Origin: Deltaproteobacteria bacterium
Lineage (GTDB): Bacteria > Desulfobacterota > Desulfomonilia > Desulfomonilales > Desulfomonilaceae
Direction: 5' to 3'
NCBI GenBank assembly: GCA_016875095.1
Contig: VGSG01000039.1
Coordinates: 1 to 36,997 of the forward strand
Length of the DNA stretch: 36,997 nt
In this document: in pieces, positions 1 through 36,997 of the stretch
How the letters are laid out: each line of letters begins with the position of its first letter
Position numbering within the stretch: the stretch's first letter is position 1
Notes under the pieces: generated by a model
Database searches by the model: none
Seen by the model: only the letters and a program-made list of their open reading frames with translations
What the model was told of the DNA's origin: nothing
Made by a program: the position numbers and the translations under genes

Positions 1-855
1 ATGGAAGTGAAGAAGATTGCTGTTCTTGGGGCCGGGCTCATGGGCTCGGGTATCGCGCAGGTGGCCGCGCAGGCGGGGTTTGACGTCAACTTGATGGATG
101 TGGCTCAGCAGTTTGTAGACAAAGGATTGTCCACAATAGAAAAGAATCTCAAACGCATGGCGGAAAAGGGCAAAATGGAACCGGCCCAGGCTGAAGCGGT
201 CCGCAAGCGAATCAACCCGTTCTTGTCTCTGGCGGATGCGGCTAAAGACGTTGATGTGGTGATCGAAGCGGTGATCGAGAAGATGGACCTGAAAAAAGGA
301 GTTTATACCGAGCTGGAGGCAGCGGCCCGCAAGGACACGCTTTTCGCCAGCAATACTTCCGCTCTCAGCATTACGGAGCTGGCCTCCGCGACCAAACGAC
401 CGGATCGTTTCATCGGGATGCACTTTTTCAACCCCGTGCCTGTCATGCAGCTTGTGGAGATCATTAGGGGATACGGAACCTCGGACCAAACCGTCGCGGT
501 TATCAAGCAGCTCACGGAAAAGATGGGCAAGACCGGCATCGAAGTCCAGGAAGCGCCCGGGTTCGTGGTGAATCGCATCCTGGTGCCTATGATTATCGAG
601 GCGATCTTCGCGCTCCAGGAAGGACTTGCTACGCCCGAAGAAATCGACACGGGAATGCGATTGGGCGCGAATCATCCTATGGGCCCATTGGCTCTGGCCG
701 ACCTGGTTGGGCTGGACACGTTGCTCAATGTTCAGCAGAATTTGTACGAGGAGTTCGCGGACCCTAAATACCGGCCTCCCGCGTTGCTGAGAAAGATGGT
801 TCGAGCCGGACACCTGGGCAGGAAGTCCGGGAAGGGTTTCTACAATTATACGTAG
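1..855 (+). CDS. hbd: 3-hydroxybutyryl-CoA dehydrogenase
   Basis: Cytosolic NAD(P)-dependent dehydrogenase interconverting 3-hydroxybutyryl-CoA and acetoacetyl-CoA in beta-oxidation or butyrate-type metabolism. The 284-residue length is that of the short single-function family. The N-terminal Rossmann motif GAGLMGSG is at residues 10-17, and the catalytic pair is visible as His141 (in MHFFNPVPV) and Glu153 (in LVEI). The C-terminal half carries the helical dimerisation domain, ending with the typical GRKSGKGFYNY. The ATG at base 1 fits the family's normal N-terminus, but any ribosome binding site lies outside the window. The acyl-CoA dehydrogenase gene follows after 28 bases, so the two are probably co-transcribed and act on consecutive steps. 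Confidence 0.95.
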   Translation: MEVKKIAVLGAGLMGSGIAQVAAQAGFDVNLMDVAQQFVDKGLSTIEKNLKRMAEKGKMEPAQAEAVRKRINPFLSLADAAKDVDVVIEAVIEKMDLKKGVYTELEAAARKDTLFASNTSALSITELASATKRPDRFIGMHFFNPVPVMQLVEIIRGYGTSDQTVAVIKQLTEKMGKTGIEVQEAPGFVVNRILVPMIIEAIFALQEGLATPEEIDTGMRLGANHPMGPLALADLVGLDTLLNVQQNLYEEFADPKYRPPALLRKMVRAGHLGRKSGKGFYNYT

Positions 856-883
856 TCAGCGCTGCTCAACCGAGGATGCATCG

Positions 884-2056
884 ATGCCGAAGACCGAACG
901 ATTCGGATTGACCGAAGAAGAACAGATGCTCCAGGACATGGTCCGACGCCTCGCGAGAGAGAAAGTGGCGCCGGGCGCGGAAGAACGAGATAAGGTCGGC
1001 GAATTCCCTTTCGACATGTTGGAACTCATGCGGGAAAACGGGCTGATGGGAGTTGACTTCCCGGATGAGTACGACGGCATGAACGCGGGAATGCTCTCCC
1101 ATTGCATCGTGGTGGAAGAGCTTGCCAAGGTGGACGCTTCGGTGGCGCTGATCCCTTCGTGTCAGGAATTGGGCTGCCTACCGATCATCCTGGCCGGGAA
1201 TCACGAACAGAAAGACAAGCACCTCAGGCCGCTGGCCACCGGTGAGAAGGTCGCCGCGTTCGCGCTGACCGAAGCCAGAGGAGGCTCGGATGTGGCCAGC
1301 CTCAGAACTCGCGCTGTGCGGAAAGGCGATCGATACGTTCTGAACGGTACCAAGCAATTCATCACCAACGGCGGTGTGGCAGACACTATCGCGGTCTACG
1401 CCGTCACCGAGCCGGATGCGCCCACGCACAAGAATGCGAGCGTCTTCATCGTCGAGAAGGAATTCACGGGTTTTTCCGCGTCCCGAAAGGAGAGCAAGCT
1501 CGGTATCCGCTGCTCCGACACCCGGGAGCTGGTCTTCGAGGATGTGGAAATCCCGGTGGAAAACCGACTTGGCGAAGAAGGAGACGGCTTCCACATCATG
1601 ATGAAAACCTTGGACTTCAGCCGTCCCTCAGTGGCCTCCCAGGCGCTGGGCATCGCAGCCGGCGCGTTCGAGTATGCCACCGAATATGCGAAGGAGAGGG
1701 TTACCTTCGGCCTGCCTATTATCAAACACCAGGCCATCGCATTCAAGCTCGCGGACATGGCGATGAGGATCACCGCGGCAAGGCAGCTCTTATATAAAAC
1801 ATGCGATCTTCTCGACAGCCGCTGCGCGAAGGACCTCTCCAAAGTCCCCGCGGAAGTGATTCGTCATTCGTCTATGTCCAAGGCGTATTGCTCCGACGTT
1901 GCCATGTGGACGACAATTGAAGCGGTCCAAGTACTCGGTGGGTACGGTTACATTACAGAGTATCCGGTGGAACGCATGATGCGGGACGCGAAAATCACGC
2001 AGATCTATGAAGGCACTAACGAAATCCAGCGGCTCGTTATAGCCGGAACGCTCTAG
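884..2056 (+). CDS. acyl-CoA dehydrogenase (short/medium-chain type)
   Basis: FAD-dependent enzyme that oxidises an acyl-CoA to trans-2-enoyl-CoA and passes electrons to electron-transfer flavoprotein. The 390 residues cover the N-terminal helical, central beta and C-terminal helical domains. Visible signatures are the FAD/substrate loop FALTEARGGSDVASL, the stretch ERVTFGLPIIKHQAIAFKLADM, VQVLGGYGYITEYPVERMMRDAKI, and the catalytic base Glu376 in QIYEGTNEIQR. The start is supported by GAGG at 872-875, eight bases before the ATG; another ATG at 876 is out of frame. It follows the hydroxybutyryl-CoA dehydrogenase gene. The chain-length preference (butyryl, glutaryl or branched) cannot be read with confidence from sequence alone. 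Confidence 0.93.
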   Translation: MPKTERFGLTEEEQMLQDMVRRLAREKVAPGAEERDKVGEFPFDMLELMRENGLMGVDFPDEYDGMNAGMLSHCIVVEELAKVDASVALIPSCQELGCLPIILAGNHEQKDKHLRPLATGEKVAAFALTEARGGSDVASLRTRAVRKGDRYVLNGTKQFITNGGVADTIAVYAVTEPDAPTHKNASVFIVEKEFTGFSASRKESKLGIRCSDTRELVFEDVEIPVENRLGEEGDGFHIMMKTLDFSRPSVASQALGIAAGAFEYATEYAKERVTFGLPIIKHQAIAFKLADMAMRITAARQLLYKTCDLLDSRCAKDLSKVPAEVIRHSSMSKAYCSDVAMWTTIEAVQVLGGYGYITEYPVERMMRDAKITQIYEGTNEIQRLVIAGTL

Positions 2057-2265
2057 CGTTGGATTTTGTCGGTCTCATGAAAAGCCGCGCGAATATACCG
2101 TCACACGTTCCCGGCCCCGGCAGTCTTATTATATGAGGAGCGAGTCTGGGTCGCTTGCCCAACGGAGGCTCGCGCCCTTGCCTTTGCGATCAAGCGTCAG
2201 CTGTCAAGTCTGACCACACATTTAGGTGAAACGTCGGTTCGTGCAGCGGCACGTGCCAAATTCTT

Positions 2266-2279
2266 GCGCTCTAGAGCGC
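2266..2279. promoter_or_regulatory. 14-bp perfect palindrome upstream of the molybdopterin oxidoreductase gene
   Basis: GCGCTCTAGAGCGC is its own reverse complement. It ends 17 bases before the start codon and 4 bases before the Shine-Dalgarno sequence. It could be a repressor operator or a short hairpin in the leader. The rest of the 240-base gap (2057-2296) shows no gene and no convincing promoter. Confidence 0.4.
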
Positions 2280-2296
2280 GACGAAAGAGGTCTCTC

Positions 2297-4537
2297 ATGG
2301 CATCCTGGCAAAAGTCTGCATGCATTTGCTGCGCGCAAAATTGCGGGCTCGAACTGGAGATCGAAGGGAATCGCATCGTCAAGGTAAGGGCCGACAAAGA
2401 CAACCCGCGCAGCCAAGGATACGTGTGCCGAAAAGGACTCAAGATAGCGCATTATCAACACAACTCATCCCGCCTCATCCACCCGCTGAAACGGACTTCA
2501 AACGGTTTCCAGCGGATTTCATGGGATGACGGGCTCGATGAGATCGCGACCACCCTGCGGCGAATCGTGGATACCGGAGGCCCCCGATCCGTGGCCTATA
2601 TGGGCGGCGGAGGCCAGGGGTGTCATTTTGAGGCCGCGTTCGGCGTGCGCCTCCTGCGCGGCTTGGGGTCCAGGTACCATTACAGCGCGCTGGCCCAGGA
2701 GCTTACCGGCATGTTCTGGGCCCACGGCCGCATGTTCGGGCGGCAATACCTTGCTCCCATACCGGACGAACATCAAACCGACATGCTCATCTCGGTCGGC
2801 TGGAACGGGTGGATGAGCCACCAAATGCCCCAGGCAAGGCGGCATCTGAAACGGATTTCCGATGACCCGGAAAAGCTGCTGGTGGTCATTGACCCTCGAA
2901 AGTCCGAAACCGCGCAGAAGGCCGATATTCACCTTGCCCTTCGCCCGGGAACCGACGCGCTCCTCTTCAAGGCCATGATCTCGATCATCCTTAACGAAAG
3001 GTGGCAGGATGCGGATTACATCTCCCGCCACGTGAGCGGACTGGCGCAAATCTCGCCCTGGTTCAAGGATTTTGACGCAAAAGCCGCGATCAAGGTGTGC
3101 GAACTTGATTACGCGCAAGTTCGAGAACTGTGTCGCCTCTGTGGCACGCGCAAATGGTCTTTGCACACGGACCTGGGCATACTCATGAATCGCCACAGCA
3201 CGGTCGTCTCGTACTTGGCCGCGGTCCTGATGACCATCTGCGGCCGTGTCGGGGTTCAGGGCGGCAATCTCTTCCCCGGCTATCTGATGCCCCTCGGCGC
3301 CCATTCGGATGAGCGTGACAAGCGGACATGGCGAACGGCGGAGACCGATTTCTTTGAAATCATGGGGACTTTTCCTCCCAATGTCATGCCTGAGGAGATT
3401 CTCTCAGGGCGCGAGGACCGCCTGAGGGCCGTGATCGTGAGCGGCGCCAATCCGCTGAGGTCGTATGCGGATACCAGCGCGTACGAGGAGGCTTTCCGGA
3501 AACTCGATCTCTCCGTAACCATTGATGTGGTGATGAGCGAGACCGCGGCCTTGTCCCAATACGTGCTCCCTGCCCGCTCCGCGTACGAGAAATGGGACGG
3601 GACCTTTTTCGCCTGGACCCACCCTGAGGTCTTCTTTCAGATGCGCAGGCCGCTACTGGCGCCTGAGGGGGAGCCTCGGGAAGAAAGTGAAATCTTCACA
3701 GGACTGGCCGAGCGGCTTGGGCTGATTCCTCCTTATCCCGAATCTCTGACCCAGGCAGCGCTGGGCGACAGGCTGCAATTCGGTTTGCAGCTTATGCAAT
3801 ACGCTGCGTCGGAACCTCGGGCCGCGGCGACGCTGCCGTTCATTCTCGCACGGACCCTTGCAACCGCGCTGGGGTCGCCCAACTTGGCTGCGCTCTGGGG
3901 ACTGCTACAGACCGCGCCGAAATCATTTCGGGAAATGGCGGTGAATGCCGGATTCAACCCTGGGTTGACCATTGGCGAAGAGATCTTTCAGGCCATTCTC
4001 GATCATCCCGAGGGGCTCTGGATCGGCAAGAGCGATCCGGAAAAGAACCTGGAATCGGTCCGCACAGAGGACGGCAAAATCAACGTTTTTGTCCCTGAGC
4101 TGGCTGACTGGATTGACGAGATCGACGCCCCGCGAGAAAAACAGGCGCTCAGCCTTTCCGCCGAGTATCCGTTGGTTCTCACGGCCGGTCGCCACTTCGA
4201 TCATAACGCGAACACCATTATGCGCGACCCCGCGTGGAACGACCACAAAGAAGCCTGCACTCTGCTCATCCATCCATCGGACGCGGCCGCGGCGGGAATC
4301 AAAGACGGACAGAGGGTGAGTGTCACCACGGAAGCGGGCCGAGTGGAAATCCCCACAGAAGTGACCGACACGTGCAGCGCCGGACACGTGGTGATTCCGC
4401 ACGGCTTCGGCCTGGAGTATGAAGGCAAGACGCACGGGGCCAACGTGAACCGACTCGCCAAGAACACGAACAGGGACAGACTGGCGGCCACTCCTCTGCA
4501 TCGTTTCATCCCATGCCGGGTCGAGCCGTGCGGATAG
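2297..4537 (+). CDS. molybdopterin-dependent oxidoreductase (DMSO reductase superfamily)
   Basis: Large (746 aa) Mo/W-bis-MGD enzyme of unknown substrate. The start is placed at the internal ATG at 2297 because AAAGAGG (2284-2290) sits six bases before it; an upstream ATG at 2264 has no such site. The N-terminus has the [4Fe-4S] motif CICCAQNC with the fourth Cys in GYVCRKG. Then come the two molybdopterin-binding domains and a C-terminal dinucleotide-binding domain (from YPLVLTAGRHFDHNANTIMR to RFIPCRVEPCG). There is no twin-arginine signal, so it should be cytoplasmic. The stretch where formate or nitrate enzymes carry the Mo-ligating Cys/Sec reads YHYSALAQELTG, without Cys or Ser at the expected spot. 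No electron-transfer or membrane-anchor subunit is adjacent. Family assignment is firm; the reaction is not identifiable. Confidence 0.9.
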   Translation: MASWQKSACICCAQNCGLELEIEGNRIVKVRADKDNPRSQGYVCRKGLKIAHYQHNSSRLIHPLKRTSNGFQRISWDDGLDEIATTLRRIVDTGGPRSVAYMGGGGQGCHFEAAFGVRLLRGLGSRYHYSALAQELTGMFWAHGRMFGRQYLAPIPDEHQTDMLISVGWNGWMSHQMPQARRHLKRISDDPEKLLVVIDPRKSETAQKADIHLALRPGTDALLFKAMISIILNERWQDADYISRHVSGLAQISPWFKDFDAKAAIKVCELDYAQVRELCRLCGTRKWSLHTDLGILMNRHSTVVSYLAAVLMTICGRVGVQGGNLFPGYLMPLGAHSDERDKRTWRTAETDFFEIMGTFPPNVMPEEILSGREDRLRAVIVSGANPLRSYADTSAYEEAFRKLDLSVTIDVVMSETAALSQYVLPARSAYEKWDGTFFAWTHPEVFFQMRRPLLAPEGEPREESEIFTGLAERLGLIPPYPESLTQAALGDRLQFGLQLMQYAASEPRAAATLPFILARTLATALGSPNLAALWGLLQTAPKSFREMAVNAGFNPGLTIGEEIFQAILDHPEGLWIGKSDPEKNLESVRTEDGKINVFVPELADWIDEIDAPREKQALSLSAEYPLVLTAGRHFDHNANTIMRDPAWNDHKEACTLLIHPSDAAAAGIKDGQRVSVTTEAGRVEIPTEVTDTCSAGHVVIPHGFGLEYEGKTHGANVNRLAKNTNRDRLAATPLHRFIPCRVEPCG

Positions 4538-4556
4538 CCGGCGGAGACCGCCGGCT
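4536..4556 (+). terminator. strong hairpin at the end of the molybdopterin oxidoreductase gene
   Basis: A perfect 9-bp GC-rich stem (AGCCGGCGG / CCGCCGGCT) with a 3-base loop, overlapping the TAG stop codon. No T-run follows, so it is either a Rho-assisted transcript end or an mRNA-stabilising 3' structure rather than a classic intrinsic terminator. Confidence 0.45.
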
Positions 4557-4635
4557 GAACAATGGCAACATACCGAATCCCCTCACAAGCTACCTGTTCC
4601 AGATGAACTTGACCGGCCAGGAGATGGCGTGGGTC

Positions 4636-4664
4636 TTGAAGCTCAACGGAATAGTGTTTATGGT
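4636..4664 (+). promoter_or_regulatory. possible sigma-70-type promoter for the radical SAM gene
   Basis: TTGAAG (4636-4641), a 17-base spacer and TATGGT (4659-4664), ending 58 bases before the start codon. GTTTA/TAAAC (4656-4668) forms a small inverted repeat over the -10 box. Each box matches consensus in four of six positions, so this is a moderate candidate only. Confidence 0.35.
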
Positions 4665-4722
4665 AAACGACAATGTTCGCTATCGTGGGCTTGAAATGCT
4701 GAATGCAGAGGGTTGAGAGAGC

Positions 4723-5934
4723 ATGAGTCAGAGCTGGGTAGGAATATCCACGATACTGAAGACAGCGGCAAAAGTCTTTGAAAAGCCGGTGTACGCCAAG
4801 AACGTCTCCATGCTGCAGGTCGACAGGTTCCTGCGCAACATCTCTTTGACGCCTCCCGAGGGGAAAGCCAACCGCATCAGGCAGTGCAGCGTCAGAATAA
4901 CCGACCTGTGCAACTTGCGATGCCATACCTGCGGCCAATGGGGAGACAGCGGCTTCCTGCGGAGTTGCTCGATCGCGGACCTTAGAAAGGACGAGGTGTC
5001 ACCCGACCGTTACATCGAACTCCTCAGAGATCTCAAGGCGCACGGCCACACACCCACGGTGTACCTCTGGGGGGGCGAACCCATGCTGTACAAGGGTTCC
5101 GTGGAGATCATAGAGGAGGCCGCGTCAATGGGCATGCCTCCGAGCATTGCCACGAACGCCACCGGCCTTGCGCAGCACGCGGAAAGACTGGTCGCCGCGC
5201 CCATGTTCGTGATCCAGATCTCGGTTGACGGCGCGGACTCCGCCACTCACAACGCGTGCCGCCCCGGGGCAAATCCCGCGGTGGATAATTTCGCGACCAT
5301 AAATCAGGCCATCGCAAGCATAAGAGAGATCCGCGCGGATCGAGGCCAACGACTCCCCCTGATCGCCTCGCTTACCACCATCAACAACCTGAATTACGAT
5401 AAGCTCGTGGATGTTTACGAGTCTTTTAGAGACAAGGTGGACGTGTGCGTCTTTTACCTTGCCTGGTGGATCGATCAAGAATCCGCGGAAAATCACGCCC
5501 GTGACTTTGAGGAGCGCTTCGGCTTTAGGCCGGAGAAACACTTCGGTTGGATCGGGAGCTGGCGTCCCCCGGATTACGGAATCCTGTCGAGCCAATTGAA
5601 ACGACTCGAGGCAAAGGCTGCGAGCCTGTCCGGGCCGGGTTTGATCATCATGCCCCCCGTGTCGGAGCCTGACCAATTGGAAGCGTACTATACGGATCAC
5701 GCCCAACGATTCGGCTTTGAGAAGTGCAATCATATCCTTACCGCGGTTGAAATAAATTCCAACGGCGATATGAGCCCGTGCAGGGATTATCACGATTTCG
5801 TGGTGGGAAATGTGAAAGAGAAGACCATCACGGAGCTGTGGAATTCCGAGCCGTACCGCAAGTTCAGGCGGAGCCTCGCGGAAAAGGGCCTCATGCCCGC
5901 ATGTACACGCTGCTGCGGTCTCATGGGCTATTAG
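4723..5934 (+). CDS. radical SAM/SPASM domain protein
   Basis: Predicted radical S-adenosylmethionine enzyme of 403 residues. The cluster motif CxxxCxxC is at Cys63, Cys67 and Cys70 (DLCNLRCHTCGQWG), followed by the glycine-rich LWGGEPMLYKG strand typical of SAM binding. The C-terminal 70 residues form a SPASM-type region: CNH, then INSNGDMSPCRDYH with the G-x4-C signature, then VGNVKEKTITELWNSEPYRKFR and CTRCCG close to the end. Enzymes of this type modify peptides or small molecules or act in cell-envelope and cofactor chemistry. No recognisable partner enzyme is adjacent, but a 67-codon open frame ends six bases upstream (see findings). The start has a weak GAGAG four bases before the ATG. 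Substrate unknown. Confidence 0.88.
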   Translation: MSQSWVGISTILKTAAKVFEKPVYAKNVSMLQVDRFLRNISLTPPEGKANRIRQCSVRITDLCNLRCHTCGQWGDSGFLRSCSIADLRKDEVSPDRYIELLRDLKAHGHTPTVYLWGGEPMLYKGSVEIIEEAASMGMPPSIATNATGLAQHAERLVAAPMFVIQISVDGADSATHNACRPGANPAVDNFATINQAIASIREIRADRGQRLPLIASLTTINNLNYDKLVDVYESFRDKVDVCVFYLAWWIDQESAENHARDFEERFGFRPEKHFGWIGSWRPPDYGILSSQLKRLEAKAASLSGPGLIIMPPVSEPDQLEAYYTDHAQRFGFEKCNHILTAVEINSNGDMSPCRDYHDFVVGNVKEKTITELWNSEPYRKFRRSLAEKGLMPACTRCCGLMGY

Positions 5935-5975
5935 GACGGACTGCAAGCGCCTAATCTCTGCGTCGAGGATTGTTT

Positions 5976-5998
5976 CTCTACAGAGAGCCACTGTAGAG
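5976..5998. terminator. inverted repeat downstream of the radical SAM gene
   Basis: CTCTACAG, 7-base loop, CTGTAGAG: a perfect 8-bp stem beginning 42 bases after the stop codon. No T-run follows, so the terminator role is a guess from its position. Confidence 0.35.
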
Positions 5999-6282
5999 GC
6001 AGCCGGTTTCAGTCGGCCCGTTTCCAGACCCGAGAATGTTGTGATTGTGATTTCAATAGCATATCGCCATTCTGCTCCTCTAATACTGTGAAATAATGAA
6101 CCAATTCCTACTAAAGGGTGGGGGGCTTTCTCATCATTTCCGACAAATTTTGTCTGAAATACAAGCCTCTTGTCAACGATCTTTACAAGCAGTTTTGTCA
6201 AGAACTTGGGGGTGTTCTGGAATTAGCAGGTCAAAAGGGGCCCAAATCTGTCAAAACGATCCTCGAGCTGGGGGGCTTCCTT

Positions 6283-6296
6283 GACCTTTAAAGGTC
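6283..6296. promoter_or_regulatory. 14-bp perfect palindrome (candidate operator)
   Basis: GACCTTTAAAGGTC reads the same on both strands. It overlaps TTGACC (6281-6286), which could act as a -35 box for the gene starting at 6545, although no good -10 box follows. A symmetric AT-centred site like this is a common shape for a dimeric repressor target. Confidence 0.35.
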
Positions 6297-6495
6297 GCCG
6301 AAAAATGTTCAACGCGTCAGCCCGCCGGTGTCGCTCCCACATATTGTGCATCCCTGATACAAGACTACATCATGTAGGCGAAAAGGGGGGCCAGACTCCG
6401 ACCTTTTTATGAAATGTGATCTCCTGGCATGGAAAATGCTCACCAAGGCCCGCGGGCGGAATGGCTTGAGGGAAAGCCTGGCAGCCTCTCCTGAC

Positions 6496-6519
6496 GAGCC
6501 AAAGTAGGGGGATTGGCTC
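6496..6519 (+). promoter_or_regulatory. leader hairpin just upstream of the repeat-protein ribosome binding site
   Basis: GAGCCAA, 10-base G-rich loop, TTGGCTC: a 7-bp perfect stem ending 11 bases before the Shine-Dalgarno AAAGGAG. It is the last of two hairpins in the leader and may influence translation; no ligand class is recognised. Confidence 0.35.
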
Positions 6520-6544
6520 AACAAAAATGGAAAGGAGTGATGAG

Positions 6545-7555
6545 ATGAAGAAGGTCGTGGTTTTGATAGTGTTCGCGCTGGTATTTGCGACCCCCTATCT
6601 TTGTTTCTCGGCCGGCAAGGGCAACAAGGGGAGGAACCAGGGTCACGCGGTGACGAGCCACTCGACGCCGGCGGCGCAGAAGGGCCATCAGTGGACCCAT
6701 GGTGGCGACCGATCCGGACACAACGGTCATTGGTTGAGAAACGTTGACCGAGGTGGGGACCGAGGCAATAGGTTTGGCCACAGCGGCCGCAACGAGCCCA
6801 AGAACTGGTTCGGTCACTCGGACCGCCCCGGACACAAGGGAAACTCGTTCGGGTTTGGTGAGCGTTTCGCGCACAGGAGCAGCTCGTTCGGGCTTGGCGA
6901 TCGTTTCGGCCACAGGAGCCAGCTCTTTGGGCTCGGTGGTCTCTTCGAACATAGGCGCCACGGGTTCGGCCCGGGCGACCGACGCTTGGGAGACTCTCTG
7001 GAACGCAGAGGCGAGGCCTTGGAGCGTCGTGGGGAGAGACTGGAGCGCAGAGGTGAATGGTTGGAGCGCCTGGGCCATCGGATGGAAGCTCGCGGTGAGT
7101 ACTTGCAGCGTCTAGGCCACAGACTCGAAATGAGCGGCTTCGGTCATCTGGGAGAGCGGTTGATCCGTAGAGGTGAGATCTTGGAACGTATGGGTCATCG
7201 GCTGGAGGCAAAGGGTGAACGAATGGACCGCTTGGGCGAGAGGCTGCAGCGCAAGGGTGATTGGTTGCAGACTGTGGGCGACCGAATCCAAACCGGAGGC
7301 GATCGGTTCCGGTTCGCGGGCGAGCGGATGGATCAGAGAGGGGACCGATCTTCCGGGTTTAGTGACAAACGAGAGAACAGGGACTTTGCGCGTTCCCTAG
7401 ACCGGCCCGGCGGTAGCAATGAGCAGACCTCGACAGTCGGCAATCGGCAGGCCACCAACAGAGATCGTACACGTTTGGCGGGTCAACCAGGAAATAGGGG
7501 CCAGGAACTCGACCGGCTGGCCACATGGGTGCGGCAGGACAACGCCACGCAGTAG
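6545..7555 (+). CDS. secreted glycine-heptad repeat protein of unknown function
   Basis: No known family was recognised. The start is ATG 6545, because AAAGGAG (6531-6537) lies seven bases upstream; the ATG at 6527 overlaps the Shine-Dalgarno region. The product (336 aa) begins with a clear signal peptide (MKKVVVLIVFALVFATPYLCFSA), so it is exported. Residues 24-100 are rich in Gly, His, Arg and Asn. Residues 102-144 repeat with a 13-residue period (Phe102, 115, 128, 141; pattern FGxGxxFxHR). Residues 149-266 are a near-perfect heptad array with Gly at every seventh position (149-198 and 203-266, one phase slip), a Leu/Met/Ile/Phe three residues later, and Glu/Arg elsewhere, as in ERRGERL or ERLGHRM. 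The tail (270-336) is polar and low in complexity. A helical, charged periplasmic or extracellular rod is plausible, but function is open. Confidence 0.75.
   Translation: MKKVVVLIVFALVFATPYLCFSAGKGNKGRNQGHAVTSHSTPAAQKGHQWTHGGDRSGHNGHWLRNVDRGGDRGNRFGHSGRNEPKNWFGHSDRPGHKGNSFGFGERFAHRSSSFGLGDRFGHRSQLFGLGGLFEHRRHGFGPGDRRLGDSLERRGEALERRGERLERRGEWLERLGHRMEARGEYLQRLGHRLEMSGFGHLGERLIRRGEILERMGHRLEAKGERMDRLGERLQRKGDWLQTVGDRIQTGGDRFRFAGERMDQRGDRSSGFSDKRENRDFARSLDRPGGSNEQTSTVGNRQATNRDRTRLAGQPGNRGQELDRLATWVRQDNATQ
6845..6976 (+). repeat. 39-bp tandem repeat (13-residue period) inside the secreted protein gene
   Basis: Three and a third diverged copies encoding SFGFGERFAHRSS, SFGLGDRFGHRSQ, LFGLGGLFEHRRH and GFGPGDRR. 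Spacing between the conserved Phe residues is exactly 13 each time. Confidence 0.7.
6989..7342 (+). repeat. 21-bp tandem repeat array (heptads) inside the secreted protein gene
   Basis: About seventeen diverged 21-bp units, each encoding Gly-(Glu/Asp/His)-x-(Leu/Met)-(Glu/Gln)-(Arg/Ala)-x. The only break in register is between Gly198 and Gly203. DNA units differ at many sites while the protein pattern is kept, which suggests an old duplication under protein-level selection. Confidence 0.75.
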
Positions 7556-7654
7556 ACCGTGAATTGTTAGGGCGGCAGCGCCGTTTTCACGGCAAAGCCG
7601 CCTGCATTGCCCTGATCCTCTGCCCGATCCGAGAGACTGCGCTTACCTTTCCCT

Positions 7655-7704
7655 CAATTACGCAGGCGCCGGGGAGGCGGAAAAGGTTCCCGGCGCCTGA
7701 ATTG
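7655..7704. terminator. long hairpin between convergent genes
   Basis: Arms CAGGCGCCGGG (7663-7673) and CCCGGCGCCTG (7689-7699) match perfectly. They are extended by CAATT (7655-7659) and AATTG (7700-7704) across a 3-base bulge, giving 16 bp around a 15-base loop. On the plus strand TTTTGGG follows. It lies between the convergent repeat-protein and outer-membrane-factor genes and could end transcription from the plus strand. The rest of this 357-base gap (7556-7912) has a smaller GGCGGC/GCCGCC stem at 7571-7602 and no gene. Confidence 0.5.
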
Positions 7705-7912
7705 TTTTGGGCCGGCGCGCATGGGGAAGAGCAAAACTACGAAGCGATTCACGATGTCACGAGGTCGAGGATTTCCAATCGTGAGCGCTTGCCGTTGAAA
7801 TTTTGGGTGGGTCGCCCCCTGCGGCAATCGGATCGCCTTTGGCAATCTCTCTCAGCTTCTCGATAATCTTGCGGCTGTTTGGACTACGAGAGGCTTGTCC
7901 GGACGCGGCTGG

Positions 7913-9409
7913 TCATCCTTCGCATGGAGCGGGTTCCTTGTAATTGGTCCCCAGCACGCTCTGAAGTTCGGCGCATGCGGCATTGGCCTCGCCCAGAGCG
8001 CGAATGCGCTGAATTTTTTGCATGAGGAGGTTGGCTTCGGCCTCTTCGAATTGCAGTTGGCTCAGGTCATCTCCGGCGACTCTTATCTGGGCCATCTTGA
8101 GGACCTTTTGAGAACCGGCCAGCGCAGCTTCCCTGGTTTGGCACTCCTCCAAAGAGTCATTATAGGTTAACGCCGCGACTCGCACTTGGGACGCGATACC
8201 AAGGGCAACTGCGCCCAATTCCTTATATGTTTTTGTTGCGGCGGACCTGGCCGCTCGAGAGTCGTTTCGATTGATCAGCCAATCGAGTAGATCAAAATGG
8301 ACCAAGACACCGATATCTTTCCAATCCTTATTGTACAGAAACTTGTCCTTGTCTCTGGTATATCTCCAGAAGCCTTCAACTTTGGGAAGATATCTGACGA
8401 TGGTTCGTTTGATGTCATTGACGGATGTGAGGTGGTCGAGTCCGGCTTGGAACGCTTCGGGTCTGTGTTTGACGGCTATCAGCTCCAGATCGCACAATGG
8501 GGCGCCGAAGCAGGGAGAGGACATCTTCCCTTCCACGCAAAAACCTCCGTCCACACAATACTCGGGCGAAAGCCCCATCGCTGATGCAAGGATGTTCCTC
8601 TGCCTCTCCGTTTCATTGCGGACCTTCCCCAAGACGCGGCGGGCTTCCACAGCCCTTTCCTCAGCTCGCTCGTAATCTTCAACTCTTATTATGCTCTTGT
8701 TCTGAAGTCTCTGCATTGAGGCGGCAATCTGAGCCCGCATGCCCGCAAGTCGCTTGGCGTAGGACAATGATTGTTGGAGACTCAAGAGCCTGAAATAGGC
8801 CCCATCCACTGCGCCGATGAGCTTTTGGGCCACTCGCACTTTTTGATAATGAGCCTTGAGTCGATCATTGGAAGCGCTCTTCGAAACGTAATATGCCAAG
8901 GCCGCGTCCACCGGGCTCCACCTCGTCTCAAAAACATAACGCCAGGTGGTCCTTTCATGACCCGTGGAATAACTGGTGACGCCTGTGCCGTCCGCAGACG
9001 GCTGCAAGCCCTCCTGCCCCAGAACATCGCTGTACGAATAGAGAGGGTTGTCTCGTTGGCTCAGGTCACCGGTAAAGCTCAGATGCGGCAGCATCCTAGC
9101 TCTGCTACTCCATCTTACAGCTTCCCGCGTGAGTTCGTCCCAGCGGGCCACCTGAACTTCCAGGTTATTGGTAAGCGCCATCTGGCGACAATCCTCAAGA
9201 GTCAATGATCTTTTCCCTAAAGCCGCGGTCACCGGCCGCGATCGAGATTCGGCCAACATCCTGGAAGCGTTCACTGGGGCGAAATCCACGTGATCCACGG
9301 AGCGAAAGGGAGAAAGCAAAGCAGATTGGCAAGACGCAATATACGGCAGGGACAACATGAGAATGGCTTGGGCCAGCTTTCTACATGGAAACGGCTGGGG
9401 CCGATTCAC
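7913..9409 (-). CDS. TolC-family outer-membrane efflux lipoprotein
   Basis: Outer-membrane factor expected to form the exit duct of a tripartite exporter. The 498 residues start with an N-terminal signal ending in the lipobox-like YIASC, so it is probably lipid-anchored like NodT/OprM members. Two copies of the outer-membrane-efflux helical repeat follow: LEDCRQMALTNNLEVQVARWDE early, and a late pair around LGAVALGIASQVRVAALTYNDSLEECQTREAALAGSQKVLKMAQIRV and LSQLQFEEAEANLLMQKIQRIRALGEANAACAELQSVLG. The start codon is GTG, sharing four bases (GTGA) with the stop of the upstream adaptor gene; GGAG lies eight bases before it. This coupling means the two proteins are made together. Confidence 0.88.
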   Translation of the reverse strand: MNRPQPFPCRKLAQAILMLSLPYIASCQSALLSPFRSVDHVDFAPVNASRMLAESRSRPVTAALGKRSLTLEDCRQMALTNNLEVQVARWDELTREAVRWSSRARMLPHLSFTGDLSQRDNPLYSYSDVLGQEGLQPSADGTGVTSYSTGHERTTWRYVFETRWSPVDAALAYYVSKSASNDRLKAHYQKVRVAQKLIGAVDGAYFRLLSLQQSLSYAKRLAGMRAQIAASMQRLQNKSIIRVEDYERAEERAVEARRVLGKVRNETERQRNILASAMGLSPEYCVDGGFCVEGKMSSPCFGAPLCDLELIAVKHRPEAFQAGLDHLTSVNDIKRTIVRYLPKVEGFWRYTRDKDKFLYNKDWKDIGVLVHFDLLDWLINRNDSRAARSAATKTYKELGAVALGIASQVRVAALTYNDSLEECQTREAALAGSQKVLKMAQIRVAGDDLSQLQFEEAEANLLMQKIQRIRALGEANAACAELQSVLGTNYKEPAPCEG

Positions 9410-10290
9410 TTCGCCAACTCCAAATAACCCGTCATTCCTACTTCCAACTGGCCGTCCGGGTTGTCAATGAGCACGTAAACCTTCTTGGTCCCCGACTTGG
9501 GATCGAAGAGTTTTCCCACCCTTTCAACGACCCCGGCGAACCGCCTTTCCTTGCCTGGCGATGTGACAAACGCCACGCGACGGTTCCTCGTGAAATCGGG
9601 AAGAGCGCTCTCCGAAACGCCGGCGATCGCGTAAACTTTGGACGTGTCCACAAGCACAAAAAGCTTTTGAAAATAATCAACGGCTTCAAAGGGTTCCTTG
9701 AGGCGAACGGCGATGTGCCCGCTGAAAGGAGCCTTGACCTGGCATGATTCCACGTCCATACGGGCAAGCGTCAGGCCGGTCTTCGCCTCTTCCAGCCTAT
9801 ATTCGGCCAGTTCCTCTTCCGCTTTTCCCTTGAGCGCTTCCGCTACAGTGGTTGCCTTTTCCGCCAGGAGCTGTTCCTTGAGCTGAGTTTCCTGCTTTGC
9901 CCTCTTTAGGTCGGCTTCAGCGGCTTTGAGCGCGTTCTTGGCTCTTTGGAGCGCGAGAACGTGCCTTTCGCTTGAGATCACTACCACCACCCGGTCCTTT
10001 TCTACAAAATCACCCTCTTTGGGGTGAAAGGATTCGATGACGCCCCGAGCTTCAGCGCTGATCTCCGCGGAACGATGCGGCGCTATCACCGCCGCGAGCT
10101 CGTCGGCCTGATCTTCAGCCGCGGCGGAAGGGCTCTGGTGGTTCCTGTCCGTGCTTTTGGGTTGGGCCTGCCTGACTGGTGAAGTTGAGGTTTCGGACTG
10201 GGGCGCCCCGGAGGTGAGTGAGGGGAGGGAGAAGAGGAGGCCCAGGGCGACCAGGGCGGCAAAGTTATAATATAATAGAATTCTTATCAT
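9406..10290 (-). CDS. periplasmic adaptor (membrane fusion) protein of an efflux system
   Basis: HlyD/AcrA-like adaptor, 294 residues, that would bridge an inner-membrane transporter and the outer-membrane factor encoded next. It has an N-terminal hydrophobic signal/anchor (residues 4-30), a Pro/Ser-rich linker, a lipoyl-like half motif (AEISAEARGVIESFHPKEGDFVEKDRVVVVI), a helical hairpin rich in Ala/Glu/Lys (about 107-175), the returning lipoyl half (VKAPFSGHIAVRLKEPFEAVDYFQKLFVLVD) and a beta-barrel end (GVVERVGKLFDPKSGTKKVYVLIDN... VGMTGYLEL). The ribosome binding site is weak (AAAGAA). A good promoter lies 45 bases upstream. No RND, ABC or MFS pump gene is adjacent, which is unusual. Confidence 0.85.
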   Translation of the reverse strand: MIRILLYYNFAALVALGLLFSLPSLTSGAPQSETSTSPVRQAQPKSTDRNHQSPSAAAEDQADELAAVIAPHRSAEISAEARGVIESFHPKEGDFVEKDRVVVVISSERHVLALQRAKNALKAAEADLKRAKQETQLKEQLLAEKATTVAEALKGKAEEELAEYRLEEAKTGLTLARMDVESCQVKAPFSGHIAVRLKEPFEAVDYFQKLFVLVDTSKVYAIAGVSESALPDFTRNRRVAFVTSPGKERRFAGVVERVGKLFDPKSGTKKVYVLIDNPDGQLEVGMTGYLELAK

Positions 10291-10334
10291 ATGTTAGCAT
10301 TTCTTTTGCCTTATTTACTTTAACTTCATGGTGT

Positions 10335-10363
10335 ATGCTACTAATATATCTTAATATTGTCAA
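10335..10363 (-). promoter_or_regulatory. sigma-70-type promoter of the efflux operon
   Basis: On the minus strand TTGACA (10358-10363) is a full consensus -35 box, followed by a 17-base AT-rich spacer and TAGCAT (10335-10340) as -10. The predicted transcript starts about 38 bases before the adaptor start codon at 10290. Confidence 0.6.
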
Positions 10364-10479
10364 GCAAAAAGCCGTGTCCTCCGCGCCCTCTCACACACTT
10401 GCCCGCAGGTTCCCGTCCCGCCTCATCAGGAGCGGGCAGTGATTCGAGTTGACCGGTGGCGGGCCGAGTTTCCCCCTAC

Positions 10480-11040
10480 TCAACCTGACCTACAAGCTCG
10501 CCCGCGGGCCTGGGTTTTCACGTGCGGATCGGCTTGTGAAGTATTCCGGAAATGACGGATGAAGAATCTAGCCGCCAAGCCGTTGATGAAGCCGGTTCCA
10601 GTGGCCGTAACCAGCAGGAGCGGCAGGAGGAGAAGGATAGCTTCATTGCGAACAATAATCAGGTATGCTGCGGCCAGTTGGCCGAGATTGTGGAATACCG
10701 ACCCCATCATGCTGATCCCGACCTCTGAGAAGACTCGTCCGGAGATCCTGTGGGCAAAGCCCATAGCCGCTATCGCGCACACGCCTCCTGAAAGAGAGAG
10801 AATGAAAGCGGGGGCGCCGAAGGAGCCGCCGAGGAGCGACCCGAGGAAAATTCGCCCCAGGGTAAGCACGAGCGCGTCTTTGAATCCAAAGAGATACAGG
10901 GTGGCAAGACCGATGATGTTGGCGAAGCCGAACCGAAACCAGGCCACGGTGATAGGCAGGAACGCCTCCGCGGTGTGAATGACCGTGGCGAGCGCGAGCA
11001 GCAGCGCGAGTCTGGCCAAGTGGCTCACCCGATCGGTCAT
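10480..11040 (-). CDS. Gx transporter family membrane protein (heptaprenyl diphosphate synthase component I-like)
   Basis: Small integral membrane protein, 186 residues from the ATG at 11040 (MTDRVSHLARLALLLALATVIHTAE). That start overlaps the upstream stop codon by four bases (ATGA), indicating translational coupling, and gives the usual family length; a longer frame upstream is only read-through into the neighbouring gene. Five to six hydrophobic helices are visible, including AWFRFGFANIIGLATLYLFGF, FLGSLLGGSFGAPAFILSLSGG and LGQLAAAYLII. The phrase GSFGAPAFILSLSGG is typical of the family, whose substrate is not established (proteins of this group resemble ECF-type S components). It is paired with a NusG-II protein, an arrangement also common in Clostridia, often near flavin-dependent redox genes. 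Confidence 0.8.
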   Translation of the reverse strand: MTDRVSHLARLALLLALATVIHTAEAFLPITVAWFRFGFANIIGLATLYLFGFKDALVLTLGRIFLGSLLGGSFGAPAFILSLSGGVCAIAAMGFAHRISGRVFSEVGISMMGSVFHNLGQLAAAYLIIVRNEAILLLLPLLLVTATGTGFINGLAARFFIRHFRNTSQADPHVKTQARGRACRSG

Positions 11041-11420
11041 TGGCTCACCGCGTCCAGGCCGTCGGGCCGTTCTTTCCCCATGTGCACGATAACCTCGTTC
11101 GGGACGCACACCACGAGTCCTCCGTTTCGGTCGACCGATCCCATGCGCAGGCAATATTTTTGAGGGCAAGGCGATCGTGTGACGCGTGCGCGATTCTCTT
11201 TGATTTCCACTTGGGTGATTCCAAGAGGGCCGGGGACCTGGACGACGCGGTCCACCTCCAGGTCATATCTGCCGAAAGCCCTCTCCCCGCGGTGAATTTC
11301 CACGAGCATTCCTGTGGAGCCGACCCAGCCCGGAAGCACGAAAAATAGGATCACGGAAAAGACGAGCAGCGAGACACCAAGGGCCCAGTCGCCAGGTGTG
11401 GCATAATTATTTTTCTTCAT
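11037..11420 (-). CDS. NusG domain II-containing protein
   Basis: Membrane-anchored beta-barrel protein of about 127 residues. I chose the ATG at 11420 (MKKNNYATPGDWALG) because it puts the single transmembrane helix (ALGVSLLVFSVILFFVLPGWV) near the N-terminus, as in the family. The open frame continues upstream to 11597 but would overlap the nrdR promoter region. No clear Shine-Dalgarno is visible, so the start is uncertain. The NusG-II core is recognisable from VEIHRGERAFGRYDLEVDR, the Cys pair in SPCPQKYCLRMG and the ending GGLVVCVPNEVIVHMG. Despite the name there is no NGN or KOW transcription-factor part; the fold is used extracytoplasmically. It overlaps the Gx transporter by four bases. 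Confidence 0.75.
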   Translation of the reverse strand: MKKNNYATPGDWALGVSLLVFSVILFFVLPGWVGSTGMLVEIHRGERAFGRYDLEVDRVVQVPGPLGITQVEIKENRARVTRSPCPQKYCLRMGSVDRNGGLVVCVPNEVIVHMGKERPDGLDAVSQ

Positions 11421-11617
11421 TTTGCTGATTACACTATACATCGCGCTGGATCGCTGGTCCGTGGATATGGAGACTACCGCTTTTTCCAGAAAGCCTCCAG
11501 TCTGAGGCTGGATCACGGAAAGAAAATTCTTAATTCTGCTTGCATCATCCTGAGATTCGTTATAAATAGCGGTTGCGATTATCCGAGATCTGCCCATTCC
11601 CGCCGAGGTGGTGCATA

Positions 11618-12151
11618 ATGAAATGCCCCAGGTGTGGCGCCGTCGATGATCGAGTTATCGATTCCCGGCTTGCCAAGGACAGCTCAGCGATCCGGCGGCG
11701 ACGGGAATGTCTTGGGTGCAAGAAGAGATTTACCACGTACGAACGCATAGAGGAAAGCCTCCCCTTTGTAATCAAGAAGGATGGGCGCCGTGAGGCGTTT
11801 GACCGACGCAAGATCATCGAGGGAATGCGGCGCGCCTGTGAGAAGAGACCCGTCAGCGTTGATAGAATTGAGGCGGTGGCGGACTCAATCGAGCAGGAAC
11901 TGATGGAGGGACCCGAGAAGGAAGTGAGCGTTCAGTACATTGGCGAACGGATTATGGACGAGCTGCGGCAGATGGACGCTGTGGCGTACGTGCGATTCGC
12001 GTCGGTGTATCGTTCCTTCCGGGACATTGAGGAGTTCATAACCGAGATCAAAGAGCTGTCCGGGCTCAAAGAAGCCCGGACGGAGCGCCTGCCCGAAAAC
12101 GGACCCCCTGATGAGAATCGGCAAGGAATTCAGGATTCCCCCTGTAGCTGA
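11618..12151 (+). CDS. nrdR: transcriptional repressor NrdR
   Basis: ATP/dATP-sensing repressor of ribonucleotide reductase genes. It starts at ATG 11618, supported by GAGGTG (11605-11610) seven bases upstream; the frame opens further upstream without support. The product has 177 residues: an N-terminal zinc ribbon (CPRCG at residues 3-7, [15 protein letters not shown] about 31-45) and an ATP-cone domain ([30 protein letters not shown] to [19 protein letters not shown]). The C-terminal tail of about 30 residues is longer than usual and overlaps the ribD start by 41 bases. The nrdR-ribD pairing is frequent in bacteria. No nrd gene is in the window, so its targets lie elsewhere. Confidence 0.95.
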
Positions 12152-13313
12152 ACAATTCATGCGTCGTGCCTTGCGGCTGGCCCGCCGCGGCCTGGGGAGG
12201 ACTGCGCCGAACCCTATGGTAGGCGCGGTGGTGGTCAAAGCGGGCAGAGTAATCGGTGAAGGCTATCACAGCGCGGTGGGACAGCCACATGCCGAAATCG
12301 AGGCATTGACGCAGGCGGGACCACAAGCGCGAGACGCCGAACTCTTCGTCACGCTTGAACCGTGCAATCACCACGGTCGCACCCCACCCTGCACCAGGGC
12401 GATCATCGAAGCAGGCGTCAAGAAGGTCTGGTACGGTATGCAAGACCTTAACCCGGATGTGGAGGGGGGCGGAGGGGCCTTCCTGCGCGCCTCGGGAGTG
12501 GAAGTGGTCGGCCGTGTGTTGGAGGACCAGTGCCGCCTCCTGAATGAGGTCTACGTCATCAATGTGACCCTGCGGCGGCCGTTTGTCTATCTTAAGCTCG
12601 CCATGAGCCTGGATGGGCGTATCGCGACCCGAACGGGCGAATCAAAGTGGATCACCTCCGAAGCGTCTCGTCGCCAGGTCCATGCGTTGAGGGATAGGGT
12701 CTCCGCCGTCATGGTTGGGATCGGAACGGTGACAGCGGACAACCCCGGCTTGACCACGCGCCTGCCACGCAAACGAGGAAGAGACGCTATCCGAATCGTA
12801 GTGGACTCAAACCTGAGAACACCGCCGGATGCCGCGGTGTTCAATCCCGCGTCCGACGCAGGCGTGATCATCGCCTGCCGGAAGGACGCGCCTGCCGAGA
12901 ACGCCATTTTGCTGGAAGAGCGAGGCGCGCAGATCGTGCGCACCCGCGGCCGCGACCGCGTGGATATTGCCGACCTGATGCATACGCTCTACCGACGCGG
13001 CATTTCTTCGGTCCTCGTGGAAGGGGGCGCAAGTCTGGCCTGGTCGGTTCTGGAAGCCAAGGTCACGGACCGTTGCCTCTTCTACTACGCGCCCATCATT
13101 ATTGGAGGCGCTGATGCGCCGGCAGGCGTGGGTGGAAAGGGCGTGCGCAGATTGCCCGAAGCGCCCCGCATGGAGAAGGCGCAGATCAGCCGTGTGGGAC
13201 CTGATATCCTGGTGTCCGGACGGATCGCTTATCCCGTTGTGAACCGCTCCGTGCCTGGCAAAACCCGCACACCCAAGCCTCGAACCAGAGGCAATCGAGG
13301 CAATACTCCGTGA
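12111..13313 (+). CDS. ribD: bifunctional riboflavin biosynthesis protein RibD (deaminase/reductase)
   Basis: Catalyses two early steps of riboflavin synthesis: deamination of the pyrimidine from GTP-cyclohydrolase II, then NADPH-dependent reduction of its ribosyl side chain. The N-terminal deaminase domain (about 10-150) has the zinc ligands in QPHAEIEAL and [13 protein letters not shown]. The C-terminal reductase (about 155-370) has [41 protein letters not shown] and [14 protein letters not shown]. The C-terminal 20 residues are basic and probably disordered. The ATG at 12111 overlaps nrdR by 41 bases; the ATG at 12159 is an alternative, and neither has a strong Shine-Dalgarno. The stop codon shares GTGA with the next gene. 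No FMN riboswitch is present. Confidence 0.93.
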
Positions 13314-13918
13314 TTCTGCAAATCAACCCTCTGCACCCTCAGCCCCGTCGCATTGCCCGCGTCGCGGAAATCCTCAGGGCGGATGGAGTCATTGTTTATC
13401 CGACGGACACCGTGTACGGCCTCGGCTGTGATATGAACAGCAAGAAGTCGCTGAGTCGCGTTCGACGTATCAAGAGGATGGACGAAAAGCGTCCCTTGAC
13501 CTTTGTCTTCTCGGACCTGAAACAGATCTCCCACTATGCGCAGGTGACCGACACCACATATCGCATCCTGCGGAGGTTCTTGCCCGGGCCGTACACCTTT
13601 GTTCTGAAGGCCACCAGGTTGGTGCCCAGAATAGTCCTCACCAAGCGCCAGGAGGTCGGCATCCGCATCCCCGACAATCGAATATGCCAGGCGCTGGTGG
13701 AAGCTTTGGGAAACCCCATTCTCAGCTCGTCCGTGCGCTTGCCCGACGATCAATTGATGGATGACCCAAAGGAAATAGATCGCAGCTATAAAGACCAGGT
13801 GGATCTGGTAATCGACGGAGGCGTTTTTTTTCCTGAACCATCTTCCATAGTTAGCCTTATCGACGATCAGCCTCTGGTGCTCCGGGCAGGTAAAGGAGAT
13901 GTTAGCGCTTTTCAGTAG
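13310..13918 (+). CDS. Sua5/YciO/YrdC family protein (YciO type)
   Basis: Member of the threonylcarbamoyl-AMP synthase superfamily, 202 residues. The start is GTG at 13310, overlapping the ribD stop as GTGA; GAGG at 13297-13300 supports it. Family features are YPTDTVYGLGCDM, the nucleotide-binding RIKRMDEKRPLTFVF, the FLPGPYTFVLKAT strand and EVGIRIPDN. Where TsaC and Sua5 enzymes carry a TSAN-like motif, this protein has SSSVRLPDDQ, which is the pattern of the YciO branch. Its role in making tRNA t6A is therefore less certain than for true TsaC. It is probably co-translated with RibD. Confidence 0.88.
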   Translation: MILQINPLHPQPRRIARVAEILRADGVIVYPTDTVYGLGCDMNSKKSLSRVRRIKRMDEKRPLTFVFSDLKQISHYAQVTDTTYRILRRFLPGPYTFVLKATRLVPRIVLTKRQEVGIRIPDNRICQALVEALGNPILSSSVRLPDDQLMDDPKEIDRSYKDQVDLVIDGGVFFPEPSSIVSLIDDQPLVLRAGKGDVSAFQ

Positions 13919-13927
13919 AGGTTCGCG

Positions 13928-14578
13928 ATGAGTCTGGCGATCGTTGTAGTTGCTCTGGCGCTCCTGTTCGGGCTCTTGGTGGAAGAGAAAAAGCAGCGGG
14001 GGAACCGCATTCTGTGGTTCAAGGCGCCGCTTTCCTGCCTCTTTGTGCTCGTTGCGTCGGTTCAGCCGCATCCGCTTCCCACGTACTTTCACTGGGTCCT
14101 GGTGGGGCTGGTCTTGGGACTGGTGGGAGACGTCTGCTTAGCTTTGCCCGGCGAGCGGGCTTTCAGGGCAGGACTCGTGGCGTTTCTCGCCGGCCACGTG
14201 CTCTACATTGTGGCTTTCGCAAGCCTCACGCGAAGCAACGATTGGATCAGTATCGTGGCGTTGGTGATTGTGGGGGCGAGTGTGGCGGTCTTCTTGTGGC
14301 TCCGACCGCGCCTCGGACCCATGACCTCGCCGGTAGGGGCATATGTGATCGTTATCAGCGTGATGCTCATTGCGGCCTGGGCCGCATATTGCAATCCCGC
14401 CATCCACCCTATGGGTGGAGCTGCCATCTTCGTGGGCGCGCTGTTGTTTTACCTATCCGATCTGTTCGTTGCGCGGGACCGTTTCGTCCATAGGCAATTC
14501 CTCAACCGCCTCGTCGGGCTCCCGTTCTATTATGCGGGCCAGTTCCTCATTGCTTTTTCAGTTGGCCTGGTCGGCTGA
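13928..14578 (+). CDS. YhhN/TMEM86-type lysoplasmalogenase family membrane protein
   Basis: Integral membrane protein of 216 residues with about eight hydrophobic helices. Family motifs are LVLGLVGDVCLALP with its conserved Asp, FLAGHVLYIVAF, GALLFYLSDLFVARDRF with the second Asp pair, and LVGLPFYYAGQFLIA at the end. Characterised members hydrolyse the vinyl-ether bond of lysoplasmalogens, which fits an anaerobe that makes plasmalogens, but the activity here is inferred from family only. AGAGG lies directly before the start region (AGAGGTTCGCG, then ATG). It follows the YciO-type gene after nine bases and is the last gene of the nrdR-ribD operon; the next gene converges. Confidence 0.85.
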   Translation: MSLAIVVVALALLFGLLVEEKKQRGNRILWFKAPLSCLFVLVASVQPHPLPTYFHWVLVGLVLGLVGDVCLALPGERAFRAGLVAFLAGHVLYIVAFASLTRSNDWISIVALVIVGASVAVFLWLRPRLGPMTSPVGAYVIVISVMLIAAWAAYCNPAIHPMGGAAIFVGALLFYLSDLFVARDRFVHRQFLNRLVGLPFYYAGQFLIAFSVGLVG

Positions 14579-14687
14579 TATCTCTCCCGCGCCGGCCCCG
14601 TTCCACGATCAGGACTTCGCTGGGATGACGGCGTGAATACGCTCACCCGATCCTACCCGAATTCTCGCCAATGGGTTTGTGGGGAAC

Positions 14688-15335
14688 TTAGCTCTCTGTC
14701 CCGGCGCCTTTTGCAGGGGCCTGTTCACCTTGGACCTCCGCTGCCTCTTCAGGCGGCGCGGGGGCCTCAATTCCGGATGGGGTCACCACCGTGGCCACGG
14801 CGAGGGCTGGATCCTGCCTGAGTTCCACGCCACGCGGGAGCGCTATGTCGCCCACATGGAGCGTATGACCCAGATCGACCTGGGACACGTCAACTTGGAT
14901 GGTCGCGGGGATATCCCCGGGAAGGCAGGAGACCAGAACCTGCCTCGCAGCGATCTCAAGAAGACCGCCTTTATCTATGCCCTTGGATTTCCCCACAAAT
15001 TCCAGAGGCACCGTGACTTCTATCGCCACATCTTTAAAGATTTCAACAAAGTCGAGGTGTACGATAGCGCCGTCGGTAGGTTTGATCTGTCGCTCCTTGA
15101 GGATGGCCGTCCGCGTGGCGCCCTTGCCGGCTTCTTTGATCTTCAGGTCAAAGAGCACGTTGGCGCCGGCCTGATCCATGGATTTCCTAAACTCGCGGAG
15201 GTCCAGGGAGAGATGTATCGGTTCGGTCTTAGAGCCATAGAAGACCGCGGGGATTCTGCCCGCGGCCCGCAGTCTACGGGCTGGTCCTTTACCGGTCTCT
15301 GAGCGCCTATCCGCTTCCAATGCGATCTTGTTCAT
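14688..15335 (-). CDS. rplY: 50S ribosomal protein L25, long (CTC) form
   Basis: Binds 5S rRNA in the large ribosomal subunit. The 215-residue length marks the general-stress (CTC/TL5) form: an N-terminal L25 domain (ALEADRRSETGKGPARRLRAAGRIPAVFYG, to about residue 95) and a C-terminal beta domain (VPLEFVGKSKGIDKGGLLE, then the Ile/Val-rich repeat to about 185), plus a Glu/Ala-rich tail. I place the start at ATG 15335, because GGAGG (15341-15345) is five bases before it; the upstream in-frame GTG overlaps the Shine-Dalgarno itself. It follows prs by 68 bases, the usual prs-rplY order. The usual downstream pth gene is absent. Confidence 0.93.
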   Translation of the reverse strand: MNKIALEADRRSETGKGPARRLRAAGRIPAVFYGSKTEPIHLSLDLREFRKSMDQAGANVLFDLKIKEAGKGATRTAILKERQIKPTDGAIVHLDFVEIFKDVAIEVTVPLEFVGKSKGIDKGGLLEIAARQVLVSCLPGDIPATIQVDVSQVDLGHTLHVGDIALPRGVELRQDPALAVATVVTPSGIEAPAPPEEAAEVQGEQAPAKGAGTES

Positions 15336-15403
15336 ATTCACCTCCGCACGGGATCCGCCTAGAACCCGCGCCCACCTTCATAATCTGATGAATCATCCGA
15401 CGA

Positions 15404-16351
15404 TTATCGCAGAAACAGTTCCGAGAGAGAAACTTCTCGATGAATTCTGCTGATAGCCTCTCCCAACAGGGGGGCCATTGATTGCACCTGCAATTTGGGG
15501 CACACGGCCACTTTCTCATCCAGAGGAATCGTATCGGTCACGTACACGCGCTCGATGGGAGAGTCGTTGAGCTTTGTCACCGCGTCACCTGAAAGCACCG
15601 CGTGGGTGCAGCACGCGTAAATCTTGCGCGCGCCGGCCTGCTGCAAGGCCACTGCGCCCTTCACAAGGGTTCCCGCGGTATCGACCATGTCATCGACGAT
15701 GATGCAATCCTTGTCCTCCACATCCCCGATGACGTGCATTACTTCCGCTTCATTGGGTTTGGCGCGCCTCTTGTCGATGATCGCCAGACTGCTTCCTAGG
15801 CGCTTGGCAAAATCCCTGGCCCGTTCCACTCCTCCCGCGTCCGGCGAGACCACCATGCTCTCGCTGGCTAAGTGGTTGTTCTTGATCGCCTCAGCCAGGG
15901 TTACTGCGGCATAGAGGTTATCCACGGGGATATCGAAGAAACCCTGAATCTGGCCCGCATGCAGATCGATGGTGAGCACGCGGTCCGCGCCCGCCGCGGT
16001 GATAAGGTTGGCTATCAGTTTCGCGGTAATGGGCGCGCGGCTGGCTACCTTTCGATCCTGGCGCGAGTAGCCGTAATAGGGGATCACCGCGGTGATTCGG
16101 CTTGTGGAGGCCCTCTTGAGCGCGTCTATCATGACGAGCAGCTCGATAATGTGGTCGTTCACCGGTCGGCAAGTGGACTGCACGACGAAGACGTCCATGC
16201 CTCGCACGTTTTCCCGGAATTCAACCTGGATCTCGCCATCGCTGAACGCGGACACCATCGCGGCTCCCGTGGGCACGCCCATCCATCGGGATATGGCCTC
16301 TGCCAGCTTTGGATTTGAGTTCCCTGCAAAGAGCTTCAGTCCTACCCTCAT
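15404..16351 (-). CDS. prs: ribose-phosphate pyrophosphokinase
   Basis: Makes PRPP from ribose 5-phosphate and ATP for nucleotide, histidine and tryptophan synthesis. The 315 residues have the normal length of class I enzymes. Recognisable are the N-terminal LKLFAGNSNPKLAE, FSDGEIQVEFRENVRG, the ATP loop YYGYSRQDRK, the Mg-binding DLHAGQIQGFFDIP and the PRPP loop CIIVDDMVDTAGT. The ATG at 16351 is supported by GAGG seven bases upstream, and a good promoter lies about 45 bases before it. It is co-transcribed with the L25 gene. Confidence 0.97.
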   Translation of the reverse strand: MRVGLKLFAGNSNPKLAEAISRWMGVPTGAAMVSAFSDGEIQVEFRENVRGMDVFVVQSTCRPVNDHIIELLVMIDALKRASTSRITAVIPYYGYSRQDRKVASRAPITAKLIANLITAAGADRVLTIDLHAGQIQGFFDIPVDNLYAAVTLAEAIKNNHLASESMVVSPDAGGVERARDFAKRLGSSLAIIDKRRAKPNEAEVMHVIGDVEDKDCIIVDDMVDTAGTLVKGAVALQQAGARKIYACCTHAVLSGDAVTKLNDSPIERVYVTDTIPLDEKVAVCPKLQVQSMAPLLGEAISRIHREVSLSELFLR

Positions 16352-16397
16352 GAGAGACGCCTCGGATCAGATCTGTTGGTCTAAAGCGCAAACTGTT

Positions 16398-16426
16398 AAA
16401 ATACCCGTATTCTCAAAGGAAGTCAA
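16398..16426 (-). promoter_or_regulatory. promoter of the prs-rplY operon
   Basis: Minus strand: TTGACT (16421-16426), 17-base spacer, TATTTT (16398-16403). It predicts a transcript start near 16391 and a leader of about 40 bases. Confidence 0.6.
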
Positions 16427-16484
16427 ACAAAAGTCCCGCGCGCCAGGTGACCATTGAGTTACGCGAGGGAGTTTGCCGCTCTCT

Positions 16485-16732
16485 GTCATTACGAGGACCT
16501 CGGACTCGATCCAGGGGGACGAAGCAATCCCATTGGTAGGCCAGACTTTGGTCCCACAGGCATTGGTGGGACAGGCGTCCCGCCTGTCGTTAGTCTTTCT
16601 GAGGCCCGATAGGCAGGATGGTTGTCCTACCCCCGCCGGATTGTCCCAACAAGTTGTATCTGCAGGCCATATCCGAGCCTTCCAGGAGCGACAGGCTGGA
16701 AGCCTGTCTCACCATTCACTCCTCACAATGAC
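16485..16732. repeat. MITE-like repeat element with terminal inverted repeats
   Basis: Left end GTCATTACGAGGA and right end (read on the minus strand) GTCATTGTGAGGA match in 11 of 13 bases and bound about 248 bases of non-coding DNA. Inside are two near-identical hairpins: GACAGGCG-tcc-CGCCTGTC (16570-16588) and GACAGGCT-gga-AGCCTGTC (16690-16708). The left part also contains GACGAAGCAATCCC, a word shared by dispersed repeats in many environmental bacterial genomes. No transposase frame is present. It fills most of the gap between the prs promoter and the terminator at 16779; the remaining bases up to 16985 contain nothing else recognised. Confidence 0.6.
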
Positions 16733-16778
16733 ACGGTTGAGGTAATTACCTCCGGCGCCAGTAAGTTCCTGACCCCGC

Positions 16779-16813
16779 AAAAAGCGAGGGAGAGCGTTGT
16801 CCTTGCTCTCCCT
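16779..16813 (-). terminator. intrinsic terminator of the NifU-domain gene
   Basis: On the minus strand a perfect 9-bp stem (AGGGAGAGC / GCTCTCCCT, 9-base loop, 16787-16813) is followed after three bases by TTTTT (16779-16783). It stands about 170 bases past the stop codon of the NifU-domain gene and has the best terminator shape in the window. Confidence 0.75.
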
Positions 16814-16985
16814 ACCCCCTAAGGTATTCGACGTATTGATTATTCCTCGTTGCGACCCCATCCAAATCATCAATCTCGATCAGAGCGAATGCTCGCCCGC
16901 CACCGCCGGCAAACGTTCACCCTCCCGGAACCATACGAATAATCGGGGTCACTTCCGATAGTCGGCGCGGGAAAGACCGGCGGAG

Positions 16986-17207
16986 TCACACGGCCTCCAC
17001 CGCCTTCACGTCAGGCACTCTGTCCTTGAGAACTCGTTCGATGCCCATCTTCAAGGTCATCTGGCTCATGGGACAACCGCCGCACGCGCCGGTAAGGCGG
17101 ACCCTCACCACACCGTCGTCCGTCACGTCGATCAATTCGCAATCGCCGCCGTCGGCCTGAAGCTGGGGTCTCACAGTATCCAGCGCGGCCTGCACTTTTT
17201 CCTTCAT
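16986..17207 (-). CDS. NifU C-terminal domain iron-sulfur carrier
   Basis: Small (73 aa) Fe-S scaffold/carrier consisting only of the NifU C-terminal (Nfu) domain. The signature is [17 protein letters not shown] and the cluster-binding CxxC in [21 protein letters not shown]. The ATG at 17207 is chosen because GGAG lies eight bases upstream; a longer frame adds 20 residues unlike the family. It is monocistronic, followed by its own terminator, and transcribed in the same direction as prs but separated from it by the repeat element. It probably helps deliver [4Fe-4S] clusters to proteins such as the radical SAM and molybdopterin enzymes encoded nearby, which is inference. Confidence 0.93.
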
Positions 17208-17325
17208 TGTTGAACTCCTTTCGGTTCTGGCCTCGTGGTGGACGCAGACACTTACCTTAGCATACAAACATTCTGATGCCAGCGGAAAAAAAGAGATTCC
17301 TTCGTCACTCGGGCAAAGCCGCTTT

Positions 17326-18375
17326 TTATCGGGAAACTCCGCCCCCTAGAGCCTGAAACAACGCCACGTACTGTTCGAGCCGTCGCTCCCAGGAGTGCTC
17401 CCGCGCCATGAATGACATGACCTGCTCCTTGCTCTCTATCGGAGGCCTCTCAAGGATCTCCAAAACACCGGACACCAGTTCCTCCACGTTATCATACGCA
17501 AAGATTCGTCCGAATCCGGTTCGCTCTATCAAGTGATTCTGCAGAATCCCTTCTTCGGACACCACAGGGAGTCCGCCCCGCAAGTAATCAAAGATCTTTG
17601 AAATGTCGTTATCAAACGGATGGGGCCCTGTGGCGAGGGCGATACCCGCCTGGGCATAATGAATGTAATCCCAAACCCGGTTATGGGAAGTCTCCCCATG
17701 ATCTACGATCAGGCGGCTGAGCCGGCAACTTCCGTCGCCGCCATACATGCGTGACTTGTTGAGTCCTACCAGATGGATCGTCGCCCTGCCCCGCAGTAAT
17801 ACGGCTGCCTCGTTGAGCACGCGCGCCATGCGGGCGGCTGCCACACTCCCCAGAAAAAGCGCCGCGGGGCGCTGAGTCCCGTACGGATCCAACCCGGGCT
17901 CAGGGATCTCAGAGGGACACCCGTTCGGCACAAAAAGCACGGGAGGTTTAGGGCCGTAAAATCTGCGCCAACGCTCTTCGTTTTCGCGATTGTTCAAAAC
18001 AAGGACACTCGCGCGCCGCCTGATCATCTCTTGGCATGAGAGAAGGTCCTCGCGGAAGGGCTCGTCCCGTTGGGGCGCCTCGTGGTCCACCACTCGCACG
18101 ATTCGCGATACAACCGGCCCCGTATACGCATCGATCAGCCTGATTGAGAAATGGTACGAGGTCTTGATGAGATCGTACCGTCGTCCTTCACCGAGAACAT
18201 TGAGAGGTTTGACGGGAATAAAGCGGTCGATCAGACCGGCCTCGTGGACGGGCGCAATCACGTCAACCGAGAAACCGCGTCTGATAAGGCCACCGGCTAT
18301 AGCTCTTAACCGTACCAAGTCGATACCTGTCGGAGGCGCGAACGGGTTCTTGTGAAAGACGACACCGATTCTCAT
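17326..18375 (-). CDS. glycosyltransferase-like protein (GT4-like, divergent)
   Basis: Predicted GT-B fold protein, 349 residues from ATG 18375 ([42 protein letters not shown]), which starts the first Rossmann strand as expected. The frame opens 28 residues further upstream from a TTG without support, and no strong Shine-Dalgarno is seen at either start. The C-terminal half has [20 protein letters not shown] and the sugar-nucleotide region [47 protein letters not shown]. The usual E-x7-E motif is weak ([12 protein letters not shown] instead), so donor specificity is unclear. Another glycosyltransferase lies divergently 1.1 kb away. Confidence 0.75.
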
Positions 18376-18694
18376 GGATCGCAACTCGGCTGAAGAGTTG
18401 AGCTTCCCACTTCGTCGAACCAATGCTAAAAGAGTATCCTGAACCGGCGCAAGTGGCAACCAATTGCCATAGCTGGAGCGCTACAACCAATAATGAAAGC
18501 CCTCAGCTTCGCCGAGCGCTCCGGGGCTTCGCCTCAGAGATCGGACGCGCATCGTCGCGCAATAATTTGGAGGGGAGACTCATCTGCCTTCCATACCACC
18601 CCATACGGAGACCCTACAACGGGCGCCTCATGCGGACGACTTTCATACAAATTCGCAGACATGACATCAGCGAACGGTTCAGGAGGAGACGGAC
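18376..18694. other. 319-base divergent intergenic region
   Basis: It separates the divergent glycosyltransferase and SIMPL-domain genes. It contains short self-complementary words (for example GAGCGCTC near 18516) but no reading frame or convincing paired promoter boxes that I can defend. It should contain the start signals of both genes. Confidence 0.4.
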
Positions 18695-19441
18695 ATGCGT
18701 CTATCAATAGGAGTCGCTCTCGTCGTGGCATTTCTCTGCGTGGCTGCGGCTTCTTGTGATGCCGGCGAAGAAGCCCTGCCCAGCCGTCAGATCAGGGTGA
18801 CCGGTGAGGCTGTGGTCAAAGTGGTCCCCGATGAGGTCATCCTCCGGCTTGGCACTGAAACGTCGGACAAGAGCTTGAGCCAGGCCAAAACCATGAGCGT
18901 CCAGCGGGTGAAGGCCGTCACGGGAGCGCTCAAGAAGGCTGGTATCGATCCTAAGCATATACAGACGGACTTCATCCACATTCAGCCCCGGTACAAATAC
19001 GATTACAGCCAGCAGAGCTTTATCGGTTACTTTGTTCGGAACACGGTGGAAGTGACCATCCAAGACCTGACCGAATTCGAGTCCATCCTGTCGGCCGCTC
19101 TGGAGGCCGGCGCAAACTACGTGCACGGAATCCAATTTCGGACCAGCGAGCTGCGCAAACACAGAGACGAGGCCCGTACGCTGGCGCTCAAGGCCGCCCG
19201 AGAAAAAGCAAACGACATGGCCGCAACCCTGAACCAAAAAGTAGGCAAACCCGTCACCATTGCCGAATCACCAGGCATGTGGTGGTCATCCTACGATCAC
19301 CACTGGGGATCTCGCCGACAATCCCAGGCGCAAAACATCGCGCAGGAAGCCGCGCCCGCGGACGCTCTCCTAGGCGAAACTACCGCTCCGGGGCAGATCG
19401 GCGTGAGGGCCCAGGTCCAGGTGACATTCGAGTTGGAGTGA
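18695..19441 (+). CDS. SIMPL domain (DUF541) envelope protein
   Basis: Exported protein of 248 residues. AGGAGG (18681-18686) lies eight bases before the ATG. The first 21 residues form a signal peptide ending in AAASC, an imperfect lipobox, so it is either a lipoprotein or a soluble periplasmic protein. The SIMPL domain runs from about residue 32 (IRVTGEAVVKVVPDEVILRLG) through FVRNTVEVTIQDLTEFESILSAALEAGANYVHGIQF and ALKAAREKANDMAATLNQKVGKPVTI to the final beta strand GVRAQVQVTFELE. Family members (BP26/OMP28, E. coli YggE) are linked to oxidative stress and oligomeric channels, but the molecular function is unsettled. It is followed after ten bases by a glycosyltransferase gene. Confidence 0.85.
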   Translation: MRLSIGVALVVAFLCVAAASCDAGEEALPSRQIRVTGEAVVKVVPDEVILRLGTETSDKSLSQAKTMSVQRVKAVTGALKKAGIDPKHIQTDFIHIQPRYKYDYSQQSFIGYFVRNTVEVTIQDLTEFESILSAALEAGANYVHGIQFRTSELRKHRDEARTLALKAAREKANDMAATLNQKVGKPVTIAESPGMWWSSYDHHWGSRRQSQAQNIAQEAAPADALLGETTAPGQIGVRAQVQVTFELE

Positions 19442-19451
19442 GCGTGAACTT

Positions 19452-20645
19452 ATGGAGAGTCACCCAGGAACGACCAAGCGAATCTGCATCGTGAGCCCCG
19501 AGTATCCGCCTGGGCAGTGGGGGGGGCTCGCCCGGACCGTGCAAAAGGTCAGTCTTCACGCGGCGGACATGGGACTCGATGTTCACGTGGCCCATTTCAC
19601 CGTAGCGCAGTCCCCCGTCGTGCTGCTCGACGAGAACCGAGAGAGCGAGCTGATCGACCGGGTCACTGTCCATCATCTGCTGGTGGGCAGGGAACATGTG
19701 AGAGACTCTGACAGAGAGCTATGGGACTGCCCGCACACGCTCACCCTGATGATGATGTATCAGAGCCTTGAGATGCTCCACCAGGAGTTCCGATTCGACC
19801 TCTTCCATTCGTTTTTTCTTTACCCTACAGGATATGTGACCGCGCTTCTGGCCCGAAGGGTGGGCGTTTCTTCTGTGGTCACCCTGGTGGGCAACGACAT
19901 CAAGAAATACCTGTTCAGCCCGGAAAAGGTCGCGGTTTGCCGCATTGGCTTGGAGAGCAGCGACCGAGTGGCGGCGCTCAGCCGCGAGCTCATGGAAATG
20001 GCTCACGCGCTGACTCCGGTCGAGCACAAGGCACGGATCATCTACAACTCGGTGACGGTCCCTCCTGAAGCTTGGAACAAGGCGCGGTCTCGGGGAGAGC
20101 CCTTCAAGATCGGATGCGGGGGGATTTTCAAGTACGCCAAGGGCCTGCCTTATCTGTTCAAGGCAATATCTCGGATCCGATTGAAGCATCCCGTGGTATT
20201 GGAACTCCTAGGCGCCCTACGCCAGGGAGAGCGGCCCGTGTACGAAGAGATGCTCCGACGCACGGGAATCCAGGACATTCTGGTATTTCGGGATGCGCTC
20301 CCCCATGACCGGGTCGGCCGATGGCTTCGCTCTTTGGACGCTTTTGCGCTGCCGTCCGTCTCGGAAGGATGCCCGAACATCCTGATGGAGGCCATGGCCT
20401 GCGGACTTCCCTGTGTGGCCACACGCGTCGGAGCGGTGGAGGATCTTGTCGAAGACCGCGTGTCCGGGCTGCTCGTTCCCTTGGGCGATTCCGAAGCTCT
20501 TGCCAAGGCCGTCGCAGAGATTATCGAAGATGAAGATCTCGCCCGGGAACTTGGCAAGAATGCCAGGCGCAGGATGCGTCAATTCCATTCCGCGCGCGAG
20601 CGAGCCGGATGGGAAGCGGTCTATCGTGAAATGATCGCGTTCTAG
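19452..20645 (+). CDS. family 4 glycosyltransferase
   Basis: GT-B glycosyltransferase of 397 residues, probably acting on a cell-surface or exported glycan. The N-terminal domain begins ICIVSPEYPPGQWGGLARTVQKVS, the usual glycine-rich acceptor-side loop. The C-terminal donor domain has FKIGCGGIFKYAKGLPYLFKAI, VFRDALPHDRVGRWLRSLDAFALPSVSEGCPNILMEAMACGLPCVATRVGAVEDLV with the E-x7-E signature, and SGLLVPLGDSEALAKAV. GGAGTGAG lies upstream but at a long spacing. The gene is co-oriented with the SIMPL gene, and its TAG stop overlaps the convergent stop of the phosphotransferase gene. Confidence 0.9.
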   Translation: MESHPGTTKRICIVSPEYPPGQWGGLARTVQKVSLHAADMGLDVHVAHFTVAQSPVVLLDENRESELIDRVTVHHLLVGREHVRDSDRELWDCPHTLTLMMMYQSLEMLHQEFRFDLFHSFFLYPTGYVTALLARRVGVSSVVTLVGNDIKKYLFSPEKVAVCRIGLESSDRVAALSRELMEMAHALTPVEHKARIIYNSVTVPPEAWNKARSRGEPFKIGCGGIFKYAKGLPYLFKAISRIRLKHPVVLELLGALRQGERPVYEEMLRRTGIQDILVFRDALPHDRVGRWLRSLDAFALPSVSEGCPNILMEAMACGLPCVATRVGAVEDLVEDRVSGLLVPLGDSEALAKAVAEIIEDEDLARELGKNARRRMRQFHSARERAGWEAVYREMIAF

Positions 20646-21709
20646 ACTTGGGATGTTCGGATGACTCTATTGGCTGTCCGGTCGAGCACCTGCACCGCAA
20701 GCGCCAGCGCTTTGAAGCGTTCGTCCTTTGTCTGACCGTGATAGTAGCGGTAATAGATCTGCTGAGCGATTACCGCGAGGCGGAACAAGCCGAAGCAATA
20801 ATAGTAATGCATATTGTCCACGGGTCGTCCCGATTTCTCGCCATAGTAGCGCGCGATCTCTCGTCTGGTGAACGATCCTCCCAGATCGAGAGGTGTGAGC
20901 CCCATAAGCTGCATTTCAGGCGGATCGTCGTTTTGAACCCAGTACGCGAGCGAATTGCCCAGGTCCATCAAAGGGTCTCCCACCGTGGCCATCTCCCAGT
21001 CCAGCACGCCGACGATCCTCATGGGATCGTGTTCGTCGAGCACCACATTGTCGAATCGAAAATCGTTGTGCACAACCGTCGGGCTCGAGGTATCAGGCGG
21101 CATACTTGCCGCGAGCCACTGCATTACTGTCTCGCAATCGGGCGCGTCCGGCGTCCGCGCAGCTCGATACCTGCGGCTCCAACCTTCCACCTGCCGCTGA
21201 ACGTATCCTTCCGGCCTGGTGTAATCGCTGAGACCCGCGGCCCGGTAATCTACCGAGTGCAGCTCCACGTGAACATCCAGGAGTTTGCGACACAGCTCGT
21301 CGATCTGTTCGGGCGTGAATTTGACGCCTGAAGGCTGCTCTCTCCGGAGTATGATGCCCTTTATCCGCTCCATCACATAAAAGGGCGAGCCCGTAATAGA
21401 AGGGTCTTCGCTATACAGAAGCGGCTTCGGACAGTACGGAAAGACCGGCCGGAGCGCCGAGAGCATCCGAAACTCGCGGCCCATGTCATGGGCTGTCTTG
21501 GCCTTGGTTCCGATGGGAGGCCGGCGGAGCACCAATTCTGTGTCTCCCATGGTCAGTAGGTAGGTGAGATTGGAGTATCCCCTCGGGAACTGAGTAATCT
21601 TAAGTTTGCCGCGCAGGCGCGGGTTGGAAGCCTTGAGAAAGGATTCCAACCTTTCCACATCAAGTTCTTCGCCTTGCCTTATCGTTCCGGCCTTGTCCGT
21701 CAGATCCAT
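20642..21709 (-). CDS. phosphotransferase of the ACAD10/11-associated APH type
   Basis: Aminoglycoside-phosphotransferase-fold kinase, 355 residues. The start at ATG 21709 is supported by AGGAG nine bases upstream and leaves 13 bases after the TetR stop. It carries the ATP-side loop FPRGYSNLTYLLTMGDTELVLRRPP, the catalytic Brenner-type loop VVHNDFRFDNVVLDE and the metal-binding GVLDWEMATVGDPLMDLG. This subgroup matches the N-terminal kinase domain of ACAD10/ACAD11 and bacterial LvaA, which phosphorylate 4-hydroxyacyl-CoAs. Here it is encoded with an ACAD11-like dehydrogenase in the same operon, which favours that role over drug resistance. Substrate chain length cannot be told from sequence. 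Confidence 0.88.
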   Translation of the reverse strand: MDLTDKAGTIRQGEELDVERLESFLKASNPRLRGKLKITQFPRGYSNLTYLLTMGDTELVLRRPPIGTKAKTAHDMGREFRMLSALRPVFPYCPKPLLYSEDPSITGSPFYVMERIKGIILRREQPSGVKFTPEQIDELCRKLLDVHVELHSVDYRAAGLSDYTRPEGYVQRQVEGWSRRYRAARTPDAPDCETVMQWLAASMPPDTSSPTVVHNDFRFDNVVLDEHDPMRIVGVLDWEMATVGDPLMDLGNSLAYWVQNDDPPEMQLMGLTPLDLGGSFTRREIARYYGEKSGRPVDNMHYYYCFGLFRLAVIAQQIYYRYYHGQTKDERFKALALAVQVLDRTANRVIRTSQV

Positions 21710-21722
21710 TGCCACAGGCTCC

Positions 21723-22499
21723 TTAATTAAGCCGCTCGTCACGGCCAACCACGAAGCTTTCCACCATTTCCAGGATATGGTCTGCGTATTGGTCCACTGA
21801 GATCTTCCTTTGCCTGTATTTCCATCGTTTCAGGTACCAGTCCTGGACCAGCGCCTTGATCACGCTTGCAGTGAGACGGCAGTCCCTGGGCGCAAAAATC
21901 CCTTTTTCCCGTCCTTGCTCCAGGATCTCCTCAAACATGGCCTCGGTCTGAAGTTCGCTCCGGATGGCCTTTTCTCGCTCCGACCCGGTCAAGTTCTTCG
22001 CTTCCATGTATGAGAAGAAGAACCACGCGTGCATGGATTCGGTGAGATACAAGTGTGTCCGAACAGCTATTCGGAGCTTACTGAGCGGATCGGCCGCGGC
22101 CTGTATCCGGTCGGAGAGAATTCGCGAAACAATGCCGCGACCCTGGTCTTGGAGCATGGCGAGCAGTTCGTCTTTGCTTGAAAAATAGGCATAGAGCGCG
22201 CCCATGCTCAGACCGGCTTCCTTGCTCAGCTTACGCATGCTCATCGCCTGAAAGCCGCTCGCGTTACTAATTCGGAGCGCCGCGTTGAATATGCGCTCCA
22301 GGTTTCTGATCGCGCGCTCGTCACCTTTTATCCGGATCACCTTCCGATGAGCGGCAAGCGTTTCGCGGCACAGGTCCTGTCTGGTAACACCCACGAGCTT
22401 TTGAAACTCGTCGAAATTGATCGCGTCGGACACGACCGTTTGCAGCGTCGCGACGTCTCGTGGCTCTTTCCGATTTTTCGCCAACTTGGATAAGCCCAT
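21723..22499 (-). CDS. TetR-family transcriptional regulator with N-terminal extension
   Basis: One-component repressor of 258 residues, against about 200 for typical TetR proteins. The ATG at 22499 follows the dehydrogenase stop by ten bases and is preceded by AGGCGAG. The helix-turn-helix domain is at about residues 66-116 (NLERIFNAALRISNASGFQAMSMRKLSKEAGLSMGALYAYFSSKDELLAML), followed by an all-helical ligand domain. The first about 60 residues, which include FDEFQKLVGVTRQDL, have no counterpart in standard TetR proteins, and no internal Met could give a normal-length product. It lies inside the operon and probably acts on the palindrome at 25287-25302, with an acyl-CoA as likely inducer (inference). 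Confidence 0.88.
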   Translation of the reverse strand: MGLSKLAKNRKEPRDVATLQTVVSDAINFDEFQKLVGVTRQDLCRETLAAHRKVIRIKGDERAIRNLERIFNAALRISNASGFQAMSMRKLSKEAGLSMGALYAYFSSKDELLAMLQDQGRGIVSRILSDRIQAAADPLSKLRIAVRTHLYLTESMHAWFFFSYMEAKNLTGSEREKAIRSELQTEAMFEEILEQGREKGIFAPRDCRLTASVIKALVQDWYLKRWKYRQRKISVDQYADHILEMVESFVVGRDERLN

Positions 22500-22509
22500 A
22501 TGCGCTCGC

Positions 22510-23715
22510 CTATCGAACCGTCTTGCCCTCATACTCGCTCAGGATCCTTCTTGCCAGAGAAACCTTGTGCACCTCGTCCACTCCGTCATAGATACGGGCC
22601 GCTCTTTCCATTCGATAATAGAAAGAGATGAGAGTGTCGTCGCTCATACCCAGGCCGCCATGAACCTGCAAGGCCCGATCAAGGACCTTCTGAAGCACGT
22701 TGGCCGCAAAAAACTTGATCATGGATATCTCGTGTCGGGCCGCCTTTGTGCCGAGACTTTGCATCTTCCATGCCGCGTGGAGCACCATGAGACGCGCGGC
22801 CTGAATGTCCGCGGCGCATTCCGCGATCCACGCCTGCACGATCTGACGGCTTGAAAGCATCCGGTCCGGCGCTATCACGCGTTTCTGGGCCCGTGAACAC
22901 ATGAGCGCAAAAACCCGATTGCAGATCCCGATCCATCTCATGCAATGATGAATCCGCCCCGGGCCCAGCCTCTCCTGGGCCATGACAAACCCTTGTCCCT
23001 CCCCTCCCAGCAGGTTCTCTTTGGGAACTCTGCAAGACTGGTACAGGATTTCCGCGTGGCTGGCCCAGTCGCTTCCTTCGTGGCCCATGATGGAAATATT
23101 CCTGACTAAATTGAATCCCGACGTGTCCGTCGGCACGATGAACATGCTTGCGCGCAGATACGGAGGGGCTTCCGGGTTGGTTACGGCCATGACAATGGCA
23201 AAGCGGGCGCCATCAGCAGAACTGGTGTACCACTTGTGGCCGTTAATGACGTAGTGATCGCCGTCCTTGACGGCGGCGGTGTCCAACATCACGGGGTTCG
23301 ACCCGGGCATGTCTACCTCGGTCATCGAAAAGCAGCTTCGGATATCCCCGTTGACCAGAGGTCTCAGGTATTTCTCCTTTTGCTCCTCGGTCCCGTACAG
23401 GTGCAGAATCTCAATGTTCCCTGCGTCAGGAGCTTGGCAGCCGAATACGTAGTGCCCCAGAGGCGTGCCTCCCAATGCCTCCGATACGAGGGCAAATTCC
23501 ACCAAGTCAAGCCCCATGCCTCCGTATTCCGGGGGATGAGGCGGGGCCCACAGCTCCATCTGCTTCACCATACGCCTTTTCTCTTGGAGCACAGGGAGCA
23601 ACTCGACGAACGGTCGCTTTGAAAACTCGGGTTCGAGTGGTACGAGTTCCTTGCCAACAAACTCGTTGATCATCTCCACGATGGTCTGCGCTTTTTCAGA
23701 TACGGTGAAGTCCAT
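22510..23715 (-). CDS. acyl-CoA dehydrogenase, ACAD10/11 subgroup
   Basis: FAD flavoenzyme of 401 residues. GGGAG upstream supports the start. Family motifs are RSCFSMTEVDMPGSNPVML, YVINGHKWYTSSADGARF, VPKENLLGGEGQGFVMAQERLGPGRIHHCMRWIG and LQVHGGLGMSDDT. At the catalytic position it has Asp377 in IYDGVDEVHK where most acyl-CoA dehydrogenases have Glu, a mark of the ACAD10/11 branch. In that branch the dehydrogenase domain removes phosphate from a 4-phosphoacyl-CoA to give an enoyl-CoA. Together with the kinase two genes downstream it reconstitutes the two halves of the mammalian fusion enzymes. Confidence 0.9.
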   Translation of the reverse strand: MDFTVSEKAQTIVEMINEFVGKELVPLEPEFSKRPFVELLPVLQEKRRMVKQMELWAPPHPPEYGGMGLDLVEFALVSEALGGTPLGHYVFGCQAPDAGNIEILHLYGTEEQKEKYLRPLVNGDIRSCFSMTEVDMPGSNPVMLDTAAVKDGDHYVINGHKWYTSSADGARFAIVMAVTNPEAPPYLRASMFIVPTDTSGFNLVRNISIMGHEGSDWASHAEILYQSCRVPKENLLGGEGQGFVMAQERLGPGRIHHCMRWIGICNRVFALMCSRAQKRVIAPDRMLSSRQIVQAWIAECAADIQAARLMVLHAAWKMQSLGTKAARHEISMIKFFAANVLQKVLDRALQVHGGLGMSDDTLISFYYRMERAARIYDGVDEVHKVSLARRILSEYEGKTVR

Positions 23716-23742
23716 TTCAGGCTCCCTTTGATTTCTTCGCGC

Positions 23743-24462
23743 TCATCTGTGGGTCACAAGGCGAGGATCGGCTCGCATGTGGAGGTGAGCGGTCTCGTTG
23801 AACGAAGACAACGTGAACCGGTCGCGGTCATATCGGAATACCGTCACCGATGCGTTGGCGATTTGAAATATTAGGTTCACGGTCGCGTTGTCCGGCAGTC
23901 CCAGGGCCAGGCCCGTGGCTACCGTGATCGCCCCGCCGGATGTGAACACCACAACGGTCTTTCCCCCGCGGTATTCTTCACGGATGCGGCAAATGCCCGA
24001 CCAAACCCTATTCTTGAATTCTTCCCATGATTCCATGCCCGTCGTATCCAGCGCGCCCGATACCCATCCCCACAGCGCCCGACTCAATACACGCTGGAAA
24101 GAGTGGTTGTCAGTGAAGAACTTCGTGAAATCCTCGGCCATCCGTGGGTCTTCGGCGACCATTTGATTCATCTGTCTGCGGATGACCTCATCCGCGTCGT
24201 ACTCGTTGAACGCGCTCACAATGCTGAGCTCAAGATCGGTTGCGCCCGAATCCATGCGGGAGAGCGCGATCCGACCGGTTTCCTTCTGTCGGCTCATCTC
24301 GCCGGAGCAAGCGAAATGGAACTTCATGCCTGAATCACGAAAATAATCGCCGAGGATCTCGGCTTGCGCCGATCCCGTTTCGGAGAGTCGGTCGTACCTC
24401 CCCTGTCCGAAGGACGCCTGCCCATGTCTGATCATGTACAGGAGGCTCAACGAAGCACCCAT
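23743..24462 (-). CDS. histidine phosphatase family protein with altered second catalytic motif
   Basis: Phosphoglycerate-mutase-like protein, 239 residues. The phosphorylated His is present in MIRHGQAS (residues 10-17), the phosphate-clamp Arg in SGEMSRQKET and an acidic residue in SAFNEYDADE. The second conserved His, normally in a SHG-like turn, is replaced: the strand reads VVVFTSGGAITVATGL, with Ser at the His position. It therefore may be catalytically impaired or use another mechanism. The gene sits 27 bases before the acyl-CoA dehydrogenase gene in the same operon. Its ribosome binding site is unusually close (AAAGG abuts the ATG). Confidence 0.82.
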   Translation of the reverse strand: MGASLSLLYMIRHGQASFGQGRYDRLSETGSAQAEILGDYFRDSGMKFHFACSGEMSRQKETGRIALSRMDSGATDLELSIVSAFNEYDADEVIRRQMNQMVAEDPRMAEDFTKFFTDNHSFQRVLSRALWGWVSGALDTTGMESWEEFKNRVWSGICRIREEYRGGKTVVVFTSGGAITVATGLALGLPDNATVNLIFQIANASVTVFRYDRDRFTLSSFNETAHLHMRADPRLVTHR

Positions 24463-24481
24463 CCTTTACGCGGCGATTGTC

Positions 24482-25198
24482 TCAGCGCTTGTCCCGGTCT
24501 TTACCGCGGTTCTTATCCAATCGAGCGAGCGCTTTCTTCTCAAGCTCATCCGAATACTCGGCCCACGGATGCTCTCCCTCGGCGCACTCAAGCTTCTCCA
24601 CCAGGAAATGACAGCAGTCGTCCCCGCGAGGAATCAGCTTGTCCACGTACGGATTTGCGCGCATACCTTTCAATTCTTCCATGGCCCGGATCATCCCCTC
24701 CACGAAGTAGCGCTGGACTCGGCAGTCAAATGGCCTGTATACGTCCTGGTGAGGACACCAGATGATGTCGAACTCGCAACGGGTTTTGGACACGACCCAC
24801 GGTCGCTCCAGTGACGCGTACAGGACGGTGTTGATGCCGGTGACCATGAAGGAGATCAGTTCCACGTCGCTCAGGTCGTCAGGGAACGCGGAGGACTCCA
24901 CGAGCTGCTTTGCAGCATCGTACCCCACTTGATTGATCGCCTTCCTGACCACCCCCTGGCCGCTCTCGCCGAAAGCCTCTTCCACGGCCTTCAGGATGCC
25001 GAGCACAGCCTTGGCCTGCATGGTCCCCCATACGAAGAGAACCGCAGGATCGAAATCCTCCCGGCCCTCCATTGCTTTGCGGAAGTTCGCCACAGCCTCA
25101 CCGTACGGCATGCCTAGCCGAACTGCTTCGAAGGACGGCTCGGACCTCTTGCCCCGCGACCAGATCCCTTCCCGGGTGGGATACTCAGGCTTTCCCAT
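24482..25198 (-). CDS. ATC-hydrolase-like conserved protein
   Basis: Protein of 238 residues, the first gene of the operon; AGGAG is visible before the ATG. The C-terminal half resembles the L-2-amino-thiazoline-4-carboxylic acid hydrolase-like family (PF14196), judged from RCEFDIIWCPHQDVYRPFDC, ANPYVDKLIPRGDDCCHFLVEKLE, with conserved Cys and the GDxxCxF signature. Members of this fold are often found next to fatty-acid or aromatic acyl-CoA genes without a proven function. No signal or transmembrane segment is seen. The family assignment is by eye and moderate. Confidence 0.65.
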   Translation of the reverse strand: MGKPEYPTREGIWSRGKRSEPSFEAVRLGMPYGEAVANFRKAMEGREDFDPAVLFVWGTMQAKAVLGILKAVEEAFGESGQGVVRKAINQVGYDAAKQLVESSAFPDDLSDVELISFMVTGINTVLYASLERPWVVSKTRCEFDIIWCPHQDVYRPFDCRVQRYFVEGMIRAMEELKGMRANPYVDKLIPRGDDCCHFLVEKLECAEGEHPWAEYSDELEKKALARLDKNRGKDRDKR

Positions 25199-25248
25199 GC
25201 CCGTTCTCCTTCCCTACGCTGCGAGGAGCATTCATTGACCGGACTTTA

Positions 25249-25277
25249 TCTGTAGCGTCCCGGAGGAAGACTGTCAA
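25249..25277 (-). promoter_or_regulatory. promoter of the leftward acyl-CoA operon
   Basis: Minus strand: consensus TTGACA (25272-25277), 17-base spacer, TACAGA (25249-25254). It points toward the ATC-hydrolase-like gene at 25198. Its upstream edge is ten bases from the palindrome at 25287-25302. Confidence 0.5.
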
Positions 25278-25286
25278 CCAAAAACC

Positions 25287-25302
25287 GAGCGAACGTTCGT
25301 TC
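25287..25302. promoter_or_regulatory. candidate TetR operator between divergent operons
   Basis: GAGCGAACGTTCGTTC is a palindrome with 14 of 16 matching positions and a perfect 10-bp core CGAACGTTCG. It lies between the leftward promoter and the start signals of etfB. Both shape and position fit an operator for the TetR protein encoded in the leftward operon. No second copy was found in the window. Confidence 0.65.
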
Positions 25303-25312
25303 ATATTTGGTC

Positions 25313-25341
25313 TTGTGTCCGCTGCATATCTGATTTATGTT
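25313..25341 (+). promoter_or_regulatory. possible promoter of etfBA
   Basis: TTGTGT (25313-25318), 17-base spacer, TATGTT (25336-25341). The boxes are weak but correctly spaced, and they start eleven bases after the palindrome, so repressor binding there could affect both directions. Confidence 0.4.
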
Positions 25342-25407
25342 ACGTCGCAGGTCCGGGGCGCATCGAAGGATCGGCGCTCTGCGATCGAGTTGGGAAAGAA
25401 AATACCC

Positions 25408-26208
25408 ATGAAACTTCTCGCTTGCGTGAAACCCGTTGTGGATTTGGAGACAATGAGCGGTCCTCATTACTTGGGGTCAGGCGCCTCCAGCGGTGGGACG
25501 ACGTGTTATCGGATCAACCATTTCGATGAGTTTGCGCTCGAAGAAGGCCTCCGCATTAAGGAAGCCTTTCCCGGAACAACTCTGGACGTCATCACGGTTG
25601 CGCCTCAGAGCGCAGGATCTGCGCTCACCCGGGGGCTGGGCATGGGCGCGGACCGCGCCATTCACATTCTTTTGGAACAGGAGGGGTACGTGAGCCCCTC
25701 GGTGGTCGCGCGCCTTATAGCCCGCCGGGTGGAAGGCTCAGGCTATGATCTGATCCTCGCGGGGGTCATGTCTGAAGACGACATGCACGCTCAGGTAGGA
25801 CCCATGATTGCGGAACTGCTCTCCATGCCGGTCGCGACTGCCGTATTACACCAAACCCCTATTGATGAGGGAAGAGCGGTCTATGTGGAACGCGAAATCG
25901 AAGGTGGCGAACGAGAAGTTCTGGAACTCCTCCTTCCAGCCGTGCTGACGGTGCAGACAGGCATCAATCGACCGCGTTACCCTTCTCTGTCCAAGTGCCT
26001 GCGAGCCAAGAAAGAGCTGCCTGAGACCATCCACGCGGCCGCGCAACCGGCTATAGCCCCGACCGAGACTCTCCTCCGGGTGACTGAGCCACGAAAACTC
26101 AGGGCAGGCTTGAGACTTGAGGGCGCGGCGGAAGAGAAGGCCGCCAGCTTATTGGCGATCCTGCGCGAAAAGGCCCTGATTCCCGAGGCGCGTCATGCGC
26201 AACCGTAG
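25408..26208 (+). CDS. etfB: electron-transfer flavoprotein, beta subunit
   Basis: Small subunit of the FAD/AMP-containing protein that takes electrons from acyl-CoA dehydrogenases. The ATG at 25408 begins the typical MKLLACVKPVVD; the frame runs further upstream without coding character. The 266 residues include NHFDEFALEEGLRIKEA, the nucleotide-side TVAPQSAGSALTRGLGMGADRA, and VEREIEGGEREVLELLLPAVLTVQTGINRPRYPSL, the recognition-loop region. GGGAAAG upstream is a modest ribosome binding site. It overlaps etfA by 14 bases and lies divergent to the acyl-CoA dehydrogenase operon. Confidence 0.93.
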   Translation: MKLLACVKPVVDLETMSGPHYLGSGASSGGTTCYRINHFDEFALEEGLRIKEAFPGTTLDVITVAPQSAGSALTRGLGMGADRAIHILLEQEGYVSPSVVARLIARRVEGSGYDLILAGVMSEDDMHAQVGPMIAELLSMPVATAVLHQTPIDEGRAVYVEREIEGGEREVLELLLPAVLTVQTGINRPRYPSLSKCLRAKKELPETIHAAAQPAIAPTETLLRVTEPRKLRAGLRLEGAAEEKAASLLAILREKALIPEARHAQP

Positions 26209-27205
26209 TATCCTCGCGGTCGCCGAGCACGCGCAGGGCAGAGTCAAGCCCTCGGGTTATGAGGTCATCGCTTGCGCGCTCCGGCTGGAGAGCTTTCGTC
26301 AGCTTCGCGTCCTCGTCGTTCTTATAGGGGACCAGCCTGAGGCGCCCGCGCGGGAGATTTTCCAGAGGACCGGCCTAGATGTCATAGCGGTTCAGACCCC
26401 CGGCCTCGCTTCGTACAACGGCGAGGCGCATAGGGCCATCTTAACCGACCTCATTGCTGAATTGGACCCCGCCTGCCTGTGCGCGGCGCACTCGTCACAA
26501 GGCGCGGACTTTGCTCCGGGGCTCGCCGCGCGAGTCGGCGCGGCGTGTATAACCGCGGTGGAACGGATATCCGTTGATTCAGACTGCGTGATCTTCGCCC
26601 GCGGCGCATCCGGAGGGAAGCTCGTTGCAGAGCTGGCCGCCACAACACGGCTTGCGGTGATTACCGTTCAACCCGGGGCGTTCAGCGCCGACGTCGACAG
26701 GCGCTATCCCCAGGGCTCGATTGAATTTCGCACGGTGAACTTTGAACCGCATCGCTCGCGCGCGCTCGGATTCAAGCCGGGCGCCACCTGTGACAAAGGC
26801 CTCTCAGAAGCGAGAGTTATTGTGGCTGCGGGGCGAGGGATCGGCAAACAGGAAAATCTGAGCCTCGTACAGGATCTCGCGGCTGCTTTTCCCCGTTCAG
26901 CGATCGGGGGATCACGGCCGGTCTGCGACATGGGATGGCTGGAGTATAAGAGCCAAATAGGGCTCACCGGCGCCACGGTTTCGCCCCAGCTTTATATTGC
27001 CTGCGGAATATCCGGAAGCGCGCAGCATGTGGCGGGGATACGAGACGCGGGCTTTGTGGTCGCGATCAATTCGGATCCGAACGCGGCCATTTTCAACGTG
27101 GCCGACCTCTGCATCGTGGAAGATCTTACCACCTTTATTCCTACATTCCTGGCCGAGCTCCACAGAGCGTCGGAAACGCCGACGTCAAAAGAGAATGGCC
27201 GGTAG
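26195..27205 (+). CDS. etfA: electron-transfer flavoprotein, alpha subunit
   Basis: Large, FAD-binding subunit, 336 residues. The ATG at 26195 lies inside the end of etfB, with GAGG six bases before it. The N-terminal domain begins RSILAVAEHAQGRVKPSGYEVIACAL. The C-terminal FAD domain has ARVIVAAGRGIGKQENLSLVQDLAAAF, ASRPVCDMGW-like GGSRPVCDMGWLEYKSQIGLTGATVSPQLYIACGISGSAQHVAGI and INSDPNAAIFNVADLCIVEDL. There is no additional ferredoxin domain, so it is the simple, non-fused form. It probably serves the two acyl-CoA dehydrogenases in this window and others elsewhere. Confidence 0.94.
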   Translation: MRNRSILAVAEHAQGRVKPSGYEVIACALRLESFRQLRVLVVLIGDQPEAPAREIFQRTGLDVIAVQTPGLASYNGEAHRAILTDLIAELDPACLCAAHSSQGADFAPGLAARVGAACITAVERISVDSDCVIFARGASGGKLVAELAATTRLAVITVQPGAFSADVDRRYPQGSIEFRTVNFEPHRSRALGFKPGATCDKGLSEARVIVAAGRGIGKQENLSLVQDLAAAFPRSAIGGSRPVCDMGWLEYKSQIGLTGATVSPQLYIACGISGSAQHVAGIRDAGFVVAINSDPNAAIFNVADLCIVEDLTTFIPTFLAELHRASETPTSKENGR

Positions 27206-27224
27206 GAACCTTCCCGACCGGCCA
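27196..27224. terminator. hairpin at the end of etfA
   Basis: TGGCCGGT, 13-base loop, ACCGGCCA: a perfect 8-bp stem overlapping the etfA stop codon, between two convergent genes. No T-run is present on either side. Confidence 0.4.
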
Positions 27225-27255
27225 CCGCTCGAACGGAACTGTTGGCGGACGACTT

Positions 27256-27435
27256 TCAGAAGTCGTCCAGATCCACGGCCAACTCGTCTTCCACAAAGGG
27301 GTCATCCATTTCCAAGGAAGACAGGAACTCCACAGAACGGCCCTCCAGGGGATCTTCGAAGTCCGCCAAGGCGTCGGCCAGGGATTCGTCGTGCATCTTT
27401 CCGAGGTAGTATTCCAGGTTGTGTGAATGAGGCAT
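27256..27435 (-). CDS. small acidic protein, function unknown
   Basis: A 59-residue protein with excellent start signals: GGAGGAG five bases before the ATG at 27435 and a consensus -35 box upstream. It has 18 Asp/Glu against two Lys/Arg and three His. Acidic clusters (FEDPLEGR, MDDPFVEDELAVDLDDF) fill the C-terminal two thirds, and there is no signal peptide, Cys or hydrophobic segment. I recognise no family. It is a stand-alone gene converging on etfA. It might be a DNA-mimic-like, chaperone-like or metal-binding small protein, but nothing in the sequence decides between these. Confidence 0.65.
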   Translation of the reverse strand: MPHSHNLEYYLGKMHDESLADALADFEDPLEGRSVEFLSSLEMDDPFVEDELAVDLDDF

Positions 27436-27485
27436 GCGGGCTCCTCCGACACGGAGTGGATGGCGTTGCATTGCAACCAAAAATT

Positions 27486-27514
27486 ACTAAAACATACCAA
27501 GAGGATATTGTCAA
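27486..27514 (-). promoter_or_regulatory. promoter of the small acidic protein gene
   Basis: Minus strand: TTGACA (27509-27514), 17-base spacer, TTTAGT (27486-27491), in an AT-rich block. It predicts a leader of about 45 bases. Confidence 0.55.
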
Positions 27515-27606
27515 TACTTAAAGTAATGCTTGAATAAAAAAACAGGCCCCTCCTCCCATCCTCTTGAAAAACCTCTCTTTTCCTCTTGTGTATCCCGGTG
27601 AATACC

Positions 27607-28152
27607 CTATACCGCGGTATCCGGTCCCTCGAAGACAGGCGAAACCAATTCGCTGAAATTGCGGGCATAATCCTGGTATCTGGCCAGGTTTGCCTGATGC
27701 GTGGCTCTATCTTCTTCGCCGGCTTCACGGGTAGGACGTGCGGGTATTCCCACAGCCACCCGATTGGCGGGAATAATGGTCCCAGGGGCTACCACAGCGC
27801 CCGCGGCCACAATCGCGCCGTGTTCCACCACCGCGCCGTCCAGGACGAGCGCGCCGATACCCACCAGCACGTCGTCGTGTATGGCGCAGCCGTGAAGCGC
27901 GGCCCGGTGACCCACGACCACGCGGTTCCCAAGGCGCAGAGGCCAGCGCCGGAAGGTCACGTGAAGCATGCAATGGTCCTGAATATTGGTCTCCTGACCT
28001 ATGGTTATAGAGTTCACATCTCCTCGCGCCACGGTGTAGAACCACAGATTGGAGTTGTCACCGATTTCCACGTCACCCAGAAGGATGACTCCGGGCGCCA
28101 GGAAGACGTTCTTGCCCAGTTTGGGCCTCATTCCTTTGTATTCGTAAATCAT
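27607..28152 (-). CDS. gamma-carbonic anhydrase family protein (left-handed beta-helix)
   Basis: Trimeric hexapeptide-repeat protein of 181 residues related to gamma-carbonic anhydrases and YrdA/PaaY. The repeats run from about residue 12 to 140 (GVILLGDVEIGDNSNLWFYTVARGDV, ITIGQETNIQDH, RVVVGHRAALHGCAIHDDVLVGIGALVLDGAVVEHGAIVAAGAVVAPGTIIP). The three zinc-binding His are seen at 64, 82 and 87. Arg and Asp of the RGD turn are also present. Whether it hydrates CO2 or acts as a thioesterase-like or transferase protein is unclear in this family. The Shine-Dalgarno is weak. Confidence 0.88.
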   Translation of the reverse strand: MIYEYKGMRPKLGKNVFLAPGVILLGDVEIGDNSNLWFYTVARGDVNSITIGQETNIQDHCMLHVTFRRWPLRLGNRVVVGHRAALHGCAIHDDVLVGIGALVLDGAVVEHGAIVAAGAVVAPGTIIPANRVAVGIPARPTREAGEEDRATHQANLARYQDYARNFSELVSPVFEGPDTAV

Positions 28153-28219
28153 GGGACCGCTTTCGGATGGAGAACGAGTCTTGGGGATACCCTCTGAATG
28201 GCCCCTAGACGGCCACCGG

Positions 28220-29443
28220 TCACGTCAAATCGTTTCCCCTGGCCAGCACGGATTGAAAGAGCTCGGAAGAAACGGATCGCGTGCGTGGAGGATTGAAATT
28301 CACGTCCATCGCGCGTATTTCTTCAAGAGTGACGGCTCTCTTGAGAGGTCGATACCAACAAAACCGGATAACGAGAACCTTACCCATTCTCGGACCTGAC
28401 GTGGCGGCGTGTTCCCTCACGTCCGCCGGATCGAACTCGCCGATCTCTCGGAGACGAGCAATGAGGTTTTCCGGCTCATCCAGACTCCAGTCCTCCACGC
28501 GGCCTGAACCCACGGCCCCGGTCCCGTTGACGTAGAAGAGGAGAGGGAGCCCTTTGCGGAGCGTTTTCAGGCCGACCGGATGGCTGTACGTGAGATTATG
28601 GCGTCGGAGCGGCCTTTGCCACCCGCGAATGCTTCCCTGAAAGAGACTGTTCTGTCGAGCATCTCCGCTGGGAAGATCCACGAGCGCGCGGGCCCGTTTC
28701 TTTTCCATGAAGAGCAGGAGAGGCCTCTCGGCCGGTGAGTATATCCTCATCGGGAAGAATAGCTCCTCCAACTCGTGCCGTTCGATGACCCTGGCCGGAG
28801 GGTGGACCAGGATCTCTGAGCCGCTGGTAGTGATACGGTGCCAAGGGCTGAAGATGAACGGCCGCGTGAACTCCTGCCTGACCCGGTAACGGAAGCCACC
28901 CTCCTCGGTGAGCGCTTCGTACCCGCTGGAGATCATGAATTCCATCAGGAAGGCCATGAGTTCTCTCTGGGGAACCGTGCGATAAAGGAAGTGCTTACTG
29001 AGTTTCAGGAGCGGTTTCTGGCTGACGCTCCAGCCCGAGGACATGCCTTCGTAGAGGAAGCCGCACATCTTTAGCAGCGGCACGAGATCTGCGCTCATGG
29101 GCTCGGGCACGTCCACCGTGACGCGGGAGACACCCATTTCGGACCAGTCGAGGATCTCCTCATGGAGTAGGCGGCGCTCCAGGTCCTGATCCGGAGGGCC
29201 TCCGCTGCCGAACCCCAGCAATCGCACTTCACTGGAACCCTCCCGCGTCCAGAGCGAGACCGCGCGGATGGTCTTTTCATCCTCGACGACCCGGCATGAT
29301 GTGGGGTCATGAGGCTGATTCCGGATTGTTTCTTCGAGGTCCCCGTTGAGAAGCGTCCCTTCCTGTAACCATCCGGAAAGGATCTTCTTGATGGCCGATG
29401 TGTCCTTGCTGCGAGCCTCTCTCAGCATCAATGGAGCGGTCAT
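28220..29443 (-). CDS. GNAT-like N-terminal domain fused to a PUA/ASCH-like C-terminal domain
   Basis: A 407-residue protein. Residues 1-140 look like a divergent GNAT acetyltransferase: MLREARSKDTSAIKKILSGW, then VRLLGFGSG, LLHEEILDWSEMGVSRVTVDVPE and LLKMCGFLYEGM. A middle part (about 150-260) is unassigned. The C-terminal 130 residues resemble PUA-like (ASCH/EVE) RNA-binding domains, from RRHNLTYSHPVGLKTLRKGLPLLFYVNGTGAVGSGRVEDWSLDEPENLIARL to RFCWYRPLKRAVTLEEIRAM. Similar GNAT-ASCH proteins occur in defence or toxin-antitoxin contexts. No clear Shine-Dalgarno is visible. Fold assignments are by eye and the function is unknown. Confidence 0.6.
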   Translation of the reverse strand: MTAPLMLREARSKDTSAIKKILSGWLQEGTLLNGDLEETIRNQPHDPTSCRVVEDEKTIRAVSLWTREGSSEVRLLGFGSGGPPDQDLERRLLHEEILDWSEMGVSRVTVDVPEPMSADLVPLLKMCGFLYEGMSSGWSVSQKPLLKLSKHFLYRTVPQRELMAFLMEFMISSGYEALTEEGGFRYRVRQEFTRPFIFSPWHRITTSGSEILVHPPARVIERHELEELFFPMRIYSPAERPLLLFMEKKRARALVDLPSGDARQNSLFQGSIRGWQRPLRRHNLTYSHPVGLKTLRKGLPLLFYVNGTGAVGSGRVEDWSLDEPENLIARLREIGEFDPADVREHAATSGPRMGKVLVIRFCWYRPLKRAVTLEEIRAMDVNFNPPRTRSVSSELFQSVLARGNDLT

Positions 29444-29493
29444 GTTTCCGAAGCTGTAGAGTCAGACGTAAAGGAATCATTATTTCAACAGCG

Positions 29494-29521
29494 TTGAGAA
29501 AAGGGAGACGGAGATCATAAT
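29494..29521 (+). promoter_or_regulatory. possible promoter of the rfbD-like gene
   Basis: TTGAGA (29494-29499), 16-base spacer, CATAAT (29516-29521), about 130 bases before the start codon. Good -10, fair -35. Confidence 0.4.
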
Positions 29522-29650
29522 ATGGGAAAAGGTTCACGAACTCAACCGTTAATACGAATGCGCCCTCAAGCAATCGGATTCCGGCCGGCCTGTGCTACTA
29601 TCTCGTTCTGTTGAGAGAGCATCCGCGTGAGACGTCTTGGGGAGAAGAAT

Positions 29651-30538
29651 GTGAAGCATTTTCGAGATCCGTGGCTCGTCATCGGGGCAAGAGGGATGTT
29701 GGGGACCGATCTGATGGTTACCCTTAACCAGGCCGACATAGACGCGGTCGGATTGGACGTGGATGATCTGGACATAACCCAAGATGGGCTCGTCCAGCGC
29801 GTGATGGATCGGTATCGACCGGGGCTCGTGATCAACGTGGCAGCCTTCACGGACGTGGACGCGTGCGAGACCAGGCAGGAGGAGGTTTTCCGCGTGAACG
29901 CCCGAGGCCCGGAGAACCTGGCCAGGGCCTGCCGCTTTACGGACTCGTTCTTGCTCCATATGAGCACGGACTACGTGTTCGACGGCCGCTTGGGCAGGCA
30001 GTGCCACGAGGATGATCCCATGCGCCCGCTTGGAACCTACGGCAAATCCAAAGCGATCGGGGAACAGTTGGTGCGAGCTAATCTCCCGGACAGTCACTGC
30101 ATCCTCAGGACCCAATGGTTGTTCGGACTCCACGGGAAGAATTTTGTCGAGGCAATCTTGGCTCTTGCCGAGACGCGGGATCACTTGAAGGTGGTGAACG
30201 ACCAACACGGCCGCCCTACCTACAGCCTCGATCTGGCCAAGGCCATTCTGGAGATTTGTGAACGCGGCTTCGTAGGTGTCCTCCACGTCGCGAATGACGG
30301 GGAAGCGACGTGGCACGACTTCGCACGCAAGATCTTGGAACTCTCGAAGATCGACCACGTTCGGGTGGAATCCCAGACCACGGAAGAACTTGCTCGACCC
30401 GCGCCTCGACCCGCGTATTCGGTGCTGAACATTTCACGCTTTGTTGAACTCGTGGGCTCTCCGCTCAGACACTGGGAAGAGGCCCTTGCCGCATACCTCG
30501 ATTCCAGACCCCGAAAGGGTCATGGGTTCAAGCGGTAG
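29651..30538 (+). CDS. rfbD: dTDP-4-dehydrorhamnose reductase (RfbD family)
   Basis: NAD(P)H-dependent reductase for the last step of dTDP-L-rhamnose synthesis, or a close relative acting on another nucleotide sugar. The start is GTG 29651 with GGGGAG six bases upstream; the frame opens at 29627 from another GTG without support. The 295 residues show the dinucleotide motif GARGMLGTDL, INVAAFTDVDACET, HMSTDYVFDG, the catalytic YGKSKAIGE and RTQWLFGLHGKNFVEAI. The end has RPAYSVLNISRF. No rfbA, rfbB or rfbC lies beside it, so pathway context is missing in the window. Confidence 0.88.
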   Translation: MKHFRDPWLVIGARGMLGTDLMVTLNQADIDAVGLDVDDLDITQDGLVQRVMDRYRPGLVINVAAFTDVDACETRQEEVFRVNARGPENLARACRFTDSFLLHMSTDYVFDGRLGRQCHEDDPMRPLGTYGKSKAIGEQLVRANLPDSHCILRTQWLFGLHGKNFVEAILALAETRDHLKVVNDQHGRPTYSLDLAKAILEICERGFVGVLHVANDGEATWHDFARKILELSKIDHVRVESQTTEELARPAPRPAYSVLNISRFVELVGSPLRHWEEALAAYLDSRPRKGHGFKR

Positions 30539-31061
30539 CCGCGGCCCGATCCTCCCAACAGCTCTTCCCACCCTCTCCCGATGTAGGGACCGATCTGGTA
30601 TGGTACAAAGATTCGTTGCAACAGCCTCGACAGGCATGTTGTTTCCTTAATCAACGGTCCCGCTTGAGGGCGCGTGGTTGGTCGGAGGGCGGCAATTCCG
30701 CGGTTTGCGATATTTAAATTGAATTATATTCAGGAGTTGTTTTTTAACAGTGAATCGATTTTTGCTGTAAGGTGGAACAAGAGCGCGCCTCGGCTGTCTT
30801 ACTGATCATAAATTACGTTATTTTATCTTTAGTTTCACCATATAAGCCAACGAGGTTAAAGTCAAAAAGAGCTTGACAACATAACTTGTTGGTTCTATAG
30901 GAGTCATGCAGAAGACCGGATGCGAGGACAGCTCAAACCGGCCACCGGCGCAGTCGCGCGCCCGGCCACGGAATCGGACCGCCGCCACCCCAGGATTGCA
31001 CGGTCCGCCGCACCAGGCGTCGCCTCTGCAACGACCCCGAATGAACGCTGGGGACGCCTAA
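30539..31061. other. 523-base region upstream of the dcw cluster
   Basis: No gene is visible. Between about 30700 and 30900 it is distinctly AT-rich compared with the rest of the window, and it ends in a strong promoter. From 30908 a GC-rich leader of about 155 bases leads to rsmH. I see no mraZ reading frame and none of the repeated TGGG boxes of MraZ binding sites. Confidence 0.55.
30873..30901 (+). promoter_or_regulatory. strong promoter of the dcw cluster
   Basis: TTGACA (30873-30878), exactly 17 bases, TATAGG (30896-30901), following a long AT-rich tract that could act as an UP element. It is the best-matching promoter in the window. Confidence 0.65.
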
Positions 31062-31946
31062 TTGCATGTGCCTGTTCTGCTCAACGAGATGCTTCAGCTC
31101 CTCAAACCGCGAGCAGGAGGCGTCTATCTGGACGGCGCCCTGGGCGCGGGCGGGTATTCGGAAGCGATCCTTACGGCATCGGGTCCTGACGGGGTCGTGG
31201 TGGGGTTGGACTTGGACCCGGACGCGGTGCGACGAGCCCGTGCGAGGCTGGCTCTCTTTGGCGAGCGTTTTCGAGCTGTCCAGGGCGGTTTTCAGGATGC
31301 CCCGGAAATCCTTCGCCGCTTTGGGATCCATCATATAGACGGAGCGGTTCTGGACCTGGGGCTCTCGTCCGAGCAGCTTGAAGCTGCCGAGAGAGGTTTC
31401 AGTTTTCTCCGGAGCGGCCCTCTTGACATGAGGTTCGACCCGGGGGCGCCGGAGAGTCTGGCAGACCTTCTGGATCGGATCCCAGAGGAAGAACTGGCGA
31501 GGATGATAGCCATGTATGGGCAGGAGAAGCGCAGCAGAAGAATTGCTCGGGCGATTCTTTCCGCGCGCGTCCGCGGAGAGCTGACTACCACGGAGGACCT
31601 CGCGCGGGTGATCGCGAGAAGCGTGAAGTTCGGTTCCGGAAGGATTCATCCTGCCACGAGAACCTTCCAGGCTTTGCGCATAGCGGTGAATCGCGAATTG
31701 GAGAACCTGGAGCGAGCTCTGGAAGAGATCCCGGACCTGCTCAATCCCGGTGGTCGTTTTTGCGTGCTGTCCTATCACTCCCTTGAGGATAGGAGGGTAA
31801 AACATTCGTTCAGGGACAAGGCCTCACCGAATCGGTCCAAGTGGCTCTTGGTCACGAAGAAGCCTATCAGGTCTCCGGAAGAGGAGATCCGGGCAAACCC
31901 ACGGGCCAGATCCGCGCGCTTGAGAGCGCTGGAGGCGGTCAGATGA
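31062..31946 (+). CDS. rsmH: 16S rRNA (cytosine1402-N4)-methyltransferase
   Basis: SAM-dependent methyltransferase that modifies C1402 in the ribosomal decoding centre. The 294 residues begin with the typical HVPVLLNEMLQLLKP. The start codon is TTG, directly after an in-frame TAA, so no earlier start is possible; GGGGA lies about nine bases upstream. SAM-binding signatures are YLDGALGAGGYSEAIL and GLDLDPDAVRRAR, then the central GAVLDLGLSSEQLE, GPLDMRFDP and FQALRIAVNRELENLE, and LSYHSLEDRRVKHSFR. The stop overlaps the ftsL start (ATGA). It is first in the division cluster. Confidence 0.95.
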   Translation: MHVPVLLNEMLQLLKPRAGGVYLDGALGAGGYSEAILTASGPDGVVVGLDLDPDAVRRARARLALFGERFRAVQGGFQDAPEILRRFGIHHIDGAVLDLGLSSEQLEAAERGFSFLRSGPLDMRFDPGAPESLADLLDRIPEEELARMIAMYGQEKRSRRIARAILSARVRGELTTTEDLARVIARSVKFGSGRIHPATRTFQALRIAVNRELENLERALEEIPDLLNPGGRFCVLSYHSLEDRRVKHSFRDKASPNRSKWLLVTKKPIRSPEEEIRANPRARSARLRALEAVR

Positions 31947-32338
31947 CCAACGGGCTCCGTGCACGCTTTTCCGGAATGGTTTCGGAGCGTCACTCCGGGG
32001 GACTCCGACGAAACCTTATTTCTGCGATGAAGAAGCTGATTCCGCTGGAGGATCGGAGCGGGCGGGGCTTCAATCGAGCGAGCGCGATTCTCGCTTCCGC
32101 GTTGGTGCTTTGGTTACTGTGCATGGGGCTTTTCTACGTTTGGACGAGAATGCAACTAGTCGAGCTCGGCTATGAGATAGCGGCTCTGGAAAAGAAAAAC
32201 GAGGAACTCAAGAAAAGGCAGAGGGAGCTTTCCGTTGAGATGGCTTCCCTCCAGTCGCCCTCGGAATTGGAGAAGCAGGCCCGGAAGCGGGCAGGTCTCG
32301 TATTTCCGGCCGTGGGCAGGGTCGTGCATGTTCCGTAG
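31943..32338 (+). CDS. ftsL: cell division protein FtsL
   Basis: Bitopic divisome protein, 131 residues. GGAGG (31931-31935) lies seven bases before the ATG at 31943, which overlaps the rsmH stop by four bases. It has an N-terminal cytoplasmic tail of about 47 residues, one transmembrane helix (AILASALVLWLLCMGLFYVW), then a coiled-coil (LVELGYEIAALEKKNEELKKRQRELSVEMASL) and a short conserved end. Identification rests on this layout and position between rsmH and ftsI, as sequence conservation in FtsL is low. It acts with FtsB and FtsQ to control septal peptidoglycan synthesis. Confidence 0.9.
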   Translation: MTNGLRARFSGMVSERHSGGLRRNLISAMKKLIPLEDRSGRGFNRASAILASALVLWLLCMGLFYVWTRMQLVELGYEIAALEKKNEELKKRQRELSVEMASLQSPSELEKQARKRAGLVFPAVGRVVHVP

Positions 32339-34292
32339 CAGGGCACAAGGCATCAATTGGGTTGGCGTCCGAATCCTGGTGGTCGCTCTGATCTTCGCGT
32401 TTGCGACCGGCTTGCTGGTGGTCAGGGCTTATCGGTTGCAGGTCGTGGATGCGGAAAGGCTTCAGAAAAAGGCTGCCAAGCAGCGGACGCGGGCGCTGCA
32501 GGTTGAAGCGCGGCGAGGCATGATTCTGGATCGTTCCGGTGAGCAGATGGCGGCGAGTCTTGAAGTTCAGTCAATTTATGCGCGACCCAGGCGGGTGCAA
32601 GACAAACCTCGGACCGCGGCGATTCTGGCTCAAACCCTTGAAATGACTGAAGAGAGTGTCATGCAAAGACTCAACGAAGATCGCCCGTTCGTCTGGATTC
32701 GGCGGAGTGTCCCGCCTCTTTCGGCCGAGAGGGTCCAGGAGGCGAACCTCAAGGGGGTCTTTGGTGTGAGCGAATATCGCCGGTTCTACCCGCTCAAGAG
32801 CCTGGCCGCGCATGCAATCGGCTTTGCGGGGATTGATTCCACGGGGCTGGAAGGTTTGGAACTCTATTACGACAAGGATCTCAAGGCCGAACCCGTGCCG
32901 ATCACCTCGGAGCGCGACGCTCTGGGAAGGCCCATCTTGTTCGCGGCGCTGACAGAGGGCCCGGAGCGACGTGATCTTCATCTGACGTTGGACAGGAACA
33001 TCCAGTACCTCGCGGAGAAGCAAATCGAGGAGGCTGTTGTTAAGTATCGGGCTCGCGGAGCAATCGCGGTCGTTATGGACGCGGATTCGGGTGAGTTGTT
33101 AGCGCTGGCGGTTCATCCAACGTACAACTTGAATCTGTTCCATAAAGCCCCTGCGGAGGTGCGGCGAAACCGGTGCGTGGCGGACACCTTTGAGCCCGGG
33201 TCCACTTTCAAGGTCTTTCTCGCCGCGGCCGCGCTGGATATGGGCCGAGTAAAGCCCTCGGACGTCTTTGATTGCCGTAATGGAGCTTATCGGTACAGGG
33301 GCGCGGTCATCCACGACGTGACTCCGCACAAGAAGCTTTCTCTTGAGGAAATCATCACCCATTCCAGTAACATAGGAATGGTCCAGGTCTCCGAGGAGCT
33401 CAAAAAGACCGAGTTCCATCGTTTCCTGACCGGATTCGGGTTCGGCGCCAGCTCTTCGACGGATCTCCCGGGCGAGCGACCGGGCTTGCTGCCGCCACCG
33501 GGAAAATGGTCGGTTCTCACAAAAGCCAACATTGGGTTCGGCCAAGGGATCTCGGTGAATGCAATGCAGATGGTGGCCGGATTTGCCGCGGTGATCAACG
33601 GCGGATACCTGTACCGGCCCTATCTCATGAAGAAGATAGCGACTCCCGTGGGTGAAACCATTGCGGAGACTCAACCCAAGCCTATCCGGTCGGTAATCCA
33701 CCCTTCTACCTCTGAGACTATGGTGCGTATACTGCGTCGCGTTATCCTGAGCGGCACCGGCAAGAACGCGGACATTCCCGGGGTGGAAGTGATCGGCAAG
33801 ACGGGCACGGCCCAGAAAATAGACCCGGAAGGCGGTTATTCCAAAGACCGATACCTGGCTTCGTTTATCGGCGCTCTCAACGGGATGAAACCGAGACCGG
33901 TCATCTTTGTGATGATCGATGAGCCCGCGGGAAAGCGCCACTCAGGCGGAGAGGTAGCGGCGCCTGTTTTCCGCAAGATTGCGGAGGGGATTGTGGCCCT
34001 GTGCGGCAAAGAACCCACGGAGATCAATCCTTTGGTGGCCGCGGCCGGGAGTTCAACCCCCGAGGATGCGAAGATCGCTGGAAGCCGTGTCAGGGTGCGA
34101 CCGGGGTCCGGGTCGGGTGAATGGGTATTGCCCGACCTGAAAGGACTGACTGCTCGACAGGTTCTGGATGTCTGCGAAACGATCAAATGTGACGCGAGCT
34201 TTCAGGGAAGCGGAGTCGCCGTGAGACAGAATCCGGCCGCGGGCGCTCCGTTCAAGGAAGGCCAGACGCTGGAAGTGGCGTTCGAGGGATAA
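32328..34292 (+). CDS. ftsI: septal peptidoglycan transpeptidase (PBP3-type) with PASTA domain
   Basis: Class B penicillin-binding protein that cross-links septal peptidoglycan. The ATG at 32328 overlaps ftsL by 11 bases, with CAGGG upstream. The 654 residues include one transmembrane helix (ILVVALIFAFATGLLVV), the dimerisation domain with RGMILDRSGEQMA, and the transpeptidase domain with STFK at residues 292-295, SSN at 346-348 and KTGT at 491-494. A single PASTA domain forms the C-terminus (about 598-654, LPDLKGLTARQVLDVCE), more like Gram-positive and sporulation (SpoVD) enzymes and many delta-proteobacteria than E. coli FtsI. Confidence 0.95.
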   Translation: MFRSRAQGINWVGVRILVVALIFAFATGLLVVRAYRLQVVDAERLQKKAAKQRTRALQVEARRGMILDRSGEQMAASLEVQSIYARPRRVQDKPRTAAILAQTLEMTEESVMQRLNEDRPFVWIRRSVPPLSAERVQEANLKGVFGVSEYRRFYPLKSLAAHAIGFAGIDSTGLEGLELYYDKDLKAEPVPITSERDALGRPILFAALTEGPERRDLHLTLDRNIQYLAEKQIEEAVVKYRARGAIAVVMDADSGELLALAVHPTYNLNLFHKAPAEVRRNRCVADTFEPGSTFKVFLAAAALDMGRVKPSDVFDCRNGAYRYRGAVIHDVTPHKKLSLEEIITHSSNIGMVQVSEELKKTEFHRFLTGFGFGASSSTDLPGERPGLLPPPGKWSVLTKANIGFGQGISVNAMQMVAGFAAVINGGYLYRPYLMKKIATPVGETIAETQPKPIRSVIHPSTSETMVRILRRVILSGTGKNADIPGVEVIGKTGTAQKIDPEGGYSKDRYLASFIGALNGMKPRPVIFVMIDEPAGKRHSGGEVAAPVFRKIAEGIVALCGKEPTEINPLVAAAGSSTPEDAKIAGSRVRVRPGSGSGEWVLPDLKGLTARQVLDVCETIKCDASFQGSGVAVRQNPAAGAPFKEGQTLEVAFEG

Positions 34293-34297
34293 GAGTA

Positions 34298-35887
34298 ATG
34301 AGCGTGGAGCTCAAACACATATTGGCCGCGCTTCAGGGGCCTCGACTTCACGGCGAGGATTCCGTGACGGTCACCGGGGTTACCCACGACTCCAGAACGG
34401 TGAAGCCCGGATGGCTCTTCGTGGCGCTGCCCGGCTCCGCCACAGACGGTCATAAGTTTGTCGCGGACGCCGTGAGGGCCGGCGCGGCCGCTGTGGTGGC
34501 CGAGCAACCGCCGGTCTCTTTGCCGGAGACAGTGCCCTGGATACTGGTTCCGGACGCGCGAAAGGCTCTGGGCGCAATCGCGGCCGCGGTCTATGGCTTT
34601 CCGACTCTTGACCTCACTCTCGTAGGGATCACCGGGACAAACGGCAAAACCACGCTCACGTTTCTCCTGGAAGCGATCATAGCCGCAACAGGCGGTGTCC
34701 CGGGGGTCGCGGGGACCATTTCGCACCGGTGGCCGAGCAAGGAGCAGTCTGCGCTGCATACCACTCCGGAAGCGTCGGATCTCCAGGCCCTGTTTCGAGA
34801 GATGGTCGACGCCGGCGTTACCCACGCGGTGATCGAAGCATCCTCCCACGGAATACAGTTAGGTCGTCTGGAAGGCTGCGCATTCGACCTGTGTGTCTTC
34901 ACCAATCTCAGTCAGGATCACCTGGACTTCCATGAGACTATGGAGGCTTATTATCAGGCGAAGCGCTTACTATTCAGCGATTTGCTGGCCCGCTCGGCTA
35001 AGGAGCGCAGGGCTGCGGTTATCAATCGAGATGATGCGCACGGGGCAAGACTGATTCGGGAGATTGAGAAGATCCCGACGCTGAGTTACGGCCTCACACG
35101 CGGATGTGATGTCACAGCGGAACAGGTCTCTCTGGGAGCTGGGGGCCTTTCGGCCCTCGTGAAGACGCCTTCCGGGGCGTTCTCGCTCAGCTCTCGTCTC
35201 ATCGGATCGTTCAATCTCTCAAATGTTCTCGGAGCCGTGGCAGTCTCCGAGGCTCTCGGCATTCCTCACTCCGCTGTGCAGCAGGGCGTGGAGGCCGTGA
35301 ACGTGGTTCCCGGGAGGATGGAACGGGCGCCTTCGAATCGGGGCACAATCCTCGTCGATTACGCGCACACGCCTCAAGCGCTGGCGAATGCCTTAGCAGC
35401 GCTCCAAGGGCTTTCCCGGGGCCGAATCCTGACCGTTATGGGCTGCGGCGGTGACCGTGACAAGTCCAAGCGCCCCTTGATGGGGAAAGAAGCGGCTGCG
35501 GCCAGCAATGTGGTGGTGGTGACTTCGGACAATCCGCGCACGGAGGATCCCTTGGCCATTATAGAAGAGGTGGCGGAAGGGGTCAGAGGTTACGGCTTCA
35601 AGCTGGTGGGCGCAGGCGCGGATGACGGCCCGGCCAAGACCGGGTCGTACGTCGTGATCCCCGATCGCAGGACCGCGATCGCCTGGGCGGTCGGGAACAT
35701 AGAGAACGGCGATATCCTGCTTATCGCAGGGAAAGGACACGAGACCTATCAGGAGATCAACGGGGCGCGTTATCCGTTCGACGACCGCGAGGTGGTCAGA
35801 GAAGCGCTCGGCAAAAGGGCTTCTTCTGCAACGCGCGCCGATTCCGGCGGAGACCTTGCTGGAAATAGCCCACCTACGGGAGACTGA
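34298..35887 (+). CDS. murE: UDP-MurNAc-tripeptide synthetase (meso-diaminopimelate ligase)
   Basis: Cytosolic ligase adding the third amino acid to the peptidoglycan precursor. The 529 residues have the ATP-binding TGTNGKTT at about 112-119, HTTPEASDLQ, the His in DHLDFH, and DNPR at 411-414, which marks specificity for meso-diaminopimelate rather than lysine. The end has LIAGKGHETYQEI and a 30-residue Ser/Gly-rich tail beyond the normal C-terminus. GAGGG lies nine bases before the ATG. It is five bases downstream of ftsI in the same operon. Confidence 0.96.
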   Translation: MSVELKHILAALQGPRLHGEDSVTVTGVTHDSRTVKPGWLFVALPGSATDGHKFVADAVRAGAAAVVAEQPPVSLPETVPWILVPDARKALGAIAAAVYGFPTLDLTLVGITGTNGKTTLTFLLEAIIAATGGVPGVAGTISHRWPSKEQSALHTTPEASDLQALFREMVDAGVTHAVIEASSHGIQLGRLEGCAFDLCVFTNLSQDHLDFHETMEAYYQAKRLLFSDLLARSAKERRAAVINRDDAHGARLIREIEKIPTLSYGLTRGCDVTAEQVSLGAGGLSALVKTPSGAFSLSSRLIGSFNLSNVLGAVAVSEALGIPHSAVQQGVEAVNVVPGRMERAPSNRGTILVDYAHTPQALANALAALQGLSRGRILTVMGCGGDRDKSKRPLMGKEAAAASNVVVVTSDNPRTEDPLAIIEEVAEGVRGYGFKLVGAGADDGPAKTGSYVVIPDRRTAIAWAVGNIENGDILLIAGKGHETYQEINGARYPFDDREVVREALGKRASSATRADSGGDLAGNSPPTGD

Positions 35888-35895
35888 GATCGCAC

Positions 35896-36997
35896 ATGAG
35901 AGCCGAATCCGGACCATACCCGGCTTCCATGGCGTTGGACGCGTGTCAGGGCGTGCTCCTTCGAGGAGACCCACGCACGGTCTTTGCCGCGATCTCCACT
36001 GATTCGAGAGATATCAGGGCGGGCGACTTGTTCGTCCCGCTAAAAGGCACAACGTTTGACGGCCACGAATTCGTCTTGCCGGCCCTGGAAGCCGGCGCCC
36101 GAGGTAGTCTGGTGGATCGCGATGGCAACAGGGAAATTCCTCACAAGCTCACCAATCATGTCCTGATCCAGGTTCGGGACACTCTCCGAGCTTTATCCGA
36201 CCTTGCATCAGCCTACCGTAAGTCCTATACCCTTCCCCTGATCGCGGTTACCGGCTCCTCGGGCAAAACCACCGTCAAGGAGATGATCGCGACCGTCCTG
36301 GGGCGGTCGCATCATCCCCTGGTTTCGCAAGGCAATCTGAACAACATGATCGGCCTACCCATGACGGTGCTGAATCTCAACCCCGCTCACACGGTTGCCG
36401 TGGTGGAGGCCGGCGTCAACACCGCCGGCGAAATGAAATACCTCGCCAAAGCCGCATCCCCTGACGTGGCGGTCATCACCACCATAGGACCGGCGCACCT
36501 GGAAGGGCTGGGGTCCATTGAGCAGGTGGCCGACGAGAAGTTCGAGCTGGTTCGGGCCCTATCGGCGCAAGGGACCGCGGTGATCCCGGAGAGGAACCCG
36601 TATCTCGAATCGCATTTGAGCCAGGCCCGCTGCGCCATGGTCTCTTTCGGGATCGAACACGGTGACTACAGAGCAACCAAAATCCGGGAGACCGAGGGGA
36701 CTTGTTTCGAGATGATCGCTCCCCACGGTGTGGTCGAAGTCAGCTTCAAAGCGGTCGGTCGGCACAATATAACCAATGCTCTGGCAGCGTCCGCAGCCTG
36801 CGCGGCAGTGGGTGTTCCCTTGCCTGAAATCGCGGATGCGCTGCGCGCCTTCGTTCCTCCCACGTGGCGCGTGGAGATACTGTCGCTCTCAGGAGGACGA
36901 ATTCTGATCCGGGATTGTTACAACGCCAATCCCCAGTCGATGAAATCCGCGCTCCAGGCGCTGGCGCTCCGAGGAGACACACGTCCACGGCTCGCAA
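35896..36997 (+). CDS. murF: UDP-MurNAc-tripeptide:D-Ala-D-Ala ligase, 3'-truncated by window end
   Basis: Completes the pentapeptide of the peptidoglycan precursor. Only the first 367 codons are in the window; no stop is reached. It starts eight bases after murE with ATG 35896. The N-terminal UDP-binding region has STDSRDIRAGDLFVPLKG and FDGHEFV, the ATP loop TGSSGKTTVKEM around residue 119, then NLNNMIGLPMTVLNL, VVEAGVNTAGEMKYLA, TIGPAHLEGLGS and CYNANPQSMKSAL near the end. The usual acidic residue pair before CYNANP reads RD here. Codon use and reading frame look intact. Confidence 0.93.
   Translation, partial: MRAESGPYPASMALDACQGVLLRGDPRTVFAAISTDSRDIRAGDLFVPLKGTTFDGHEFVLPALEAGARGSLVDRDGNREIPHKLTNHVLIQVRDTLRALSDLASAYRKSYTLPLIAVTGSSGKTTVKEMIATVLGRSHHPLVSQGNLNNMIGLPMTVLNLNPAHTVAVVEAGVNTAGEMKYLAKAASPDVAVITTIGPAHLEGLGSIEQVADEKFELVRALSAQGTAVIPERNPYLESHLSQARCAMVSFGIEHGDYRATKIRETEGTCFEMIAPHGVVEVSFKAVGRHNITNALAASAACAAVGVPLPEIADALRAFVPPTWRVEILSLSGGRILIRDCYNANPQSMKSALQALALRGDTRPRLA

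Follow-up and report, generated by a model that had tools for sequence, protein, structure and literature searches.

A putative exported protein with glycine heptads in a predicted helical hairpin from a Desulfomonilaceae genome

The window, the whole stretch of 36,997 nucleotides that was analysed, carries an open reading frame on the forward strand (6545-7555) that translates into 336 amino acids. We refer to it as the hairpin gene, after the structure predicted below. Its ribosome binding site, AAAGGAG (6531-6537, forward strand), lies 7 nt 5' of the ATG at 6545, where an earlier note on this DNA had described a strong site. Upstream lies the gene of a radical SAM/SPASM protein (4723-5934, forward strand), which is conserved in genomes of the host family that have no hairpin gene. 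Downstream, convergent on the reverse strand, family model matches identify a TolC-family outer membrane protein (7913-9409) and an RND/HlyD-type periplasmic adaptor (9406-10290) whose gene overlaps that of TolC. The radical SAM gene is directly followed by the Hpre_diP_synt_I and NusG_II genes in 12 of 15 family genomes, and in the window these two lie at 11037-11597 and 10480-11169, so that the hairpin gene and the TolC/adaptor pair make up a stretch of about 4.4 kb specific to the lineage. No sigma factor gene was found near the hairpin gene at this locus, and searches for Rfam RNAs and tRNAs across the window found none. The gene is probably monocistronic, with an exported structural protein as its product.

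The neighbours show an organization of their own. In the window (2264-5934) and in family genomes, genes for an acyl-CoA dehydrogenase, a molybdopterin oxidoreductase and the radical SAM/SPASM protein stand together; the closest NCBIfam models of the radical SAM protein, sub-threshold twitch and tungsten-enzyme maturases, suggest that it may be the maturase of the neighbouring Mo/W enzyme. In relatives within Desulfomonilaceae, and at two further places in the same genome (L239, L241, L242, L236, L240), the adaptor-TolC pair has behind it a gene for an M50-peptidase/HlyD fusion of about 704 aa, one for a second HlyD protein of about 500 aa, or both, and giant DUF4347/cadherin/Big-domain proteins are frequently encoded next to these; the sets are possibly an export and processing system. 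The copy in the window is without the M50-peptidase/HlyD and second HlyD partners.

We turn to the question of whether the reading frame is under selection. The 18 glycines that recur every seven residues are encoded by 8 GGC, 6 GGT, 2 GGA and 2 GGG codons, using all four third bases. Their pairwise identity at the third base is 45/153 = 0.29, near saturation, while bases 1 and 2 are invariant, and Tandem Repeats Finder found no 21-bp array in the heptad region; the glycines are thus held by selection at the protein level and not by recent copying. The codon usage of the frame resembles that of the neighbouring genes modestly overall (0.050 against a base-composition expectation of -0.017, a value reached by 8 of 1000 random draws), strongly in the N-terminus and not at all in the heptads (0.003) and the C-terminus (-0.005). 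Two antisense reading frames, the longer of which has a negative codon score, are best explained as by-products. With the ribosome binding site and the putative export signal, the constraint on the glycine codons supports a real, selected, probably exported coiled-coil protein.

At the N-terminus, residues 1 to about 24 (6545-6616, forward strand; sequence MKKVVVLIVFALVFATPYLCFSAG) form a putative signal peptide or membrane anchor. By eye, KK is followed by an 18-residue hydrophobic run, and the model places a helix at residues 2-22; the putative cleavage site is atypical, obeying the A-x-A rule poorly. The Gly/His/Arg/Phe-rich low-complexity region that follows (residues 25-143, 6617-6973) has an AlphaFold pLDDT of mostly 40-46 and is predicted to be disordered; the 121 residues from 23 to 143 contain 22% Gly and 13 His. 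Inside it, a 13-residue repeat with the core FGxGxRFxHR occupies residues 89-141 (6809-6967). The exact 13-residue period noticed before at Phe102, 115, 128 and 141 holds, with Phe89 as a fifth member. When the mature sequence was shuffled 20,000 times, no more than four Phe fell at this period, and 2,000 shuffles gave no run of five at any period between 3 and 25. The repeat is also visible in the DNA as a 39-bp tandem repeat (6844-6933, 84% matches in Tandem Repeats Finder), from which we take this region to be the younger one. The divergence between units that had been described at the DNA level therefore applies to the glycine heptads and not to the 13-residue repeat.

The central part of the protein is dominated by glycine. 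An exact recount agrees with the 18 glycines at every seventh position reported for residues 149-266: eight lie at 149-198 and ten at 203-266, with one 5-residue step between. The hydrophobic residue said to follow three positions later is L, M, I or F in 16 of 16 complete heptads, and in 20,000 shuffled versions of the mature protein the longest run of period-7 glycines was 9, short of the ten seen here. From the single sequence, AlphaFold predicts helices at residues 144-196 and 200-268 with a core pLDDT of 93-98 and a break at 197-199, although on repetitive Glu/Arg/Leu-rich sequence such predictions tend to give confident helices. Modeling the fragment 142-271 alone leaves the turn unchanged (mean pLDDT 89.7, pTM 0.69). 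The two arms (6974-7132, with Gly 149-191 every seven, and 7142-7348, with Gly 203-266 every seven) are joined by a turn (7133-7141) that falls within L194-x3-G198-x4-G203-x2-L206, which is the 5-residue phase slip itself, and the helix break coincides with the slip in both models. Beyond the arms, a polar C-terminal tail (residues 269-336, 7349-7552) is modeled with low confidence except for a short terminal helix.

When the arms are paired by i+j=397, 14 consecutive Gly-aliphatic layers result, from G149-I248 to L194-G203. What had been read as a phase slip is better taken as the turn of an antiparallel hairpin; this is most likely from the models, and the slip would then be no defect. Two features speak against the hairpin: its 17-18 glycines disfavour an isolated helix, and most e-e' pairs bring acid against acid (E174-E221, E181-E214, E167-D228), which is unfavourable unless they are screened, protonated or metal-bound. 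On balance the predicted architecture of export signal, flexible linker and Gly-core antiparallel hairpin appears quite likely.

The next question is whether such a protein exists elsewhere. No model of Pfam, NCBIfam or PHROGs matches above its curated cut-off. The best Pfam match, DUF6944 (PF22116; residues 160-249, E 2.5e-5), scores 24.1 bits against a cut-off of 32, and membership was rejected on this ground. The comparison set comprises 18 genomes of the host family and 42 of the class. Apart from the host, none of the class (41 genomes) yielded a homologue, and none came from peptide searches of viral contigs and genome contigs, from 60 relatives, or from plasmids and phages (tblastn). 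In family genomes, searches around 15 radical-SAM genes and 5 TolC genes with the low-complexity filter off gave none either, nor did a scan for Gly-heptads at the TolC paralogue loci of the same genome. By sequence, the PDB gave nothing significant, a lengthened ROP (9cfs, E 0.033) being only suggestive. AlphaFold and Foldseek had been proposed as checks. The former predicts the helices with confidence, and the Foldseek/VIA matches are generic hairpins: many are found (PspA/Vipp1, Dld1 5LOS, chemoreceptors) at Z 9-12, values common for unrelated helical hairpin shapes, with no clear relative among them. Membership of the PspA family was rejected, the likeness being one of fold only with no Pfam match. 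The tip motif of HlyD/RND adaptor hairpins, known from work on AcrA, is R-x3-L-x6-S; here L190 and S197 are present and position 186 is Tyr, and this candidate was also rejected.

Scans of DNA for the Gly-heptad pattern demonstrate that Gly-heptads alone are neither rare nor diagnostic. Across 297 genomes of the phylum the matches besides the window are mostly heptanucleotide repeats, plus one GKRIEEQ coil. In genome contigs, among the matches listed (80 examined), most are tandem repeats, either simple or of 21 bp, GEPICYF of Nostoc being an example, and in viral contigs AEGDKLR and QHGETL heptads of phages appear. As side observations, the phage AEGDKLR/W heptads of four viral contigs (L080, L084, L073, L077) are followed by a conserved C-terminal stretch beginning GNITLEW; three other viral contigs (L065:12910, L072, L081) carry TLAQHGE/TLSQHGE Gly-heptads over more than 200 residues; and Nostoc and related cyanobacteria (e.g., L128, L143, L163) have many 21-bp tandem repeats readable as GERICYF/GEPICYF that are probably non-coding.

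A phylum-wide search leads to small exported proteins of 105-147 aa in six genera of another Desulfobacterota family, f58 (G254, G428, G438, G439, G431, G351). All six have a signal-like N-terminus, G, A or S every seven residues, and an aliphatic residue or Met three positions later in most heptads. Their two arms are joined by L-x3-G-x4-[A/G]-x2-[L/V/A], and in an anchored comparison of all seven proteins this 5-residue phase step is that of L194-G198-G203-L206. Two of the six have Pro inside the turn (GHPKA, GRPIA), which argues for a turn rather than a continuous helix. No Pfam or NCBIfam model matches the two of the six that were tested. They share with the window protein a signal-like N-terminus, the small-residue heptads, the turn spacing and an Arg/Lys/Glu-rich surface. 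They differ in being shorter, in having no Gly/His/Phe N-terminal region, and in having Ala or Ser near the turn in place of some of the glycines that the window protein has.

A profile built from these six proteins alone finds the window frame at E 1.4e-19, third best among 395 genomes; in other genomes of the host class no match is better than 6e-5. Fully shuffled versions of the window protein score at most 3 bits. Versions shuffled within heptad columns average 84 bits, against 73 for the real protein, and a phage heptad protein with no relation to it reaches 89, so that what the profile recognises is the heptad design. Common descent of the window protein and the f58 proteins is no more than a possibility. 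The earlier note had recognised no family, which stands for Pfam, NCBIfam and PHROGs, yet the design recurs in exported proteins elsewhere. Its suggestion to look for homologues with the same Gly spacing and variable copy number is answered in part: the same spacing, with variable copy number, is seen in exported hairpin proteins of other Desulfobacterota, which are possible homologues.

In two further families the f58 profile also reaches one exported protein each, of 139-142 aa (L261:1342-1758 in G376 and L262:922-1347 in G295), built from 11-residue repeats that start with Gly (GDRIDHRLDRK type) and form two arms with a central HG-x4-A break. Like the window protein, they combine a putative signal peptide, Gly-starting repeats and a break between two arms; unlike it, they have a period of 11 instead of 7, and the gene of each directly adjoins one for an ECF sigma factor (NF006550, above cut-off), a neighbour that is absent from the window. 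In one case, given as L261, a DUF3106 gene is nearby. Only this ECF sigma neighbourhood hints at a function, and indirectly so, because the window gene has no adjacent sigma factor. We tentatively consider that these proteins may belong to a recurring unnamed class across Desulfobacterota, of exported single antiparallel hairpins with an all-small, Gly-dominated core position, in heptad and hendecad forms and partly under ECF control. The window protein would be an elaborated member with an FG/His-rich disordered region.

Combining this information, a model of the protein can be proposed. The central domain (residues 144-268) would be a coiled-coil hairpin of two antiparallel helices, its arms overlapping over about 8 nm, with Gly at every a position, an aliphatic residue at every d position, and each core layer a Gly-aliphatic pair. 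Such layers would allow the helices to pack very closely, as a glycine Alacoil. The disordered stretch with its 13-residue repeat would join the hairpin to the N-terminal export signal, and the charged Arg/Glu surface would give solubility and weak binding. As for function, the protein might serve as a rod or spacer, in the periplasm or on the cell surface, and protect the envelope when the cell is stressed, a possible role that we put forward with reserve. Taken as a whole, an exported structural protein with a glycine-Alacoil hairpin, a turn at the slip, a disordered linker and a rod role is the best explanation, to which we give a probability of roughly 0.6.

Other explanations were weighed against this one. 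Heptad periodicity with one discontinuity, and profile matches of a coiled-coil-like kind, would also fit a continuous long coil (a parallel or multimeric rod, or a Gly-zipper bundle) in which the slip is a phase defect. This is unlikely given that the predicted helices break exactly at the slip, that six other proteins retain the 5-residue step, with Pro there in two, and that G198-F-G200 would be a poor helix interior. Another candidate is a protein of hydrophilin/LEA-like or apolipoprotein-like kind, which would be disordered when in dilute solution and turn into an amphipathic helix on drying or on membranes, though a rather doubtful one. The mature protein is highly hydrophilic (Gly 17.5%, GRAVY -1.37) and lies within the numeric limits for hydrophilins as quoted in PMC4190154 (Gly > 6%, GRAVY < -1), which are insufficient as a definition (PMC4190154). 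The hendecad cousins match Apolipoprotein below the curated cut-off (1.5e-6, 8.5e-5). Against it, a folded state is predicted confidently, and a protein of this kind would not need an exact Gly register or Gly-aliphatic layering.

The His-rich N-terminus could instead capture metal, with the hairpin as a spacer, in an exported protein that works with the neighbouring TolC/adaptor. The 13 His residues, the acid-acid e-e' pairs that could also bind cations, and the location of the TolC/adaptor genes on the same lineage-specific segment are in line with this, as is Dld1 (5LOS), a secreted fungal helical hairpin that tops the structural list and is linked to iron (PMC8657640). The hairpin and TolC genes are convergent and form no operon, though, metal motifs give no match, the TolC gene has no adjacent inner-membrane pump, and the Z near 11 of Dld1 is typical of any helical hairpin; we find this reading improbable. 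Still further from acceptance is the protein as a substrate of the upstream radical SAM/SPASM enzyme (a Gly-rich RiPP of GrrA type). The adjacent gene and a Gly-rich, exported product invite the idea, yet 15 family genomes without the hairpin protein carry the enzyme at 70-76% conservation, the NCBIfam models closest to it (below cut-off) are those of twitch and tungsten-enzyme maturases, its gene adjoins a molybdopterin oxidoreductase and is separated from the hairpin gene by 590 nt, and no RiPP precursor model matches the hairpin protein, that of GrrA (TIGR04260) giving nothing at E <= 1. The link was rejected, and we find it scarcely credible. A spurious or recently arisen reading frame is very improbable too. 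It would account for the lack of a close homologue in the collections searched and for the weak codon bias of heptads and C-terminus, but not for 336 codons with a ribosome binding site and export signal, 18 of 18 glycines retained at saturated third bases, two independent periodicities with designed-looking layer complementarity, and counterparts in other genomes.

Returning to the glycine hairpin, we compare it with known folds. Dld1/PIIN_05872 (5LOS) and PspA/Vipp1 are likewise helical hairpins (Z 10-11; for Dld1, Z 11.4 with an rmsd of 1.4 over 89), but they show no sequence relation (6-13% identity) and the Z values are within the range of unrelated hairpins. A closer parallel is the Alacoil that Gernert et al. 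reportedly described in 1995, which in its ferritin-type form has a small residue at a, as in ROP and the Lac repressor tetramerisation domain. Its helix axes are said to run very close, at 7.5-8.5 Å. The definition is summarised in PMC3037368. In the window protein the small residue at every seventh position is Gly at all a positions of 149-198 and 203-266, and the antiparallel helices are those of the predicted hairpin (pTM 0.69), with which the i+j=397 layering agrees. Shared with the Alacoil would be a small residue every seven in both helices of an antiparallel pair, here a predicted one, and a large aliphatic one at the other core position. The differences are that all 17-18 positions hold Gly and not Ala, that the predicted pair is a single-chain hairpin of 53 + 69 residues, and that it is probably exported. 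The predicted core would then be an a-d' layering, the ferritin-type Alacoil arrangement with Gly for Ala. The earlier coiled-coil reading keeps its Gly at a and Leu/Met at d, and its "unusual core" becomes an Alacoil-like small-residue heptad.

An open-access subset of the literature gave no matching description of Gly-every-seven antiparallel coils or hendecad periplasmic hairpins. As far as the searched libraries go, small-residue heptads in an antiparallel pair are a known principle, and what is new is that a predicted exported hairpin has Gly at all of these positions and that the design recurs in unannotated proteins. The turn-anchored heptad/hendecad signature offers a way to collect exported proteins that the searched family libraries miss. 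Gly is the usual helix breaker, which makes a natural domain of 125 residues whose core a positions are all Gly a sharp test of small-residue helix pairing. The hairpin, if it proves real, would be the glycine extreme of the Alacoil principle.
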